DNA from: an uncultured Treponema sp.
GTDB taxonomy: Bacteria > Spirochaetota > Spirochaetia > Treponematales > Treponemataceae
Direction: 5' to 3'
Length of the DNA stretch: 64,000 nt
Assembly (NCBI GenBank): GCA_945877425.1
Contig: CAMCRZ010000013.1
Location: 1-64,000 of the forward strand
Shown: positions 1-64,000 of the stretch, in pieces
Layout of the letters: each line of letters begins with the position of its first letter
Position numbering within the stretch: the stretch's first letter is position 1
The notes under the pieces: generated by a model
Told to the model about the DNA's origin: nothing
The model's input: the letters and a program-made list of their open reading frames with translations, nothing else
Database searches by the model: none
Translations under genes and position numbers: made by a program

Positions 1-126
1 AGCAGCCAGAAAAAGTGGTGCGAATGGCAGTCGTTTCAGTGCGCTATAGCGCTGGTCGGTAACAAAGGGTTGTACCCGCAGAGCAAACCACCGGCTGAGC
101 CGGTGGTTGTGATTAATGAATTATGC
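1..126. repeat. Left-edge intergenic stretch with palindrome and hairpin
   Basis: No gene can be supported here. The stretch holds a perfect 12-bp palindrome, GCGCTATAGCGC, at 41-52 and a perfect 10-bp stem with a 3-nt loop at 86-108 (AACCACCGGC / GCCGGTGGTT). The hairpin is not followed by a T-run, so it is a poor intrinsic terminator. Frame 1 is open from base 1 into the next gene, but without an end that makes sense, so a truncated upstream gene cannot be excluded. The GC-richness resembles the other repeat islands of the window. Confidence 0.4.
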
Positions 127-171
127 TTGATTTTTCATGCAATCTGTCGTATACTCTATATGGAGGCATAT
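127..171 (+). promoter_or_regulatory. vapBC promoter and operator-like palindrome over the RBS
   Basis: A -35 box TTGATT (127-132) and a -10 box TATACT (150-155) are separated by 17 nt. Immediately downstream, ATATG-GAGG-CATAT (158-171) is an inverted repeat that encloses the Shine-Dalgarno GGAGG (162-166). The antitoxin ATG follows at 173. VapB-type antitoxins usually repress their own promoter through such palindromes. That this one is the operator is an inference. Confidence 0.55.
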
Positions 172-172
172 T

Positions 173-451
173 ATGGCAATGTTACAAGTACGTGATATGG
201 ATGACCGTTTATATGACAGGTTAAGATTCGCTGCAAAAATTGAAAATCGCTCTATTAGTCAGCAGGTTATAACTATTTTGCAAAGCTATTTTACATCGGT
301 TCCTGTAAAAACAAAAAATGCCACAGAAGAATTCCTAAAACTTGCAGGTTCGTGGGAAGATTCTAGATCTACGAATGAAATTATTGATGATATTTATGGT
401 TCACGAGTAAATTCAACAAGATTTGAGGCGTTAGATGGCATATTTGATTGA
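173..451 (+). CDS. Antitoxin of VapBC family, ribbon-helix-helix (FitA/VapB-like)
   Basis: This 92-residue protein is the likely antitoxin of the pair. Its N-terminal half (MLQVRDMDDRLYDRLRF, then a hydrophilic helix and a second helix ending QVITILQSYF) has the strand-helix-helix pattern of ribbon-helix-helix DNA-binding antitoxins. The acidic C-terminal part would wrap the toxin. I chose the ATG at 173, not the upstream ATG at 137, because GGAGG lies 6 nt before it and the promoter -10 box lies at 150-155. The gene overlaps the toxin gene by 17 nt, which is typical of translationally coupled TA pairs. Family assignment is by pattern, so VapB versus FitA-type naming is uncertain. Confidence 0.75.
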   Translation: MAMLQVRDMDDRLYDRLRFAAKIENRSISQQVITILQSYFTSVPVKTKNATEEFLKLAGSWEDSRSTNEIIDDIYGSRVNSTRFEALDGIFD

Positions 452-836
452 TACCGATACAATAATTTTTGCTCTTCGTGGTGATAGTAGCGTTTTAGCA
501 AAATTTGAAGAGAATAAAAATCTTCCCTTTTCTATATCAATGATAACTTATGCTGAATTAGTATTTGGTGCTAAGCGTTCTCAGAATGAACAAAAAAATA
601 TGATAAAGGTGAATCATATTCGAGATATTTATCCGATTGAGGAATTAAATGAAGGCGTAATGGAAGTGTTTGCTGATATAAAAGCAAAAATGTTTGATAA
701 AGCCATAAGAATCGAAGATATGGATTTACTTATTGCTGCAACTGCGATTTACAATGAATTGACTTTGGTAACGAATAATACAAAGCACTTCGAAAATGTA
801 CCAAATTTAAAAATAGAGAATTGGAAAATTAGATAA
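435..836 (+). CDS. vapC: PIN-domain toxin ribonuclease (VapC family)
   Basis: This 133-residue PIN-domain protein is the probable toxin, a Mg2+-dependent endoribonuclease; VapC family members cut initiator tRNA or other tRNA/rRNA targets. The acidic metal-binding residues are visible: D6 in LIDTDTIIFALRG, E41 in ITYAEL, and D95/D97 in the IEDMDLLIAATAI segment. The C-terminal LTLVTNN.KHF motif is typical of the family. Length is normal. It starts inside the end of the antitoxin gene and has no separate promoter. A GC-rich repeat island follows directly, which fits the mobile habit of such modules. The RNA target cannot be read from sequence. Confidence 0.88.
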   Translation: MAYLIDTDTIIFALRGDSSVLAKFEENKNLPFSISMITYAELVFGAKRSQNEQKNMIKVNHIRDIYPIEELNEGVMEVFADIKAKMFDKAIRIEDMDLLIAATAIYNELTLVTNNTKHFENVPNLKIENWKIR

Positions 837-839
837 AAC

Positions 840-1130
840 CTAACATGGTTTTCAAAACCGATAAAAACTTTGTCACAAAAGTTGCTCTCCATGCCTTTAC
901 GGCGCCGCAACTTTTGTGCCAATTTTGCGCGTTGCGCAAAACCGTTTTGGCGCCTGTTTTTGCAAAGAGGTGTGCGCTTATGCGCAGCTTGGCTGGCTGT
1001 AAGTTGCAGTGCATTAGCAATCCAACCTGGTGCAGACAGGGCTTAGCCCGGGCATTAGGGGCGTAAGTCGACCGCAGCAAAGCGAGGACGATGAGCGTTA
1101 GCGAACCCCGATTGACCGGTTTACGAGAAG
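840..1130. repeat. GC-rich intergenic repeat island with strong hairpins
   Basis: This gap between vapC and ettA holds no convincing gene; short ORFs on both strands are shadows. It contains a perfect 12-bp inverted repeat, CACAAAAGTTGC (874-885) and GCAACTTTTGTG (907-918). A second one follows, TTTTGCGC-GTT-GCGCAAAA (923-941). The segment 971-1020 is about 86 percent identical, by eye, to the reverse complement of 59654-59704. The block is clearly more GC-rich than its neighbours. It also carries ACCCCGATTG, shared in reverse with the repeat in front of the trpE/pabB fragment. Confidence 0.65.
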
Positions 1131-1167
1131 GTTATGCTTCAGAGGAAAATTCGTAAAAAAAACTGCA

Positions 1168-1202
1168 TTTACTAAGAGGGTTTTCTTTAATATAATGTGC
1201 CT
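1168..1202 (+). promoter_or_regulatory. ettA promoter, leaderless configuration
   Basis: TTTACT (1168-1173), a 17-nt spacer and a perfect TATAAT (1191-1196) lie directly before the ATG at 1203. Transcription should start at or within a few nt of the start codon. The only SD-like motif (GAGGG, 1176-1180) lies inside the promoter spacer and so would not be transcribed. Confidence 0.6.
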
Positions 1203-2966
1203 ATGGCTAAGACTGTTGACGATAAAAAAATCATCTATTCTATGGACCGAGTGTCCCGTGCTTATGGAACTAAAGTTGTTCTTAAGGATATCAGTATTTC
1301 CTATTACTATGGCGCTAAAATCGGCGTTATTGGTGAAAATGGTGCTGGTAAATCTTCTTTGTTTAAAATTTTTGCCGGTATTGATAAGGATTATACTGGT
1401 GAAACTATGCTTCTGCCTGGTTACAGTATGGGCTATCTTGAGCAGGAACCGTATCTTGAAAAGGGAAAGACTGTTCTTGAGATTGTTAAGGAAGGTGTAA
1501 AGCCTGTTACGGATCTTCTTGCTGAATTTGATGCGGTAAATGAAGCTTTTGGCGACCCTGATGCTGACTTTGATAAACTTTGTGCAAGGCAGACTGAACT
1601 TCAGGAAAAACTTGATGCTTGTGATGCATGGAATCTTGATGCAAATCTTGAACTTGCTATGGAAGCTTTGCGTTGTCCTCCTGGTGATCAGATTGTTGAT
1701 GTTCTTTCCGGTGGAGAGCGGCGACGTGTTGCTTTGTGCCGTTTGCTTTTGCAGCAGCCTGATATTCTTCTTCTTGATGAACCTACTAACCATCTTGATA
1801 CGGAAACTGTTGCATGGCTTGAGCGTCATCTTAAAAATTATAAGGGAACAATCATTGCAATTACTCACGACCGTTACTTCCTTGATAATGTTGCCGGATG
1901 GATTCTTGAAATGGACAGAGGCGAAGGCTATCCGTTTAAGGGAAATTATTCTCAGTGGCTTGAAGCAAAACAAAAGCGTCTTGAACTTGAAGAAAAGCAG
2001 GCAAGTGTTCGCCAGAAGGAAATGAAGGAAGAGCTTGAATGGATTCACGCTGGTGCCAAAGGACGTCAGGCTAAGCATAAGGAACACATTACTAAGTACG
2101 AAAAACTTCTTGCTGAAGAAAGCAGCCGTGTTCAGCTTAAGGACAGTCAGATCAGTATTCCTGCAGGTCCTCGTTTGGGAAATGTGGTAATTGATGCAGA
2201 AAAGCTTACTAAAAGTTTTGATGATAAAGTGCTTTTTGAAAACCTTGATTTCCATATTCCAGCCGGTGCTGTTGTAGGCATTGTTGGTCCAAACGGTGCA
2301 GGTAAAACTACGCTTTTTAAAATGATTGCAACTGCAGCAGGTCAGAAAGTGGAGCTTCCGGACGGCAGTCTTGGTGAAGAAAAGCCTGATAGCGGAAACA
2401 TTAAGGTAGGTGAAACTGTAAAGCTTGTTTACGTTGACCAGATGCGCTCGAAACTTGATATGAACAAGACAATTTACGAAACTTTAAGCGGCGGTTCTGA
2501 TTTAATCAAGCTTGGTGCAGTTGATGAAAAAGGAAGGCCTTTGAACGGAGCTGTCCGTGAAATAAATGCACACGCTTACTGTTCATGGTTTAACTTTTCT
2601 TCCGCAGAGCAGAACAAAAAAATCGATGTGCTTTCAGGCGGTGAACGCAATCGTTTAAATATGGCACTTATGTTTAAGGAAGCAGGAAACGTTCTCTTGC
2701 TTGACGAACCTACAAACGACCTTGACATTACAACAACACGTTCTCTGGAAGAAGCTATAAATGCATTTGCAGGTGTTGTTCTTGTTGTAAGCCATGACCG
2801 CTATTTCCTTGACAGAATCTGTACGCACATAATTGCTTTTGAAAATAATTCTGAAGTTAAATGGTTTGAAGGAAACTGGAGCGAATATGCTGAATGGCGT
2901 AGAAAAGAGCTTGGCATAGATGAGGATCATCCTCACAAAACTGTTTACAGAAAGCTTACACGCTAA
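1203..2966 (+). CDS. ettA: ABC-F ribosome-associated ATPase, EttA (energy-dependent translational throttle)
   Basis: This ABC-F protein of 587 residues carries two ATPase domains and no membrane segments. EttA binds the ribosomal E site and gates entry into elongation according to ADP/ATP. Walker A motifs are GENGAGKSS (near residue 45) and GPNGAGKTT (near 360). Both halves have an LSGGE signature and a DEPTN Walker B, and the charged linker (KQKRLELEEKQASVRQKEM) is the P-site-tRNA-interacting region. N-terminal similarity to E. coli EttA (GAKIGV.GENGAGKS, AGIDKD) is strong. The protein is slightly longer than the usual ~555 residues. A GTG at 1197 is an alternative start, but the TATAAT box at 1191-1196 favours ATG 1203 as a leaderless start. 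It is monocistronic and ends at a bidirectional terminator. Confidence 0.93.
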   Translation: MAKTVDDKKIIYSMDRVSRAYGTKVVLKDISISYYYGAKIGVIGENGAGKSSLFKIFAGIDKDYTGETMLLPGYSMGYLEQEPYLEKGKTVLEIVKEGVKPVTDLLAEFDAVNEAFGDPDADFDKLCARQTELQEKLDACDAWNLDANLELAMEALRCPPGDQIVDVLSGGERRRVALCRLLLQQPDILLLDEPTNHLDTETVAWLERHLKNYKGTIIAITHDRYFLDNVAGWILEMDRGEGYPFKGNYSQWLEAKQKRLELEEKQASVRQKEMKEELEWIHAGAKGRQAKHKEHITKYEKLLAEESSRVQLKDSQISIPAGPRLGNVVIDAEKLTKSFDDKVLFENLDFHIPAGAVVGIVGPNGAGKTTLFKMIATAAGQKVELPDGSLGEEKPDSGNIKVGETVKLVYVDQMRSKLDMNKTIYETLSGGSDLIKLGAVDEKGRPLNGAVREINAHAYCSWFNFSSAEQNKKIDVLSGGERNRLNMALMFKEAGNVLLLDEPTNDLDITTTRSLEEAINAFAGVVLVVSHDRYFLDRICTHIIAFENNSEVKWFEGNWSEYAEWRRKELGIDEDHPHKTVYRKLTR

Positions 2967-3023
2967 AAAAAAAACGGCTGCCTTTGCAAGATTGATTTCA
3001 ACCTTACGAAGACAGCCTTTTTT
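2964..3023. terminator. Bidirectional intrinsic terminator between ettA and the galactanase gene
   Basis: A stem of about 15 bp with two mismatches (2976-2990 with 3003-3017) is flanked by an A-run on the left (2964-2974) and a T-run on the right (3018-3023). It can therefore stop both convergent genes. Confidence 0.85.
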
Positions 3024-3062
3024 ATTTATTCTGATTTTTCAGTATTATCAGATTTTAATAAA

Positions 3063-4820
3063 TCAGTACTGATCGTTAAATGCATCAAGAACAGCAAGTC
3101 CTTTGTGGTTTAAGTCAAAGAGTGCCTGATTTTCCCAGGTAGAACCAATGTTTGAACTTGCAACCCATTCGCCGCCCCAGTAGAAAACACCGTCTCCGCC
3201 TGCTGCCTTTACAACTTTAAAGATAGCCTGTAAAACTGCTTTCTGGTTTGCTGCTGTTGCCTGAATGATGCTTGTTCCGCTGTATGTTCCTGTAGAAATT
3301 CCGTAAGTTGAAGCAAGTGAACTTAAGTTTGTATAAGCGCTAGAAAGTCCTGTGTCTTTGTTGTCGTTGTAGTACCAGATTGTATTTGCAACATTGTCAC
3401 TGGCGTAACTGTCAACTGTCCAAGGGAAGCTTGTTTCTGCAACTACAACTTGTTTTCCTGCTGCAACGTAAGTCTTTATAACTGAACTTAATCCGCTTAA
3501 AGTTCCATGGCTTTTAAAGAAAGGATAGTAACTTAAACCAAGAACGTCAAAGTCAAGGTTTTTAAGGTAAGCATAGCTCCAGCTGATTGTACTTGCATTT
3601 CCTCCTTCTGCAAGGTGAAGCATGATTTTAATGTCTGAGTTGTAGTTTCTTACTGCACTGATAATGGCAGAGATTACAGTTGAAAAGTTTGAATTTGTAA
3701 TGTAGCAGTTGCAGTTTGGAGTTGAATTGTAGCTTGATGCGAACATAAATCCGCCGTTGATTTCGTTTCCAATCTGAACCATATCAGGAAGTCCGCCTGC
3801 ATTTTTCATTATCATAAGGCAGTTCTTTGTCCATGTGGCTGCTGTACTTCCTAAAGTTGAAGCGTTTGTAATTGAATCCCACATTTTTGGTGTACACTGT
3901 GAACTTGGATCTGCCCATGTGTCTGAATAGTGGAAGTCAAGGAGAACTTTCATTCCAAGTTTTTTAGCTCTTGCTGCTACACTTGCTGCTTTTGAAATGT
4001 CACAGTAGCCGTAGTTTTCCATTGGTGTGTAATTTGCTGAAGAAGGATTGTTCCATACTCTGAGTCTTACCCAGTTTACTCCGTGATTTTTTAAGATTGT
4101 AAGCATATCAGTTGATGAGGATGAACCGCTTTCGTAGAAAAGTGCGCCGTCTTGTTCCAAAGCGTAAAGGCATGAAACGTCAACTCCTCTCATAAAGTCA
4201 GAGTTGCTTGAGCTTGAAGATGAACCAACTTTTGTAAGATTCCACTTCTGGCATGCACCGCCCCAATAGCTCCACTGAACTACATTTCCGCCGTTTGATG
4301 TACTCCATGCATAATCGTCAAGGCACGAAGAGTCACCGCTTGTTCTTGTAAGGATTGCGTAACTTCCGTCACTTTGCTTTACAAATTTAAACTGCTGGTT
4401 TGTTCCGCCTGAATATTTGTATGTTGCAATATTTGTTCCGTCTGCTGTAGATTTTGACCAAACGTCCAAAGCCTGAGTGCTTCCAGAGCAGACTGTCTTG
4501 ATTGCATAATATCCGCTTCCAAGATAAACAAGGTTAAACTGCTGTGCTGTGCTTCCGTTATATTCGTACTGCTGGATGTTTGTACCGTTTGAAGTTCCGC
4601 CGTTTGCTACGTCAAGGTATTTTCCTGAAAAACTGTTTTGAATATAGTATGTTCCGCTTAAACTGGTGTCATAACCTGATGTTACAGTCCGTTTTCCATC
4701 TTCTGATACAAGTTCGTCAGAAGTTTCTACAAGATTAGAACAGCCTGTAAGAGCAATCATTCCAAATGCAAAAAATGCAAGTCCTGTTCCCATTAAAACT
4801 TTTTTAATGCGTTTTAACAT
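3063..4820 (-). CDS. Secreted lipoprotein endo-beta-1,4-galactanase (GH53) with CBM13/ricin-type domain
   Basis: This protein of 585 residues should hydrolyse beta-1,4-galactan side chains of pectin (type I arabinogalactan). A lipoprotein signal ends at LTGC (Cys27). Residues ~56-198 form a three-repeat ricin-type beta-trefoil (CBM13) with recurring Q..F/Q.W motifs. A Ser-rich linker leads to the GH53 barrel (~210-585). The GH53 hallmarks are FMRGVDVSCL, RLRVWNNP, LLDFHYSDTWADP, the acid/base in GNEINGG (Glu353) and the nucleophile in VVVAETSFPW (Glu462). The start at 4820 is preceded by GGAGGA; a longer ORF start at 4847 lacks this. It is transcribed alone from the promoter at 4909-4937 and is likely substrate-controlled through the palindrome at 4861-4899. 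Confidence 0.93.
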   Translation of the reverse strand: MLKRIKKVLMGTGLAFFAFGMIALTGCSNLVETSDELVSEDGKRTVTSGYDTSLSGTYYIQNSFSGKYLDVANGGTSNGTNIQQYEYNGSTAQQFNLVYLGSGYYAIKTVCSGSTQALDVWSKSTADGTNIATYKYSGGTNQQFKFVKQSDGSYAILTRTSGDSSCLDDYAWSTSNGGNVVQWSYWGGACQKWNLTKVGSSSSSSNSDFMRGVDVSCLYALEQDGALFYESGSSSSTDMLTILKNHGVNWVRLRVWNNPSSANYTPMENYGYCDISKAASVAARAKKLGMKVLLDFHYSDTWADPSSQCTPKMWDSITNASTLGSTAATWTKNCLMIMKNAGGLPDMVQIGNEINGGFMFASSYNSTPNCNCYITNSNFSTVISAIISAVRNYNSDIKIMLHLAEGGNASTISWSYAYLKNLDFDVLGLSYYPFFKSHGTLSGLSSVIKTYVAAGKQVVVAETSFPWTVDSYASDNVANTIWYYNDNKDTGLSSAYTNLSSLASTYGISTGTYSGTSIIQATAANQKAVLQAIFKVVKAAGGDGVFYWGGEWVASSNIGSTWENQALFDLNHKGLAVLDAFNDQY

Positions 4821-4860
4821 ACTTTCCTCCAGAAAATAAAATAGCAAGAAATTTGATTTT

Positions 4861-4899
4861 GGTGATAACGTGTGGTTTACACGTGTTGATTAAATCACC
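4861..4899 (-). promoter_or_regulatory. Nested palindrome in the galactanase leader (operator or 5' UTR hairpin)
   Basis: The inner arms ACGTGT/ACACGT (4868-4873 and 4879-4884) sit inside outer arms GGTGAT/ATCACC (4861-4866 and 4894-4899). The element lies just downstream of the predicted start site and ends 40 nt before the start codon. This is where a LacI-type repressor could block elongation. The regulator is not identified. Confidence 0.5.
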
Positions 4900-4908
4900 T
4901 TAACAATT

Positions 4909-4937
4909 ATTCTAAGGGCAAATTTCCATGCCGTCAA
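4909..4937 (-). promoter_or_regulatory. Galactanase promoter
   Basis: On the minus strand TTGACG (4932-4937), a 17-nt spacer and TAGAAT (4909-4914) form a good sigma70-like promoter. Predicted transcription start is near 4902. Confidence 0.65.
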
Positions 4938-5109
4938 ATTTTTTTTTGAATTCTTAAAAATTTTTTTTGTGAAAGTTCCGCTTATTCCATTTAATTTAAA
5001 TTAACCATTTTCTTTAGATGATTTTTCTATTATGTGTTAAAATGTTAAGTGTAAGGAAAATTAAAAATTTGTTATTGATTATTTAAAATAGAATTTACGG
5101 GGTAAAAAA

Positions 5110-6111
5110 TTGTCTGATGAACTTGAAGATTGCAAGGCAGAATTACAAACGCTTAAAAAACTAAACAATGCATTTATTGAATGTTTTGACACTCTTTACA
5201 AAGCCGGTGAAAAAGACGCTACAGTTAAAACTCTTCTTTCAATAGTGGGAAAATTCCACAACTCAGACAGGGCTTTTGTTTTTGAAACTGATGAAACTTA
5301 CGAATATGTAAACAACACTTATGAATGGTGCGCCGAAAATTCAGTTTCCAGAATAGAAGATTTTCAGAATATTCCCGTAAGCGTTTTTGGCAGCTGGATA
5401 GACAAACTTCAGCAGGAAAGCGAAATTTTTCTGGGCGACATTAAATCTTCCATTCCAAACGATTCACTTATATATGAAGTTTTTTTTGCTTACGGTAAAA
5501 CTGACTCTGTTTTGATTATGCCGTTAAAGCCGGGAAATTGTTTCTGCGGATTCGTTGGCGTAGGAAATCCCAAAGCCTTTACTGACAATACAATTCTTCT
5601 TAAAACAGTTGCAACTTCTGTCATGAACGAAATTCAAAGAGAAAGCATTACGAAGGAACTGTTACATTACAGTTTTTACGACAAGCTTACTGGTTTACGG
5701 AACAGGCACGCTTTTATTGAACACATTAAAATGCTGGAAGGTCAGGCTAAGCCGCTGGGTATAATTTACGCTGATTTAAACGGATTGAAATCTGCAAACG
5801 ACAAGTATGGTCACGAAGCTGGCGACAAGATGATTGTGGAAGCTTCTTCTTTACTGAAGGAATTTTTTAACGAAGCAGTTTACAGAATTGGCGGTGATGA
5901 ATTTGTTGCGTTGTGCGAAGGTATTTCCCGAGATGCATTTAACGAAAAAATACAGGAACTTTCAAAGCAGTGGCATTCTGAGTTTACCATTTCCTGCGGA
6001 AGTATATGGCTGCCTTTGTGCGAAGACATAGAGTATTACATCAGCATTGCAGACAACAGAATGTACGAAAACAAGAAGGCATTTTACGGAGCAAAAAAAA
6101 CTTCCTGCTGA
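5110..6111 (+). CDS. Diguanylate cyclase with N-terminal GAF-like sensor domain
   Basis: This 333-residue cytoplasmic protein should make cyclic di-GMP. A short coiled coil is followed by a GAF-like sensory region (~30-175) and a GGDEF domain (~185-333). The domain begins with DKLTGLRNRHAF and has an intact active-site GGDEF at 261-265 (YRIGGDEF). The product-inhibition I-site (RxxD five residues upstream) is absent; FFNE occupies that place. The start is TTG at 5110, as there is an in-frame stop at 5089 and no early ATG; ACGGGG before it can act as RBS. No effector domain or EAL domain is linked. The signal sensed is unknown. Confidence 0.85.
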   Translation: MSDELEDCKAELQTLKKLNNAFIECFDTLYKAGEKDATVKTLLSIVGKFHNSDRAFVFETDETYEYVNNTYEWCAENSVSRIEDFQNIPVSVFGSWIDKLQQESEIFLGDIKSSIPNDSLIYEVFFAYGKTDSVLIMPLKPGNCFCGFVGVGNPKAFTDNTILLKTVATSVMNEIQRESITKELLHYSFYDKLTGLRNRHAFIEHIKMLEGQAKPLGIIYADLNGLKSANDKYGHEAGDKMIVEASSLLKEFFNEAVYRIGGDEFVALCEGISRDAFNEKIQELSKQWHSEFTISCGSIWLPLCEDIEYYISIADNRMYENKKAFYGAKKTSC

Positions 6112-6346
6112 TGTAGAAGTTTCCGGCAAGGACAGGAGCCGCCGCCCAATCGTACTTGCCAACAGACTGCCTCTTCCTCCAAAACGCAGCAAATAAGAGT
6201 GCACTTCCCTGCAAGAACAAGGCCACCGAAAACAAAATGTGGCAACTGTAAAAAACAAACCTTTAAATATGTTGTAACCGAAAAATACACACTCTACTGA
6301 AAAACGTCTATCTTTTATTCCTGATTATAGAAGTTAAAATTGAGCA
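6112..6346. repeat. Intergenic gap with a copy of the CGTACTTGCCAA repeat
   Basis: The segment 6139-6205 carries the 12-mer CGTACTTGCCAA at 6151-6162 after a GCCGCCGCC tract, then a degenerate match to 59641-59710 (…CGCAGCAAATAAGAGTGCACT). Several antisense ORFs here are chance. No gene or clear terminator is seen. Confidence 0.55.
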
Positions 6347-8158
6347 ATGGGAAATTTCATAGCTCCAATAATAAAAAGTTTAAAAGAAAGACACTTTTCT
6401 AAACGAATAACATTAGTTTATTCATGTGTAATTATTTTACCGCTTACATTTTCCATGCTTGTAGTTTCAGTTCTTATAAGCAGACAGTCTTATAAAAATG
6501 CAGAAGAAATCTGTGAAAAAAATCTTAAAGACAATCTTTTAAAAGTACAGGAAAACATAAAATCAATTGAACTTGTAGAAAAAATGATAAATGCAAACGG
6601 AGAATTCCTGCTTTTTCTTACAAGCCCTGAAGATTACACACAGGACGAAGTTATAGAGATGACAATTCAGGAAGAAACAACTCTGGAGCGCATTCTTTCC
6701 ATAGAACCGCATTTAAATGGCGTAAGGGTTTTTGCAGACAATAAAAATGTTCCTGAGCGCTTTCCGTCGCTGCTTTCATCAGGAAGGACAAATCTTGAAG
6801 ATCAGGAAAAATGGGACTTTTCCTATAAAGTTGATTATTTAAACTATTTAAATCCGGGCGTATCAGATTCAGTGTGCAAGACAACTATTCTGTACAACGG
6901 CAGGCGCAAAATAGGTTACGTTCAGGTTTCAGTTGATGTAGAAAATTTTTTCCCGTTTATTTACAGGGCAGATGATAAATATCAGGACAGTTTCGTATTT
7001 AAATATGATTCAAGCAAAAAAGTAAAAAATGCAATCGGCACAGAGCAGTGTTCATTTAATCCGCTTCACGACAGAAAATTCGTCTTAAACTTTGAAAATG
7101 ATTTCTTCGACAAAAACACAATTAAAGTAGACAATCAGATGAAGACGCTGAAGCTTCGTGCTGACAACAAAAAATATCTCATAAAGGCTGCTGCAATCCC
7201 GGACTTAAAAATCATTCTGGTGCAGGCATATTGCCTTAGTGCATCAAGTCTTGGAATAGGAGCGCTGTGGACAGTTTCTACACTGATAATCCTGATTTCA
7301 TGCTGTCTGTTCTTTATACTCATTTCGTACATTACTTCCCGCTTAATGTCAGGCGTTTACACAATCGTTGACGGAATGAAGGAAATCAAAAACGGAAACT
7401 TTAACGTTGAAATAGAGCTTAATGCAAAAGTTGATGAAATCCGTGAAAGTCAGTTTGCCTTTAACACAATGACTGAAACTTTACGCAAGCAGGTTGCCCA
7501 GATTAAAAAAGAGCAGCAGCTTATTGCAGACACAGAAATGAAGGCTATGCAGAATCAGATTAACGCACACTTTCTGTACAACGTTTTGGAAACCATTCAC
7601 ATGCAGGCTGTTCTTAAAGAAGACGATGACACTGCAGAAAGCATTCTTGTTCTTGGAAAAATGCTCCGTTATTGCCTAAGGTGGCGCATTCACACAGTAA
7701 CGCTTTCTCAGGAAATAGAGTACATCAATTCTTACATTTACATCCTTAACATCAGGAACGACTACAAAATCACTTTAAAAGCTGAAATACCGCAGAAACT
7801 TCTTAACAAGGAAATTCCAAAAATGCTCGTTCAGCCTTTCGTAGAAAATTCTTTTTACCACGGAATTGAACCTCTGGCAGAAGATGCAGAAATCAGGCTG
7901 TTTACTGAAATTGATGAAGTTCACAACAAACTGTGGCTTTGCGTTCAGGATTTTGGCGTAGGAATTTCTCAGGAAAAACTTATGGAAATAAGAGCTTACC
8001 TTAGGGATGTTGACTACGAACGTGATTCAGAAGGAAGTATTGGAATTAAAAATATTCAGCAGAGGCTTTTCATGTTTTACGGAAAAGACTTTGAGCTTGA
8101 CATAACGTCGGAACCAGGAGAAGGAACTTTAATAAAAGTGCCTGTGCCTTACAAATAA
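6347..8158 (+). CDS. Sensor histidine kinase, YesM/LytS class (His_kinase PF06580 type)
   Basis: This membrane kinase of 603 residues has an N-terminal TM (near residues 25-48), a large extracytoplasmic sensor region, a second TM (near 305-330) and a HAMP linker. The phosphoacceptor motif MQNQINAHFLYNVLETIH marks the YesM class. The ATPase domain shows the N box PFVENSFYHGI and a GVGIS/EGSIGIKNI G-box region. It sits 35 nt upstream of an AraC-type response regulator, so the two form a pair. In Firmicutes and treponemes such pairs often control carbohydrate uptake or polysaccharide use. The nearby galactanase is a plausible but unproven target. Confidence 0.9.
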   Translation: MGNFIAPIIKSLKERHFSKRITLVYSCVIILPLTFSMLVVSVLISRQSYKNAEEICEKNLKDNLLKVQENIKSIELVEKMINANGEFLLFLTSPEDYTQDEVIEMTIQEETTLERILSIEPHLNGVRVFADNKNVPERFPSLLSSGRTNLEDQEKWDFSYKVDYLNYLNPGVSDSVCKTTILYNGRRKIGYVQVSVDVENFFPFIYRADDKYQDSFVFKYDSSKKVKNAIGTEQCSFNPLHDRKFVLNFENDFFDKNTIKVDNQMKTLKLRADNKKYLIKAAAIPDLKIILVQAYCLSASSLGIGALWTVSTLIILISCCLFFILISYITSRLMSGVYTIVDGMKEIKNGNFNVEIELNAKVDEIRESQFAFNTMTETLRKQVAQIKKEQQLIADTEMKAMQNQINAHFLYNVLETIHMQAVLKEDDDTAESILVLGKMLRYCLRWRIHTVTLSQEIEYINSYIYILNIRNDYKITLKAEIPQKLLNKEIPKMLVQPFVENSFYHGIEPLAEDAEIRLFTEIDEVHNKLWLCVQDFGVGISQEKLMEIRAYLRDVDYERDSEGSIGIKNIQQRLFMFYGKDFELDITSEPGEGTLIKVPVPYK

Positions 8159-8193
8159 TTTTGCAATTTGCGTTGCAGACTCTGGAGTGCAGT

Positions 8194-9648
8194 ATGATAA
8201 CAATTGTAATAGCTGATGATGAAAAATTAATCCGTGCAGGAATACGAAAAATCCTTACAGACAATCTGGGTAAAGAAATAAATGTTTTCGAAGCAAAAAA
8301 CGGTAAGGAAGCACTTGAACTTTGTCAGTCCGAAAATCCGGATGTTCTTATAACTGATATAAAAATGCCTGTTATGGACGGACTTGAACTTATGGGAAAA
8401 GTTTCGGAACTTCCTAAAAAAATAGGCGTTATAGTTTTAAGCGGATTTGATGATTTTAATTATGCAAAGACAGCCATTTCCTGCGGAGTTCTAGCTTATG
8501 TTTTAAAGCCTGTTGATTCAAAGGAACTTATAAGTGCAGTAAATCAGGCGTTAAGTTCTGCCAGAAAAATTGAACAGACTAAAAACGAAGAAACACTCCG
8601 CTCCATTATGATAGACGGTCATTTGCCAAACGACGAAATGTTCAAAATGGATAATTTTCCGGACGGATTTTATTGCGTAAGTATTGCAGGCTTTCACTGT
8701 ACCGATGCAGTAATTTCTATGGAAAACAAAAATCTTTTTTATGTAATAGAACAGAAACGTGATTTGATAATTCTGATTGTTCCTGACGACAATCTTTTTG
8801 AGTTTAAAAATCCTTCATTCAGCAAATTTATCATAGGAGTAAGCGTTCATTCAAAAAGCATAACTGATTTAAGAAAGCTTAAGTCCCAGTCTTTTGCTGC
8901 ATTGCTCCAGTCATTTTTTGTGGCAAACACAAGAAGTAAGGTTCCGGGAATTTATTATGCAGCAAGCGGCGGTGCTGTTTCTGACTTTACAGAATCAGAC
9001 GGACGTTACGAAAAATTTACTGCAGCATTGGATTTGCTTTCAACAGAAGAAATTAAAAAAGCCTTGAATTCACTTTTTGATTTCAGCAATCTGGGAAAGG
9101 AAAAAAGCAGCGAATTACTCTTCTATAATTATAATAAGATTTTAAACAATTTGTTTAAGCGCTATCCTAAATTCCACGACACAGACACTTACCTTTATTT
9201 AAAAAGCCTTATGATAGAAAACATCGAGCAGACTGAATGTTTTGAAGAATGGAAGCGTTACGTCATAGATTATACGCTTTACCTTACCGAACTTTTAAAA
9301 CGTCAGCAGGGAAAATATCCTTACGTTACAAAAGCAATAGCTTACGTAAACAAGCATTATTCTGAAAACATTACGATGGCAACTGTTGCAAATTACGTTT
9401 CCATGAACTACACATGGTTCAGCGAAAAGTTTAAGGAACAGGTGGGGCTTAACTTCAACGATTACCTTAAGAAATTCAGAATGGAACAGGCAAAGCATCT
9501 TCTGGAAATGGGCACTTACAAAGTTTACGAAGTTGCAGAAAAAACTGGATTTAAAGACGTAAAGCATTTTATGAAAAGTTTTCGTGAAATGAACGGAATG
9601 TCTGCCGGTGAATGGGCAAGAGTTCACGGAAATACGCTTGACGATTAA
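8194..9648 (+). CDS. Response regulator, YesN class (REC plus AraC-type HTH)
   Basis: This protein of 484 residues has an N-terminal receiver domain with acidic pocket D8/D9, phosphoacceptor D55 (VLITDIKMPVMDG) and the conserved Lys in YVLKPV. The middle region (~130-370) is not recognised. The C-terminus (~385-484) is an AraC-type double HTH (AIAYVNKHYSENITMATVA, then FKEQVGLNFNDYLKKFRM). I chose ATG 8194 because GGAG lies 7 nt before it; the longer TTG start at 8161 lacks an RBS. It should be phosphorylated by the kinase just upstream. Confidence 0.92.
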   Translation: MITIVIADDEKLIRAGIRKILTDNLGKEINVFEAKNGKEALELCQSENPDVLITDIKMPVMDGLELMGKVSELPKKIGVIVLSGFDDFNYAKTAISCGVLAYVLKPVDSKELISAVNQALSSARKIEQTKNEETLRSIMIDGHLPNDEMFKMDNFPDGFYCVSIAGFHCTDAVISMENKNLFYVIEQKRDLIILIVPDDNLFEFKNPSFSKFIIGVSVHSKSITDLRKLKSQSFAALLQSFFVANTRSKVPGIYYAASGGAVSDFTESDGRYEKFTAALDLLSTEEIKKALNSLFDFSNLGKEKSSELLFYNYNKILNNLFKRYPKFHDTDTYLYLKSLMIENIEQTECFEEWKRYVIDYTLYLTELLKRQQGKYPYVTKAIAYVNKHYSENITMATVANYVSMNYTWFSEKFKEQVGLNFNDYLKKFRMEQAKHLLEMGTYKVYEVAEKTGFKDVKHFMKSFREMNGMSAGEWARVHGNTLDD

Positions 9649-9673
9649 GTTTTGTTACTTTCATTAAATGTGA

Positions 9674-9709
9674 TTGACATCAATGTGACAAAATGACATA
9701 ATTTGTCAT
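9674..9709 (+). promoter_or_regulatory. fabD-fabG promoter with overlapping palindrome
   Basis: A perfect TTGACA (9674-9679), a 17-nt spacer and CATAAT (9697-9702) form a strong promoter. The inverted repeat ATGACA-TAATT-TGTCAT (9693-9709) covers the -10 box, as an operator would. Further TGACA copies lie just upstream. It does not match the FapR or FabT consensus I know. Confidence 0.6.
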
Positions 9710-9740
9710 AATAAAATCTTTTCTTTAGAGGTATTTTTTT

Positions 9741-10697
9741 ATGGCAAGATACGCATTTTTGTTTCCAGGTCAGGGAGCACAAACTCCTGGAATGGTAAAG
9801 GATGTTGCTGAAACTTCATCGGCTGCAAAAAAAATCATTGATGATGCATCTTCTTTAATCGACTTTGATTTAGGAAAACTTCTTTGGGAAAGTGATGCTG
9901 AAACTTTAAGCCGTTCAGACAACTCCCAGATTGGAATTACAGTTGCTTCTATTGCAATAATGGCTGCCCTTAAAGAAAAAGGAATTGAACCTTCTGCTGC
10001 AATGGGATTTTCTCTCGGAGAATTTCCGGCTCTTTATGCTGCAGGCGTTCTTTCTTTTGAAGATGTAATTAAAGTTGTTCGTAAGCGCGGACTTATAATG
10101 CAGAAAGTTTGCGAAGATATTGCAAGTGAAAATTCAGGTCATGCACCGGGAATGGCAGCTGTACTTGGACTTCCTCCTGAAAAAGTTGTGGAAATTGCAA
10201 ATGGAATAAAAGACGCTTATGCTGCAAATATGAACAGCGTAAAGCAGACAGTTGTTTCCGGCACTTTTGATTCTCTTGCTGAAGTAGAAAAAGCAGCAAC
10301 TGAAGCAGGAGCACGCCGTGTTGTAAGGCTTAAGGTTGCAGGTCCGTTCCATTCACCGCTTATGCAGAAAGCTGCTGATGAATTTGACAAAGTTCTTTCA
10401 ACAGTAAATTTTGCTGATCCAAAAATTCATTTGTTTTCTAATGTAACTGGAAAAGAAATCAAAAAAGGTTCAGATGCAAAAGCTGCTGCTGTTTACCATT
10501 TAGTTCGCCCTGTTTTGTGGACTGCCGAAGAAGAAGTTCTTGCTTCAATAATCAAATCTGAAGGCGGAGAAGCTGAGTGGAAAGTTCTTGAGCCTGGTCC
10601 TGGAAAAGTTTTAAGCGGACTTTGGGGACAGACTGAATTTGGAGCAGTACTTCCTGCTGTTCCTGTTAATTGTGCAGAAGATATTGCCGCTTTGTAA
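9741..10697 (+). CDS. fabD: Malonyl-CoA:ACP transacylase
   Basis: This enzyme moves malonyl groups from CoA to acyl carrier protein at the start of type II fatty acid synthesis. It has 318 residues, the normal length. It shows the N-terminal FPGQGAQ motif, the catalytic Ser91 in GFSLGEF and the active-site His204 in GPFHSPLM. GAGG lies 9 nt before the ATG. It is followed 33 nt later by fabG, and the two likely share a transcript from the strong promoter at 9674-9702. Confidence 0.95.
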   Translation: MARYAFLFPGQGAQTPGMVKDVAETSSAAKKIIDDASSLIDFDLGKLLWESDAETLSRSDNSQIGITVASIAIMAALKEKGIEPSAAMGFSLGEFPALYAAGVLSFEDVIKVVRKRGLIMQKVCEDIASENSGHAPGMAAVLGLPPEKVVEIANGIKDAYAANMNSVKQTVVSGTFDSLAEVEKAATEAGARRVVRLKVAGPFHSPLMQKAADEFDKVLSTVNFADPKIHLFSNVTGKEIKKGSDAKAAAVYHLVRPVLWTAEEEVLASIIKSEGGEAEWKVLEPGPGKVLSGLWGQTEFGAVLPAVPVNCAEDIAAL

Positions 10698-10730
10698 AAG
10701 TGATTTTAACTATAAATTATGGAGAAGAAA

Positions 10731-11474
10731 ATGTTACTGGAAAATAAAAAAGCACTTGTAACTGGTTCAAGCCGTGGAATTGGACGTGGAATTGTTGAAA
10801 AGTTTTTAAGCGAAGGCGCAGAAGTTTGGGGACTTTGTTCTAAACCTAGTGCTGCAAAAGCTGATCTTGAAAAATTCGCTCAGGAACACGGAACTAAATT
10901 TCATGAAATTTGTGCAGACGTTGGAAATGCAGATGAACTTTCTGAAGTTGTAAAAGCAGCTCTTGCCGAAGCAGGCGGATTTGACGTACTTGTAAACAAT
11001 GCAGGAATTACAAGAGACGGTTTAAGTTTCCGCATGAAAAAAGAAGACTGGGACGATGTTTTGCGCATCAATTTAACATCAGCATTTGTAATTTGCCAGA
11101 TTATTTCCAACGACATGATCAGAAAGCGTACTGGTTCAATTATAAATATGGCAAGCATCGTAGGACTTCACGGTGGAGCAGGTCAGGTAAACTATGCTGC
11201 TTCTAAAGGCGGACTTGTTGCCTATTCAAAATCACTTGCAAAAGAAGTTGGAAGCCGCGGCGTAAGAGTAAACGTTATTGCTCCTGGCTTTATTGAAACT
11301 GATATGACAAACGCTGTAAACGAAGAAATCCGCAAAGGCTGGGTTGAAGGAATTCCTTTAAAGCGTGCAGGAAAACCGGAAGATGTTGCAAATACAGCAC
11401 TTTATCTTGCAAGCGACTTAAGTTCTTACGTTACAGCTCAAGTTATTGGAGTTGACGGCGGCATGGGTGCATAA
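10731..11474 (+). CDS. fabG: 3-oxoacyl-[ACP] reductase
   Basis: This short-chain dehydrogenase of 247 residues performs the NADPH-dependent reduction of 3-oxoacyl-ACP in fatty acid synthesis. The cofactor loop TGSSRGIG, the NNAG motif and the catalytic Ser142, Tyr155 and Lys159 (NYAASKGG) are present. The ATG at 10731 is preferred over 10719, because GGAG (10721-10724) overlaps the earlier start and is correctly spaced for the later one. It is the second gene of the fab pair and is closed by a strong terminator. Confidence 0.95.
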   Translation: MLLENKKALVTGSSRGIGRGIVEKFLSEGAEVWGLCSKPSAAKADLEKFAQEHGTKFHEICADVGNADELSEVVKAALAEAGGFDVLVNNAGITRDGLSFRMKKEDWDDVLRINLTSAFVICQIISNDMIRKRTGSIINMASIVGLHGGAGQVNYAASKGGLVAYSKSLAKEVGSRGVRVNVIAPGFIETDMTNAVNEEIRKGWVEGIPLKRAGKPEDVANTALYLASDLSSYVTAQVIGVDGGMGA

Positions 11475-11505
11475 ACCGCTGCTGTAACTGTAAATAAAAA
11501 CACCT

Positions 11506-11537
11506 GGCAGAACCTTAAAAAGTTCTGCCTTTTTTTT
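11506..11537 (+). terminator. Intrinsic terminator after fabG
   Basis: The stem GGCAGAAC / GTTCTGCC (11506-11513 with 11522-11529) has an 8-nt loop and is followed by eight T residues. Confidence 0.9.
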
Positions 11538-11640
11538 AAGAAAAAGTTGTTTTGCTGAATTTACCAGTGTAATTGCAACGAATGTGCTAAATCATTAAGA
11601 TGAATACAAATCTTTTGCAAGTTAAAATTTGGAGTAAAAA

Positions 11641-12507
11641 ATGAAAAAAATTATCAGTGGAAAAGTCAGGGAAGTGTACGACCTTGAAGACGGAAGAATG
11701 ATTATTGTTACGACAGACAGAATCAGTGCTTACGATGTTATTTTGCCAACTTTGATTACAGACAAAGGCAAGGTTTTGAATGCACTTTCTAACTTCTGGT
11801 TTGATTTCACAAAAGATATCGTAAAAAATCACATGATTTCCTACAACCTTAAAGATATGAGTCCTGAATTCCAGAAAAGCGAATACGAAGGAAGAACAAT
11901 TCTTGTAAAAAAACTTAAGATGATTCCTTATGAAGTAATTGTCCGCGGATATATGTTCGGTTCAATGTACAGCGCTTACAAAAAAGGCGAGCCGTTTCTT
12001 GGTCATTCATTTGAAAGAAAATACGAACAGGCTGAAAAACTTGAAGAGCCTATTGTTACTCCTTCTACAAAAGCTGCAGAAGGTCACGACATAAACGTTA
12101 CGCTGGACTTTATGAAAAAAGATCTGGAAGAAAAATTCCCTGGAAAAAATCTTGGTGAAAAAATAGAAAAGACTGCACTGGCTGTTTTCAAGAAATGCTA
12201 CGATCATGCTTACAAAAACGGCATTATAATTGCTGATACAAAATTTGAATTCGGTCTTGATGAAGACGGTGAACTTGTTCTTGCTGATGAAGTGCTTACT
12301 CCTGATTCAAGCCGCTTCTGGAATCTTGAAACTTACAAAACCGGAACAAGCCCTGCAAGTTATGACAAGCAGTTTATCCGTGACTGGCTTACAGACAACA
12401 ATCTTGCCGGCGACCCGAACATTAAGTCAATTCCTGCAGAAATAGTTGAAAAGACAAGCGCACTTTACCACGAATGTGTTAGAAAAATTACGGGAAAAGA
12501 TTTGTAA
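11641..12507 (+). CDS. purC: Phosphoribosylaminoimidazole-succinocarboxamide (SAICAR) synthase
   Basis: This purine-pathway ligase joins CAIR and aspartate with ATP. It has 288 residues. Family marks include SGKVREVYDL near the N-terminus, TTDRISAYDV, VIVRGYMFGSMYSAY, the EGHDIN region and DTKFEFG followed by DEVLTPDSSRFW. GGAG lies 8 nt before the ATG. It is the first of five purine genes in the window, but a lipoprotein island separates it from purE and purF. A pseudouridine synthase gene begins 8 nt after its stop. Confidence 0.96.
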   Translation: MKKIISGKVREVYDLEDGRMIIVTTDRISAYDVILPTLITDKGKVLNALSNFWFDFTKDIVKNHMISYNLKDMSPEFQKSEYEGRTILVKKLKMIPYEVIVRGYMFGSMYSAYKKGEPFLGHSFERKYEQAEKLEEPIVTPSTKAAEGHDINVTLDFMKKDLEEKFPGKNLGEKIEKTALAVFKKCYDHAYKNGIIIADTKFEFGLDEDGELVLADEVLTPDSSRFWNLETYKTGTSPASYDKQFIRDWLTDNNLAGDPNIKSIPAEIVEKTSALYHECVRKITGKDL

Positions 12508-12515
12508 TTCAGCTT

Positions 12516-13280
12516 ATGGCGTACAAAGAAAGACTTGACGAAATTCTCGCAAGGCGTGGTTTTTCCACAAACAGAAAAATCAGGCGTTTTCTTCAGAGAA
12601 ATGTTGTAGAAGTAAACAATATTCGTGCTTTGACAGGCGGAATTAAAGTAAGTCTTTTTGAAGATACAATCAAAATCAACGGCAAAGATTCAAATTTGCA
12701 GCCGGACTGTTTTATCATGATGAATAAAAAATCAGGCTATATTTGTTCCAATGCTGTTGATAAAAATCTAAAAACTGAAATTCCTTTAGTGTTTGATTTT
12801 CTTCCTGATGAAATAGTTCAGAATAAAAATCTTGGAACACTTCACACAATCGGCAGGCTGGACGTTGATACAGAAGGTCTGCTTGTTTTTACTACAAACG
12901 GCGACTTCAGCCACAAAATTGCCCTTCCTGAATGTCACATCAACAAAACTTACGAAATTATCCTTGAAAAAGAATGTACGCTGGAAATGCAGAATCACTA
13001 TATTTCAGAATGTGAAAAAGGAATAAGTGTGTGTGAAGAATGGAATTCTCCGGCTTTTACATGCAGAAGTGCAGCCTTAGTTTTTTTAAGTCCTGTGAAA
13101 TGCCGGCTTACAATCAGTGAAGGAAAATATCATCAGGTAAAAAGAATGATTGCTGCTCTTGGAAATAAAGTTGCTTACTTAAAGCGTATTTCTATGGGCA
13201 GCCTTAAGTTAGATTCTGCTCTTGAACCTGGACAGTGGCGTTTTCTTTCTCCTGATGAACTTGAACTGTTTTTCGAATAG
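12516..13280 (+). CDS. rRNA pseudouridine synthase, RsuA/RluB family
   Basis: This protein of 254 residues has an N-terminal S4-like RNA-binding region (RLDEILARRGFSTNRKIRRFL) and the RsuA-type catalytic core. The catalytic Asp lies in GRLDVDTEGLL, and a GKYHQVKRMIAALG motif follows. It should isomerise one uridine in 16S or 23S rRNA; which base is not evident, though size and sequence are closest to RsuA (U516). It starts 8 nt after purC and is likely co-transcribed with it. Confidence 0.87.
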   Translation: MAYKERLDEILARRGFSTNRKIRRFLQRNVVEVNNIRALTGGIKVSLFEDTIKINGKDSNLQPDCFIMMNKKSGYICSNAVDKNLKTEIPLVFDFLPDEIVQNKNLGTLHTIGRLDVDTEGLLVFTTNGDFSHKIALPECHINKTYEIILEKECTLEMQNHYISECEKGISVCEEWNSPAFTCRSAALVFLSPVKCRLTISEGKYHQVKRMIAALGNKVAYLKRISMGSLKLDSALEPGQWRFLSPDELELFFE

Positions 13281-13300
13281 CTGAACTTAATTTTAAAATT

Positions 13301-13993
13301 TCAGTCTTGCGGCGTGTAATCCGTAAAGTCAGGAAGATTTTTTGCAATATTCTGCATTCTTAAATCAGTGTTGGAAATTGTATCTGCAATGGCGCGAAGT
13401 TCCTGCTCAACGTCTTCCGGCATTTTGTAATCTTTTTTGTAGTGAAGCTGATGTTCAAGGCTTGCCCAGAAATCCATTGCTATTGTACGGATTTGAATTT
13501 CTACAGGAATGTCACGCTTCTGGTCGCTGAAGTAAACTCCAACTTTTACAATTACGTGAAGGCTTCTGTATCCGTTTTTTTTAGGATTTTTGATGTAGTC
13601 TTTTACTTTTATAAGGGAAACGTCTTCCTGATTCAGCAGCATTTTCATTACGTGATAAACGTCGCTTATAAAAGGGCATGTTATTCTTATTCCTGCAACG
13701 TCGTAAAGTTTGCCTACAATGTTTTCAAGTGTAAGTTCCAGATTTTTGCGCTGAAGTTTTTCGATTATGCTTACAGGTTCTTTTATTCTGCTGGATATTG
13801 TGCTTATAGGATTACGCTGATGTTTGCTTTCAAATTCGTCTTCCAGAATTTCGCATTTTGTTGTTAACTGTTTGATTCCGCTTTCATAAAGCATCAGTAA
13901 CTGCTGGAATTCCAGTGCTGAATGAATGAATTTCTGCGGTTCAAATCCACCGAATTCTTTTGCCGCATTTGATAAAACAAGTTCTGTGTTCAT
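13301..13993 (-). CDS. Small alarmone synthetase, (p)ppGpp synthetase RelQ/YjbM-like
   Basis: This 230-residue protein has only the RelA/SpoT synthetase fold, without HD hydrolase, TGS or ACT domains. Landmarks are the VAGIRITCPF strand, the YIKNPKKNGYRSLH loop and VEIQIRT.AMDFWASLEHQLHYKK. It should pyrophosphorylate GDP or GTP with ATP in stress. Length matches RelQ-type enzymes. No SD precedes the ATG; instead TATATT (14000-14005 on the minus strand) stands 6 nt before it, so the mRNA may be leaderless. It converges with the pseudouridine synthase gene, 20 nt apart. Whether a long RelA/SpoT exists elsewhere cannot be seen here. Confidence 0.9.
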   Translation of the reverse strand: MNTELVLSNAAKEFGGFEPQKFIHSALEFQQLLMLYESGIKQLTTKCEILEDEFESKHQRNPISTISSRIKEPVSIIEKLQRKNLELTLENIVGKLYDVAGIRITCPFISDVYHVMKMLLNQEDVSLIKVKDYIKNPKKNGYRSLHVIVKVGVYFSDQKRDIPVEIQIRTIAMDFWASLEHQLHYKKDYKMPEDVEQELRAIADTISNTDLRMQNIAKNLPDFTDYTPQD

Positions 13994-14115
13994 ATTTTAA
14001 ATATAAATACAAATCAGTAAATCGCAAAATATTTTTTTGTTATAACACTACATTGTTCCGCCTGACGTGGTGTGGTTAATAGCACCTGCATTTATAACAG
14101 TTTTTTATAACAATA

Positions 14116-14144
14116 TTGAACCGTCATAGGTCTTGTGGTAGAAT
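14116..14144 (+). promoter_or_regulatory. Promoter of the lipoprotein/metallopeptidase island
   Basis: TTGAAC (14116-14121), a 17-nt spacer and TAGAAT (14139-14144) stand upstream of the gene at 14179, which has a good RBS (CAGGAGAG). Confidence 0.55.
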
Positions 14145-14178
14145 TGGGAATAATTTTTTATAAAAGTCAGGAGAGAAA

Positions 14179-14622
14179 ATGAAAAAAAGTAAAAAAATCT
14201 ATTTGTTAGCAATGTTATTTGGAAGTTTTTTAACAACTTCTTGTAACGATCTTATTGATTCTGGCGAGAAGCCTGCTGATGATTTTGTGCAGCAAGAAGT
14301 TATAATTGGCGATGAGTTGATTTATGGCGAAAACTTTTCTTACCAGAACGTATATGAAGCTATTCTTGGAGAGTTAGAAGATACTGCAACAAATTGCAGA
14401 TATTTAAGAAGTGCAGATGCAGAACCTTTTGAATTTGAAGACACTGATTTGGTTGAAATGGTTTATTTTTCTGCCCATCCAACTTCTTCAGATGCAATAA
14501 AATTAATTAATGAAAAAATGGGTTATCTCAATCCTGCAGAACTGGATAAAGATATTCTTCAGGCTTGTGATGCGGAAAAATCATCTTTACAAAAACAGAC
14601 ATATCAGAAGAAGACAATATAG
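14179..14622 (+). CDS. Lipoprotein, N-terminal part of a frameshifted secreted metallopeptidase
   Basis: A lipoprotein signal peptide ends at LTTSC, and SD AGGAG precedes the ATG. The next ~125 residues are acidic and not recognised. The frame ends at 14622. The -1 frame is open from 14571 and runs without interruption into the peptidase ORF downstream. The natural reading is one protein of about 600 residues broken by a single-base indel between 14571 and 14620; two A5 runs lie there (14576-14580 and 14591-14595). It may be a decayed gene, a sequencing error or a recoded gene. I list it as its own CDS because it has a start and RBS. Confidence 0.6.
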   Translation: MKKSKKIYLLAMLFGSFLTTSCNDLIDSGEKPADDFVQQEVIIGDELIYGENFSYQNVYEAILGELEDTATNCRYLRSADAEPFEFEDTDLVEMVYFSAHPTSSDAIKLINEKMGYLNPAELDKDILQACDAEKSSLQKQTYQKKTI

Positions 14623-14684
14623 AGGATTGTATTAATTTTGATGTAAAGTATTATTATATTGTCACAAAAGAAATTGCGTCAGAA

Positions 14685-15977
14685 TTGTCTGATGTGCTTG
14701 AAGGTTTTGAAGTAATTGAAGAATTTGAAATGCTTACAGAAGAAGCATTTGCCAAAATTGCAGAAGAATGTCAGGATTTTGTAGAACTGAGTGAGTCTGA
14801 AAGTTCCAGGGGCTTTTTCAAAAAAGTATGGAAGGGAATAAAAACTGCTGCCAAAACAGTTGCTAATGCTGTATCTACTGCGGCAAAAACAGTAGTAGAT
14901 TTCCTTGTAAAGCCTTACACAATTTCCGGCAAAGTATGTTATGAATATAATGGTATTTTAAAACCTGCTTATGGCGTAAAAGTAAATAATGTTACAATTG
15001 GCGGTCATAAACAGGAAACAGATATTGATGGTGCATTTAATCTTGGTACAAGAACTGACTCTGAAGGTTTATGCTTTCTTTGGCTTAATTATGAAAACGA
15101 AGCCTGTAAATTAAGTAATTTTCTTGGAGTAACGGCTTCAACTTTAATAAAAACAGCGTTACCGTCATATCTTCAGAATGTAAAAATTACTTCAAATTCT
15201 GATTATGCAAATGCAAAAATGGCAATTTGCAGTGATATGTTAAGCAGATATAAGGATGAATCAACAAGACATTCAAACATTCCACAGGCTGTAGTATGGA
15301 CAACTGAATTTGGAGATGGAACTTCATCTGCACCTTCTTTCCATCTACGAGGTGTAAGTCTTCTTCCTGACATTATTTTAACAGGGGTGACTGTAGATAA
15401 AAATGAAGAAAAATGTGTTAAACTTGAGTTATTACATCATGAATACACACATTTTCTTCATTGTGTTTATGCAGAAAATAAAAATGATTTCTGGGGTGAT
15501 GTTGTTCTATCAGAAATTGGGTGTACAATTGCATCTGCAACTATAGATTCTATTATTTCAACTGGTTACGAAGGTAGCTATAATTTTTATAATCCATATG
15601 TATACTTTGCTGAAAACTATGCTGAATGGTATTCGTTGGTAGGTTGCTATGGAAAAGGTATAATTGGAAAAGATATTAGTAAAAATAAGATTGATCTAAA
15701 AGATATAGGAATGGGTATATATATTTCAGGAGATTCAGATTTTTATAATCAAGATATTTTTGCAGCACTTGTAGTTCTTTTTAATAGCAACGGATATACA
15801 GATTTTGCAGATATTATTGTTAATATTGTTGATCAATATGATGTTACAACCTTTAATGAGTTGTATTCTTCACTAATTAGACAATATCCTTCTTTGAAAA
15901 CTGAAATTAATAACACATTTAAGAATTACTATATAGAAAAGGGAAATAAAGACGGTAATGTAATTATTTACCAATAG
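14685..15977 (+). CDS. Zinc metallopeptidase-like protein, C-terminal part of the frameshifted lipoprotein
   Basis: As an ORF this has 430 residues from a TTG at 14685, but no RBS supports that start. In the same frame the reading continues upstream to 14571, overlapping the lipoprotein gene. A helical alanine-rich stretch (~50-75) is followed by a carboxypeptidase-regulatory-like beta domain (~80-122, SGKVCYEYNG … DIDGAFNLG). The zinc-binding motif HEYTH (252-256) follows, with a likely third ligand Glu in FAENYAEWY (~310-314). It would be an exported, membrane-anchored peptidase if the two parts were joined. The substrate is unknown. Codon use is more AT-rich than in the flanking pur genes. 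Confidence 0.6.
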   Translation: MSDVLEGFEVIEEFEMLTEEAFAKIAEECQDFVELSESESSRGFFKKVWKGIKTAAKTVANAVSTAAKTVVDFLVKPYTISGKVCYEYNGILKPAYGVKVNNVTIGGHKQETDIDGAFNLGTRTDSEGLCFLWLNYENEACKLSNFLGVTASTLIKTALPSYLQNVKITSNSDYANAKMAICSDMLSRYKDESTRHSNIPQAVVWTTEFGDGTSSAPSFHLRGVSLLPDIILTGVTVDKNEEKCVKLELLHHEYTHFLHCVYAENKNDFWGDVVLSEIGCTIASATIDSIISTGYEGSYNFYNPYVYFAENYAEWYSLVGCYGKGIIGKDISKNKIDLKDIGMGIYISGDSDFYNQDIFAALVVLFNSNGYTDFADIIVNIVDQYDVTTFNELYSSLIRQYPSLKTEINNTFKNYYIEKGNKDGNVIIYQ

Positions 15978-15987
15978 GAGAAAAATC

Positions 15988-16446
15988 ATGCACAAAATAA
16001 AATATATTCTGTTTTTGTTAATTGCATTTCTTTTTTCAAGTTGTGGAGAAATTTTTCTTGACCTAAGCGATGTTCATTGTGAACTGGATAAGTCAACTTA
16101 TGCTGTAAATGAACCGATTACGTTATCGTATTATGGCAGCTTTGAAGATAGTTCTGCAATAGGTTCTCTTATGTTTTATTTTTATGTTAGTGGCGAAGAA
16201 GGTATTCAAATACTTACGTTTTATGATGATTATCAACCTGGTTTAACAACTGATGTTGATGACGGCAGTTATTATACTGTTATAAAAGAATGTGAAAAGA
16301 TGACGAGTTTTGAGGATAAAATTATCTTCTCTATTAGCGAAGTCGGTACATATAAGATGGTTGTCCACTTTACAGGTTCAACTTCAGAGCCAAATCATCT
16401 TTCTGGTTGTTATACATTTACCTTACCAATCACAATAACAGAATAG
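15988..16446 (+). CDS. Hypothetical lipoprotein with Ig-like fold
   Basis: This 152-residue protein has a lipoprotein signal ending FSSC and a good RBS (AGGAG). The mature part begins with a pattern common in Ig-like domains (LDKSTYAVNEPITLSYYG) and ends with alternating beta-strand residues (YTFTLPITITE). It starts 11 nt after the metallopeptidase stop, so it is probably co-expressed and may assist or inhibit that protein. I do not recognise a named family. Confidence 0.6.
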   Translation: MHKIKYILFLLIAFLFSSCGEIFLDLSDVHCELDKSTYAVNEPITLSYYGSFEDSSAIGSLMFYFYVSGEEGIQILTFYDDYQPGLTTDVDDGSYYTVIKECEKMTSFEDKIIFSISEVGTYKMVVHFTGSTSEPNHLSGCYTFTLPITITE

Positions 16447-16480
16447 TTGTTATTTTATGTTCATTATGATACTTTACATT

Positions 16481-16975
16481 ATGAAAGTTGCAATATTTTT
16501 TGGTTCAAAATCTGATACTGAAACTATGAAAAAGTCCGCTGAAGTTCTTAAGGAATTTGGCGTTGAGTACAAGTCTTACATTTTGTCTGCCCACAGAGCA
16601 GGCGCACTTCTTGTTGAAACAATCCATCAGGTTGAAAAAGACGGTTGTGAAGTTATAATTGCAGGAGCCGGTTTAAGTGCAGCACTTCCCGGAGTAATTG
16701 CAGGAAACACTGTTCTACCTGTAGTTGGCGTGCCGCTTGAATGTATAAATCCGGGAAAGTCAAACGGTTTAGGCGGAATGGATGCATTGCTTTCTGTAGT
16801 GCAGATGCCGCCTCAAATTCCGGTTGCATCAGTTGGAATTGGAAATGCTAAAAATGCAGCCTATCTTGCCCTTGAAATCCTTGGAATAAAATATCCTGAA
16901 ATTCAGCAGAAACTTAAGGCTTTTCGTGCTAAACTCGCAGAAGATGCAAAAAGCGGAATCGGCGTAGAACTGTAA
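16481..16975 (+). CDS. purE: N5-CAIR mutase / AIR carboxylase, class II-type PurE
   Basis: This 164-residue protein carboxylates the aminoimidazole ring in purine synthesis. It keeps the GSKSD phosphate loop and SAHRAG motif. The usual class I GAAHLPG segment reads GLSAALPG here, and the loop after VPLE is longer. This matches the class II enzymes known from Treponema denticola and animals, which use CO2 directly and need no PurK. No purK is present in the window, which fits. An upstream in-frame ATG (16457) has no RBS; 16481 gives the usual N-terminus. No SD is visible before 16481 either, and TATGAT lies 10 nt upstream. purF follows 41 nt later. Confidence 0.93.
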   Translation: MKVAIFFGSKSDTETMKKSAEVLKEFGVEYKSYILSAHRAGALLVETIHQVEKDGCEVIIAGAGLSAALPGVIAGNTVLPVVGVPLECINPGKSNGLGGMDALLSVVQMPPQIPVASVGIGNAKNAAYLALEILGIKYPEIQQKLKAFRAKLAEDAKSGIGVEL

Positions 16976-17016
16976 TTTGCAGGAAAGATAAAACTTAAAG
17001 TTAAAAGTGGAATATT

Positions 17017-18519
17017 ATGAATACAAAAAAAGACGACTGGTTTGAAGAAGAGGAAGATAAACTTCGTGATGAATGTGGCGTAGTTGGAATTTATCTGAAC
17101 GAAAAAGACGAAAGTTCCGGCAAAAATTCAGCTGATGAAGAAAAATATACCGCTTATTCTGCTTCGGATTTTAATGCAGCAACAAAAGCATATTTTGCTC
17201 TTTACGCATTGCAGCATCGTGGTCAGGATAGTGCAGGAATTGCTGTAAGTAACGGTGAAGAAATTTCCATTCACAAAGCAATGGGAACAGTTGCCGAATC
17301 ATTTACAAAGGAAAATCTTGTTGAACTGAAAGGTCACATTGCCTGCGGACACGTGCGCTATGCTACGGCAGGAAGTACTTCTATTGAAAACGCCCAGCCT
17401 ATGCTTCAGAAAACTAAACTTGGCGGAATTGCTGTAGCACACAACGGTCAGCTTATAAATTACGAACAGCTTCACGAAATGCTTGAAGATTCAGGAAGCT
17501 CTTTTTCTTCTACAAGTGATACTGAAGTTATTTTAAAGTTTATAGCAAAATCATACAAAAAAGGACTTGAGCGTGCCTTAACTGATACAATTCAGATGAT
17601 AAAAGGTTCATTTGCCCTTGTTGTAATGACGGAAAAATGCCTTATTGGAGCACGAGACCCGAACGGTATACGTCCCCTTTGTCTTGGTAAAGTTGACGGC
17701 GGATGGATTCTTGCCAGCGAAAGTTGTGCCATTGATGCTGTAAACGGAACTTTTGTACGTGATATAAAGCCAGGCGAAATTGTTACCATAACTGATGAAG
17801 GCGTAAAGTCTTTTGAATTCGGAGAGCATACTTCAAAAAGAACATGCGTTTTTGAATACGTTTACTTTGCCCGCCCGGATGCTGAAATTGACGGAATTCC
17901 TGTTACTCTTGCCCGTGAAAAAATGGGTGCAGCTCTTGCTAAAGAAAGCGGTGTTCCTGCTGATGTTGTAGTAGGCGTTCCAGACAGCGGAATTGGAGCA
18001 GCTCAGGGTTATGCTAAGGCAGCAGGTATTCCTTTTGCAAACGGAATAATCAAAAACAAGTACATTGGAAGAACGTTTATTGCACCAACTCAGCGTGAAC
18101 GGGAAAACATGGTATTCGTAAAGCTTAATGCAGTAAAATCAGTTGTAAACGGACAGCGGGTTGTTGTTATAGATGATTCGATTGTTCGTGGAACTACAAG
18201 CCGTCGTCTTGTTCAGATTTTGCGCCGTGCAGGAGCTAAGGAAGTTCATTTCAGGATTTCATCTCCGCCGGTAAAATTTCCATGCTACTTCGGCATAAAC
18301 ACTCCAACCAGAAACGAACTTATTTCAAGTCAGCATAACGAAAATGAAATCTGCAAGGAAATAGGTGCTGACTCTCTTGCCTTTATAAGTGCGGAAGGAA
18401 TGCTGGAAGCTTTGCGTGAATGTAATGCGGAAAATTACGGTTTCTGCAAGGGCTGCTTTACCGGTGAATATCCAATTTCTGTGCCAGGTGAACTGAACGG
18501 AAAAATCACTGACGTTTAA
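17017..18519 (+). CDS. purF: Amidophosphoribosyltransferase (glutamine PRPP amidotransferase)
   Basis: This enzyme commits PRPP and glutamine to purine synthesis. The protein has 500 residues. Cys20 in DECGVVGIY is the expected Ntn nucleophile after removal of a 19-residue propeptide, as in Bacillus-type PurF. The glutaminase domain shows GHVRYAT and NGQL motifs. The PRTase loop VVVIDDSIVRGTTSRR binds PRPP. Cys residues near the end (YGFCKGCFTGEYP) fit the [4Fe-4S] type of enzyme. A short acidic insertion (~38-60) follows the first strand. It converges with purM across a shared terminator. Confidence 0.96.
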   Translation: MNTKKDDWFEEEEDKLRDECGVVGIYLNEKDESSGKNSADEEKYTAYSASDFNAATKAYFALYALQHRGQDSAGIAVSNGEEISIHKAMGTVAESFTKENLVELKGHIACGHVRYATAGSTSIENAQPMLQKTKLGGIAVAHNGQLINYEQLHEMLEDSGSSFSSTSDTEVILKFIAKSYKKGLERALTDTIQMIKGSFALVVMTEKCLIGARDPNGIRPLCLGKVDGGWILASESCAIDAVNGTFVRDIKPGEIVTITDEGVKSFEFGEHTSKRTCVFEYVYFARPDAEIDGIPVTLAREKMGAALAKESGVPADVVVGVPDSGIGAAQGYAKAAGIPFANGIIKNKYIGRTFIAPTQRERENMVFVKLNAVKSVVNGQRVVVIDDSIVRGTTSRRLVQILRRAGAKEVHFRISSPPVKFPCYFGINTPTRNELISSQHNENEICKEIGADSLAFISAEGMLEALRECNAENYGFCKGCFTGEYPISVPGELNGKITDV

Positions 18520-18531
18520 AATAAATTTCTG

Positions 18532-18600
18532 AATAAAAAAAAGCTGACGGTTTAATCACTGCTTCAACTGCCTGAAGATTTTAACGGCCAGCTTTTTTTT
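18532..18600. terminator. Bidirectional terminator between purF and purM
   Basis: AAGCTG/CAGCTT arms (18541-18546 with 18589-18594) are flanked by an A-run on the left and T8 on the right. An inner CTTCA/TGAAG hairpin fills the loop. Confidence 0.8.
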
Positions 18601-18617
18601 GCACTTTATTTTGTCAG

Positions 18618-19727
18618 TTAATCAATAAACTGAGTCATTTCCTTGTTGCCTTTAAACTCACCTTTTATAGTCTTAGTTGTGTGGCCAACGTATCCTATTT
18701 CGTAAGCTTTCATGTCAGGAATGTCTTTCTTTGAATACTTTTTGGCGTTTGTGTTGAATGCCTTGAGAATTTTAGGAGCGTCTTCTTTTGCAACTGCAAG
18801 CACAAATCCAATTCCCATGTTAAATGTTGAATATACGTTTTTAGGATCAGCACCACGTTTTATAAGTTCATCGAAAATAGCAGGAACTTCCCAACTGTTG
18901 TTTTTAATGACAGAGCAAAGCTGCTTTTTTCCTTCAGGAGCATGAACGTACATTCTTGGAAGATTTTCATAAAATCCGCCGCCAGTGATATGAACCATTC
19001 CGTGAACTTTTCCAGGGAACTTTTTAAGTATTTCCATTACAGGCTTAACGTAAATGCGTGTTGGTGTAAGAAGTGCATCTCCAATGCGTACTTTTTTTCC
19101 GTTAAGTGTAATGACTTCTTCAAAATCAGTTACAAGCCTTCGGATTAAAGAGTAACCGTTTGAGTGAGGGCCTGTTGAAGAAAGTCCTATAAGTACATCG
19201 CCTTCCTTGATTTTTTTGCCGTTAATAATATCTGCTTTATCTGCAACGCCTACACCGAATCCTGCAAGATCGTATTTTCCTTCATCGTAAAAATCTGGCA
19301 TTTCTGCAGTTTCTCCGCCAAGAAGAGCGCACCCTGTTTCAAGACATCCGTCTGTTACGCCCTTTACAAGTTCCCCTGCAATTTTTGAATCAAGCTTTCC
19401 GCATGCAATGTAGTCAAGGAAAAAGTTAGTCTTAACGCCTGAACAGAGGATATCGTTTACGCTCATTGCAACACAATCGATTCCAACTGTATCGTATTTC
19501 TTAAGTTTAAATGCAATGTCAAGTTTTGTTCCAACACCGTCAGTGCCACTTACCATAACAGGATTTTTCATTCCTTTTGGAACTGCGAACATTCCGTTGA
19601 ATGCACCAAGATCTGTAAGCTGTCCCGGAATACGTGCCCGTTCTGCCTGTTTGCGGTACTTGTCCACTGCTTTGTAACCTTCGTTTACGTCAACGCCTGC
19701 TTTTTTGTAGTCGATTGTTTCAGCCAT
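18618..19727 (-). CDS. purM: Phosphoribosylformylglycinamidine cyclo-ligase (AIR synthase)
   Basis: This ATP-dependent enzyme closes FGAM to AIR, the substrate of the PurE step. It has 369 residues. It begins with IDYKKAGVDVNEGYKAVD and carries GTDGVGTKLDIAF, the DCVAMSVNDILC nucleotide-binding segment, GCALLGGETAEMP and GLSSTGPHSNGYSLIR. AGGAG lies 8 nt before the ATG. It is the only purine gene in this cluster on the minus strand. It is convergent with purF and divergent from the envelope-protein gene at 19883. Confidence 0.96.
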   Translation of the reverse strand: MAETIDYKKAGVDVNEGYKAVDKYRKQAERARIPGQLTDLGAFNGMFAVPKGMKNPVMVSGTDGVGTKLDIAFKLKKYDTVGIDCVAMSVNDILCSGVKTNFFLDYIACGKLDSKIAGELVKGVTDGCLETGCALLGGETAEMPDFYDEGKYDLAGFGVGVADKADIINGKKIKEGDVLIGLSSTGPHSNGYSLIRRLVTDFEEVITLNGKKVRIGDALLTPTRIYVKPVMEILKKFPGKVHGMVHITGGGFYENLPRMYVHAPEGKKQLCSVIKNNSWEVPAIFDELIKRGADPKNVYSTFNMGIGFVLAVAKEDAPKILKAFNTNAKKYSKKDIPDMKAYEIGYVGHTTKTIKGEFKGNKEMTQFID

Positions 19728-19867
19728 GATTTATGCTCCTGAAATTGATGAGTGATTTATTCCTTTGTAAAAACTTAATCACTTTTTAAGTATATAGATA
19801 TTTTCGCATATGTTCAATGTATGGCACTTCATGCAAAACCCACGGTATACCAAAGAAATGCAAAGTG

Positions 19868-19882
19868 TGATACAATGGCGCC
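19868..19882 (+). promoter_or_regulatory. Extended -10 promoter directly before the gene at 19883
   Basis: TGATACAAT (19868-19876) is an extended -10 element. Only 6 nt separate it from the ATG at 19883, so the transcript is predicted to be leaderless. No good -35 is seen, as expected for an extended -10. Confidence 0.45.
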
Positions 19883-20677
19883 ATGAAGAGATTATTTTTA
19901 TTACTATCAGCTTTTTTTATTTCAGCAGGTGCAGCATTTGCAGAGTCAGATATTGAAATTGACGCCGACGATTTTTTTGATTCATTAAATGAAGTAGGAA
20001 AACACAAGACCCTTTCGGAAATTTCCCTTTGCGTTACAGGAGATTTAGGCGACGGCGTAATGACAGACGTTACGAATTCAAATTCCGGCTACAGCTATGG
20101 CAGCGGCATTGATTTTACTCAAAGTGCAGAAATTGGATTTTCAGGTTCATACACACTGTGGGAAGAATACGGCAGCGAAGAAAAGTTCCCGGAAGGAGCC
20201 TGGGGCTATAAGTTTTACGTAAGCGGCTGTGCTTTCAACGAATGTACTGCAGATTTTTCCATGCTTCACGAAGACGAAATTTCCTCAAAAGGCAAGGGAA
20301 AAGAATTAAATGCAGGCGTAGGAATTGATTTTAAATTCAATGCATTTGAACGGTTCGAACCATTTTTCGGAATATTTGTTACAGGAAACATAAAGTATTT
20401 TGACGGCGATAAAAGCTTTACCAAAAGATATTTTGACGAACTTTTCTTTGGCGTTTGCGGCGAATTAGAGGCAGGAGGAAAAGTCATACTTACAAAGGGT
20501 GAAAGTGTTTCCGTTGCCTTAAATTGCGGACTTTCAGCATTATTTATGTTGGAAGGAATAGGTTTTATAGAAGTAATGGAAGCAGGTCAAAGCGACTCAT
20601 CATGGAACCTTACGGTTGAACCTACCGGAATTCCAATTCAGATGAAAGCTTTTGCAGGAATAAGCCTGTTTATATAA
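19883..20677 (+). CDS. Hypothetical exported protein, probable outer-membrane or periplasmic beta-rich protein
   Basis: This protein of 264 residues has a clean Sec signal peptide ending AAFA. The mature part is rich in Gly, Tyr and Phe with alternating hydrophobic residues (GFSGSYTLWEEYG, FEPFFGIFVTGNIKYF). It ends on a beta strand with a terminal aromatic/hydrophobic cluster (FAGISLFI). That fits a small beta-barrel or an outer-membrane-associated protein. No named family is recognised. It sits between purM and purN, which start 30 nt downstream of it, but a functional link to purines is unlikely. Confidence 0.6.
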   Translation: MKRLFLLLSAFFISAGAAFAESDIEIDADDFFDSLNEVGKHKTLSEISLCVTGDLGDGVMTDVTNSNSGYSYGSGIDFTQSAEIGFSGSYTLWEEYGSEEKFPEGAWGYKFYVSGCAFNECTADFSMLHEDEISSKGKGKELNAGVGIDFKFNAFERFEPFFGIFVTGNIKYFDGDKSFTKRYFDELFFGVCGELEAGGKVILTKGESVSVALNCGLSALFMLEGIGFIEVMEAGQSDSSWNLTVEPTGIPIQMKAFAGISLFI

Positions 20678-20706
20678 AATCATTTAAAATTACTTTTGGA
20701 GTACAT

Positions 20707-21333
20707 ATGAATATTGCAGTTTTAGTCAGCGGTGGCGGAACAAACCTTCAGGCGTTAATCGATTACGAAAAGCAAAATCCTCAGTGTCCGTACAAAATCA
20801 GAATTGTCATAAGCAGCACAAAAAATGCATACGCTTTGGAGAGAGCGGAAAGTGCAGGCATAAAAACTTCCGTAAAAAGCCCTTACGCTGTTTTAGGAAA
20901 AGAGCAGGCACAAAATGCTGACCGTGACACAAAACGCATTGCAGTAAGTGACGCAATCCTTGAGTTATGCAAAGCTGAAAAAATTGATGCAATCGTTCTT
21001 GCAGGATATTTAAGCGTACTTGGCGGAAAAATAATTGAAGAGTATTCAGGAAAGATTTTAAACCTTCACCCTGCATTGCTTCCAAAATTTGGCGGCGTAG
21101 GAATGTGGGGACACAATGTTCACGAAGCAGTTCTTGCAGCTAAGGAAAAAGAAAGCGGCTGTACAATTCACTTAGTTGATTCAGGATGCGATACAGGAAA
21201 AATTCTCGTGCAGAAAAAAGTTCCTGTTCTTGAAAACGACACGCCTGATTCACTTTACCAGCGCATTGCACCGGAAGAACATAAAGCAATAGTTGAAGGC
21301 GTAATTCTTTTGTCACAAATGATTAAAAAATAA
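20707..21333 (+). CDS. purN: Phosphoribosylglycinamide formyltransferase
   Basis: This folate-dependent enzyme formylates GAR in purine synthesis. It has 208 residues. The N-terminal LVSGGGTNLQALID binds the ribonucleotide phosphate. The catalytic Asn-His lie in ILNLHPALLPKFGG and the catalytic Asp in the VDSGCDTGKILVQ segment. TTGGAG precedes the ATG with good spacing. It begins 30 nt after the envelope gene and could be co-transcribed with it. It converges closely with the OmpA-like gene (21 nt between stops), with no evident terminator. Confidence 0.95.
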   Translation: MNIAVLVSGGGTNLQALIDYEKQNPQCPYKIRIVISSTKNAYALERAESAGIKTSVKSPYAVLGKEQAQNADRDTKRIAVSDAILELCKAEKIDAIVLAGYLSVLGGKIIEEYSGKILNLHPALLPKFGGVGMWGHNVHEAVLAAKEKESGCTIHLVDSGCDTGKILVQKKVPVLENDTPDSLYQRIAPEEHKAIVEGVILLSQMIKK

Positions 21334-21354
21334 ATTTTCTGCACCAGACTTAAA

Positions 21355-22764
21355 TCAGTTGCTCATAACAGTTGTGCTTCTTGGAATGACAGTAATTTCA
21401 ACACGACGGTTTTGAGCACGGCCTTCCGGAGTAGAATTATCTGCTCTTGGCTTAGTTCCGCCGTAACCTTTGTAGTTGAAAATATTAGGATCCATTCCGT
21501 TTTCCACAAGAAGATTGATGATGGACTTTGCACGTTCAATACTAAGTTCCATTTGACCGTTAGGCTTGTTTACGTCAGCAGTGTGGCCTTCTACAAGAAT
21601 AGAAAATTCTCCTGTCTTGGTAAATTTAATAAGTGATTCTGCAATCTGATTTATGCGGGGCAGTTCTTCAGGCAAAAGTTCAGGGGAATCAGCAATAAAA
21701 TTAAGGTTTTCAACAGTAAGCCTTAAACCGTGGTCTGTATCAATCAAAGTAACATCAGGAACTTTATTTTCAAAAAAGTAACGCTGAATTTTATGATATG
21801 CAATGTAGTAGTTTTTGTTTTTATCAGGAACAGAAACTTTATGAACAAGGTGATCTTCATCTAAAAGGATAACGATTTTTCCCTGACGCAGAAGTTCAAG
21901 ATTTTCTTTTTTAGAAGTGATTTTAAGGTAGTCTTTGTATGAAATAACGGGATCAGTTCTGTTTATGCCGTAAACTTTTTTAGCCGTAATCCACAGCGGA
22001 TCATTTCCAGCTCTGTCAGAAAAATCTTCAGTATAATCACTTGAAGAATATTTAACTATTCCGCTGTTTTTGGCAATGTCTGCTTCTACCATATTTTTTT
22101 CGTAAACAAGAGTCATATCGTCTGCCCAGATTTTCGGGAAAAGGCAAGGGTATGCCGGACTTTCAACAAATTCTCCGTGAACATCTAAAGTGCCCCTTGC
22201 ATCAATTACAATTCCTGAGTAAGTGCGCGAACTGACTGCATCAACAGGGCGTTTCTGGGTGTAAGTTTTTTTGTGCTTTACAAGAAGTGCGCCTATTTTT
22301 TCCAGAGTGATTGTGTGCCGTGTCCTTAAGTTGTCAGAAAATGATTCAAATACTGCAGGAGTCTGATTGCTGTTGTCGATTATGCGTGTAAGTTCTTCCA
22401 GAGTAACAGTTCCTTCAAGAACAAGGTCGCCTAAAGTGTATGTGTCGTCAACGTAAAGTGAAAGCAGCGGATCCTTTACAAGAACAGGCAGCTCCATCTG
22501 GATTTTATTGATGGAAGAAGCTTTTCCGCTTGGCATGGGAATTCCAGCCTTTACTACATTAAGCGAAACGTCGGAAGAAAAAAGTTTTTTTGTCCAGTTG
22601 ACTGTTGACGTAGAAGTTATGACTGCCTCTTGCGGATTTTTGTGTCCCTGCATTTCCCTTGAAGCAAGAAGTTCAATTTCTTCATCTGAATATGGAATGT
22701 AGTTTTGCGAAAAAACTGATGTACAAAGTGCCAGCGTAAAAAATAAAAATATTTTCCTAAACAT
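21355..22764 (-). CDS. OmpA-family envelope protein
   Basis: This protein of 469 residues has a signal peptide (ends CTSVFSQ). A middle region of about 300 residues is not recognised. The C-terminal OmpA-like peptidoglycan-binding domain (~350-460) has the signature VEGHTAD, LSIERAKSIINLL, and PEGRAQNRRVEI. Such proteins tether the outer membrane or periplasmic assemblies to peptidoglycan. The middle part alternates beta strands with a PVDAVSSRTYSGIVIDARG segment, which looks more like a soluble periplasmic domain than a barrel. T. pallidum has a comparable architecture in its OmpA-like proteins. It is monocistronic on the minus strand. Confidence 0.8.
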   Translation of the reverse strand: MFRKIFLFFTLALCTSVFSQNYIPYSDEEIELLASREMQGHKNPQEAVITSTSTVNWTKKLFSSDVSLNVVKAGIPMPSGKASSINKIQMELPVLVKDPLLSLYVDDTYTLGDLVLEGTVTLEELTRIIDNSNQTPAVFESFSDNLRTRHTITLEKIGALLVKHKKTYTQKRPVDAVSSRTYSGIVIDARGTLDVHGEFVESPAYPCLFPKIWADDMTLVYEKNMVEADIAKNSGIVKYSSSDYTEDFSDRAGNDPLWITAKKVYGINRTDPVISYKDYLKITSKKENLELLRQGKIVILLDEDHLVHKVSVPDKNKNYYIAYHKIQRYFFENKVPDVTLIDTDHGLRLTVENLNFIADSPELLPEELPRINQIAESLIKFTKTGEFSILVEGHTADVNKPNGQMELSIERAKSIINLLVENGMDPNIFNYKGYGGTKPRADNSTPEGRAQNRRVEITVIPRSTTVMSN

Positions 22765-22967
22765 AAAATCCCCTGTGTATTCCCTTTAATTATCGGAAAA
22801 ACACCACTGCAGTTTAAGGTTGATTTTTGGCGGAGATATAAGTATTCCTCCAAAACTTAAAGCCTTGAAGCCGTAATAATGACACCAAGATTTTCCTTTA
22901 AATTTTTTTAAAAGTAAACTATAATGAGCGGAGTTTGTCAGATTATCTGCATAATTGGAGTAACAGT

Positions 22968-25052
22968 ATGGAAAACAACAGTGAAAAAAATCAGGGCAGC
23001 AGCGGAAGAAAAATAAAATCAGTGGCAAGACGCATCGTTATACTTTTAGTGGCAGGCGTTGCAGCATACTCGATAATTCTTTTTTCAATAGTAAGGCTGA
23101 CACTTCGCAAAGGTCTGATAAACGATTACGAAGAAGAACTTAAAGAACTGTCCGTTATTTCTCAGGAAGAATTTGACTATGTAATGGAACAGGTTACAAT
23201 GGCAATCAGCTGGTGCAAGGGAAATTTTGAAGATGACGTTGAAGAAAAAGGCTTAAGCTGGAACCGTCTTGATTCTCTTTGCAGTGATGTCCTTGATTTT
23301 TTCTATGCAAGTGAAATTACTTTTTTTGACAAACAGGGAAATCAGGTTTCAGACAGGGAATACGGAAACATTCCGCGCTATTCTATAGTTGATGATGCAC
23401 TTAAAGGCGTTTCCAGAAATAATCTTATAAAAGAAGGTGCTGACATTTATGCAGTAAGTGCCATGCCTCTTCGTTACGACACAGAAATAGTAGGTGCAGT
23501 TGCAGTAAAGAAAATCGCTTCAGACGAAGAGCTTGTAACAACAATAACAACTTATACAAACGGCTCTTTTGCAATTCTTGATGAAAACCGTTACTATGCT
23601 TCAAATATTCTGGCTTTAACAGGAACAGAAGTAAAAGACACATCCGTAGTAACAAATGCAAAAAGAGGCGAATCGTCTGTAAGAAAGGAAAATCTTGCAG
23701 GAGAAGATTTTATTGCCTACTATTTTCCGCTTAAGGATTCAGCAGGAAATTCCATAACAACACTTTTACTTGGCAAACCACTCAGCCTTGTAGAATCAGT
23801 TATTTCCAATATTTACGTGCCGCTTCTTGTAGTTGCAGTAATTTGTTCAGCATTGCTTATATTCGGACTTTTAACTTTAACTATGGAAAGCGTAGTCAAA
23901 CCTTTGAAAAGAGTTTCGGCAGCAGTAAAAAATCTTTCTTCAGGAGAAGCTGATTTAACAGTTCGTCTTCCTGTAAAGGGAAATGATGAATTTGCAGAAC
24001 TTTCTCTTAACGTAAATAAATTCATCAAGCTTCTTCAGGGAATAGTAAAGGAATTAAAAGACGCCCAGACTTCCCTTAAAGTTGTAAGCGAAGAACTTGG
24101 AACTAATTCCCAGGAGTCTGCAAGTGCAACTGCACAAATTATGGCTAATATTTCAGGCGTAAGGAAACAGTCAGAAAATCAGTCTGGAGCAGTAAAAAAT
24201 ACATCTGAAGTTCTGGGAAAATCTTCTGTTTCAGTAAAGGAACTTGGTTCACTTATTGACAATCAGGCAGCCGGCATTACTGAATCTTCTGCTTCAATAG
24301 AGGAAATGCTTGGAAACATCAGTGCCGTTACAGCAAGCGTAAGAAAAATGGACTCAAGCTTTGAAGAATTAAACAAAACTGTTGAAGACGGAAATGTAAA
24401 GCTTACTTCAGTTGACCAGAAAGTTAAGCAGATTGCAGAAAATTCAAATATGCTTATTCAGGCAAACACGATTATTTCTAAAATAGCTTCGGAAACTAAC
24501 CTTCTTGCAATGAACGCTGCAATTGAAGCTGCCCACGCCGGTGATGCAGGTGAAGGCTTTAGTGTTGTTGCCAATGAAATCCGTAAGCTTGCAGAAAATT
24601 CCAGCCGTCAGTCTAAGCAGATTAACAATGAACTTAAAGCAATTACTTCTTCCATTCAGGACGTTGTAACTTTATCTCATGAATCTCAGACAGCTTTTGG
24701 AGCAATAGTCAACAACCTTGGTTCAACTACTTCAATTATCCATGAAATTGATAACGCAATGACTGAACAGGAAGCCGCTTCAAGACAGATTTTTGAAGCA
24801 TTAAGTGAAATTAAAAATCAGACTGTAGACGTAAGGGACAAATCTCAGGAAATGAATTCAGTTGTTGAAAAAGTAACGGAAAACATGGAAACCGTAAATC
24901 AGATTTCATCAACTATTCTTGGAAGCATGGACGAAATGGCTTCCGGGGCTCAGCAGATAAGTGAATCTGCACAAAGCGTTTCAAACCTTGCAACTCAGAC
25001 AAAATCAAACATTGAAGTAATGAGCGAAAAACTGGGACGTTTCAAAGTGTGA
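22968..25052 (+). CDS. Methyl-accepting chemotaxis protein
   Basis: This chemoreceptor of 694 residues has a TM near residues 26-50, a periplasmic Cache-like ligand domain (~55-280), a second TM (~290-315) and a HAMP domain. The long helical signalling domain has a conserved hairpin tip (SETNLLAMNAAIEAAHAGDAGEGFSVVA in part). It should bind an extracellular ligand and signal through CheW/CheA to the periplasmic flagella. The ATG at 22968 has TTGGAG 8 nt upstream; the earlier start at 22935 has none. TATAAT at 22920-22925 is a likely -10 box. The ligand is unknown. Confidence 0.93.
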   Translation: MENNSEKNQGSSGRKIKSVARRIVILLVAGVAAYSIILFSIVRLTLRKGLINDYEEELKELSVISQEEFDYVMEQVTMAISWCKGNFEDDVEEKGLSWNRLDSLCSDVLDFFYASEITFFDKQGNQVSDREYGNIPRYSIVDDALKGVSRNNLIKEGADIYAVSAMPLRYDTEIVGAVAVKKIASDEELVTTITTYTNGSFAILDENRYYASNILALTGTEVKDTSVVTNAKRGESSVRKENLAGEDFIAYYFPLKDSAGNSITTLLLGKPLSLVESVISNIYVPLLVVAVICSALLIFGLLTLTMESVVKPLKRVSAAVKNLSSGEADLTVRLPVKGNDEFAELSLNVNKFIKLLQGIVKELKDAQTSLKVVSEELGTNSQESASATAQIMANISGVRKQSENQSGAVKNTSEVLGKSSVSVKELGSLIDNQAAGITESSASIEEMLGNISAVTASVRKMDSSFEELNKTVEDGNVKLTSVDQKVKQIAENSNMLIQANTIISKIASETNLLAMNAAIEAAHAGDAGEGFSVVANEIRKLAENSSRQSKQINNELKAITSSIQDVVTLSHESQTAFGAIVNNLGSTTSIIHEIDNAMTEQEAASRQIFEALSEIKNQTVDVRDKSQEMNSVVEKVTENMETVNQISSTILGSMDEMASGAQQISESAQSVSNLATQTKSNIEVMSEKLGRFKV

Positions 25053-25080
25053 TTTTATTTTCAGCCCTTGCAGTTAAGTG

Positions 25081-26322
25081 TTACTTAAAAACAGGAATAA
25101 TAAGTTTTTGATTTATCCTGAGGATGTCATTTTCCTTTATTCCGTTTACTTTGCACAAATCATCAACTGTAAGGCTGTAGCGTCTGCTTATTGCCCAGAG
25201 AGAATCACCTGCCTTAACTGTATAAATTAAAGCGTCAGTTGCAATGTCAGCTTTTTTGAGCGCTTCTTCACAGGAAGGTCCGGTTCCTTCCGGCAGGCGA
25301 ATCTTGTAGTTTTCTCCGGCAGGCGTACATTTTTTTAGCAGGCATGGATTAAGGAAATCAATTACAGAACGCTCAATGCCGGTAATTTTAGAAATCTGCT
25401 CAAGACTAATCATTCCTGCAACATTTACATAATCAAAATTTTCAACTTTTGCATTTTCAATTAACTTGTCTGCAGCACCAATTTCAAGGACACCGTAATA
25501 TTCAGCGTTTTCAATTATATCAGCAATGGCTATGAGTTTTGGAACGTAATAAATTGACTGTGAAGGCAGAAGTTTGTGTTCGGCAAGATACCAGAAATCT
25601 TTCCCGGGATATTTTTTCATAACACGTGTCAAAGCTCCAGCTCCCATATTGTAGGCTGTAATTGCCAGATGCCAGTCTTTAAACATTTTGTAATTGTCAG
25701 TTAATTTTTTTATGGCAGCGTCAGTTTCTTTCCATGGATCGTAACGTTCGTCGTACCATGTATTTTTTTTAAGGAAAGGATGCATGCTGTTTTCCATAAA
25801 TTGCCACAATCCCACTGCACCGGTTCTTGAAACAGCTTTAGTTTTGTAATTCGATTCAACTATTGGCAGATACTGGAGAATGAGAGGTAGACCGTTTTTT
25901 TCAAGTTCCTGCTTTATGTAAGGGCGGTAAGGTTCAGAATCATATAAAATCCTGCAAAGCTGCTGCCTTCCTGTATTACTTAAATACTGGCTTATAAACT
26001 GTTTCGTAAGCGGATGATCTGTTCCTGAAAGAAAAACTTCCTTGTGTTCAGGTTCGGGAATTATGGTGTTTTCAGAAGGAATGTTTTCCTGTGCAGTTTC
26101 AACCTGTTCAGGAGAATTGTCTTCCTGCAAAAGCGGCAGAAGATCCTCTTGCGTAAATTCAACCGGCTCAAGTTCCGGCTCAGATTGCTCAACTTTGCCA
26201 AGTTCAACTTCGGCGGATTCCTTCGAGGTTAAATCTTCCTTAGAAAAAGCCTGGAAATTTAATGCAGCTGTAAAAAAAACTGATGCTGAACAAAATTGAA
26301 AAATCTTTTTAAGTTTAATCAA
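25081..26322 (-). CDS. MltD-like lytic transglycosylase with LysM domain
   Basis: This exported peptidoglycan hydrolase has 413 residues. A signal peptide is followed by a long Glu-rich, low-complexity linker (~28-95). The SLT lytic transglycosylase domain (~125-300) has its catalytic Glu in PIVESNYKTKAVS, then AVGLWQFM and ITAYNMGAG. A C-terminal LysM domain (~365-412; YTVKAGDSLWAISRRY) binds peptidoglycan. The start overlaps the preceding gene's stop by 4 nt (26319-26322), so it is translationally coupled to the lipoprotein gene upstream. Confidence 0.9.
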   Translation of the reverse strand: MIKLKKIFQFCSASVFFTAALNFQAFSKEDLTSKESAEVELGKVEQSEPELEPVEFTQEDLLPLLQEDNSPEQVETAQENIPSENTIIPEPEHKEVFLSGTDHPLTKQFISQYLSNTGRQQLCRILYDSEPYRPYIKQELEKNGLPLILQYLPIVESNYKTKAVSRTGAVGLWQFMENSMHPFLKKNTWYDERYDPWKETDAAIKKLTDNYKMFKDWHLAITAYNMGAGALTRVMKKYPGKDFWYLAEHKLLPSQSIYYVPKLIAIADIIENAEYYGVLEIGAADKLIENAKVENFDYVNVAGMISLEQISKITGIERSVIDFLNPCLLKKCTPAGENYKIRLPEGTGPSCEEALKKADIATDALIYTVKAGDSLWAISRRYSLTVDDLCKVNGIKENDILRINQKLIIPVFK

Positions 26323-27371
26323 AGCTTTTCACCGTAATAAATTCCAGCCCATTCCCATCTTCCGTGAATATCAGGATCAGCAGGAAAATTTACTTTGCGG
26401 AAATACAGGTACCACACGTTAATGTATGTGCTCCAGCCCCATGTGCGTAAATAAGCTTCGTTTGGCGTAGAAGAAGAATCAAGTTCCGGGCTGTAACGTA
26501 TGCGCTGACCGTTCATGTAATCATGCATTGAAAAACTTTGCTGGGCGTTAGAGTCAGTTTCGTCCTGCCGCCATGACATTGCAAAAAAGTTTACCTTTGA
26601 CTTGTATTTGTCCAGAGCCCTGTAGTTGTAGTTTGAAATTGCAGTTTTTACCGCTGAAACAAGAGCGTCAAGGCTTTCGAAAGTCCAGTCTTTAGGAGAA
26701 TTGTTAAAGTCAATCAGCTGTCTGGCGTTTAAGTAAGCGTTTGGAATTCCTGCAATCTGAATGGAAAATGCATCGTCCTGTTCAAGAAACTGATTGTAAG
26801 TTTTAAGTGCAAGAGTCCATTCGCCTTCCTTTTCATATTCAAGAGCAAGCCTGTAGTAAGATTCAGTAAGGCTGATTTGTCCCGGAAATTTTGAAATGAG
26901 TTTCGTAAAGTAAGAAATTCTGTTTGCCGGAACTGTACTTATCTGAATGAGATGCTGGAGACACAAAAAGTGAATGGAATTTTCGTTTATCATCAAATCA
27001 TCGTAATTGTTGATAATCCGCTCAAAGTAATATTCAGCCACCGGTTTTGAATCTGTTTCAAGATAAGCGTATGCCGTCATAAGCAGCCAGTATGCGTTGT
27101 ATGGATCCTGGGGATGATTTTCAACCCATTCAGTAAGGAAAAGCGTAAGTGAATTGTAGTCTTTAACGGAAAGCATATTTGTTGCAATCTTATTTACTAC
27201 GGCAAAACGTGCTTCCTGAGACAAATCATCTTTTTCAAGAAATTCGGCAAGGCTTTTCTGTGTTTGAATATATTCCTTAGTAATTGATTTATTTTGTTCA
27301 GAGGTAACGCTGCAGCTTAAAAAAGCAAAACAAAGTAATGCAGCTGCTGTAAAAATCTTCTTCTTAAGCAT
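26319..27371 (-). CDS. Hypothetical lipoprotein with helical (TPR-like) repeats
   Basis: This protein of 350 residues has a lipoprotein signal ending AFLSC. The mature region is made of helix pairs with TPR-like character (for example YRLALEYEKEGEWTLALKTY). It ends with a tryptophan-rich segment (TWGWSTYINVWYLYF). It is the first gene of a two-gene operon with the MltD-like transglycosylase, coupled by a 4-nt overlap. It may organise or localise that enzyme. No named family is recognised. Confidence 0.65.
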   Translation of the reverse strand: MLKKKIFTAAALLCFAFLSCSVTSEQNKSITKEYIQTQKSLAEFLEKDDLSQEARFAVVNKIATNMLSVKDYNSLTLFLTEWVENHPQDPYNAYWLLMTAYAYLETDSKPVAEYYFERIINNYDDLMINENSIHFLCLQHLIQISTVPANRISYFTKLISKFPGQISLTESYYRLALEYEKEGEWTLALKTYNQFLEQDDAFSIQIAGIPNAYLNARQLIDFNNSPKDWTFESLDALVSAVKTAISNYNYRALDKYKSKVNFFAMSWRQDETDSNAQQSFSMHDYMNGQRIRYSPELDSSSTPNEAYLRTWGWSTYINVWYLYFRKVNFPADPDIHGRWEWAGIYYGEKL

Positions 27372-27448
27372 AGGGCAATTTTAACAAAGCTGTAAGTTAT
27401 TGGCAAGAACTTTAAGTTGTTGTATGTTTATAGGGTTAAGGCAATATT

Positions 27449-28099
27449 ATGAGTAATAGAGAGAAAAAACGAACTTTTTTTATAATTCCACAGACAAAGG
27501 AAAATGTTAAGGCAGAAATACTTTTAGCCTGCGGTTTCATTCTGATTTTAGTGGGCTTAGTTTATGCCGTGCTTAAATTCAGGAATGGTGAAAATTCCGT
27601 AAGCGTGATTCAGCCTGTAGTTTTTCTTGTTTTAGGAGAGCTTTTTCTTTTTTCAACATTTGCTTTTTCTAAAAATGCAGTAACTTTTTGTTTAGGTCAG
27701 ATTTTCATTATGACCGGGATTTTAAATCTTCTGTATGCAGTTGAAATTATAAAAGTTCCTTTTGCTCAGACATGGCCTTCGATTGTATTGTTCGTGGGAT
27801 TTTCAATTTTTACTACAGGCATTTATAAAAACAGGTCAATCTGTGCAACATATATGTTTCCTTCTATTATGATTTTTCTGATGGGCGTGATTTTCTTTCT
27901 GTTTTCATTTAAAATCATTACTCAGGAATTCAGGGACGTTGTAAGCCGGATGTGGCCTTTCGTTTTTATTTGCATCGGAGTGCTTTTAGTTTCAATTTTT
28001 TTCATTCAGCAGAAAAGCAGTAAAGACTTTCCTTACATGAAAGATGATTCTGTTTCTGAAAATTTTGAAGATGACATAAAGTCTGGAGAAGGTTTTTAA
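27449..28099 (+). CDS. Hypothetical integral membrane protein
   Basis: This 216-residue protein has about six hydrophobic segments and short charged tails. TM segments recur in a pattern of two per repeat (for example ILLACGFILILVGLVYAV, then VVFLVLGELFLFS), reminiscent of LiaF-type N-terminal membrane domains. No catalytic motif is seen. The following TPR lipoprotein gene begins 22 nt later, so they are likely co-transcribed. Function unknown. Confidence 0.55.
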   Translation: MSNREKKRTFFIIPQTKENVKAEILLACGFILILVGLVYAVLKFRNGENSVSVIQPVVFLVLGELFLFSTFAFSKNAVTFCLGQIFIMTGILNLLYAVEIIKVPFAQTWPSIVLFVGFSIFTTGIYKNRSICATYMFPSIMIFLMGVIFFLFSFKIITQEFRDVVSRMWPFVFICIGVLLVSIFFIQQKSSKDFPYMKDDSVSENFEDDIKSGEGF

Positions 28100-28120
28100 T
28101 TACGCTAATGGAGAACGTTT

Positions 28121-29851
28121 TTGAATAAAAAAAGGGCTTTCTGTAAATATTCTGCCCTTGCTGGTTTTTTAGTTTTATTTTTCTCATGCGCCAGTTCTCC
28201 TGCACCGGAAGCCGTGTCTAAAAGCGGAACGGTTGTAGTTATTCATCCTGATGTAAAGCAAAACAGAACTTTTTTTTCTTCAATAAATAAGCGTGCTGTT
28301 GAACTTGCAGAAAACGGTTCTCCAGAAAGTCTGAAAATGGCAGTTTCACTTGTACACAAAAGCAATGACGAAGAATACACTGAAAACGAAAGAGTGTTTC
28401 TGGGAATGTGTTCAAGCATTATGGAAATTCTCTGGCCTTCAGAAAACAGCACATGGGACATTCCTTCGTTTCCCCGTGAAAATCAGTATATTGGAGCAAT
28501 AGACAGTGCAAGGCGCGGCATTTTCGATTCAAGTACAGGTAACTCTGATTTTTTTACCATTACGCTTCCTTCACTTGTAGTAGTTACGGCAGAAAATAAA
28601 AGCGACTACATTCAAAGTGCCCGGGAGTCTTTGCAGAATGCCCTTTCTTTGCAAAGTGATTCAGTTATGGCGCTGTATCTTTACGGCAGGCTTCTTGAAA
28701 AAAAAGGCGAATACAGTGAAGCGTTGAAATATCTGGAAAAGGCAAAAACTTTTTCTCCTTCAAATTTTGAAATCCTCTTTGCGCTGATGAACTGCTACTA
28801 CAATTGCGGTGAATATAATTCGGCATACATTATAGGCGAAAGTCTTTTGTCACGTTTTCCTCAAAATGTAGATGTGCTTCACTTAAGTTCACGGTGCGCA
28901 TACGGAACAGGCAATCTTGATAAGGCAGAAGAGTACGTTGTAAGAATCATTCTTCTTGAACCTGAAAACATTTCGTTTTTATTGTTTCGTGCAAAAATCC
29001 TTATGGAAAAGGCTGACTATATCCGTGCATCTTCTTTGCTTGATGTTTATTCCAGAAGTGATGTTGATGGAAAAGACTATCTGCTTCTAAGGGCTCAGCT
29101 TCAGCGTGACTGGAATAAGAATTTAACTGCTGCAGGTGAAATCATTGGCAAGGCATTGCGTCTTTATCCTCAGGACATGGAAGTTCAGCTTTTTGCAGCA
29201 GAAATTGCATCTTCTTCGGGAATTGCGGTAAACGGCTTAAAGGCTGTTGATATTGCAGGCTTGGTGCTTAAGTCTGATTCTTCAAATTACCGTGGAATGA
29301 AAGTTTACGTTACTGAAATGATAAAAATGTCTTCATGGCAGGAAGCCTACACTTACAGCAGTAAAGTTATAGGAATGTCCTGCGCTGATGATGAAGATTT
29401 TTACAGTCACATTGAAATCTGTCTTGCCCTGAAAAAAAATGATGAAGCTTCGTTAATAGTAAATAGGCTTTATTCAAAAAATCCCCAGGACGAAAACATT
29501 CTGCAGTGCTACATAAAAGTCCTTATTGCTACAGGAAAAAAAGATGCTGCCCTTGAAATGATAAACAGGCTTCTTCCTTCAGCAAATGCAAAAATGAAAA
29601 GCTTTCTATACTACGAAAGAAGTTTCTACAACACAAATGATGATGATGTTTTAAATGATTTGCGTTCAAGCCTTACTTCAAATCCTAGAAACAAAGATTC
29701 ACTTTACCGCCTTTATGAAATTTACTACGGAAAAAAAGACTGGAACAGGGCGCAGTATTATTTAAAGCAGGTTGTTGCACTTGATTCCCAAAATACACGC
29801 CTTCTTGAAAAAAATGCAGAACTTGACGCCCTTCGCGGCAAAACCCAGTGA
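28121..29851 (+). CDS. TPR-repeat lipoprotein
   Basis: This protein of 576 residues starts at TTG (28121), with GGAG about 10 nt upstream and no early in-frame ATG. A lipoprotein signal ends LFFSC. The rest is tetratricopeptide repeats across ~160-570 (YLYGRLLEKKGEYSEALKYL, then several degenerate copies, ending YGKKDWNRAQYYLKQV). TPR proteins in the envelope usually scaffold complexes. The neighbours (membrane protein upstream, Sec genes downstream) suggest an envelope role, but the partner is unknown. About 100 nt separate it from yajC. Confidence 0.75.
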   Translation: MNKKRAFCKYSALAGFLVLFFSCASSPAPEAVSKSGTVVVIHPDVKQNRTFFSSINKRAVELAENGSPESLKMAVSLVHKSNDEEYTENERVFLGMCSSIMEILWPSENSTWDIPSFPRENQYIGAIDSARRGIFDSSTGNSDFFTITLPSLVVVTAENKSDYIQSARESLQNALSLQSDSVMALYLYGRLLEKKGEYSEALKYLEKAKTFSPSNFEILFALMNCYYNCGEYNSAYIIGESLLSRFPQNVDVLHLSSRCAYGTGNLDKAEEYVVRIILLEPENISFLLFRAKILMEKADYIRASSLLDVYSRSDVDGKDYLLLRAQLQRDWNKNLTAAGEIIGKALRLYPQDMEVQLFAAEIASSSGIAVNGLKAVDIAGLVLKSDSSNYRGMKVYVTEMIKMSSWQEAYTYSSKVIGMSCADDEDFYSHIEICLALKKNDEASLIVNRLYSKNPQDENILQCYIKVLIATGKKDAALEMINRLLPSANAKMKSFLYYERSFYNTNDDDVLNDLRSSLTSNPRNKDSLYRLYEIYYGKKDWNRAQYYLKQVVALDSQNTRLLEKNAELDALRGKTQ

Positions 29852-29950
29852 AACTTAGTGCGAATACGATAACGTAAACTTTCTACTTGTAAAATGCATA
29901 AAATAGTGTTAATCTTGATTACTAACTTTAAAAAATAGGAAGGAACTAAA

Positions 29951-30364
29951 ATGTCTTTTATCCCTCTTTTCCTGCAGCAGCAACAAACGCAGCAGGGTAG
30001 TCCTTTTGGAATGATAATTCCATTAATTTTTATCGTTCTTATCATGTATTTTTTCATGATTCGTCCTCAGAGCAAAAAGCAGAAGGAAATGCAGAAACTT
30101 CTTGATTCTCTTGAAAAAGGAGACAAAGTTGTTACTATCGGCGGCATTCATGGAAAAATTTCTTCTGTAAAAGAAAAATCTGTTGTACTCGAAATTGATG
30201 ACAACGTAAAAGTTGAATTCAATAAAACAGCTATTGCTACAGTGGTAAACAAAATAAATCCACCGGCAGACAAAAAATCTAAAAAAGAAAAGAAAGGTTC
30301 TGCAGAAAAATCAACTGACATTGCAGCTGAAATAACAGAATCTGGAGAAGCTAAGAATGAATAA
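29951..30364 (+). CDS. yajC: Sec translocon accessory protein YajC
   Basis: This 137-residue single-TM protein joins SecD and SecF in the holotranslocon. The TM (~17-38) is followed by IRPQSKKQKEMQKLLDSLEKGDKVVTIGGIHG, the family core (given here only in outline). The C-terminal tail is long and Lys/Glu-rich. The RBS AGGAAGGAAC is strong. The end overlaps secD by 8 nt, so the operon yajC-secD-secF is tightly coupled. Confidence 0.93.
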   Translation: MSFIPLFLQQQQTQQGSPFGMIIPLIFIVLIMYFFMIRPQSKKQKEMQKLLDSLEKGDKVVTIGGIHGKISSVKEKSVVLEIDDNVKVEFNKTAIATVVNKINPPADKKSKKEKKGSAEKSTDIAAEITESGEAKNE

Positions 30365-32135
30365 GAAAAGTCGTCTTCTTTTAATTCTTGTAGTACTTGG
30401 TGCTTGTCTTGCATTTTTGTGGCCTTCTTTAACATGGTATTTCCGTACATCAGAAGAAGATCAGCAGAAAGCACTTTGGTCTCTTGAAAAAATTAAAGAT
30501 TATTCAGAAAAATGTGCTGACAAAGATGTAAATGAATTTATTGCAGCAGTAAAAGCAAATAAAGATGCAGTTCTTACAGAAGATCAGGCATGGCTTGCTG
30601 ATGTTGCTAAGAAAAATTACAAGGAAGCAAAAAAAAGCGTTCCTTCTCCAATGACACTTGGAGCAGCATTGGACTCTTTCGGCTTTATGGCCAGAAACAA
30701 GGAAGAAGCAGAAAACAATTTCCGTAAAATTATTGAATCAAACTACCGCACAGCTATTCTTAAAAACAAGAAAAACTATCAGAATTCAGTAAAGCTTGGT
30801 CTTGATTTAAGCGGCGGTATTAACGTTATTGTAAAGGCAGATCTTGATGCAGCAGTTAACGCTCAGAAAGATTCAGGTGCTGCAGAAGAACAGATTAAAA
30901 GAGAAGTAATGGAAAATGCCATTACAACTTTAACAAACAGCATTGACCAGTTCGGTTTAAGTTCACCTACAATTCGTCAGCAGGGCGAAGACCGCATTTA
31001 CATTGAACTTCCTGGTTCAGCAGATGCAAGTCAGGTAAACGCAATCATTGCAGGTCGTGGAAGCTTAAGTTTCCGTCTTGTAAATGAACAGGCAACATCA
31101 GACTTTAACGAATATTACAAAAACAACAAGTCTTTGTGTTTTGATGATAACGGCAATCTTACAGAAGAAGCAGCAGCTTTTGTTCCTGAAGGCTACGAAC
31201 TTCTTGGCGTATACGAAACAGATGAATACGGTCTTGAACAGAGAAACGTGTACACACCTTACGCTATTGTAGATAAAGTTCCTGCTCTTGACGGACAGTC
31301 TGTTACAGCAGCTGAAGTTGGCCGTGAAGAAATTTCAAACAAAATCCAGGTAAATTTCAGACTTAACGAAGAAGGTGCAAAGATTTTTGCAGACTTTACT
31401 ACAGCAAACAAAGGCAGACAGCTTTGTATTGTAAGTGACGGAAAAATCAAGTCAATTGCTACAATCAACGATGCAATTACAGGCGGAAGCGTTGCCCTTA
31501 CAGGTTCATTCTCTGCACAGGAAGCTGACAATCTCCGCAAAGTTCTTAAAACAGCAGTTCTTAACGTACCTCTTTCAATTGAAAGCCAGCAGAGTATTGG
31601 TGCAGCTTTAGGAGCTAAGTCAATACGTCAGGGAATTATGGCTATTGGAATTGGTCTTATTGCCATTATGATTTTTATGCTCATTTGGTACAAAGGAGCA
31701 GGCGTTAATGCTTGTGTTGCTCAAATTCTTAACCTTTACATTATGTTCAGTATTTTAAGTGCATTAAATCTTACGCTTACACTTCCAATGATTGCAGGTA
31801 TGATTCTTACAATCGGTATGGCAGTTGATGCTAACGTAATCATCTTTGAACGCATTAAAGAAGAACTTGCACTTGGAAAAGAAAGGGCAGCAGCTATTGC
31901 TAATGGTTTTGATGATGCTTTATGGGCAATCCTTGACTCTAACATTACAACATTCATTGCAGCAGCATTTATGAGCCAGCTTGGTTCTGGCGCAATTCAG
32001 GGATTTGCATATTCTCTTGCAATTGGTGTAGTTTCAACATTGTTTACTGCTCTTGTAGTAAGCCGTCTTATATTCGACTTTGGTACAGAAGCCATGCACA
32101 AAAAGAGCATCAGCATCAGCTGGAGGATTAAATAA
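30357..32135 (+). CDS. secD: Protein translocase subunit SecD
   Basis: This inner-membrane protein of 592 residues uses the proton motive force to help release exported proteins. An N-terminal TM, a large periplasmic P1 domain (with GLDLSGGINVIV, the SecD signature near residue 145) and five C-terminal TMs (~420-580) are present. The DANVIIFERIKEEL motif is conserved. The P1 domain carries an insertion between the usual strands (~225-310). The stop codon overlaps the secF start by one base (32135), so they are translated together. Confidence 0.95.
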   Translation: MNKKSRLLLILVVLGACLAFLWPSLTWYFRTSEEDQQKALWSLEKIKDYSEKCADKDVNEFIAAVKANKDAVLTEDQAWLADVAKKNYKEAKKSVPSPMTLGAALDSFGFMARNKEEAENNFRKIIESNYRTAILKNKKNYQNSVKLGLDLSGGINVIVKADLDAAVNAQKDSGAAEEQIKREVMENAITTLTNSIDQFGLSSPTIRQQGEDRIYIELPGSADASQVNAIIAGRGSLSFRLVNEQATSDFNEYYKNNKSLCFDDNGNLTEEAAAFVPEGYELLGVYETDEYGLEQRNVYTPYAIVDKVPALDGQSVTAAEVGREEISNKIQVNFRLNEEGAKIFADFTTANKGRQLCIVSDGKIKSIATINDAITGGSVALTGSFSAQEADNLRKVLKTAVLNVPLSIESQQSIGAALGAKSIRQGIMAIGIGLIAIMIFMLIWYKGAGVNACVAQILNLYIMFSILSALNLTLTLPMIAGMILTIGMAVDANVIIFERIKEELALGKERAAAIANGFDDALWAILDSNITTFIAAAFMSQLGSGAIQGFAYSLAIGVVSTLFTALVVSRLIFDFGTEAMHKKSISISWRIK

Positions 32136-33100
32136 TGAAAACAGTTAAAAATTTCAGCAAAGGCTTTGTTCCTTGTGCAATTATAAGCATTGCAATTATT
32201 CTTTTTGGTGCAGCAGGATTGTTTACAAAGGGAATCAATTTCGGTATTGATTTTGTTCCAGGTCTTCTTGAAGAAGTAAAAATTACAGCTTCAGCAGAAG
32301 GGAATGCAGAAAACATTTCCAGCGATGATGTAAGAAGTGCAATTACAGAATTTTCTGTTTCTGTAAAAGAACTTGAAAGCGACGGCGTAAAATCTTTCCA
32401 GATTCGTGCAAAGGCAAACAGTAACGACGACACAAACGTTGCATTGAAAAACAGCATTTTAACATCTTTGACACAGAAGTTCGGTGAAAACAGCGTAGAA
32501 ATTTTAAAAGAAGATTTCGTAGGTTCAAGTTTTTCAAGCTCACTTGCAGTAAAATCGATTATGCTTGCAGTTGTAACTTTGCTTTTGATTTGGGTTTATG
32601 CAACTATCCGCTTCCACTGGGATTTTGCCCTTGGAGCAATTGTAGCTTTAGTTCATGACTGTATGATTATGTTTACATTTATTTCGTGGAGTCAGATTGA
32701 ATTCAGCACAACAACTTTGGCAGCAGTTCTTACTATTTTCGGTTATTCTATTAACGCTACAGTTGTTATTCTTGACCGTGTTCGCGGAAACCTTCGCTTT
32801 GCAAAGACAAATGACTTTAAGGAAATTCTTAATAAGTCAATAACTGATACTTTAAATCGTTCTATCATTACAACAGTAACTACTTTGTTTGCGTCTATTT
32901 CACTTCTTGTGTTTACAACAGGAAGCATCAGGGACTTTGCAGTTGTACTTACAGTTGGTTTGATTTCAGGATGTTATTCTTCTATGTTCATTAGTTCTGG
33001 CGTAATTTCATTTATCCGCCGCAACTGGAAGAGCGAATATCAGGGACACGTTCATATGCCTAAAGTAAAGAAATCAGTTGAAATTCAACTTGATGACTAA
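32135..33100 (+). CDS. secF: Protein translocase subunit SecF
   Basis: This partner of SecD has 321 residues, with one N-terminal TM, a short periplasmic domain with GINFGIDFVPGLLEE in place of the usual GxDFxGG motif, and five C-terminal TMs. The motif SINATVVILDRVRGNLR matches the SecF consensus for the fourth TM region. It is the last gene of the yajC-secDF operon and is closed by a strong terminator. Confidence 0.95.
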   Translation: MKTVKNFSKGFVPCAIISIAIILFGAAGLFTKGINFGIDFVPGLLEEVKITASAEGNAENISSDDVRSAITEFSVSVKELESDGVKSFQIRAKANSNDDTNVALKNSILTSLTQKFGENSVEILKEDFVGSSFSSSLAVKSIMLAVVTLLLIWVYATIRFHWDFALGAIVALVHDCMIMFTFISWSQIEFSTTTLAAVLTIFGYSINATVVILDRVRGNLRFAKTNDFKEILNKSITDTLNRSIITTVTTLFASISLLVFTTGSIRDFAVVLTVGLISGCYSSMFISSGVISFIRRNWKSEYQGHVHMPKVKKSVEIQLDD

Positions 33101-33122
33101 AATTATTTTTAACAGTTAGTGT

Positions 33123-33158
33123 AATCCGCTGTGGTTTTCCATGGCGGATTTTTTTTTA
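33123..33158 (+). terminator. Intrinsic terminator after secF
   Basis: The stem AATCCGC/GCGGATT (33123-33129 with 33144-33150) has an inner TGG/CCA pairing and is followed by a run of T residues. Confidence 0.88.
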
Positions 33159-33225
33159 CAATAAGCTACAGCAGCATTGGTATTTGCCGCTTGCTGGAGT
33201 GTACTTGCCTATAACCTGAAAGTCT

Positions 33226-33262
33226 TTGCAACTGGAAAAATTTTTTTGTATAATTCAAACCA
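33226..33262 (+). promoter_or_regulatory. ispH promoter, leaderless configuration
   Basis: TTGCAA (33226-33231), a 17-nt spacer and a perfect TATAAT (33249-33254) lie 8 nt before the ATG. The predicted leader is 0-3 nt, with no SD. Confidence 0.7.
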
Positions 33263-34126
33263 ATGAAAATTATTAGAGCAAAAGTTTTGGGCTATTGTAT
33301 GGGCGTAAGGCGTGCGGTTCAGTCAGCAGAAAACGCTTTGGCTGAACAAAACGGAAACAAAATCTTTACACTTGGCCCTCTCATTCACAATCCATGTGTC
33401 TTGAAAAATCTTGAAGAAAAAGGCTTGAAAATCCTTGACGAAGAAAACCTTTATCTTGCAGACAGCAAATCAACTGTAATCATAAGGGCACACGGAACTA
33501 CTCCGTCTGTTTTGCAAACACTTGAAACTTCCGGGGCAAAAGTTCTGGATGCCACTTGTCCCAGAGTTCACTTAAGCCAGAAACGTGCTGCAGAATATTA
33601 CACTAAAGGTTACAGCGTAATTATTGCAGGAGACAGAAATCACGGCGAAGTTGTAAGCATAAGCGGTTATGCCCGAAATGACGTAACTGTAATAGAAAAC
33701 CATGACGAAGCAGAAAAGATGGAGCTTAACGAAAAAACTATTTTAATTGCCCAGACAACTTTCAGTCCTAAAGAGTTTGAAAAAATCGTTGAAGTGCTTA
33801 AATCAAAAAACGAAAAAATTGTTGTATTAAATTCAATTTGTTCTGCAACCTTGGAGCGTCAAAATGCTTTAAAAGATATAGCAGGGCTTGCTCAGGGAAT
33901 TCTTGTTATTGGCGGAAAAAATTCTGCAAACACACGGCGGCTTTACGAAACTGCCTGCACTTTGTTTGAAAAAGCACTGCTTATACAGAACGAAAGTGAA
34001 ATTACAGAAGACTTTTTCGCTATGGAAAGTGTTGCAATTACAGCAGGCGCTTCCACTCCGGATTACGTTATAGACAGAGTTGAAGAATTTCTGTCACGTA
34101 AATCAGCAGGAAAAAGCATAAACTGA
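33263..34126 (+). CDS. ispH: 4-hydroxy-3-methylbut-2-enyl diphosphate reductase
   Basis: This enzyme catalyses the last step of the MEP isoprenoid pathway, making IPP and DMAPP. It has 287 residues. The three cysteines that hold the iron-sulfur cluster are Cys12 (LGYCMGVRRA), Cys99 (DATCPRV) and Cys193 (NSICSAT). IRAHG and the TFSPKEFEKI region also fit. The promoter lies right against the start codon, so the mRNA is probably leaderless. The end overlaps the non-coding leader of the next gene. Confidence 0.96.
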   Translation: MKIIRAKVLGYCMGVRRAVQSAENALAEQNGNKIFTLGPLIHNPCVLKNLEEKGLKILDEENLYLADSKSTVIIRAHGTTPSVLQTLETSGAKVLDATCPRVHLSQKRAAEYYTKGYSVIIAGDRNHGEVVSISGYARNDVTVIENHDEAEKMELNEKTILIAQTTFSPKEFEKIVEVLKSKNEKIVVLNSICSATLERQNALKDIAGLAQGILVIGGKNSANTRRLYETACTLFEKALLIQNESEITEDFFAMESVAITAGASTPDYVIDRVEEFLSRKSAGKSIN

Positions 34127-34197
34127 TGCAATTCCGGCAAATATGTATCAACAACTCAAAAAGATATCCGATAATAAAAAATAGGGGGAATTTTTCC

Positions 34198-35298
34198 ATG
34201 AAAAAAATTGCTTTAGCAGCTGCACTTTTAACTTTAGCTGCTGCATCTTATGCTTATAATCCGCCTTTAGGTGGAGAGAATTTGCACAGTTTAACCAGCC
34301 CTGAACTTATTTCAGGAGGAGCTTCTGCAACAGGCGGTCCTATTTTTACAGTAGTTCCGGCTTCAATTACTTACAATCCGGCAATTACGGCTTTGGAGCA
34401 GCGTGTTACATTAGACTTAAGCGGAACAATGCTTTTTAACACAGAAAACAATCTTCCGGGAGATTCTTCTGTTGGCGGCGGATTTCAGCTGGGACTTTTA
34501 GTTCCTACAAGATACGGCGTTTTCACAGGAACAGTTCAAGGACTTTTCTGCGATATGTACAGCTTGAACATAGGAAATTCCGTTGTACTTCATGGCGGTG
34601 CTTCAAAAGACATTACGGAAAAGCTTTCTGTAGGAATGAACGTTTACACAGGATTTTACTTTGGCTGCGGCGGCGGTTCAGACTTTACTGTTGGTGCTGA
34701 TTTGGGAGTGTTGTATCTTCCAAACGACATTGGCTTCCTTAAAGAACCAAAATTCGGCATTTCTCTTTTAAATTGCGGAAAACCTGCTTCAAGCTACAAA
34801 GTTTTAGGCATAGACAAAAAAGAAGGCAATTCTTATCCGGGAATTTTAACGCCAAGAGTTTCTTTCGGTGCAGTTTTGTTTAAAACACCTTCAATTTCCG
34901 GCGGATTCAGTGCAGATTTGTCTTTCCCAACTTGTCAGAATGTTGTGGCTGACTTTGGATTCGGCGTTACAATGGCAAAAATTATAACAGTTGCAACAAG
35001 CTGGCAGGCAAATGTCCGTGAATTGCTGGAACAAAGCAGTGACGCTGTTTCATGGCCAAGTGTGGGCGTAAACTGCCGCCTTTCATTTAAGTCTGAGAAA
35101 GTAGGAAATAAATTTGCAGACTGGAAGCAAAGCGAAATTACACCTTCTTTAGCATGGCAGAACCTTTACTCAGGAATTCACGCCGTTAGCGCAGGTGCAA
35201 AAATCAATCTTGGCATGGAAGACAAGGACGCTCCGGTTATTTACCTTTGGGACGAAGAAATGACTGAAGACGAATCAACAGCAAACAATGGGGAATAA
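34198..35298 (+). CDS. Probable outer-membrane beta-barrel protein
   Basis: This protein of 366 residues has a signal peptide (ends ASYAY) and a Gly/aromatic-rich mature part. It has repeated amphipathic strands (GGGFQLGLLVPTRYGVFTG, SVGMNVYTGFYFGCGGG) and ends in a region rich in acidic residues. The overall look is like PorV/FadL-type barrels and the treponemal UPF0164 family; I cannot decide which. ATG 34198 has GGGGGAA upstream, whereas the longer ORF start at 34126 has no RBS. Only one base separates its stop from the next gene, the large Ig-repeat/OmpA protein, so the two are co-translated and probably work together. Confidence 0.65.
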   Translation: MKKIALAAALLTLAAASYAYNPPLGGENLHSLTSPELISGGASATGGPIFTVVPASITYNPAITALEQRVTLDLSGTMLFNTENNLPGDSSVGGGFQLGLLVPTRYGVFTGTVQGLFCDMYSLNIGNSVVLHGGASKDITEKLSVGMNVYTGFYFGCGGGSDFTVGADLGVLYLPNDIGFLKEPKFGISLLNCGKPASSYKVLGIDKKEGNSYPGILTPRVSFGAVLFKTPSISGGFSADLSFPTCQNVVADFGFGVTMAKIITVATSWQANVRELLEQSSDAVSWPSVGVNCRLSFKSEKVGNKFADWKQSEITPSLAWQNLYSGIHAVSAGAKINLGMEDKDAPVIYLWDEEMTEDESTANNGE

Positions 35299-35299
35299 A

Positions 35300-38200
35300 A
35301 TGAAATTTAATGCTAAAACTTTATTTACTGCAGCAGCAATTTCGGTATGTGCAGGTTTTGCCTTTGCAGAAAAAGGTCCGGTTTATATTTCACCAAATAA
35401 CGATGGTGTAAAAGATTCTCTTGAAGTTCCTCTTAAAATAAAGGAAAAGCGCTATGTAGAATCCTGGAGCTTTATTATTTCCGACGAAAAGGGAAACGTT
35501 GTCAGAACAATTGGAAATAAAGTTCAGAATGATGAAAAAATAACATTTAAAAGTTTTTTCAAAAAACTTGTTTCTCCAAAAACAGGCGTTGACATTCCTT
35601 CATCAGTTGTATGGAACGGTTTTGATGATAACGGAAATATTGTAAAAGACGGAAAATATTACTATCAGTTCAGCGCAACTGACGACAACGGATATTCTGC
35701 TACAACAAGCAAGCTTCTTGTTTACGTAGACAATACTCCGCCAGAAGTTAACATTTCACCAATCAGTGCTGCCGACAAAAACTTCGGTGAAGGAGCTAAA
35801 TCTGTTCTCCGCATAAAGCAAAATGGTTCACTGGAAGATGAATGGACGGCAAATTTTTTTGATGCTTCGGGAAATGTTGTATATACAAAGAAATTTGTTG
35901 AAAGCGAGCCTTTAAACATTGAATGGAACGGTTCGGACAATAACGGCAGCATAGTTGCAGACGGAGTTTACACTTACGAAATAAGCGCTACAGACCGTGC
36001 AGGAAATAAATCAGAAAAAGCTCAGGTTACAAACATTATTTATTCTGCAGAAAAGCCTCAGACAGACATTGCAATTGACGGTTCAAAATATTTTTCTCCT
36101 CAGGGAAATTCTTCACGGAAAACTATGAATCTTGCAGTTACAATTCCTCTGCCAAAATCAACTGTAAACAATTTAACTGAATGGAAAATTGAAATTGTAG
36201 ACAAAAACGACTCAAAAGTTTACATGACATATTCAGGCGACGGAAAACAGGCACTTCCTGTAAAAAATCTTGCATTTAACGGTTTAAGTTCAGAAGGAAT
36301 TCCTCTTCCTGAAGGTGAATACAAGGCAAAAGTTACAGCAAAATATTCAAACGGCTACGAGCCGGCACCAGTTTATTCGCCGCTGTTCGTTCTTGACAAC
36401 ACTGCGCCAAAAGCAACAGCTTCTCTTGAAAACAAAAATGCCGTATTTAACGGACAGAAAGCTGTAAAAATCACACACAGTTACGAAAAAGAAGAAGCAT
36501 ACACTGGAGAAAAAACGTGGACAGGTCAGATTGTTGATGAAAAAGGTGCTGTAGTAAGGCAGTACGATTTTGGAAATGATTTGCCTGCTGACATTCAGTG
36601 GGATTTTGACAACAACGGACAGTTTGCTTCAGACGGAAATTACAAATACATTCTTTCTGTTACAGAGCTTGCAGGAAACAGTGCTGTGTTTGAAGAAGTA
36701 CCGTTCGAACTTAATACAGCAGAAACAGTTCTTATGGTTTCAGTTTCACCTTCTGCATTCAGCCCTAACGGAAACAGCAGCCAGACAACACTTACAGTAA
36801 AGGCTAAAGTTGATGAAAATACGGCAAAAGTCGGAATTGATTCCTACACATTTAAAATTGTTGACAGCAAGACAAATGCAGTAGTATGGTCAACTTCAGG
36901 CAAAAAATCTGTACCGGAAAGCTTTACATGGAACGGAAAATCTAACGCTGCAGGAAGTGAAGGCATAGTTTGCGCTGACGGAACATATAAAGTTCTTCTT
37001 GAAACAGTTGCAGTAAGCGGTACAGGCGGAAATGCAGAAAGTTCACTTTTCACAATTGATACTAAAGCTCCGGCTGTTACCATTTCTTCACCATACACAG
37101 TATTTTCTCCGGACAATGTAAGTTCAAGGCAGACAGTTGATTTTACTGCTGATTCTTCTGTTGAATCAAAATGGACAGGAACAATTTTAAATGCAAAAGG
37201 CAAGGCTGTGAGAAATTACAGCTGGACAAATACAAAAATTCCTTCTTTTAAGTGGGACGGAACTGACGACAACGGAAACAAAGTTGAAAACGGCATTTAC
37301 ACTTTAAAAGTTGCTTCAAAAGATGCAGCAGGAAATACAGGCTCGGCTGAAATTACAAACATTAAGCTTGATGCACGTCCGGTTTCTGCTTACCTTACAG
37401 CTGAATACGACGGAATTTCTCCAAACAACGACGGCGTTCTTGAAACACAGAAATTCACTGTTCACACAACAGTACCTGACGGAATTTCAGCATGGACATT
37501 CGACATTATTGATGAAAAAACAGGCAAATCTGTAAGGCACTTCTCTGACGCTGAACAGGCAAATCTTCCTGCAGAAATTACATGGTCAGGAGAATCGCCG
37601 AACGAAAAGAATGAGCTTGTAGTTCTTTCAGGCACTTTCAAAGGAAAGCTTCACATTGAATACGAAAAAGGTAACACTGCAGATGCAGTAAGCAGCACAT
37701 TTGTCTGTACGCCATTTGCGCCAAAACTTTCTGTAAGAACAGCTCCGGAATATTTCAGTCCTGATAATGATGGAAATGATGACGAACTTTTCATCCGACT
37801 TGACTGCCAGACTCTTGCAAACGAAAAAACATGGTCTTTCACAATAAAAGATCCTGAAGGAAATCAGTTCTGGAAAACAAGCGGAAAAGGCAAGCCTACT
37901 CAAAAAATGATTTGGGACGGAAGAGGAAACGACGGCGACACAGTTCTTTCTGCAACAGATTATTCTTACGAGTTTACAGTTACAGATGATCTTGGCATGA
38001 CAAGTTCAGTTTCAGGCGTTATAAAAATTGACGTTCTTGTTATAATTGACGGTGACAAGCTTAAGATTCAGGTTCCTTCAATTACATTCCGTGGAGATGC
38101 AGCAGACTTCTGCCTTAACGGTGAAATAGACAGCAACGGCAAGAAAGTTACAAACGGTATTACTAAAGAACAGAAAGAGTCCAACGAAAAAGTAATTAAG

Positions 38201-38503
38201 AGAATTGCTGAAATCTTAAAGAAGTTTGATGATTACCACATTACTGTTGAAGGAAACTCAAACCCTGTAACAAATCTTGCAGCAGAGGCAACAGAAGACG
38301 GCTATTGGGGAAGGGCACTTATACCGCTTTCTCAGGAAAGAGCTGAATACGTTGTTTCAAGGCTGATTAAATACGGTGTTCCAAAATCTAAGCTTAGTGC
38401 AAAAGGTAACGGAGCACAAAACATAATTGCAGATCCAAAAGATGATGCCAACAAGTGGAAAAACCGCCGCGTTGACTTTATCCTTACAAAACCTACAAAA
38501 TAA
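35300..38503 (+). CDS. Large FlgD/CHU-type Ig-repeat protein with C-terminal OmpA domain
   Basis: This exported protein has 1067 residues and a signal peptide ending AFA. About seven tandem Ig-like repeats of roughly 100-140 residues follow. Each carries a form of SPNNDG near its start, a W.W or TWNG strand, and DDNGN.V.DG.Y.Y ending D.AGN, as in FlgD-Ig/gliding-type domains. The C-terminus (~920-1065) is an OmpA-like peptidoglycan-binding domain (ITVEGNSNP, LSQERAEYVVSRL, NRRVDFIL). The ATG at 35300 is preferred over 35288, since GGGGAA overlaps the latter. The layout suggests a long periplasmic strut from peptidoglycan toward the barrel encoded just upstream. A terminator follows. Confidence 0.8.
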   Translation: MKFNAKTLFTAAAISVCAGFAFAEKGPVYISPNNDGVKDSLEVPLKIKEKRYVESWSFIISDEKGNVVRTIGNKVQNDEKITFKSFFKKLVSPKTGVDIPSSVVWNGFDDNGNIVKDGKYYYQFSATDDNGYSATTSKLLVYVDNTPPEVNISPISAADKNFGEGAKSVLRIKQNGSLEDEWTANFFDASGNVVYTKKFVESEPLNIEWNGSDNNGSIVADGVYTYEISATDRAGNKSEKAQVTNIIYSAEKPQTDIAIDGSKYFSPQGNSSRKTMNLAVTIPLPKSTVNNLTEWKIEIVDKNDSKVYMTYSGDGKQALPVKNLAFNGLSSEGIPLPEGEYKAKVTAKYSNGYEPAPVYSPLFVLDNTAPKATASLENKNAVFNGQKAVKITHSYEKEEAYTGEKTWTGQIVDEKGAVVRQYDFGNDLPADIQWDFDNNGQFASDGNYKYILSVTELAGNSAVFEEVPFELNTAETVLMVSVSPSAFSPNGNSSQTTLTVKAKVDENTAKVGIDSYTFKIVDSKTNAVVWSTSGKKSVPESFTWNGKSNAAGSEGIVCADGTYKVLLETVAVSGTGGNAESSLFTIDTKAPAVTISSPYTVFSPDNVSSRQTVDFTADSSVESKWTGTILNAKGKAVRNYSWTNTKIPSFKWDGTDDNGNKVENGIYTLKVASKDAAGNTGSAEITNIKLDARPVSAYLTAEYDGISPNNDGVLETQKFTVHTTVPDGISAWTFDIIDEKTGKSVRHFSDAEQANLPAEITWSGESPNEKNELVVLSGTFKGKLHIEYEKGNTADAVSSTFVCTPFAPKLSVRTAPEYFSPDNDGNDDELFIRLDCQTLANEKTWSFTIKDPEGNQFWKTSGKGKPTQKMIWDGRGNDGDTVLSATDYSYEFTVTDDLGMTSSVSGVIKIDVLVIIDGDKLKIQVPSITFRGDAADFCLNGEIDSNGKKVTNGITKEQKESNEKVIKRIAEILKKFDDYHITVEGNSNPVTNLAAEATEDGYWGRALIPLSQERAEYVVSRLIKYGVPKSKLSAKGNGAQNIIADPKDDANKWKNRRVDFILTKPTK

Positions 38504-38533
38504 TGTGATGTGAAAAATTAAGCTGACAGAACT

Positions 38534-38582
38534 AAGCTACCTGGGAAGTTAAATTACGTAACTTTTCGGGCAGCTTTTTTTA
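38534..38582 (+). terminator. Intrinsic terminator after the Ig-repeat/OmpA gene
   Basis: A long stem of about 16 pairs with one mismatch (38534-38550 with 38560-38576) is followed by a T-run. Confidence 0.88.
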
Positions 38583-38630
38583 TTTTTTATGCAAATTTTA
38601 TACATTTTTTCTCTGCAGGCAAGATTTTTA

Positions 38631-38768
38631 ATGAAACGCATTCTTTGTGTTTTAACGGCAGCAGCAGTTGCCTTTTGTACTTTGACCTCGTGTTCAACTG
38701 GAGATACAGATAGTAATCCTGGAGCAGGCGGCGGAAATGCTCCCGGTCAGCCAGGCGGACGTAATTAA
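38631..38768 (+). CDS. Small lipoprotein (45 residues)
   Basis: This short gene has a full lipoprotein signal peptide: Met-Lys-Arg, a hydrophobic stretch and the lipobox LTSC (Cys21). The mature peptide is only about 25 residues, rich in Gly, Asn and Pro (STGDTDSNPGAGGG…). Codon bias and a terminator directly downstream support a real gene. The RBS is weak (CAGGC, 11 nt upstream). An in-frame ATG at 38589 is possible but would spoil the signal peptide. Function unknown. Confidence 0.6.
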   Translation: MKRILCVLTAAAVAFCTLTSCSTGDTDSNPGAGGGNAPGQPGGRN

Positions 38769-38790
38769 TTGTAATCTCTAAAGAAAAATA

Positions 38791-38838
38791 AAAGCTTTCA
38801 GTGCAGGCTGTTTTAAGTTTGTGCTGGAAGCTTTTTTT
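38791..38838 (+). terminator. Intrinsic terminator after the small lipoprotein
   Basis: AAAGCTT/AAGCTTT arms (38791-38797 with 38828-38834) extend by further pairs and are followed by T residues. Confidence 0.8.
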
Positions 38839-38910
38839 TATGGAAGATAAGATTTTTGCTTTACTTTTAGTGCAAAAAAAAAGACTGCAAGTAAAAACTT
38901 ACAGTCTTAG

Positions 38911-38983
38911 CGCCCCCTGCTGGGTTTGAACCAGCGACACACGGATTAACAGTCCGTTGCTCTACCACCTGAGCTAAGGGAGC
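38911..38983 (-). tRNA. tRNA-Asn (anticodon GTT)
   Basis: A 73-nt cloverleaf on the minus strand. The acceptor stem is GCTCCCT/AGGGGGC with one G-T pair. TAGCTCAG forms the D arm, the anticodon loop CTGTTAA is closed by ACGGA/TCCGT, and the T arm is GCTGG-TTCAAAC-CCAGC. The anticodon GTT reads Asn codons. CCA is not encoded. It stands alone between the small lipoprotein and htpG. Confidence 0.97.
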
Positions 38984-39083
38984 ATTCACTCATTTGCGAA
39001 TGTGGTTAAATACTATAATTTTTAGTAATTTATGTCAATAGAAAAATCCAAAAAAATGCAACTTTTTCTGAAAACATAAAATC

Positions 39084-39137
39084 AAACCGTCATACTGAGT
39101 TTATTCACAGTCTGGAACAAAATCAGAATGACGGTTT
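39084..39137 (-). terminator. Terminator-like hairpin after htpG
   Basis: A perfect 10-bp inverted repeat, AAACCGTCAT/ATGACGGTTT (39084-39093 with 39128-39137), lies 26 nt past the htpG stop. On the minus strand it is followed by a T-rich stretch. Confidence 0.65.
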
Positions 39138-39162
39138 TAAGTAAGCCTTAACTCCTGTAATT

Positions 39163-41133
39163 TTACTTTGTTAAGAGAGCGTTCATTGCCTTTACAAATG
39201 CAACTGGATCTTTTAATTCTTCTCCGCTTACAAGCAATGCCTGATCAAGAAGAACTTCGCTTACCTGCTGAATGAAAGTTTCATCAGAAGCATCTTCAAG
39301 TTTTTTAACGAAAGCGTGGTCAGCATTTACTTCAAGAATCGGTTTTACAAAGTTTCCGCTTCCCTGACCCATTGCTTTCATCATTCTTTCCATTTGGAGG
39401 CTTGGATCGTTTTCGTCAATTACAATGCAGCTTGGACTGTCTGAAAGGCGCTTGCTTAAAACTACGTCCTTAACTCTTTCGCCAAGTGCTTTCTTGATTT
39501 TTTCCTGAACAGGCTTAAAGGCTTCTTCCTTCTTTTTAGCTTCTTCTTTGTTTACGCCAAGTTCTTCGTCACTTCCGGCACGATTAACTGATTTAAGTTC
39601 AAAGTCACCGTATTTTCCGTAAGCTGGAATAACAATGTCGTCAATTTCATCAGCCATAATAAGAACTTCAAGTCCTTTGTTTTTGTAAGCTTCAAGTAAA
39701 GGAGAGTCCCTTAAGTTGTTTTCGTCACGACCGCTGATGTAATAAATTGCTTTCTGCTCCGGCTTCATGCGCTGAACGTAATCGGCAAGGCTTGTCCACT
39801 TGTTTTCTCCAGTTCCTTCCGGTGCTGTACTTTTAAAGCGGAGTATTGCGGCAATTTCATCACGGTTTGCGAAATCAGAGTAAAGTCCTTCTTTTAACGG
39901 ACGGTTGTAATTTGCAATAAATTTGTTCCATTTTTCGATTTTAGCTTTTTCTTCATCAGTTGGATTTTCTGATTTTGAAGCTTTATCTGCATCTTCCCCA
40001 AGCTTTTTGAATTCGCCAAGAAGTTTTTTTACTGACTGAGTTTTAATTGTTTCAAGAATACGGTTTTGCTGAAGAATTTCACGGCTTACGTTTAAAGGCA
40101 AGTCTTCTGAGTCAATAATTCCACGTACAAAACGCAGGTATGAAGGAAGAAGTTCCCTGTCATCATCAGTAATGAAAACTCTTTTTACGTAAAGTTTTAC
40201 GCCGCTTTTGTAATCAGCCTGATACATATCAAATGGTGCTGCTGATGGGATGTAGAAAAGTGTTGTGTATTCCTGTGTTCCTTCTGCGTGTGTGTGAATG
40301 TGCATGAGAGGATCTGTACCGTCGTGAGCAATCGATTTGTAAAAGTCGTTGTAATCCTGCTCTTTAAGTTCGTTTTTATTTTTCTTCCATAAAGCACTTG
40401 CTGAATTTACCTGTTCTACAACATTTTCGCTGCCTTCAGGTTTGCCGTCTTTGTTGTACTTTGTCTTTTCGTAGTGAAGGTAAATTGCAAAAGGAATGTG
40501 GTTTGAATATTTTTTAATAAGTTCTTCGATTTTCCAGTGGCTTGCATATTCTTTAGATTCATCATTCAGGTGCATTTCAATTGCGCTTCCTGCAGTTTCA
40601 TCTTTGTCGAAGCCGTATTTTTTTGCTTTGTCGCTTGAAGATGGAATTTCTTCTACTTCATAAGAATTTGTTCCGTCGCTTGACCAGTGCCAGACTTTGC
40701 CGTCTCCGCCTGCTTTTCTTGTGTAAACGTCAATTTGTTTTGCTGCCATAAATGCTGAGTAAAATCCAACACCAAACTGTCCTATCAAATCAGAATTATT
40801 GCTGCCGCTTTGTGAAAGTTTTTCTATAAAAGCTTTTGTTCCTGAACGGGCAATTGTTCCAAGGTTGTCGCCTAAATCCTTTTCGTCCATGCCAATGCCG
40901 CTGTCCTGAACTGTAAGAATGTTTTCTTTTTCGTCAAAAGTAATGTCTATGCGTGGGTTAAAGTTTAAGTTTTTGAAGTTTTCGTCTGAAACTGTAAGAT
41001 ATTTTAACTTGTCAAGCGCGTCTGAAGCGTTGGAAACTATTTCTCTAAGGAAAATGTCTTTATTTGAATACATTGAATGAATTATCAACTTTAAAAGCTG
41101 ATTTACTTCTGTCTGAAACTGATATTTTGCCAT
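39163..41133 (-). CDS. htpG: Chaperone HtpG (Hsp90)
   Basis: This ATP-dependent chaperone has 656 residues. The GHKL ATPase domain shows LREIVSNASDALDKL, the DSGIGM motif and GQFGVGFYSAFM. Middle and C-terminal dimerisation domains follow, with VRGIIDSEDLPLNVSREILQ as a family signature. Length is normal. AGAAGG lies 8 nt before the start. TTGCCT and TATATT on the minus strand, 17 nt apart, could be its promoter. A 15-bp palindrome, TTAGATT-T-AATCTAA (41152-41166), lies between that promoter and the gene. No CIRCE element is seen. Confidence 0.96.
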   Translation of the reverse strand: MAKYQFQTEVNQLLKLIIHSMYSNKDIFLREIVSNASDALDKLKYLTVSDENFKNLNFNPRIDITFDEKENILTVQDSGIGMDEKDLGDNLGTIARSGTKAFIEKLSQSGSNNSDLIGQFGVGFYSAFMAAKQIDVYTRKAGGDGKVWHWSSDGTNSYEVEEIPSSSDKAKKYGFDKDETAGSAIEMHLNDESKEYASHWKIEELIKKYSNHIPFAIYLHYEKTKYNKDGKPEGSENVVEQVNSASALWKKNKNELKEQDYNDFYKSIAHDGTDPLMHIHTHAEGTQEYTTLFYIPSAAPFDMYQADYKSGVKLYVKRVFITDDDRELLPSYLRFVRGIIDSEDLPLNVSREILQQNRILETIKTQSVKKLLGEFKKLGEDADKASKSENPTDEEKAKIEKWNKFIANYNRPLKEGLYSDFANRDEIAAILRFKSTAPEGTGENKWTSLADYVQRMKPEQKAIYYISGRDENNLRDSPLLEAYKNKGLEVLIMADEIDDIVIPAYGKYGDFELKSVNRAGSDEELGVNKEEAKKKEEAFKPVQEKIKKALGERVKDVVLSKRLSDSPSCIVIDENDPSLQMERMMKAMGQGSGNFVKPILEVNADHAFVKKLEDASDETFIQQVSEVLLDQALLVSGEELKDPVAFVKAMNALLTK

Positions 41134-41151
41134 TTAAACACCTTCTAAAAA

Positions 41152-41166
41152 TTAGATTTAATCTAA
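41152..41166 (-). promoter_or_regulatory. Palindrome in the htpG leader
   Basis: TTAGATT-T-AATCTAA is a perfect 7-bp inverted repeat with a 1-nt centre, in the predicted leader of htpG. It may be an operator; it does not resemble CIRCE. Confidence 0.3.
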
Positions 41167-41303
41167 AATATAATAATTTTGCGTTAATAAGGCAAATTTT
41201 TCTGCAATTTTATGGTGCTCTGGCAGGACTTTACGAGAGGTTCTTGTTGCATTGTAAAATAAATTTCAGTTAGAATTTCTTAATTTTTGTAACTAAACGG
41301 CAA

Positions 41304-41335
41304 CTTACTTGTACAAATAAGTATAAACTTATAAT
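41304..41335 (+). promoter_or_regulatory. Promoter region and near-palindrome before the Gld-like ABC operon
   Basis: TATAAT (41330-41335) is the clearest -10 box. The sequence CTTACTTGTACAAATAAG (41304-41321) is an 18-bp near-perfect palindrome that overlaps the expected -35. The exact -35 is unclear, as candidate spacers are 15 or 19 nt. Confidence 0.4.
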
Positions 41336-41429
41336 CTGTTATAACAAAAAAATTATTAAGTTAAAAAAGTGTTGCAAAAGTAAACCATACTTTCCAGCGT
41401 TATTTTTTTAGCTTAATTTGGGAGTAAAA

Positions 41430-42368
41430 ATGATTGAAGTTAATGGCATTTCCCGTGAATTCGGGGATTTTCGTGCAGTTGACAACATTAGTTTTTCCAT
41501 TCAAACAGGAGAAATAGTAGGTCTTCTTGGCCCAAATGGTGCCGGTAAAACTACAACAATGCGAATGATTACCGGATATCTTCAGCCTACTTCCGGGACA
41601 GTTAAAATTGATGGTCTTGATGTAGTTGAAAATTCAGTAGAAACAAAGAAAAAAATCGGATATATGAGTGAAAGCGCTCCAATGTACGAAGATATGATTG
41701 TAGCCGACTATCTTACGTACGTTGCAAAAATAACTGGAGCAGATGCAAAAACTAAAGTACCGTATCTTGCAGAAGTTTGCGGGCTTAGCGAAGTAATGCA
41801 TAAAAATATCGGTGAACTGAGCCGCGGAAATAAACAGCGTGTAGGTCTTGCTCATGCACTTATGGGCGATCCTGAAATTCTTATCCTTGATGAACCTACA
41901 TCAGGACTTGACCCGAATCAGGTGGTGCAGGTTCGTGAACTTATAAAGAAAATAGGTGAAACACGCACTGTAATTATTTCTACACACATTTTAAGCGAAG
42001 TTGAAATGCTCTGTAACCGTGTAATCATCATAAGTGACGGAAAAAAGATAGCCGACAGCCCAACAACAGCTTTACGTGAACAGTACGGAGCTTCTAGTGA
42101 AGTTACAGTCTGCGCTGAAAAAGAAAATGCAGGCATAGAACAGTTAAAGTCACTTCTGGCAGATGTTTCCGGCGTAAATTCAATTTTAAGTGCATTTGAA
42201 GAAGACAAAAAAATCATTGCAAAACTTACAATGACAAAAGACAAAGATGTCCGCCCTGAAATTGCTGAATCAGTAATAAAAAACGGATGGAAGCTTTATT
42301 CACTTGAACATAAAAAGAACAGCCTTGAAGACGTATTTAGAACTCTTACAAATGGAGGTGAACAGTAA
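41430..42368 (+). CDS. ABC transporter ATP-binding protein, GldA/Nat-type
   Basis: This ATPase of 312 residues has Walker A GPNGAGKTT, a signature LSRGNKQRVGLAHAL (R in place of the second G of LSGG), Walker B ILILDEPTSGLD and a switch His in STHILSEVE. The C-terminal ~90 residues form the accessory domain common in ABC-2 exporters. The start ATG 41430 has GGGAG upstream. It overlaps the permease gene by one base. The order ATPase, ABC-2 permease, GldG-like protein and DUF4340 protein is like the Gld/ABC cassettes found in Bacteroidetes and spirochaetes. The substrate is unknown. Confidence 0.88.
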   Translation: MIEVNGISREFGDFRAVDNISFSIQTGEIVGLLGPNGAGKTTTMRMITGYLQPTSGTVKIDGLDVVENSVETKKKIGYMSESAPMYEDMIVADYLTYVAKITGADAKTKVPYLAEVCGLSEVMHKNIGELSRGNKQRVGLAHALMGDPEILILDEPTSGLDPNQVVQVRELIKKIGETRTVIISTHILSEVEMLCNRVIIISDGKKIADSPTTALREQYGASSEVTVCAEKENAGIEQLKSLLADVSGVNSILSAFEEDKKIIAKLTMTKDKDVRPEIAESVIKNGWKLYSLEHKKNSLEDVFRTLTNGGEQ

Positions 42369-43108
42369 TGGCTGAAAATAAATCATCAAAAAAATCTGTA
42401 AAAGTGTGGAGCATAATAGCACGACGGGAATTAAAATCATACTTTACAAGCCCGGTTGCATATATTGTAGGAGCACTTTTTCTCTTATTTGCAGGATTTC
42501 TCTTCTTTTCAACTTTTTTCTTAAGCAGACGTGACGAACTTAGATACTTTTTCGAACTTCTTCCAATGCTTTTTTCGTTTTTCATTCCGGCTTTAACAAT
42601 GCGCGTGTTCAGTGAAGAAAAGAAAACAGGAACTATTGAAACACTTGTAACTCTGCCTGTTACATCAGTGGACATTGTTTTGGGAAAATACATTGCAGCG
42701 TTTGCCTTCAGCGTAATGCTTTTAGTGCCTACTTTGTCTTATGTAGTTGTGTGCTTTATTTTCGGCAAGCCTGATTTTGGTCCTATTTTAGGCGGATATC
42801 TTGGCGCAGTATTTCTTGCAGCAGCTTTTTCTTCAATCGGAGTGTTTTCAAGCGCAATTACAAAAAATCAGATTATAGCTTTTTTTGCAGCATTTTCAAT
42901 TTGCGCAGTTTTAACTTTACTGAGTAACTTTGCAGCGTTGCTTCCTCCTTCAATTGTGCCTTTCGTTTCCTACATAAGCACTTCTACTCATTTTCAGTCA
43001 ATTTCAAGAGGCATAATTGATTCCCGTGACATTGTGTACTTCCTTTCGGTGCAGGTAATTTTTCTTGTGCTTACAGTTCATACTGTTGAAAATTCAAAAA
43101 GAGGCTGA
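42368..43108 (+). CDS. ABC-2 type permease, GldF-like
   Basis: This integral membrane protein of 246 residues has about six TM helices. The N-terminal segment ARRELKSYFTSPVAYIVGALFL and the loop FSEEKKTGTIETL.TLPVT are typical for ABC-2 permeases of the GldF/NosY type. Its start overlaps the ATPase stop (TAATG), and the next gene begins 3 nt after its stop. It would form the channel of the transporter. Confidence 0.88.
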   Translation: MAENKSSKKSVKVWSIIARRELKSYFTSPVAYIVGALFLLFAGFLFFSTFFLSRRDELRYFFELLPMLFSFFIPALTMRVFSEEKKTGTIETLVTLPVTSVDIVLGKYIAAFAFSVMLLVPTLSYVVVCFIFGKPDFGPILGGYLGAVFLAAAFSSIGVFSSAITKNQIIAFFAAFSICAVLTLLSNFAALLPPSIVPFVSYISTSTHFQSISRGIIDSRDIVYFLSVQVIFLVLTVHTVENSKRG

Positions 43109-43111
43109 TTT

Positions 43112-45205
43112 ATGAAAAAGATTTTTTCCTGGTTTAAAAAACCTTCATTTGATATTTTTCTGTTTGCAATTCTGATTGTTCTTATAAATCTTGTAAGCAA
43201 CAATTCATTTTTTAGAATCGACGTTACAAGCCCTAAAACTTACACTCTTACAAACATAAGCAGGGAACTTGTTAAGACAGTTGAGCAGCCTTTAAGCATA
43301 AAAGTTTTTTTCAGCAATAAACTTGGAGAAACAGAAAGCGTAAAGCAGGATTTAAAGGATATTCTTATTGAATACTCAAATGCAGCAAACGAAAATTTCA
43401 GTTACGAATTTTTCGATATGGACAAAGAAGAAAACCAGAAGCTTGCAAGAGATTATATGGTGGACATGGTTCAAATCCGTGAAATTAAAAATAATGAAGT
43501 GGGTTTTAAAAACGTTTACCTTGGTCTTGTTGTAACTTACGCTGATCAAATAGAAGTGATTAACGGACTTGATTCTTCTGACGGACTTGAATACAAGCTT
43601 ACCGGAGCAATTTCAAAAGTAATTTCCAACACTAACGTTTTGACCGGTCTTGGTGAAAATGCAGTACTTACTTTCTACAAAAGCGACAGTCTTTCGGCAT
43701 TTAATATTCAGGGCTTAAAAGACAGCGAGTCAGTAATTGAAAAGGCATTTGATTCGGCAAAAGAAAAGCTTCAGGGAAAACTTGAATATAGAAAAGTAAA
43801 TCCTTCTTCACAGGAGTCAGTTGAGCTGCAGAAAACTAAAGGCATTCAGTCTTTTTCGTTTAAAAGCAAAAACGGAACTGAAGAAAACGGTGCATTCGGT
43901 GCAGTTCTTGAGCTTGGTGAAAAATCAGTAAAGCTTCCTCTTGAAATTCAGAATGTGATTTTCAGTTACGCTGTTATGGGGCTGGATACTTTTGAAGAAA
44001 ATCTTGAAAATGCAGTGTTTACTCTTGCTTCAAAGTCTACTTCCGTTGCTTACATTACAGGCCACGGCGAACACGATATAAATGACGGACAAAGTTATGA
44101 AGGCGCAGCAATTTACGCTGAATCTTTACGTGATACTTACAACTTGGTGGAAGTAAATCTTTCTGAAGAAGACATTCCTGTTAACGTTCAGAGCATTATC
44201 ATTAACGGACCTAAAACTGAATTTACGGAAGCTGAACTTTACAAGATTGACCAGTATCTTATGAAAGGCGGAAACATTGTCCTTAACCTTGATCCTTTTG
44301 AGCAGATTGCCAGCCAGAATCCGTATCAGTATCAGATGCCGGAATACAGAGCAATTGAAACTGGCCTTGAAAAGCTTCTTTCAAAATATGGCGTGGAAAT
44401 GGGAAAAGAATATGTGTTTGACAAAAAAAGCCCTACAACTTACCTGGACAATTTTGGCGAAAAAAACATTTACTACATTCCTCAGGTTGAAAAGAAAAAT
44501 CTTGATCAGAAAAATCCTGTTTCAAAAAATATGAATCTTGTTATGTTCTTTAACGCAGGATTTGTTGACGTAAAGGATTTGCCTGAAGACGTAAGTGCAT
44601 CTGTTATTGCAAAAAGTTCACCGGAAAGCTGGCTTAGCGGAAATAATTTTGTGCTCAGTCCTTTTTCTATTTCTGAACCTGCTGACGAAAATGCTTATGG
44701 CGAAAAAAATCTTTGTGTGCTTCTTGAAGGAAAATTCCCAAGTGCATTTGATGGAGCTCCTTTAACTGACGAAAGTGAGTCTTCGGCTAAGAGCGAACTT
44801 GAAGTAAACAGTCACATTGGAAAAGGAATTTCAAACGGAAAAATAATTGTAACTGCAACTTCTGCAAATTCATCGCAAATTCCGTTCCAGTTTTACAACG
44901 GCAACCTTAACTACAGCATGCAGCCATTTGGTGTTTTTGCAAGAAACACTGTTGATTACGCAAACGGAAGCGGCGACTATTGTCTTATGAGAACAAAAAG
45001 TTCAAACCTTAACCTGCTTGAACTTAGCGAAGAAAATTCGAAAATGCAGTTTATTGTAAGCTGGTTTAACAAAGTGGGACTTGCCGTTCTTGTAGTTTCA
45101 GGCGGATTGATTGTTTTCTTAAACAGAAAAAAGCATAGAGAGCAGATAAGGAAAATTTACAGCCAGCATCTTTCGGAGGACAAAAATGAAAAAGTTTCTA
45201 AATAG
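43112..45205 (+). CDS. GldG-like ABC transporter auxiliary protein
   Basis: This protein of 697 residues has an N-terminal TM (near 12-30), a large extracytoplasmic region and a C-terminal TM (~650-672). It begins with the GldG pattern RIDVTSPKTYTLTNISRELV.T and includes an SVAYITGHGEHDI segment, a strong mark of the Gldg/ABC-type uncharacterised family. It is co-transcribed with the ATPase and permease, and its end overlaps the next gene by 20 nt. In Flavobacterium GldFG are part of the gliding apparatus; no gliding function should be assumed in this organism. Confidence 0.82.
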   Translation: MKKIFSWFKKPSFDIFLFAILIVLINLVSNNSFFRIDVTSPKTYTLTNISRELVKTVEQPLSIKVFFSNKLGETESVKQDLKDILIEYSNAANENFSYEFFDMDKEENQKLARDYMVDMVQIREIKNNEVGFKNVYLGLVVTYADQIEVINGLDSSDGLEYKLTGAISKVISNTNVLTGLGENAVLTFYKSDSLSAFNIQGLKDSESVIEKAFDSAKEKLQGKLEYRKVNPSSQESVELQKTKGIQSFSFKSKNGTEENGAFGAVLELGEKSVKLPLEIQNVIFSYAVMGLDTFEENLENAVFTLASKSTSVAYITGHGEHDINDGQSYEGAAIYAESLRDTYNLVEVNLSEEDIPVNVQSIIINGPKTEFTEAELYKIDQYLMKGGNIVLNLDPFEQIASQNPYQYQMPEYRAIETGLEKLLSKYGVEMGKEYVFDKKSPTTYLDNFGEKNIYYIPQVEKKNLDQKNPVSKNMNLVMFFNAGFVDVKDLPEDVSASVIAKSSPESWLSGNNFVLSPFSISEPADENAYGEKNLCVLLEGKFPSAFDGAPLTDESESSAKSELEVNSHIGKGISNGKIIVTATSANSSQIPFQFYNGNLNYSMQPFGVFARNTVDYANGSGDYCLMRTKSSNLNLLELSEENSKMQFIVSWFNKVGLAVLVVSGGLIVFLNRKKHREQIRKIYSQHLSEDKNEKVSK

Positions 45206-46133
45206 AAAAATTATTCTTCTTGCATTGATTGCAGTTTTTCTGGGAGTTTACATTTTTCAAAGCGTATCTTCCAGAAAAAATAACATTGAAACGATTGAAA
45301 ACGAAAATATTGATACAATTTTAATTTCTTACAATGACGGTGAAGTTGAAAAGAAAATCAGGCTTGCTAAGGAAAATGAACTGTATTTTGCAGGTGAAGA
45401 AAAATTCCCGGCAGAAGTTTCCGGTGCAGCAAGGATTTTTGATTCAGTAACAAACATAAAGCTTTTGGGAAAACTTGCTTCAGGAACAAGTGATGCTGAA
45501 CGTTACGGCTTAAATGAAAATGCAAGAATTACAGTTTCGGCACTTAACGGTTCAGAAGAAGTTTTAAAGTTTTACGTTGGAAAAGACAATTCTACAAACC
45601 AGCAGTGTTACGTAAACATTGAAGGCAAAGACGGAATTTATCTTGCACAAAACGGAATGCACGCAATGATGAGCGTAAACGTTAACGACTTGCGTTCAAA
45701 AGAAATTTACAGGCTTGATGTTGATTCAATTTCGAAAATCACTGTGAAAAATCAGAATGAAAGTTACGAACTTACAAAACTTGCTGCAGGAGAAAATGAG
45801 CCTAAGTGGAGCCTGAATGTTTTGGAAGGAAATGCTCTGGAAAATCCTGTTGATGAAAAGACAGCCGGAACTTTTGCAACAAGAGTTTCTTCTCTAACAG
45901 CAATGGAGTTTTTGCCGGAAGATTATTCTGTTGAAGGAAAAGAGCCTTTCGTTGAAGTTTCTGTAAAATCAGGAAGTAAAAACGTTAAAGTATTGTTTTA
46001 TTCTGCCGATAATGAAGATGGGGAAGCAGTTGCCGTTTGCAGTGAAACTCCTACTAAGTTTACTGTTGACAGGGCACTTGCTGAAACTTTTGGAAAATCT
46101 CTCGGGGATTTTTATCTGGCAGATAACAGCTAG
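45186..46133 (+). CDS. DUF4340-type protein of the Gld-like transporter operon
   Basis: This protein of 315 residues has one N-terminal TM (~8-25). The extracytoplasmic part has the DUF4340 pattern: two related halves with TYGLNENA-like (here RYGLNENARITVS) and FYVGKDN motifs. Its start lies 20 nt inside the GldG-like gene, with GGAGG as RBS just before it. Such proteins accompany GldG-like subunits in many genomes. Its role is unknown, perhaps as an outer component of the ABC complex. Confidence 0.75.
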   Translation: MKKFLNRKIILLALIAVFLGVYIFQSVSSRKNNIETIENENIDTILISYNDGEVEKKIRLAKENELYFAGEEKFPAEVSGAARIFDSVTNIKLLGKLASGTSDAERYGLNENARITVSALNGSEEVLKFYVGKDNSTNQQCYVNIEGKDGIYLAQNGMHAMMSVNVNDLRSKEIYRLDVDSISKITVKNQNESYELTKLAAGENEPKWSLNVLEGNALENPVDEKTAGTFATRVSSLTAMEFLPEDYSVEGKEPFVEVSVKSGSKNVKVLFYSADNEDGEAVAVCSETPTKFTVDRALAETFGKSLGDFYLADNS

Positions 46134-46172
46134 TTTTTGCATTGAAAGTTTTAAATAAGGTATGGCTAAAAT

Positions 46173-46613
46173 ATGAAACGTTTTATTTCTTTGTTTTTAA
46201 TAGGTTTAAGTTTGCTTACATTTTCATGCATAACGTCTAAAACTCTTAATAAAGATGTGTGGACTCTTTCTGAAATTCTGGAAAAAAATGGTGAGCTTGT
46301 CTCTGTAAACGACTTGCTTGAAATTAAAAATCAGAATATTCCATACATTTCGTTTTACGATAACAATGAAGCTAAAGGTTTTTCCGGCGTAAATCTTATT
46401 ACAATGAAATACGCACTTGACGAAAAAAATAACGGGCTTTCTTTTCAGGAAGGAATTTCAACTTTAGCACTTGGAACTGAAGCAGAAAATCATCTGGAAA
46501 GTCTGTACAAAGAACATCTGCACAACACCGTAAAGTTTAAACATGAAAACAAAATGCTTACTTTATGTTCAAGTGAAGGTAAAGCCCTTATGATTTTCAA
46601 GTCTGCAAAATAA
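46173..46613 (+). CDS. META/HslJ-like domain lipoprotein
   Basis: This protein of 146 residues has a lipoprotein signal ending TFSC. The mature part fits the META domain found in HslJ: an early Trp (DVWTLSEIL), a central GFSGVNLI, a conserved ISTLALGTEAE stretch, and a final LTLCSSEGKALMIF strand. META proteins are often heat-shock or envelope-stress related. It lies 39 nt after the Gld-like operon and may be read from it. A terminator follows. Confidence 0.7.
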   Translation: MKRFISLFLIGLSLLTFSCITSKTLNKDVWTLSEILEKNGELVSVNDLLEIKNQNIPYISFYDNNEAKGFSGVNLITMKYALDEKNNGLSFQEGISTLALGTEAENHLESLYKEHLHNTVKFKHENKMLTLCSSEGKALMIFKSAK

Positions 46614-46633
46614 ATTGTTTTTGTAAAAATATG

Positions 46634-46676
46634 TGCCTGAACAGAAGCGTAAAAGTTTTTGTCAGGCATTTTTTTT
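46634..46676 (+). terminator. Intrinsic terminator after the META lipoprotein
   Basis: TGCCTGA/TCAGGCA arms (46634-46640 with 46662-46668) are followed by T8. Confidence 0.82.
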
Positions 46677-46700
46677 GCGTGATTTTTTGCAGCACTGAAA

Positions 46701-47333
46701 TTATCTTTCTGTTATTTCAATTCCGCCGCCTTTTAAATGAGGATGACACACAACGTTGTAAATTGTATTTACTTTAAATTGCTTTATCTGTGACAAGTCG
46801 TGAACGGTTGAACCCCAGCTTTTTATTCCGTCTCCAGGATTTAAAGCTTCACTGAATGCTTTTTCAATTTCCTTACATTCCATTGAAAGTTCTGTGCCGT
46901 CTTTGTCTGTAAAAGCCTTGTAGTAAATCTTGGGGTAAGAGATTCCGTTTTCTGTGTGAGTGTAATACTGATAGATTTTTATGCTGTTTTCCTGAGGAAT
47001 TTTTTCTGAATAAAGTGAAATGGGAAAAAAGACAAAGCTGTTTTTTATTTCTGCAACTTTTGAATAAACGTGAAGTTCTTTTCCTGGTACAAAAATATCT
47101 TTGGCGCCGCCTCTTTCGTTTCTGTCTTCATCGTAGAATTTTACGCTTACAAACATTCCTTCATTGTCTTTTTTAGTAATCTGAAAAGCCATGGGAATAA
47201 TTTCTGACTTTAATTCTGAAATTTCGAATTCAAGTTTCTGGATTTTCTTTTCCTGACATGATTTTATAAAGCAGCTTGTACAACAAAATGCCGTTAAAAG
47301 TAATAAAAAAATTGCTGTAAGTATTTTACTCAT
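46701..47333 (-). CDS. Hypothetical exported protein
   Basis: This protein of 210 residues has an N-terminal hydrophobic signal ending near FCCTSC (possible lipoprotein), then a short coiled coil (KKIQKLEFEISELKSEI). The rest is a soluble beta-rich domain that I do not recognise; a conserved-looking VVCHPHLKGGG stands near the end. The start at 47333 has GGGAGAA upstream, and an ORF extension to 47417 lacks an RBS. It is alone on the minus strand. Confidence 0.55.
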   Translation of the reverse strand: MSKILTAIFLLLLTAFCCTSCFIKSCQEKKIQKLEFEISELKSEIIPMAFQITKKDNEGMFVSVKFYDEDRNERGGAKDIFVPGKELHVYSKVAEIKNSFVFFPISLYSEKIPQENSIKIYQYYTHTENGISYPKIYYKAFTDKDGTELSMECKEIEKAFSEALNPGDGIKSWGSTVHDLSQIKQFKVNTIYNVVCHPHLKGGGIEITER

Positions 47334-47446
47334 TTTTTCTCCCATAAAAGTAAAGAAGATTGTTTCAACAATCCATTTATTTTTTAAGACTCTTCCCAAT
47401 GAAATGAGAAGATGCAATAGATTACATTTCCTTCAAGCGCAAAATC

Positions 47447-48286
47447 TTAAAAAAGTCCAGAAACTAAATTGTATGCAACTGAGCCTGGTCTTGGCAAATC
47501 AGGAAGTGCGTCTCTTGAAAACCACTGTGCTGCGTCAAGTTCTTCTTCCTGAATTCTGATTTCTCCGCTTTCCCATTCAGCTGTAAAAGCAAGCATAAGT
47601 TCATCGGGGAAAGGCCAGCTCTGACTTCCCTTGTACTGAATGTTTTTTACTGTAAGCCCTGTTTCTTCCATTACTTCACGCCTGACTGCCTGTTCAGCGT
47701 TTTCGCCTAATTCAATAAATCCTGAAATGCACGACCAGAAGTCGTAGCTGCGGTTTTTATTTTTTGCAAGAAGGATTTTTTCGCCTTTGGTGACTAAAAC
47801 TATAACGGCAGGTTCTATTCTTGGGAAAATGATGTTGCCGCAGCTGGTGCATCTTTTTGCGCTGAAGTGTGTGTCATCAGAAAGTTTGCCGGCACATTTA
47901 GGGCAGAATCTGTATTGTTCCCTGAGTTTAAGCAAACCGTATGCTCTTGCCGAAAGTGAGCCTAAGGAAGAAGGTTCTGCGGATTTTCTTTCATCTGATG
48001 ATTTTGTTTCCCAGAAGAATTCCCTTATTGGTATAAGGGAACAGCCTTCCGGTACAGGTGCATCTTTTTCAAGTAAAACTGCGTTGTAGTTCAGGTCTGT
48101 TTCTGAAAACCAGTCGCTTGCTATTTGTGCAGAAAATATTTTCCTGAGTATATTTTCGTCCGGAAGATTTTTTTCTGTAATAACGGATTCCCTGCTGTTT
48201 TCCAGATTGCACAGCAAAATGTCTTTTCCGCTGAATACAAAATGTTTTTCATAAAAAAAATTGGTCTGGTTACTTATAATAGGCAT
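47447..48286 (-). CDS. nudC: NAD(H) pyrophosphatase / NAD-capped RNA decapping hydrolase
   Basis: This protein of 279 residues has a zinc ribbon (FCPKCAGKL and CTSCGN) followed by a Nudix domain. The Nudix box reads GFIELGENAEQAVRREVMEETG in outline, and the NudC-specific SQ.WPFP motif follows (SQSWPFPDELM). NudC enzymes hydrolyse NADH and remove NAD caps from RNA. The ATG at 48286 stands 6 nt from a perfect TATAAT (48293-48298, minus strand), without SD, so it is likely leaderless; a longer ORF to 48343 would start upstream of the -10 box. Confidence 0.9.
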   Translation of the reverse strand: MPIISNQTNFFYEKHFVFSGKDILLCNLENSRESVITEKNLPDENILRKIFSAQIASDWFSETDLNYNAVLLEKDAPVPEGCSLIPIREFFWETKSSDERKSAEPSSLGSLSARAYGLLKLREQYRFCPKCAGKLSDDTHFSAKRCTSCGNIIFPRIEPAVIVLVTKGEKILLAKNKNRSYDFWSCISGFIELGENAEQAVRREVMEETGLTVKNIQYKGSQSWPFPDELMLAFTAEWESGEIRIQEEELDAAQWFSRDALPDLPRPGSVAYNLVSGLF

Positions 48287-48292
48287 AAAAAA

Positions 48293-48298
48293 ATTATA
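48293..48298 (-). promoter_or_regulatory. nudC -10 box, leaderless configuration
   Basis: A perfect TATAAT on the minus strand is separated from the nudC ATG by six A/T bases. No good -35 is visible. Confidence 0.5.
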
Positions 48299-48361
48299 CA
48301 TCAGAAAGTTGATCTGTGCATGTTTTTTTGCTTGCAAATACAAAAATCGGGGAGCTTTGTG

Positions 48362-48390
48362 TTGTTACAGTTTATAAAATCGTTTATACT
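48362..48390 (+). promoter_or_regulatory. Promoter of the gene at 48400, near-leaderless
   Basis: TTGTTA (48362-48367), a 17-nt spacer and TATACT (48385-48390) precede the ATG at 48400 by 9 nt. No SD is present. Confidence 0.6.
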
Positions 48391-48399
48391 TATAGAATT

Positions 48400-50343
48400 A
48401 TGGCTACAACTGCAAATATTCTTACGTTATTGAAATATTACACTTCCAAACAAAAAAGTCCCATGGTTGAGTTTACGGAATTTACTGAATATATCCGCCG
48501 TTACGCCCAGCACCATATGAATGAAAATTCTGATCTTGTTGTTTATTGCGGTAATTCTTATGTGGAAAACGTAAATGAAGAAATTCAAAAGCTTGTTACG
48601 GAGCATCAGGTTGTAATGGGTTCTGTGGGAAATAAGGATTGCATTTTTGTTGTGCCGTATCTTGTGGAACAGTACGCTTGCGTTTACCAGAATATTGAAG
48701 CTAATTGCACTATTCCTTTTCCCAATTTTATTGATTTGCCTAAAAATACGCCTCATTCGGTTGTTACTCAGGTTCCTGCTGCTGATATTATTTACCGTTT
48801 GCTTGATAAGCCTGATTTGAATGATAAAAATTTGTACTGCATTGTTTTTACCAAGGGCGTGCCTTCCGTTTTGTTTCCGTCTTCTGTAAATATGCGTGTT
48901 CTTGTGGATGCTGCTCTTCATAAGCTTCAGCATCTTCTTCAAAAGGAAGAGTCTCATGATTATTTTTTAAAGAAGCTAACTGTTTCAAATCCTGGAAAGG
49001 AAATTTCCATAAAGAGTTTTTTTTCTCAGTTTGTTGCACGGCCGGAAGATGCGCTGGAAGTTATTAAAAATACAGGTGAAACTTTTTACTACTGGAGTCA
49101 GCTGTTTTACTTTATAAAGCAGGATTACAATAAGCTTAAGGATTTTACGCCGGAAGACATAAATATCCTTCAGTCTGTGGCTGTTGCCGAAATTGCTACT
49201 TCTTACTATAAGTCAAGGGCTGCGGAAAAACAGCAGAAAGATGAAGCTTTTGAATGTCTGGATCGTCTTTTAAAAAATCCGCCTTATTATTTTAATATGT
49301 CTGATATTGTCAAGATGAAGGATCCTACAGGTGTGCCGCTTTTAGGTCAGTACATGGAGGATGAGCTTCACAATCATCTTGAAAAGTTAAGTTCTGAGTC
49401 AGCAAACAATGAGCTTCCTGATCTGCTTATTTTCAAAATCAATGATGATGACGGTTATTTCATTTATAAAGATAAAGTTATGCCGCTTCTGATAAGGCTT
49501 TGCAACGATGCACGTATTCTTATTCGGGAAAGTCTTGTTAAATTGTGGTACTCTTATCTTCTGAATTATGATTCTTTGCCTGAAATGCGTGAGTCTCCTG
49601 CTTTTGAGCGATGTCTTGAAAGGGAACTTAAAAACTGTGAGCCTGTTCTTTATGCCCTGCTTAATTCGCCGTTCCTTTCTGTCATTGCTTTTGATGATAA
49701 AACTCCGGGAAGAGTTACTTTGTTCAGGGACGGCGTGCTTGTTCCTTACAGTGAGCTTCTTATGATAAGCCGTGCTGAAATTCTTTCTGATGCAAAAATA
49801 AAGCTTCCGTTCTGGTATTCCATTCCTGTGTTCTCATGGCTTTTAAGTTTGCTTTTCAGGAAGCCTAAGAAAAAAAATAAGAAGAATAAGAATAAAACTC
49901 CTCAGGCTGCAACCTCTATTGTTATGGAAGAACAGAAGGCTAAAGAGGCTGAAACTGTTAAAAAACTTGATGACAGTGACAAAGGTGATCCTAAGCTTAG
50001 CCGAAAGCGTGAACTTAGAAAGGCTGCAGGTGTTGCGGAAAAACAGCTTGTTCCTGAAAACAGCAGTCTTGACCGTGAACTTGAAGGTTATCTTAACGAA
50101 TGGAATGACAGAATCGGCAAGAAAAATCACGATAATCTTACGGAGGATATGAACAATCTTATCAGGGATTATCTTAGGAAAACTCTGCGCACCCTTAAAA
50201 CAGAACCTCTTACTCTGGAAAGAATTAATTCCCTTTCTGATGCTTTAGTTGATTCTCCAAGTATGACTAAAATAAAAAATCATCCTGCTTTAAAGAGATA
50301 CGTTGCACTTTACATAATTAAGCTTGTAAAAAATCTCCCGTAA
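48400..50343 (+). CDS. Hypothetical protein, probably treponeme-specific
   Basis: This protein of 647 residues is not recognised. A long mixed alpha/beta N-terminal region carries no known catalytic motif. A hydrophobic stretch near 468-486 (PFWYSIPVFSWLLSLLF) is followed by a very basic run of Lys/Asn (~487-500), which suggests a membrane anchor with a cytoplasmic positive patch. A helical, charged C-terminal part ends in a short helical domain. Start 48400 is supported by the promoter; the longer ORF from 48316 overlaps it. Codon use is T-rich compared with its neighbours. Confidence 0.55.
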   Translation: MATTANILTLLKYYTSKQKSPMVEFTEFTEYIRRYAQHHMNENSDLVVYCGNSYVENVNEEIQKLVTEHQVVMGSVGNKDCIFVVPYLVEQYACVYQNIEANCTIPFPNFIDLPKNTPHSVVTQVPAADIIYRLLDKPDLNDKNLYCIVFTKGVPSVLFPSSVNMRVLVDAALHKLQHLLQKEESHDYFLKKLTVSNPGKEISIKSFFSQFVARPEDALEVIKNTGETFYYWSQLFYFIKQDYNKLKDFTPEDINILQSVAVAEIATSYYKSRAAEKQQKDEAFECLDRLLKNPPYYFNMSDIVKMKDPTGVPLLGQYMEDELHNHLEKLSSESANNELPDLLIFKINDDDGYFIYKDKVMPLLIRLCNDARILIRESLVKLWYSYLLNYDSLPEMRESPAFERCLERELKNCEPVLYALLNSPFLSVIAFDDKTPGRVTLFRDGVLVPYSELLMISRAEILSDAKIKLPFWYSIPVFSWLLSLLFRKPKKKNKKNKNKTPQAATSIVMEEQKAKEAETVKKLDDSDKGDPKLSRKRELRKAAGVAEKQLVPENSSLDRELEGYLNEWNDRIGKKNHDNLTEDMNNLIRDYLRKTLRTLKTEPLTLERINSLSDALVDSPSMTKIKNHPALKRYVALYIIKLVKNLP

Positions 50344-50436
50344 TTCCATTTTGCCCCTTGTTTTGCCACCTGACTTTGCGACGTTCAGCCTTACTTTTCC
50401 CAACTGCCGCCTTTGTTCTTGCCAAAAAGTGTGCGA

Positions 50437-50465
50437 TTGTAAAAAGTTATTTTTTTTGCTATAGT
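50437..50465 (+). promoter_or_regulatory. Promoter of the structured corA leader
   Basis: TTGTAA (50437-50442), a 17-nt spacer and TATAGT (50460-50465). Predicted start is near 50472, directly before the structured element. Confidence 0.55.
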
Positions 50466-50471
50466 AAGGAA

Positions 50472-50600
50472 AATTGCGTTGCAGATTTTTATTTTTTAAG
50501 AAGGAGGCGCCAGTATGGATGGTGGAGCGGGTCCCAATCGTAGTTTGATAAGAAATGCGCCTTCGTTGAAAATCTATTTTAGTGTTGCGTAAAATCCAAT
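50472..50600 (+). ncRNA. Candidate structured leader RNA upstream of corA
   Basis: The predicted transcript folds into an outer helix AGATTTT/AAAATCT (50483-50489 with 50569-50575) and an inner helix GGAGGCGC/GCGCCTTC (50503-50510 with 50557-50564, one G-U). A 46-nt apical loop lies between. The inner helix masks a strong SD (AAGGAGG, 50501-50507) for the 25-codon ORF at 50515. No terminator follows before corA, so it may be a cis-regulatory leader. I tried SRP, 6S, M-box, cyclic di-GMP, fluoride and TPP patterns from memory and none fits. It could also be chance structure. Confidence 0.4.
50515..50592 (+). CDS. Tiny ORF / possible leader peptide before corA
   Basis: This ORF of 25 codons starts with ATG 7 nt after a perfect AAGGAGG. 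The peptide begins MDGGAGPNRSLIRN and has no signal or TM. Its own coding sequence provides the 3' strand of the helix that masks its RBS. Coding status is unproven; it may be a leader peptide controlling corA or an accident of the structured RNA. Confidence 0.35.
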   Translation: MDGGAGPNRSLIRNAPSLKIYFSVA

Positions 50601-50682
50601 TTACAAATCAGTTTTTCAAAAAGGCAAATGCTGTATTAAAGTGTTAGACTTTTATTTTAATTTATGCATTGTAGGTTTGAAA

Positions 50683-51741
50683 ATGATTAAATACTGGCAG
50701 CAGGAAGACGGCAAACTTGTTCAGAAAGAAGAAGATGAACTGGTTGCAGAAAAAAATGTTTGGGTAGATGCCCGGGGCGTTTCCCGTGATGAAATTCAGG
50801 AACTTGAAAAAAAGTACAACATCGATCCTGAAAACATGCTTGATATTCTTGACCCTGATGAACTTTCCCGAATAGAAAAAAATGAAGACTTTGGCTACAC
50901 GCTCACAATTTTAAAGCTTCCGGTTTTTAATCCTGGAGAAGACATAAGTTATTTTACGGCACCTTTGGGAATCATCATAAAAGAGCATTTTATTATTACA
51001 ATCTGCTGGACTAATTGCGAAGTGCTGAAAGATTTTGCTGCCAACAGAATCAAAGAGCTGAGCCTTAACGATTTTCCGTCTTTTACAATCAGATTTATGG
51101 CAAGAGCAGACTTAATGTTTTTGCGTTACCTTAAAGAGCTGAACAGAAGGGCTACGACTATCCAGAATGAAATGCTTAAGTCAGTTCAAAATCACGAATT
51201 GATTCAGCTGCTGAACATCCAGAAGTCGCTGGTGTTTTTCTCTACTTCACTTAAAAGCAATCAGATGCTGCTGGAAAAAATGCGCAAGACAAAAATCCTT
51301 AAACTTGACGAAGAAGATCAGGACTGGATTGATGACGTTGAAATTGATAACAGACAGGCTATGGAAATGGCTGACACTTACACAAACATCATGTCAACTA
51401 TGAACGATTCTTTCGCATCAGTTTTAAGCAACAACCTGAACATCGTTATGAAAACAATGACAAGCTGGAGCCTCGTTCTTGCACTTCCAACTCTTATAAC
51501 AAGTTTCTTTGGTTCAAACGTACCAATGCCATGGAATGATGAAGGCGGCTTTAAGTTTAAAGGTGCAATTCTTATTTTGATAATTTCAGTTTTTGCTTCT
51601 ATCTGCGGATGGTTTTTCTTTATGAAAAGGAAAATCAAATCTTATGAAGAAAAAGTTAAGCGTCCTTCCCTTAAACAGCGTAGGGAAATTCGTAAGGCAA
51701 AAAGATACATTATACGTCAGGAAAAAAAGTGCTCAAAGTAG
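50683..51741 (+). CDS. corA: CorA-family divalent metal transporter
   Basis: This protein of 352 residues has the CorA layout: a large cytoplasmic funnel (1-255) and two C-terminal TMs (~262-280 and ~294-314). The pore-mouth motif, normally Gly-Met-Asn, is Gly-Ser-Asn here (277-279, FFGSNVPMP). CorA relatives with GxN variants are known, and the change can alter ion choice, so Mg2+ is likely but not certain. The C-terminal tail is strongly basic. The start ATG 50683 gives the usual N-terminus, while a GTG at 50641 would add 14 atypical residues. It lies behind the structured leader. Confidence 0.88.
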   Translation: MIKYWQQEDGKLVQKEEDELVAEKNVWVDARGVSRDEIQELEKKYNIDPENMLDILDPDELSRIEKNEDFGYTLTILKLPVFNPGEDISYFTAPLGIIIKEHFIITICWTNCEVLKDFAANRIKELSLNDFPSFTIRFMARADLMFLRYLKELNRRATTIQNEMLKSVQNHELIQLLNIQKSLVFFSTSLKSNQMLLEKMRKTKILKLDEEDQDWIDDVEIDNRQAMEMADTYTNIMSTMNDSFASVLSNNLNIVMKTMTSWSLVLALPTLITSFFGSNVPMPWNDEGGFKFKGAILILIISVFASICGWFFFMKRKIKSYEEKVKRPSLKQRREIRKAKRYIIRQEKKCSK

Positions 51742-51786
51742 GGCAGTGAATTTTATTTTCAGACCGGTTTCCTGCAAGGAGTTTAA

Positions 51787-52848
51787 ATGTCAAAAAGAAG
51801 TAGTGCAGTTTTTTTTGCTGTTTTAGGAATGAGCTTGTTCTGTTCAAATTCAGCTGCTCAGGAAAAATCGATTTGGGAAGTAAAAAACGTTCCTTCAAAA
51901 TCAAGTGATGAAGTTGTAAAAGACTGCTTTAATTCAGTTGATATGGTTGAATTTCCTGCCACTGAAGGAGACAAATGTTTTATTCTTGGAGAAGGAAATC
52001 TGCCTATAACAGCAGGGCGCAAAGTTGAAGCTTTTTCAATAAACCGCTACGAAACAACTTACCGCCTTTGGTATGACGTAAGAATTTGGGCTGAACAAAA
52101 CGGCTACTATTTTCAAAATCCCGGTCAGCAGGGAAGTTCAGGCGCAAGAGGCAAAGTTCCGGCTCAAATAAATGAATGGCAGCCTGTTGCAAATGTAAAC
52201 TGGCACGATGTAATTGTGTGGTGCAATGCTTTTTCCCAGATGTGCGGCAAAACTCCATGCTACTATTATTCCAGCGAATTCAGCGGCGGCGAAAAAATCA
52301 TCATAAAAGATTCAAGCGATACGGCAGGCTGTGATCTTGCAGTGTGTGATTTTGATGCAGACGGTTACAGGCTTCCTACAGAAACTGAATGGGAATATGC
52401 AGCCCGTTTTACTAAAAGCGGATTTCAAAGCGGAAGTCTTGCAAGCGGTCAGGTTGATGCAGATGGAAACGACGATGAATCAATTCCTTACGTAGAAATT
52501 GCATGGTGCTGGGAAAATTCTAGCGGAACTAAAACTGTTGGAACTGCAGGAACGCCTTTTGATCCAAGTGCACCGCCTAAACCGGGAAGCGGCAATCCTA
52601 ATGGAAGCGGACTTTTTGACATGAGCGGAAATGTTCTTGAGTGGTGCTGGGACTGGAATTCTGAATATGCTGATGAAAAAGATGGTGTAAGGTCAGCAGG
52701 GCCTGAATATGGTTCTGAGCGGATTATGCGTGGCGGAAGTTTTTACGAATACACTATGTTTCTTGGAGCAGGAGACCGCTATGCTTACGACCCGAATGAA
52801 TCTTATGATTATTTTGGTTTCAGAATAGCAGCCTCTGTTCAAAAGTAA
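51787..52848 (+). CDS. Exported formylglycine-generating-enzyme-like (SUMF1 fold) protein
   Basis: This protein of 353 residues has a signal peptide ending near NSAAQ. The FGE-sulfatase/C-type-lectin-like fold is seen in FSINRYETTYRLW, the VNWHDVIVWCNAFS, RLPTETEWEYAAR, LFDMSGNVLEWCWDW, RIMRGGSF and DYFGFRIA motifs. These are the standard SUMF1-domain landmarks. The paired catalytic cysteines of true formylglycine enzymes are not evident, so a binding or structural role is more likely. An RBS (AAGGAG) lies before the ATG. Confidence 0.85.
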   Translation: MSKRSSAVFFAVLGMSLFCSNSAAQEKSIWEVKNVPSKSSDEVVKDCFNSVDMVEFPATEGDKCFILGEGNLPITAGRKVEAFSINRYETTYRLWYDVRIWAEQNGYYFQNPGQQGSSGARGKVPAQINEWQPVANVNWHDVIVWCNAFSQMCGKTPCYYYSSEFSGGEKIIIKDSSDTAGCDLAVCDFDADGYRLPTETEWEYAARFTKSGFQSGSLASGQVDADGNDDESIPYVEIAWCWENSSGTKTVGTAGTPFDPSAPPKPGSGNPNGSGLFDMSGNVLEWCWDWNSEYADEKDGVRSAGPEYGSERIMRGGSFYEYTMFLGAGDRYAYDPNESYDYFGFRIAASVQK

Positions 52849-52892
52849 CTGTTAAAAAGTAAAACGTTCTGAAAAACTTTTGCCTGTGAAAA

Positions 52893-53567
52893 TCAAAGTT
52901 CACACAATTGTGCTGATGTAACTTCCCACTTTTCGTTTTTGCGGTTAAGTTCAAGAACAGCGTAATTTCCTTCTGCAAGTGCTCCCGGATTTATTACAGT
53001 TGTATTTCCTACTTTGCAAATTCCACGGCTTTCGTGAATGTGTCCTGTAATTACGGCAAGTGGTTTGTAGTCTTCTATAAACTTCCTGAGAAGGGGAGAC
53101 CCAACGTGAACTTGAGGCGCAACTTTATCACATTCAGTGTCTTTTGGAGGATTGTGCATTATTGCAATAAGATTGTCCCATTCTGTTTCGCCCTGATCAG
53201 TTACAATGTTAAAGTCTGAAAGCAGTTCTTCGTCTGTAAGTTCGTTTGGTGTTTCGCCGCTGAATTTACTTCCGCCGCCGCTTCCTGCAAAGCAAAGTCC
53301 TTCGTGGCTTACCAGTGTTTTCTGAACGCTTATGTCAGCCCTTTCAATTTCGCCAAGGAATTCAGGTTCATCGCAATTGCCTATTACTGCAAAAATTGCA
53401 TCATGCTTTTTTGACAAAAGTTCAAGAGAAGGCCTTCCTGTTTCAGGTGCACCGAATTTTGCAAAATCTCCGGCAAATAAAACGCCGTCACATTTTTTAA
53501 ACTGAAAATCAAGTTTGTTAAGGTTATCAACTGCACCATGTAAATCGCTTATGACAAGAAATTTCAT
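52893..53567 (-). CDS. Metallophosphoesterase (calcineurin-like)
   Basis: This protein of 224 residues has the two-metal phosphoesterase core: ISDLHG (D, H), a GDFAKFG block, GNCDE, MHNPP and TGHIHES with PGALAEGNYAV. It is similar to YfcE/UPF0046-type phosphodiesterases; the substrate is unknown. ATG 53567 has AGAGGA upstream; the ORF continues to 53690 but that part would overlap the promoter of the divergent MATE gene. The 44-nt gap to the SUMF1 gene has no clear terminator. Confidence 0.85.
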   Translation of the reverse strand: MKFLVISDLHGAVDNLNKLDFQFKKCDGVLFAGDFAKFGAPETGRPSLELLSKKHDAIFAVIGNCDEPEFLGEIERADISVQKTLVSHEGLCFAGSGGGSKFSGETPNELTDEELLSDFNIVTDQGETEWDNLIAIMHNPPKDTECDKVAPQVHVGSPLLRKFIEDYKPLAVITGHIHESRGICKVGNTTVINPGALAEGNYAVLELNRKNEKWEVTSAQLCEL

Positions 53568-53658
53568 ATTATCCTCTGTTTGTGTTTCTGTAAAATTGAA
53601 ACTTAGTATAGCAAAACTGCCTTGAATCTTCCATAGAAAAAATATAACATTTCGGTCT

Positions 53659-55017
53659 ATGCGCATTAAAACTCTTTTAAAATCAGACAAAATATTTTAC
53701 GGCAAACTTTTCAGCCTTACGTTTCCGATTGCACTTCAAAGTTTAATGCTTGCTGCTGTTGCTGCTGCCGATGCTTTTATGCTTGGCCACGTTGAACAGA
53801 ATTCAATGTCTGCTGTTTCACTTGCGTCCCAGATTCAGTTTGTTCAGAACATTTTGATAAGTTCAGTTATGAGCGTTGTTTCAATTTTAGGCGCACAGTA
53901 TTGGGGCAAACAGAACAAGAGTGCTTTAAACGATATTTTCTGCATAAGCCTGAAATTTTCTACAGGATTTTCAATTTTATTTTTTGCAGGCTGTGTTTTT
54001 TTTCCTGAATATTTAATGGCTCTTTTTACAAATGAAACTGTGCTTATAAAAATCGGATGCAGGTATTTGAAAATTGCCGGCTGGTCTTATCTGCTTACGG
54101 GAATAAGTCAGTGTTACCTTGCAATTATGAAAGTAACGGAAAGGGCAAAAAGTGCTGCCTTAATAAGCTGCTGTACTGTAGTTTTGAATATCATTTTAAA
54201 TGCACTGCTTATTTTTGGAGGATTTGGAATTCCTGCTTTAGGCGTAGAAGGTGCTGCTCTGGCAACTCTTATTTCAAGGGCAGTGGAACTTATCTGGGCT
54301 GTGCTTTTTTCATTCAGAAAAGATTTTATTCATCCTCAGTTAAGGAATTTTTTCAAGCGCAATCCTTATCTGGAAAAAGATTTTGTCAGACAGCTGCTTC
54401 CTCTTTGCGGTGCCAGTCTTTTCTGGGGAATAGGATTTACTTCCTACACTTCATTTATAGGTCACAAGGGAGAAGATGCTGCTGCGGCAAATGCAGTCGT
54501 TACGGTTTTGCGTGATCTTGTTTACTGTTTGTGCAACGGACTTGCTGCAGGTGCCGGCATTACTGTAGGAAATGAACTTGGCAAAGGTGATCTGGAAAAG
54601 GGCAGGCTTTACGGTGACCGTCTTGTCGTTATTGCGTTTATAACAGGTTTTGCTTCTACTTTGATAATGATTTTACTTACGCCTCTTTCTCTGGCAGTTG
54701 TAAAGCTTACTCCTGAAGCAACTTCTTTTTTAACAGGAATGATGGGAATTATGGCAGTGTATTCAATTGGAAGATGTGTAAATACTATTCTGATTAACGG
54801 AATTTTTTCTGCAGGAGGCGACACGCTTTTTGATATGTACAGTTTAGCCGTATGTATGTGGGGCATTGCAGTGCCTCTTGCAGCAGCAGGAACTTTTCTG
54901 TTTAACTGGAACGTTCTTGTTGTTTACGCCTGCACTTGTCTTGATGAAGTGGGAAAAATTCCATGGGTTCTTCATCATTACAAAAAGTACAGGTGGGTTA
55001 AAGACTTAACAAGATAG
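53659..55017 (+). CDS. MATE-family multidrug/sodium exporter
   Basis: This protein of 452 residues has about twelve TM helices in two homologous halves. It begins with FSLTFPIALQSLMLAAVAAADAF in outline, and has the MATE-typical GVEGAALAT and GISQCYLAIMK segments. It should exchange Na+ or H+ for cationic drugs or metabolites. No SD is seen; TATAAC lies 10 nt before the ATG, so it may be near-leaderless. It ends exactly where the hisC stop begins on the other strand, with no base between. Confidence 0.9.
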   Translation: MRIKTLLKSDKIFYGKLFSLTFPIALQSLMLAAVAAADAFMLGHVEQNSMSAVSLASQIQFVQNILISSVMSVVSILGAQYWGKQNKSALNDIFCISLKFSTGFSILFFAGCVFFPEYLMALFTNETVLIKIGCRYLKIAGWSYLLTGISQCYLAIMKVTERAKSAALISCCTVVLNIILNALLIFGGFGIPALGVEGAALATLISRAVELIWAVLFSFRKDFIHPQLRNFFKRNPYLEKDFVRQLLPLCGASLFWGIGFTSYTSFIGHKGEDAAAANAVVTVLRDLVYCLCNGLAAGAGITVGNELGKGDLEKGRLYGDRLVVIAFITGFASTLIMILLTPLSLAVVKLTPEATSFLTGMMGIMAVYSIGRCVNTILINGIFSAGGDTLFDMYSLAVCMWGIAVPLAAAGTFLFNWNVLVVYACTCLDEVGKIPWVLHHYKKYRWVKDLTR

Positions 55018-56133
55018 TTACAGAGTTTCCAGAACTGATTTTAAGGCTTTGTTTTGTTTTTCTGTTCCGATTGAAATGCGGACAAAGTCTTCTATTCCCG
55101 GAGTTGAAAAGTGCCTTATCAAAATGCCAGCGCTTTTTACTTTACGGTAAATTTCTTCTCCTGAAATTCCGTCTTTTTTTGCAAATATAAAATTCGTCTT
55201 TGAATCAATTACAAACCAGCTGCGGCTTCTTAAAAATTCCGTAAGGCTTTCTCTTTCCTGAATGATTTTTGCTGCATTTTCTGCGTAATAATCATAAGCT
55301 TTACATGAAGCAATTCCTGCCTGCTGCGTAATGAAATCAACAGGGAAATGGTTAAAGCAATTCTTAACTGTAAAAATTGCCTGTATAAGTTCCGGCGATG
55401 CAACTACGTAACCAAGACGCTGACCTGCAAAACTCAAGCTTTTACTGAATGTGCGCACTATTATGAGGTTTTTGAATTCAGCTAAAAGAGGAATGCAGCT
55501 TTCTTCAGCAAAGTCGCAGTATGCTTCGTCTACTACAAAAACTTTATCTTTCGGGGCTTTGCGGATCATTTGTGCAACTTCCTGTGCCTTCAATGCAATG
55601 CCTGTAGGTGCGTTTGGATTTGCAAAGATGATGCTGCTGTCTGTTTTTTCTGCTTCACTGAGCATTTTGTCTGAATCAAGTTCCCAGTTTTCTTTTAGCG
55701 GAATTCTGTTCATGGGAATGCCGTAAAATCCGCAGTAAACAGGATAAAAGCTGTATGTGTGTTCCGGCATAACGATAGGTCTGTCGCTGTCAAAAAAAGT
55801 GTAGAATACAAAGCTTAAAACTTCGTCGCTTCCGTTTCCGCAGAAAATATTTTTGCCGGTCAATTCAAACGGGAGCTTTGCATTTTTGTTTCCGAGCACG
55901 CCGCCTGTTTTGTTCAGCATAAGGGCAATTTCATTTCGCAGAGTTTTTGAATCAGGGTCAGGGTAAAGACCTATTTTTTCTATATTTGACTTAACTGCCT
56001 TAGCTATTGCTTTTGCAACGCTTTTGTGTGGCGGATAAGGATTTTCATTTGCATTGAGTTTTACATAAACACGATCTTTCGGCTGTTCTCCAGGAACGTA
56101 GGGACTTAACTTTTCAAAACGTTTGGCAAGCAT
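55018..56133 (-). CDS. hisC: Histidinol-phosphate aminotransferase
   Basis: This PLP enzyme of 371 residues catalyses a step in histidine synthesis. Landmarks are LNANENPYPPH at the N-terminus, NGSDEVLSF, FANPNAPTG, VVDEAYCDF, and the PLP lysine in RTFSKSLSFAGQRLGY. GGAG lies 9 nt before the ATG. No other his genes are in the window. It is a lone gene, transcribed toward the MATE gene with abutting stop codons and no spacer. Confidence 0.94.
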   Translation of the reverse strand: MLAKRFEKLSPYVPGEQPKDRVYVKLNANENPYPPHKSVAKAIAKAVKSNIEKIGLYPDPDSKTLRNEIALMLNKTGGVLGNKNAKLPFELTGKNIFCGNGSDEVLSFVFYTFFDSDRPIVMPEHTYSFYPVYCGFYGIPMNRIPLKENWELDSDKMLSEAEKTDSSIIFANPNAPTGIALKAQEVAQMIRKAPKDKVFVVDEAYCDFAEESCIPLLAEFKNLIIVRTFSKSLSFAGQRLGYVVASPELIQAIFTVKNCFNHFPVDFITQQAGIASCKAYDYYAENAAKIIQERESLTEFLRSRSWFVIDSKTNFIFAKKDGISGEEIYRKVKSAGILIRHFSTPGIEDFVRISIGTEKQNKALKSVLETL

Positions 56134-56221
56134 TTTTTTTCTCCAATTTTTATAAAGTGATTTTATTCTTTTTACTGATTTGTAGCAACAATGTGATGTT
56201 GTGTATGTTGTGCTGCTGCGG

Positions 56222-56290
56222 AAAAATAAAAAGGCACCGGAGCATTATTGCTGGCTTTATTTCCAGACTTATGTTTCCGATGCCTTTCTT
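56222..56290 (-). terminator. Intrinsic terminator after the carboxyltransferase gene
   Basis: AAAGGCA/TGCCTTT arms (56230-56236 with 56281-56287) plus a CGG/CCG extension. On the minus strand it ends in a T-rich run. It lies between this gene and hisC. Confidence 0.75.
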
Positions 56291-56322
56291 TTATAGAAAA
56301 TTGAACTGTTTGCCGTTAAAGT

Positions 56323-57822
56323 TTACAGAGGAATGTTTCCGTGTTTTTTAGCTGGAGCAACATTCTGTGTTTTGCTGGCAAGGAATTCCAAAGAACGTGC
56401 AACTCTTTCTCTTGTTTCTTCCGGCTGAATTATTTCGCTGATATAATCACGCTGGGCAGCAATTGCAGGAGTCATAATGTTGTCTTTGTATTCCTGACTT
56501 TTCTGTGCAACAAGCTGAGCCTGAGCAGGATCTTTCATTTCCTTAGCGTAAAGAATTTCAAGAGCACCTTCTGCACCCATAACGGCAATTTCTGACTTTG
56601 GCCATGCGTATACAAAATCAGCACCAAGATGCTTTGAACACATTGCAATGTATGCACCGCCGTAAGCTTTGCGTGTTATGACTGTAACTTTTGGAACAGT
56701 TGCTTCTGAATAAGCGTAAATTACTTTTGCACCGTGGCGGATAATTCCCTTCTGTTCTTCCTGAGGACCTGGAATAAATCCCGGAACGTCAACAAAATTT
56801 ACGAGAGGAACATTGTATGCATCACAGTAGCGAACGAAACGTGCAATCTTATCTGAAGCATCGCAATTTAAAATTCCGCCGTAACCTGCAGGATTGTTTG
56901 CAATAATGCCTACTGAACGTCCTTCAATTTTAGCAAAAGCCGTAACTGCATTAGGAGAAAATTCTTCCATAACTTCAAAAAGGGAATCTTCATCAACTAC
57001 GCAATTAATAACGTCCTTCATGTTGTAAGACTGGGCACTGCGCTCTGGAAGAATAGTTGTAATTTTCTTTGCTGATTTCTTTTCGTCAAACTTAAATTTT
57101 GCATCTGCAACAATTTCTTCGCCGTAATAATGTGGAATGTAATCAAGAAGCTTGCGTACTTTTTCGTAACATTCGCTTTCACTTTCACAGCGGAAATGAG
57201 CAACGCCACTTTTTGAAGAATGAATTGAAGCGCCGCCTAAATCTTCTGCACTTATGTCCTGGAACATAACTGCCTTAACAACTTTAGGTCCTGTAATGAA
57301 CATCTGGCTTATTTTATCAACTGCAAAAATAAAGTCTGTAATTCCAGGGCTGTAAACTGCACCGCCTGCACAAGGTCCTGCAATAATGCTGATTTGCGGA
57401 ACTGCACCGCTGGCACGAACGTTCTGATAAAACAAATCACCGTAACCGCAAAGTGCATCAACACCTTCCTGAATACGAGCTCCGCCGGAATCATTTACAC
57501 CGATAACGGGGCATTTTGCTTCAATGGCTTTCTGGATAAGTTCAGCAATTTTCTGTCCGTGTACTTTTCCAAGAGAACCGCCCTGAACAGTAAAGTCCTG
57601 AGCGTAAACTGCAACTTTCTTTCCGTTGATTTTTCCGAAACCGGTTATAACGCCGTCGTAAGGAATGACTTTTTTGTCCATGCCGAAACTTGTACAGTTG
57701 TGACTTGCTGCAGAATATATTTCGTAAAATGAATCTTTATCACATAAAGCGTTTATGCGTTCAATTGCATGAAGCTTTCCTTTGTCGTGCTGTTTTTGAA
57801 TGTTGTACTTGCTTGTGTCCAT
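56323..57822 (-). CDS. Acyl-CoA carboxylase / methylmalonyl-CoA decarboxylase carboxyltransferase subunit
   Basis: This carboxyltransferase of 499 residues belongs to the PccB/MmdA family. The N-terminal half has GKLHAIERIN, DSGGARIQEGVDAL and GPCAGGAVYSP; the C-terminal half has VDVPGFIPG and ITRKAYGGAYIAM. It could be the beta subunit of propionyl-CoA carboxylase or the alpha subunit of methylmalonyl-CoA decarboxylase. No biotin carrier, biotin carboxylase or membrane decarboxylase gene is adjacent, so the reaction cannot be settled here. It has its own promoter (57857-57885). Gene symbol left empty for that reason. Confidence 0.88.
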   Translation of the reverse strand: MDTSKYNIQKQHDKGKLHAIERINALCDKDSFYEIYSAASHNCTSFGMDKKVIPYDGVITGFGKINGKKVAVYAQDFTVQGGSLGKVHGQKIAELIQKAIEAKCPVIGVNDSGGARIQEGVDALCGYGDLFYQNVRASGAVPQISIIAGPCAGGAVYSPGITDFIFAVDKISQMFITGPKVVKAVMFQDISAEDLGGASIHSSKSGVAHFRCESESECYEKVRKLLDYIPHYYGEEIVADAKFKFDEKKSAKKITTILPERSAQSYNMKDVINCVVDEDSLFEVMEEFSPNAVTAFAKIEGRSVGIIANNPAGYGGILNCDASDKIARFVRYCDAYNVPLVNFVDVPGFIPGPQEEQKGIIRHGAKVIYAYSEATVPKVTVITRKAYGGAYIAMCSKHLGADFVYAWPKSEIAVMGAEGALEILYAKEMKDPAQAQLVAQKSQEYKDNIMTPAIAAQRDYISEIIQPEETRERVARSLEFLASKTQNVAPAKKHGNIPL

Positions 57823-57856
57823 AAAATTTCCTCTTAAAAATCAGAATTTTAGATTT

Positions 57857-57885
57857 ATATTAACGATTATGCAAAAATTGGTCAA
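57857..57885 (-). promoter_or_regulatory. Promoter of the carboxyltransferase gene
   Basis: On the minus strand TTGACC (57880-57885), a 17-nt spacer and TAATAT (57857-57862). AGAGGA precedes the start codon at 57822. Confidence 0.55.
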
Positions 57886-57975
57886 CAATATGACAAAAAA
57901 TGTAAAATTGTCAAAATTAAATATTGCGCCGGATTCTGTGCCGCCTGCTGTATTGCAAAACTTAAAAACTTGAAA

Positions 57976-59592
57976 CTACATTCTGTAATTTGAAATTTCA
58001 GAAATAAGTGCTGCTGCTTTTTCCAGTTCTTCGTCTGTGGAAATAAAATCGTACTTGCTGCGTAAAATGTTTATTGCTTCGTTAAATTCATTGTTTTCTA
58101 CAGCGTCCTTGTAGTCAGTAAAAAATTCTGCCTTTTCAAATTCTGCTGTTTCTTCCTGTGACTGCAAATCCTGAATGAGCCATCTGTCTTTTTGGAAAAT
58201 CAGAGTAACGTCAGCCTGTGTTTTTGTAACCTGCATTTTCTGTTCAGTCTGGGAATCAACAAGGAAAAAACTTACGTGATGAGTTGCCGTTGTTTCCTGA
58301 GGAACTGAAACTTTTGTACTGAAAACTGAATCTTTAAGCGGTGCATTGAAAAATGTTTCTGCCGGTTTTCCGTCTATTTCAAACTGGGAAATTCCGAATA
58401 TGCTGTAGGAAAGTTTGTTGTAGCAAAGCCATTTTGAAAGTGGAACTGTATCTGCCTTTATGTCGTAAACTGAAAGCTGCTTCCCTGAAATGTAAATGTT
58501 GCTTATGACTGATGCTGCCTGCTTCATTTTTTTTCCTGTAACACAAGTGTCTGCGTATTCGTAGTTTAAAGTGTTTAATCCTGTAAAATACATTTCAACT
58601 GTCTGGGCTGAAGTTAATGTTTTTGTGGTTGGCTTTTTCATGTACGAGTGGAAGTAAGCCAGTGCAACTGCGATTATTACGGCAAGGGAAATTGCGGCTG
58701 CTGTTAATGATGTGGAGTGACGGCGCAACCATCTTTTTTTAGAAATTGATTTTTCTTTCTGAAGGAATTCGCTTTCGTCTGTTACGGTTTTATGTTCCAC
58801 AAAGTTAAGTTTTCCGTTTTCAGGAATTGTGCCTTGTTCCGTTAAGCCGCATTCTTTGTAGAAAAGTTCCAGTGGAAAAGGTGATGCTGCAAGTACGTCA
58901 AGAACTTTCTTGTCCATTGGCGGCTGGCTCAGTGCATTGTCAATGTAAAGTGAAAGCTTTCTTTCTACGCCTGAAATTTTCTGGTTGATGTTTTTGAAGT
59001 TTTTGTCACGGATATCTTCACGGCGCTGTTCTGCATTTAAATTGTCAAATGGGAAATTTCCCGTTAAAGCTTTGTAGGCAAGAACACCCTGCATAAAGCG
59101 AAGTCTGTTTGTCTGTGTTAAAAGCGGCTGAATGTAAAATCCCTGATTATGAGAAAAATCTTTTTCGCTGCAGATTGAAGCTGATGTTGAAAAGAAAATT
59201 GCCGGCGGAATGAAAAAAGATGTATTGTCCTGAGAAATGAAAATTCCTCCTGCACCGCACAAGTCGATTTTAAAATCCGAAGAAACTGCATTTTCCAGCA
59301 TTGTGATTGTCTGCGCTATGAGGAAAATTTTTTCTTCCTGGCCTGATGTTTCCAGTTTCTGCTTTAGTGTTGTGCCGTTAAAAAGGTTTCCGCTAAGCAA
59401 GACAAAATTGTTTTCGTCTTCTGATGTTTCTGTAAATTTCCAAGGTGAAAACTTGTAGCCTGTTTCTGTTTTTACTGCTACTGTTCCTTCCTGATTCATG
59501 CTTTCTGAAAAACGTGCTTTTGCAAATCCTGATGCCGTAAGTTGTGTGTTTAGAAAAACTTTATTGTCGTGAGAAAAAATCAAATCTTCCAT
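57976..59592 (-). CDS. Membrane protein with a degenerate kinase-like domain
   Basis: This protein of 538 residues has an N-terminal cytoplasmic region (~1-265) that resembles a decayed Ser/Thr kinase. It shows a leading beta-rich lobe, an LLSGNLFNGTTL hinge-like segment and AYKALTGNFPF, which is like the kinase YxLLTGxxPF motif. The catalytic HRD and DFG motifs are not seen. One TM (~294-315) follows, then an extracytoplasmic domain with NTF2/SnoaL-like strands (DVTLIFQKDRWLIQDL). Start 59592 is preferred; the ORF extends to 59715, but those residues are translated from the intergenic repeat. No RBS is clear. Confidence 0.55.
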   Translation of the reverse strand: MEDLIFSHDNKVFLNTQLTASGFAKARFSESMNQEGTVAVKTETGYKFSPWKFTETSEDENNFVLLSGNLFNGTTLKQKLETSGQEEKIFLIAQTITMLENAVSSDFKIDLCGAGGIFISQDNTSFFIPPAIFFSTSASICSEKDFSHNQGFYIQPLLTQTNRLRFMQGVLAYKALTGNFPFDNLNAEQRREDIRDKNFKNINQKISGVERKLSLYIDNALSQPPMDKKVLDVLAASPFPLELFYKECGLTEQGTIPENGKLNFVEHKTVTDESEFLQKEKSISKKRWLRRHSTSLTAAAISLAVIIAVALAYFHSYMKKPTTKTLTSAQTVEMYFTGLNTLNYEYADTCVTGKKMKQAASVISNIYISGKQLSVYDIKADTVPLSKWLCYNKLSYSIFGISQFEIDGKPAETFFNAPLKDSVFSTKVSVPQETTATHHVSFFLVDSQTEQKMQVTKTQADVTLIFQKDRWLIQDLQSQEETAEFEKAEFFTDYKDAVENNEFNEAINILRSKYDFISTDEELEKAAALISEISNYRM

Positions 59593-59629
59593 AAAATATA
59601 AATTATTGAAATTCCACTGTATGTTCAAG

Positions 59630-59835
59630 TTGTGGGGTTGGGGCGGCGCGTACTTGCCAATGCACTGCAACTTAACGCCAGCCACGCTGCACATAAGAGC
59701 ACGCTGTTCTTCCAAAGTTCCAGCCGCAAAAGTTAAAGCCTCCGCTTATTTGTAGAGCCCTTCTCGTGAAGTGAACACTTACTAGCAAGAATAGGCGCCG
59801 CCGTCACGCCGTCATACCGTACTTGCCAAAGAGTT
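59630..59835. repeat. Intergenic repeat block with two CGTACTTGCCAA copies
   Basis: The 12-mer CGTACTTGCCAA occurs at 59649-59660 and 59818-59829, each after a GC-rich lead. The segment 59654-59704 is the reverse complement of an ~86 percent match to 971-1020. The rest of the gap up to 59931 holds only a weak promoter-like pair (TTGAGT 59858-59863, TAATAA 59880-59885) for the next gene and its RBS. No gene is supported. Confidence 0.6.
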
Positions 59836-59931
59836 GCTGTAATTAGAAAAGGTTTTCTTGAGTTTTTCCTGAAATCACGTAATAATGTAATGAATTATGA
59901 CACAATTTTTCATACACTAAGGGGGAAATAG

Positions 59932-61530
59932 ATGGTTAAGGAAAAAATTGCAGAAGAAATCGCTGGCGGAAAAGCAGTACTTGGAATCGAATTCGGTTCA
60001 ACACGTATAAAAGCTGTATTGATAAACAGCGAGCACGAACCTGTAGCAGGCGGCGCTTTTGACTGGGAAAATTCTCTTGTAGACGGAATCTGGACATATT
60101 CACTGGAAGAAATCCACAACGGCATATCAACAGCATTTGCAGAACTTAAAAAAGACGTATGGGAAAAGTACGGCGTAAAACTTACAAAACTTGCAGCAAT
60201 GGGCATAAGCGCAATGATGCACGGCTACCTTGCATTTGATGCAAAAGACAATCTCCTGGTTCCGTTCAGAACATGGCGCAACACAATCACAGGAGAAGCC
60301 TCAAAAGCATTGACAGAACTTTTTGACTATCCTATTCCGGAAAGATGGAGCATTGCCCATTTATATCAGGCTGTATTAAACAACGAAAGCCACGTAAAAG
60401 ACATATCATACTTTACTACACTTGCAGGCTACGTACACAAAATGCTTACAGGCAGAAAAGTCCTTGGAACAGGCGATGCTTCAGGAATGTTCCCTATTGA
60501 TGATAAGACAGGCACTTACAACGCAAAAATGACAGCACAGTTTAACGCACTCGTTGCAGACAGAAATTTCAGCTGGAAACTTGAAAACATTCTCCCGGAA
60601 GTTTTACCTGCGGGAAAAGAAGCCGGAACTTTAACAAAAGAAGGTGCTGCATGGCTTGATAAAGACGGAACTCTTGAAGCAGGATGCGTATTTGCCCCTC
60701 CGGAAGGCGATGCAGGAACAGGAATGTGCGCAACAAATTCAGTTTCACCACGGACAGGAAACGTAAGCGCAGGAACTTCAATTTTCAGCATGGTTGTACT
60801 TGAAAAGCCTCTTACAAAAACATACTTAGGTTTAATCGATGTAGTAACAACACCAGACGGAAAGCCGGTTGCAATGGTTCACGGAAACAACTGTACCGGA
60901 GAATACGACAAATGGATCAAAATGATAGGAGAAGCAGCAGAACTTCTTGGTGCAGAATTTTCAAAAGGTGAACTTTACGACAAGCTTCTCGGCTCGGCAA
61001 TGAAAGCAGACAAAGACTGTGGCGGATGTGTTGCATACAATTACATTTCAGGCGAAACAATTACAGGCTTTAACTCAGGCAGACCGCTTTTTGTACGGAC
61101 AGAAAACGCAAACCTTAAGCTTTCAAATTTTATGAGGGCACAGTTAAATGCAGCATTAAGTCCACTTAGAATAGGAATGGACATTCTCTTTGACGAAAAA
61201 GTTCCTCTCGAACGCTTAACAGGTCACGGCGGATATTTTAAAACTGAAGGCGTAGGACTTTCCCTTATGTCAGCAGCAATGCACACACCTGTCAGCGTAA
61301 TGAGCACGGCAGGAGAAGGCGGACCTTGGGGAATGGCATTACTTGCATCGTTTGTAATCAGTGGAAACGGAGAAACATTACCGCAATGGCTTGAAAAGAA
61401 AGTATTTGCCAGCGCAAAAGTTTCAACAGTAAACCCAGAACCGTCAGACGTAGAAGGCTTTAACAAATTCCTTGAAAATTACAAAAAAGGACTTGCAGCA
61501 GAACGTGGAGCAGTAGACAGCCTTAACTGA
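59932..61530 (+). CDS. FGGY-family carbohydrate kinase, probable L-ribulokinase
   Basis: This sugar kinase of 532 residues has the FGGY/actin-like fold. The N-terminal phosphate loop is LGIEFGSTRIKAVL; the middle carries GYVHKMLTGRKVLGTGDASGMF, and GNVSAGTSIFSM is the C-terminal ATP-binding motif. The next gene is araD, so the most likely reaction is phosphorylation of L-ribulose. Classical AraB is somewhat different in sequence, so xylulose or another pentulose is possible. The RBS GGGGG precedes the ATG. Its GC-rich third codon positions differ slightly from those of its neighbours. Confidence 0.85.
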   Translation: MVKEKIAEEIAGGKAVLGIEFGSTRIKAVLINSEHEPVAGGAFDWENSLVDGIWTYSLEEIHNGISTAFAELKKDVWEKYGVKLTKLAAMGISAMMHGYLAFDAKDNLLVPFRTWRNTITGEASKALTELFDYPIPERWSIAHLYQAVLNNESHVKDISYFTTLAGYVHKMLTGRKVLGTGDASGMFPIDDKTGTYNAKMTAQFNALVADRNFSWKLENILPEVLPAGKEAGTLTKEGAAWLDKDGTLEAGCVFAPPEGDAGTGMCATNSVSPRTGNVSAGTSIFSMVVLEKPLTKTYLGLIDVVTTPDGKPVAMVHGNNCTGEYDKWIKMIGEAAELLGAEFSKGELYDKLLGSAMKADKDCGGCVAYNYISGETITGFNSGRPLFVRTENANLKLSNFMRAQLNAALSPLRIGMDILFDEKVPLERLTGHGGYFKTEGVGLSLMSAAMHTPVSVMSTAGEGGPWGMALLASFVISGNGETLPQWLEKKVFASAKVSTVNPEPSDVEGFNKFLENYKKGLAAERGAVDSLN

Positions 61531-61642
61531 TTTGCCCCAGCAGCCCGGACTAGCCCCAAACGCAGCCCGGACTCAGCCCGAAAAATCAGCCGGAACTTTT
61601 ACACAAAATTTTTACAAAAAACTTTATGGAGGAAAAATCACT
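61531..61642. repeat. GC-rich short direct repeats between the kinase and araD
   Basis: The 12-mer GCAGCCCGGACT occurs twice, at 61540-61551 and 61562-61573, and is followed by CAGCCCG. An apparent ORF extension of araD runs through this stretch but has no RBS; the real start has GGAGG. Confidence 0.5.
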
Positions 61643-62368
61643 ATGTCAAAATATCAGACCTTAAAAGAAGAAGCCTATGAAGCAAATATGCAGATACCTG
61701 TCCAGCACCTTGCCTTGTACACATGGGGAAACGTAAGCGCATTTGCCCCTCAGCTGGGAGTATTTGCAATAAAACCAAGCGGAGTACCCTATCCTGAACT
61801 TACAGCAGAAAGCATGGTTATAGTAGACTTAGACGGAAAAGTAGTAGAAGGCACTTTACGCCCAAGCAGCGACACACCAACCCACGCAGTACTTTACAAA
61901 GAGTTTGCCGTAAAAGACGGAGCAAAAATCCGTGGAATAATACACACCCATTCAACCTATGCAGTAAGCTGGGCACAGGCAGTAAAACCGGTACCGCTGT
62001 TCGGAACAACCCACGCCGACCACATACAGACAGAAGTACCATGCACGCCATACCTTTCAAAAGAAGCAGTAGAAAATGATTACGAAAAAGAAACAGGAAA
62101 CTTAATAGTAAGCCATTTCCGCTCACTTAAACTAAACCCGGAAGAAGTAAACATGGTACTTGTGGGAGGACACGGACCATTTTGCTGGGGCTCAACAGCA
62201 GACAAATCAGTATACAACGCAGCCGTACTGGAAGAAGTAAGCCACATGGCAATAAACACACTTGCAATAAACCCTTCCCAGAAACCGCTGCCGGAATACA
62301 TAGTCCAGAAGCATTACCTGCGCAAACACGGGCCAAACGCATACTACGGTCAGGAAACAAAGCACTGA
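61643..62368 (+). CDS. araD: L-ribulose-5-phosphate 4-epimerase
   Basis: This class II aldolase-fold enzyme of 241 residues converts L-ribulose 5-phosphate to D-xylulose 5-phosphate. The motifs are TWGNVSAFAP, KPSGVPYPEL, the zinc site IIHTHSTYAVSWAQA, and GHGPFCWG with a nearby His. Length matches AraD. GGAGG (61627-61631 region) is well placed before the ATG at 61643. Together with the upstream kinase it feeds L-arabinose into the pentose pathway; L-arabinose is a side-chain sugar of the galactans cut by the GH53 enzyme. No araA is in the window. Confidence 0.94.
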   Translation: MSKYQTLKEEAYEANMQIPVQHLALYTWGNVSAFAPQLGVFAIKPSGVPYPELTAESMVIVDLDGKVVEGTLRPSSDTPTHAVLYKEFAVKDGAKIRGIIHTHSTYAVSWAQAVKPVPLFGTTHADHIQTEVPCTPYLSKEAVENDYEKETGNLIVSHFRSLKLNPEEVNMVLVGGHGPFCWGSTADKSVYNAAVLEEVSHMAINTLAINPSQKPLPEYIVQKHYLRKHGPNAYYGQETKH

Positions 62369-62439
62369 TTTTTATTTTTCCGGAGCATAATCAACTGCAA
62401 AAGAAAAACGCCGTGAAATAAGCATAAACCTTAAAGCAT

Positions 62440-62547
62440 TACCCGCTTTCCGTGGCTTACCCTCACGGCCGGTCTTTCGCTTCGCTCCAGACTTGCTCTG
62501 CAACCACTACAATCGGGGTCAGGCATTTTCCAATTCACGTGGAAAGA
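62440..62547. repeat. GC-rich repeat fused to the trpE/pabB fragment
   Basis: This segment is GC-rich and non-coding in appearance. It shares CAATCGGGGT, in reverse, with the repeat island near 1107-1116. It ends exactly where homology of the following fragment begins. It includes CTTTCGCTTCGCTCC, similar in style to the AGCAAAGCGAGGACG stretch at 1074. Confidence 0.45.
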
Positions 62548-63087
62548 ACAGCCCGCCGTCGTGGAAAAACTTCCGCAGAAGATGATGAACTTAAAAATGA
62601 ACTGCTTAATGATCCGAAAGAGAGGGCTGAGCATTTGATGCTGGTGGATCTTGCCCGCAATGATCTTGGCCGGGTATGTACAAACGGAAGTGTTGAAGTT
62701 ACCCGCTTTATGGAAGTAGAGCAGTTCAGTCATGTAATGCACATAGTAAGTGACGTTCAGGGAAAAGTTTCTCCGCAGTTTAAACCTATACAGGTTCTGC
62801 GTTCTGCATTTCCTGCAGGAACTATAAGCGGTGCTCCAAAAATCAGTGCCATTCAGATTTTAAGACGCATAGAAAAAACAAAGCGCCGCTTTTATGCTGG
62901 AGCAGTAGGTTACATTCAGTCTAACGGAGACCTGGATTTCTGTATTGCAATACGCTGTGCCTTGAAGCAGCAGAAGGTATGGAGCCTTCAGGCAGGGGGA
63001 GGAATTGTTTATGATTCAAATCCTGACCGTGAATGGACAGAAACCTGCGAAAAACTCGGTGCGTTGCAGTCTGTATTTAATTCGTAA
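62548..63087 (+). pseudogene. Truncated TrpE/PabB (chorismate-utilising enzyme), C-terminal fragment
   Basis: About 179 residues match the C-terminal third of anthranilate synthase / aminodeoxychorismate synthase component I. The fragment starts at TARRRGKT and keeps ERAEHLMLVDLARNDLGRV, FMEVEQFSHVMHIVS, the AGTISGAPKISAIQ motif, and QAGGGIVYDS near the end. The N-terminal ~300 residues are missing and replaced by the GC-rich repeat; no start or RBS fits. The open frame continues upstream to 62452, but that part is repeat. Trp and Pab types cannot be separated here. It should be inactive. Confidence 0.8.
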
Positions 63088-63118
63088 CTGTAATTTTTTA
63101 AGAACTCAATTTTAGAAG

Positions 63119-63158
63119 AATCCTGTGTTTTCTTTTTTGAAGATACAGGATTTTTTTT
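63119..63158 (+). terminator. Intrinsic terminator after the trpE/pabB fragment
   Basis: AATCCTGT/ACAGGATT arms (63119-63126 with 63145-63152) are followed by a run of T residues. Confidence 0.85.
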
Positions 63159-63236
63159 CTCAGGGCAGCAGATTCAAAAAATGTAAGTATAAGGAATGAC
63201 GGATGATTTTTTTCTGTGGGAAAATTTAATTACTAC

Positions 63237-63551
63237 TCAGTCCAGAGTTTTAAAATAATTCTTTATGGATTCCTGCATTACAAGAAGAAGATTTTTTTCG
63301 ATACGGTGAATACTATATCCGGTATCATTTTTTTCTGATGCATTTGCTGAGAATAATCTTTCATAGCTGACACCTAGTGCTTTTGCGATAGATTCTATTA
63401 CTTCAAGAGATGCGGACTTTCTTGCAAGTTCAATCTGAGTCATAAATGGAACTGAAATACCTGTTTTTTCTGCAAGATACTCCTGTGTCCAGCCAGTCTC
63501 TTTTCTTAATGTCCGTATGTTTCTTCCCAGAACTGTTTTTATATCATCCAT
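63237..63551 (-). CDS. XRE-family transcription regulator, possible restriction controller (C protein)
   Basis: This protein of 104 residues has an XRE-type HTH (~8-65) with the core GRNIRTLRKETGWTQEYLA, then the recognition helix region VPFMTQIELARKS. Its size and layout are like C proteins that time expression of restriction enzymes. The C-terminal ~35 residues are helical and not recognised. It is divergent from the nuclease-like gene at 63662. Both promoters overlap a perfect palindrome, so it probably represses or activates both. Its own -10 TATACT (63559-63564, minus) lies 7 nt before the ATG, without SD, so it may be leaderless. Confidence 0.82.
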   Translation of the reverse strand: MDDIKTVLGRNIRTLRKETGWTQEYLAEKTGISVPFMTQIELARKSASLEVIESIAKALGVSYERLFSANASEKNDTGYSIHRIEKNLLLVMQESIKNYFKTLD

Positions 63552-63558
63552 GACAAAA

Positions 63559-63626
63559 AGTATATTGCTATCAGCAAATATTGAAATTATCTGATAGCAA
63601 TATTATAATGTTGAAAATAGCAATAT
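63559..63626. promoter_or_regulatory. Divergent overlapping promoters with 13-bp inverted-repeat operator
   Basis: The arms ATATTGCTATCAG (63562-63574) and CTGATAGCAATAT (63591-63603) are perfect reverse complements with a 16-nt spacer. A third half-site, ATAGCAATAT, lies at 63617-63626. The right arm occupies the spacer between TTGAAA (63581-63586) and TATAAT (63604-63609), the 17-nt-spaced promoter of the nuclease gene. The left arm overlaps the XRE gene's promoter. This is the layout of an autoregulated switch. Confidence 0.75.
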
Positions 63627-63661
63627 TTTAATATAGCTGTTGGATATAGGAGGTAATTAAA

Positions 63662-64000
63662 TTGGGATTTGAAAGTGGTAAGCGAAAAGGAAATATCTGG
63701 AATGATGTTCTTTTTATTGACAGTTTGATTAAACAAAAAGGTGCTTCTACTGATAAGAAAAATAACAGTGGAATTATGAATATTTCCGGTAAAGATGAAA
63801 GAACCTTTGAAACTAGATTTTCATCTTTACTTGAAGCTAATACAGACAGATTGAACGGTAAAATTATTACTCAACAGAATAATGATACAAGCGTACAGGC
63901 TGTTTATTGTTTTGGGAAAAAGCATCGTCCTGATATGTCTGTTAATGAGGATGGAATTGCTATTGAAATAAAATATATTAATAATTCCCTTGATGGATTA
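63662..64000 (+). CDS. Partial gene: probable PD-(D/E)xK-family endonuclease
   Basis: The gene runs off the window; 113 codons are seen. It starts at TTG 63662, behind a near-perfect SD (AGGAGG). The N-terminal part is helical and charged. Residues ~88-105 contain HRPDMSV… followed by GIAIEIKYI, i.e. PD-x(n)-E-x-K, the catalytic signature of restriction-endonuclease-fold nucleases. With an XRE controller on the opposite strand, a type II restriction or related defence nuclease is likely. No methylase is visible in the window. The TTG start and strong SD suggest controlled translation. Confidence 0.65.
   Translation, partial: MGFESGKRKGNIWNDVLFIDSLIKQKGASTDKKNNSGIMNISGKDERTFETRFSSLLEANTDRLNGKIITQQNNDTSVQAVYCFGKKHRPDMSVNEDGIAIEIKYINNSLDGL

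Follow-up and report, generated by a model that had tools for sequence, protein, structure and literature searches.

The right edge of the window (the whole stretch of DNA analysed, bases 1-64000 of contig C13 in a spirochaete assembly of 42 contigs) carries an XRE-type regulator gene divergent from a truncated open reading frame with a PD/EIK motif, which raises the question of whether this locus is one half of a restriction-modification system or encodes a nuclease that acts by itself. The first-pass annotation had reported both genes and regarded them as the edge of a possible restriction or defence module, with a methylase, helicase, or other partner lying just outside the window. Both genes are indeed present, and extension of the contig to the right by the 825 bases that remain before its end at 64825 completed the nuclease at 198 aa. 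The start codon of the nuclease is supported by the fact that MGFE/MxFE forms the N-terminus of nearly all homologues in the alignment. The coding features are as follows:

63237-63551, minus strand: XRE/Cro-type HTH regulator gene, 104 aa (HTH_3, E=1.1e-12), divergent from the nuclease gene
63662..64258 (contig), plus strand: nuclease gene, start TTG at 63662, full ORF of 198 aa
63662..64000, plus strand: in-window part of the nuclease gene, 113 aa (residues 1-113)
63797..63811, plus strand: conserved acidic residues E46 and E50 in the first core helix (model helix 46-59)
63926..63934, plus strand: R89-P90-D91 catalytic motif (P90-D91 at 63929-63934)
63965..63973, plus strand: E102-I-K104 catalytic motif (strand 99-106 of the model)
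64016-64030 (contig), plus strand: QxxxY motif, Q119-Y123, outside the window

Conservation of the putative catalytic residues was examined in several alignments. R89-P90-D91, E102, K104, G118, Q119, and Y123 are invariant across 16 rows (one phage cousin among them) with a mean column identity of only 46%, and this level of conservation indicates that the PD/EIK motif of the window nuclease is not due to chance. E46 and E50 are invariant in a 15-row alignment (A3), D91, E102-x-K104, Q119, and Y123 are kept in 15 homologous loci (L024 being partly N-masked in this region), and R89-P90-D91, E102, and K104 do not vary in any of the 19 rows of alignment A7, which also includes phage cousins. An AlphaFold2 model built from 19 rows (pLDDT 82, pTM 0.83) has PD-(D/E)XK topology, with an alpha-beta-beta-beta-alpha-beta core (H46-59, E68-88, E92-94, E99-106, H111-123, and E129-136) that bears the motif on strands 2 and 3: D91 directly precedes strand 92-94, strand 99-106 carries E102 and K104, and Q119/Y123 lie on helix 111-123. 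It is close to certain that the window protein adopts the PD-(D/E)XK nuclease fold, as the initial annotation had proposed from the visible part alone, and the motif is conserved in homologues as well. An earlier structure model based on 4 sequences reached a pLDDT of 49 and was discarded.

The nearest PDB chains identified by VIA-align were BstYI (Z 7.2), OkrAI (6.8), and BglII (6.7), followed at lower ranks by other restriction enzymes, XisH, EndoMS, and SduA; these are weak similarities, all below 8 and at about 7 within the range of chance arrangements, and such values are too low for assigning the modelled protein to a subfamily. When the model was searched with Foldseek, no match with E <0.001 was found in PDB or BFVD, and the BFVD rows at E 0.002-0.01 include one PD-(D/E)XK nuclease. 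The type IIP enzymes BglII, BstYI, and OkrAI are similar in size to the window nuclease and, as the best three chains, align over 129-145 residues covering nearly the whole model. However, they share only 8-11% identity with it at Z below 8, PDB contains no sequence match to the window nuclease, and the latter has no companion methylase.

By sequence, the window nuclease matched nothing in Pfam, NCBIfam, PADLOC-DB, PHROGs, or PDB (sequence and profile searches for the last), in line with the annotation's remark that its N-terminus resembled no family known to that reader. No match was obtained either when plasmids, phages, and viral contigs were queried with the window protein or when plasmids were queried with two homologues, and no specific description of such a nuclease in integrons was found in the literature (supplements outside scope). 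Whole-genome searches detected three copies, of which two share another genome of the genus and the third belongs to a different spirochaete family. A four-row profile run against 84,980 species genomes then yielded 14 loci, 3 of them these known copies, and a further divergent copy is present in the genome of L022. Altogether, 15 homologous loci (16 with that of the window) were collected from five phyla and MAGs. The family is rare: within the genus, 2 of the 200 genomes searched carry it, and in two other classes only the seed genome was positive among 321 and 340 genomes, respectively. Two further candidates (L006 and L007, E 0.001-0.006) lie within a TPR protein and an unrelated ORF and were rejected.

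The family tree is poorly resolved and disagrees with the host tree. One Spirochaetota sequence pairs with a MAG (support 96/92), and this pair nests among Pseudomonadota and Bacteroidota sequences, apart from the window's own group, which agrees with horizontal transfer. Between the cyanobacterial cassettes L016 and L017, pS is 0.83 and pN is 0.03; synonymous sites are saturated and no pN/pS ratio is quoted, but the difference of 83% at synonymous versus 3% at non-synonymous sites indicates that the protein is strongly constrained. The cyanobacterial genome that contains L016 also carries a second copy of the nuclease, broken by a frame shift (L041, G555 C86 ~19554-19804). In addition, large viral contigs (L028 9803-10333 and L042-L054) encode a ~176-aa phage protein family that shares with the bacterial nucleases the core RPD...IAIE(V/I/F)K...GQSMxYA, and its N-terminal half differs from that of the bacterial family.

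One alternative is that the window gene supplies the endonuclease of a type II restriction-modification pair, with the XRE protein as its C protein and a methylase that the assembly lacks or that another part of the genome encodes. Candidate regulatory sites are present in the 110 bases that separate the two start codons:

63562..63603: operator-like inverted repeat (18-nt arms at 63562-63579 and 63586-63603, 89% complementary), which the whole-genome DNA search also matched to itself
63594..63632: operator half repeated in direct orientation (copies 63594-63609 and 63617-63632, ATAGCAATATTwTAAT)
63581..63609, plus strand: candidate nuclease promoter (TTGAAA-17-TATAAT, 11/12), overlapping the inverted repeat
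63631-63602, minus strand: candidate divergent XRE promoter (10/12)

The element ATATTGCTAT/ATAGCAATAT (or its complement) is found in three copies in this region. The promoter candidates are consensus matches alone, with 6 sites found versus 4.2 expected by chance. The overlap of the repeats with both of them would fit a model in which the XRE protein represses its own gene as well as the nuclease gene. Divergent XRE with operator repeats, the weak fold similarity to BstYI, OkrAI, and BglII, and a match of the regulator to Control_protein models (5.9e-13) are all compatible with a restriction-modification system. However, a generic HTH model gives the regulator a slightly higher score. As to a C protein with C-boxes, operator-like repeats accompany a protein whose HTH scores are generic, and the earlier label "C-protein-like" is not established. 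XRE regulators were detected in 3 of the 16 nuclease loci (window, L014, and L015); those of L014 and L015 resemble each other but share only 21% identity with that of the window, implying that the same arrangement recurs with different regulators. Homologues of the window XRE (up to 60%) elsewhere in the genus adjoin other genes, AbiEii among them; in one such genome, a relative lies next to an AbiEii-type gene (L069 2-1815).

The expected partner did not appear either. An ORF of 157 aa whose signal sequence is lipoprotein-like (MKKIIGLVLGTMMMLVSC) starts 17 bases past the nuclease; no relative of it was found among 97 related genomes, and it is followed by a terminator-like hairpin and the end of the contig; no methylase is present between the nuclease and the contig end (64825), and no recognised defence neighbour was found on this short stretch. 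In all three XRE-bearing loci, a secreted or lipoprotein-like gene, different in each case, starts 17-23 bases after the nuclease:

L004 2276-2749: lipoprotein-like ORF after the window nuclease
L014 10607-12850: secreted/lipoprotein-like gene, with Listeria-Bacteroides repeats and an FGE-sulfatase domain
L015 10588-11406: secreted/lipoprotein-like gene

Comparison of gene neighbourhoods across the 16 loci revealed no constant partner, whether methylase, helicase, or other gene. Based on a crude motif scan, no adjacent methylase recurs among homologues from several phyla; just two were seen, HsdM at L026 and an HNH-paired C5 enzyme at L024, and both belong to other systems. Considering also that the single-gene cassettes described below have no space for a methylase, we regard a type II restriction-modification origin as improbable, and the idea of a methylase or helicase just outside the window is not supported.

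In a close relative (G001), the DNA is 97% identical as far as window position 63334, and the last ~33 codons of the XRE gene remain at the same place while the nuclease is absent. Most likely, to judge from this remnant, the XRE-nuclease unit has been lost at this site in G001.

We then considered how the homologues are carried. Five of them qualify, or seem to qualify, as integron gene cassettes; four of these are complete, and one is less certain on its upstream side. In L017, L021, L024, and L025, the nuclease is a single ORF between attC sites with matching cores: GTTAGAC/GTCTAAC in L017, where an integron integrase lies upstream (TIGR02249, 457 bits, cut-off 265); GTTAGGG/CCCTAAC in L021, with attC hairpins on both sides; GTTATGC/GCATAAC in L024, read by eye, with the attC beginning just 5' of the stop codon; and GTTCGAC/GTCGAAC in L025, whose downstream hairpin is 4.9 standard deviations more stable than shuffled sequences. 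L025 is on the same contig as L008, and the L008 attC site was found via repeats and folding, having been missed by the attC filter. At L016, the downstream attC is strong (z -5.2), whereas the upstream one is less exact. In the L008 cassette array that holds the nuclease, an IS110-family transposase gene (L008 1300-2475) abuts an attC core and adjoins a toxin-antitoxin pair. The window copy itself (L004) lies outside any recognisable integron: a looser filter gave no attC candidate and no matching core pair was found across the gene, a negative that rests on the two tests together, since the L008 attC had escaped the looser filter as well.

Recent recognition of integrons as antiphage-gene stores concerns mostly Vibrio, and integron cassettes also carry many non-defence genes. 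The surroundings of the homologues provide further evidence, and the view of the locus as part of restriction or defence finds agreement in the defence or mobile context of several of them. In L026 (Marinicella sediminis), the gene order is hsdM, hsdS, a SIR2-domain gene, hsdR, the nuclease, and a GIY-YIG gene (PDC-S14), and the nuclease begins 21 bases past hsdR. An Mrr enzyme gene is divergent from the nuclease in L019, an Mrr_cat gene is close to it in L020, an AbiLi/AbiLii (RloB) pair lies upstream in L014, a KilA-N gene (PDC-S22) is nearby in L015, the next gene in L021 has a TIR domain, and HNH and C5 methylase genes are nearby in L024. No recognised defence neighbour was detected within the scanned stretch of L018, L022, L023, or L027; overall, about half of the loci have one, and the context is uneven. 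PADLOC matches alone were not taken as proof, because its models also match ordinary genes (1 of 10 ordinary window proteins used as control gave a strong match, PDC-S33). The SIR2-like gene of L026 (5688-6815) is itself inserted between hsdS and hsdR of the type I restriction operon. A tRNA-anchored element at L019 was not claimed, as ARAGORN gave no complete tRNA beside the locus.

These data bear on two other possibilities. The nuclease might be a toxin and the divergent XRE protein its antitoxin, maintained as a pair by addiction; the two genes are adjacent, integrons are rich in toxin-antitoxin cassettes, and the L025 cassette array contains a RelE-type pair. However, most homologues, single-gene cassettes included, have no adjoining XRE, no constant antitoxin gene exists (the XRE of 3 of 16 loci is not even the same), the XRE family of the window is found in the genus alone or beside unrelated genes, and divergent genes with back-to-back promoters fit a regulator better than an antitoxin operon, making this explanation very unlikely. 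Alternatively, the protein might serve DNA repair or recombination as a housekeeping-like nuclease of the EndoMS, Holliday-junction, or mismatch type, or it might be a homing-like enzyme carried by mobile elements and phages, as the QxxxY-type motif, the cousins on large phage contigs, and weak VIA matches to EndoMS, Bax1, and XisH might suggest. Although this would account for such resemblances, a rare and patchily distributed gene (2/200 genomes of the genus) that was lost in a very close relative and spreads in mobile cassettes is ill-suited to a core repair function, and, unlike a homing enzyme, it has no constant insertion site; we consider this quite improbable.

Instead, with moderate confidence, we interpret the window gene as a complete, stand-alone PD-(D/E)XK DNA nuclease from a rare family of ~180-200 aa proteins that moves among distantly related bacteria one gene at a time, frequently in the form of an integron cassette, and most likely cuts invader DNA. 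That the enzyme is stand-alone and mobile is well supported. A role in defence is the most likely function suggested by the cassette and defence-island context: relatives that travel between phyla as single genes, often amid antivirus genes, point to a probable single-gene defence enzyme and away from one half of a classical restriction-modification pair. Its targets would be the DNA of phages or other invaders. As no protective methylase accompanies it, cutting would have to be conditional; the nuclease might attack only modified or otherwise marked foreign DNA, act on special ends or structures, need activation, or be kept at a very low level. In the spirochaete locus, the repeats probably serve as binding sites from which the divergent XRE protein represses both the nuclease promoter and its own, which would hold the nuclease at a safe level until induction.

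Several known systems resemble such a one-gene nuclease. Shedu (SduA) is also a single PD-(D/E)XK protein working without a methylase, and 8ps5 aligns with the model at Z 5.9; however, the window nuclease is only about half as long, with no space for the N-terminal regulatory region, and it gave no Pfam or PADLOC match to the SduA family up to E=5. Mrr-type (type IV) enzymes are likewise solitary PD-(D/E)XK nucleases of defence islands and adjoin L019 and L020, but the window family has no visible added domain for reading modified bases and no match to Mrr_cat or Mrr_N in Pfam or PADLOC. A parallel in mobility is provided by integron-borne antiphage cassettes (Darracq 2025, Kieffer 2025, Getz 2025): homologues of the nuclease are single-gene integron cassettes too, whereas the window copy is in no recognisable integron. 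Chromosomal integrons of Treponema are already known (PMC3607928), and integrons in general are presented as established antiphage-gene stores in the passages of PMC12409362 that cite the three studies above. The earlier suggestion of an "undescribed system" holds only in part: the family is uncatalogued, being absent from the libraries searched, while its superfamily is that of enzymes already known, and single-gene defence borne by integrons or islands has been described (PMC12409362).

A more far-reaching version, which we put forward tentatively and consider rather unlikely as a whole, is that the window gene belongs to an antiphage nuclease family, so far undescribed, whose single-gene members spare their own DNA although they have no methylase and have been dispersed across phyla by integron cassettes, and that its spirochaete version is controlled by a repressor and coupled to a locus-specific secreted or lipoprotein gene, possibly combining DNA cutting with surface exclusion. 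In any case, the family offers a small, testable nuclease, for which complete cassettes are found in Cyanobacteriota, Bacteroidota, Pseudomonadota, and Spirochaetota, besides a copy within a type I restriction operon. If it is active, the question is how a restriction-like enzyme can transfer alone, without a methylase, and spare its recipient.

To the left of the two genes, a repeat of ~80-130 bases (window 62420-62530) has 18 further matches (82-95% identity) across the contigs of the genome. It sits in place of the missing 5' part of a chorismate-binding (trpE/pabB-type) gene, of which just model positions 91-257 are left, and G001 has a much longer open frame at this site.
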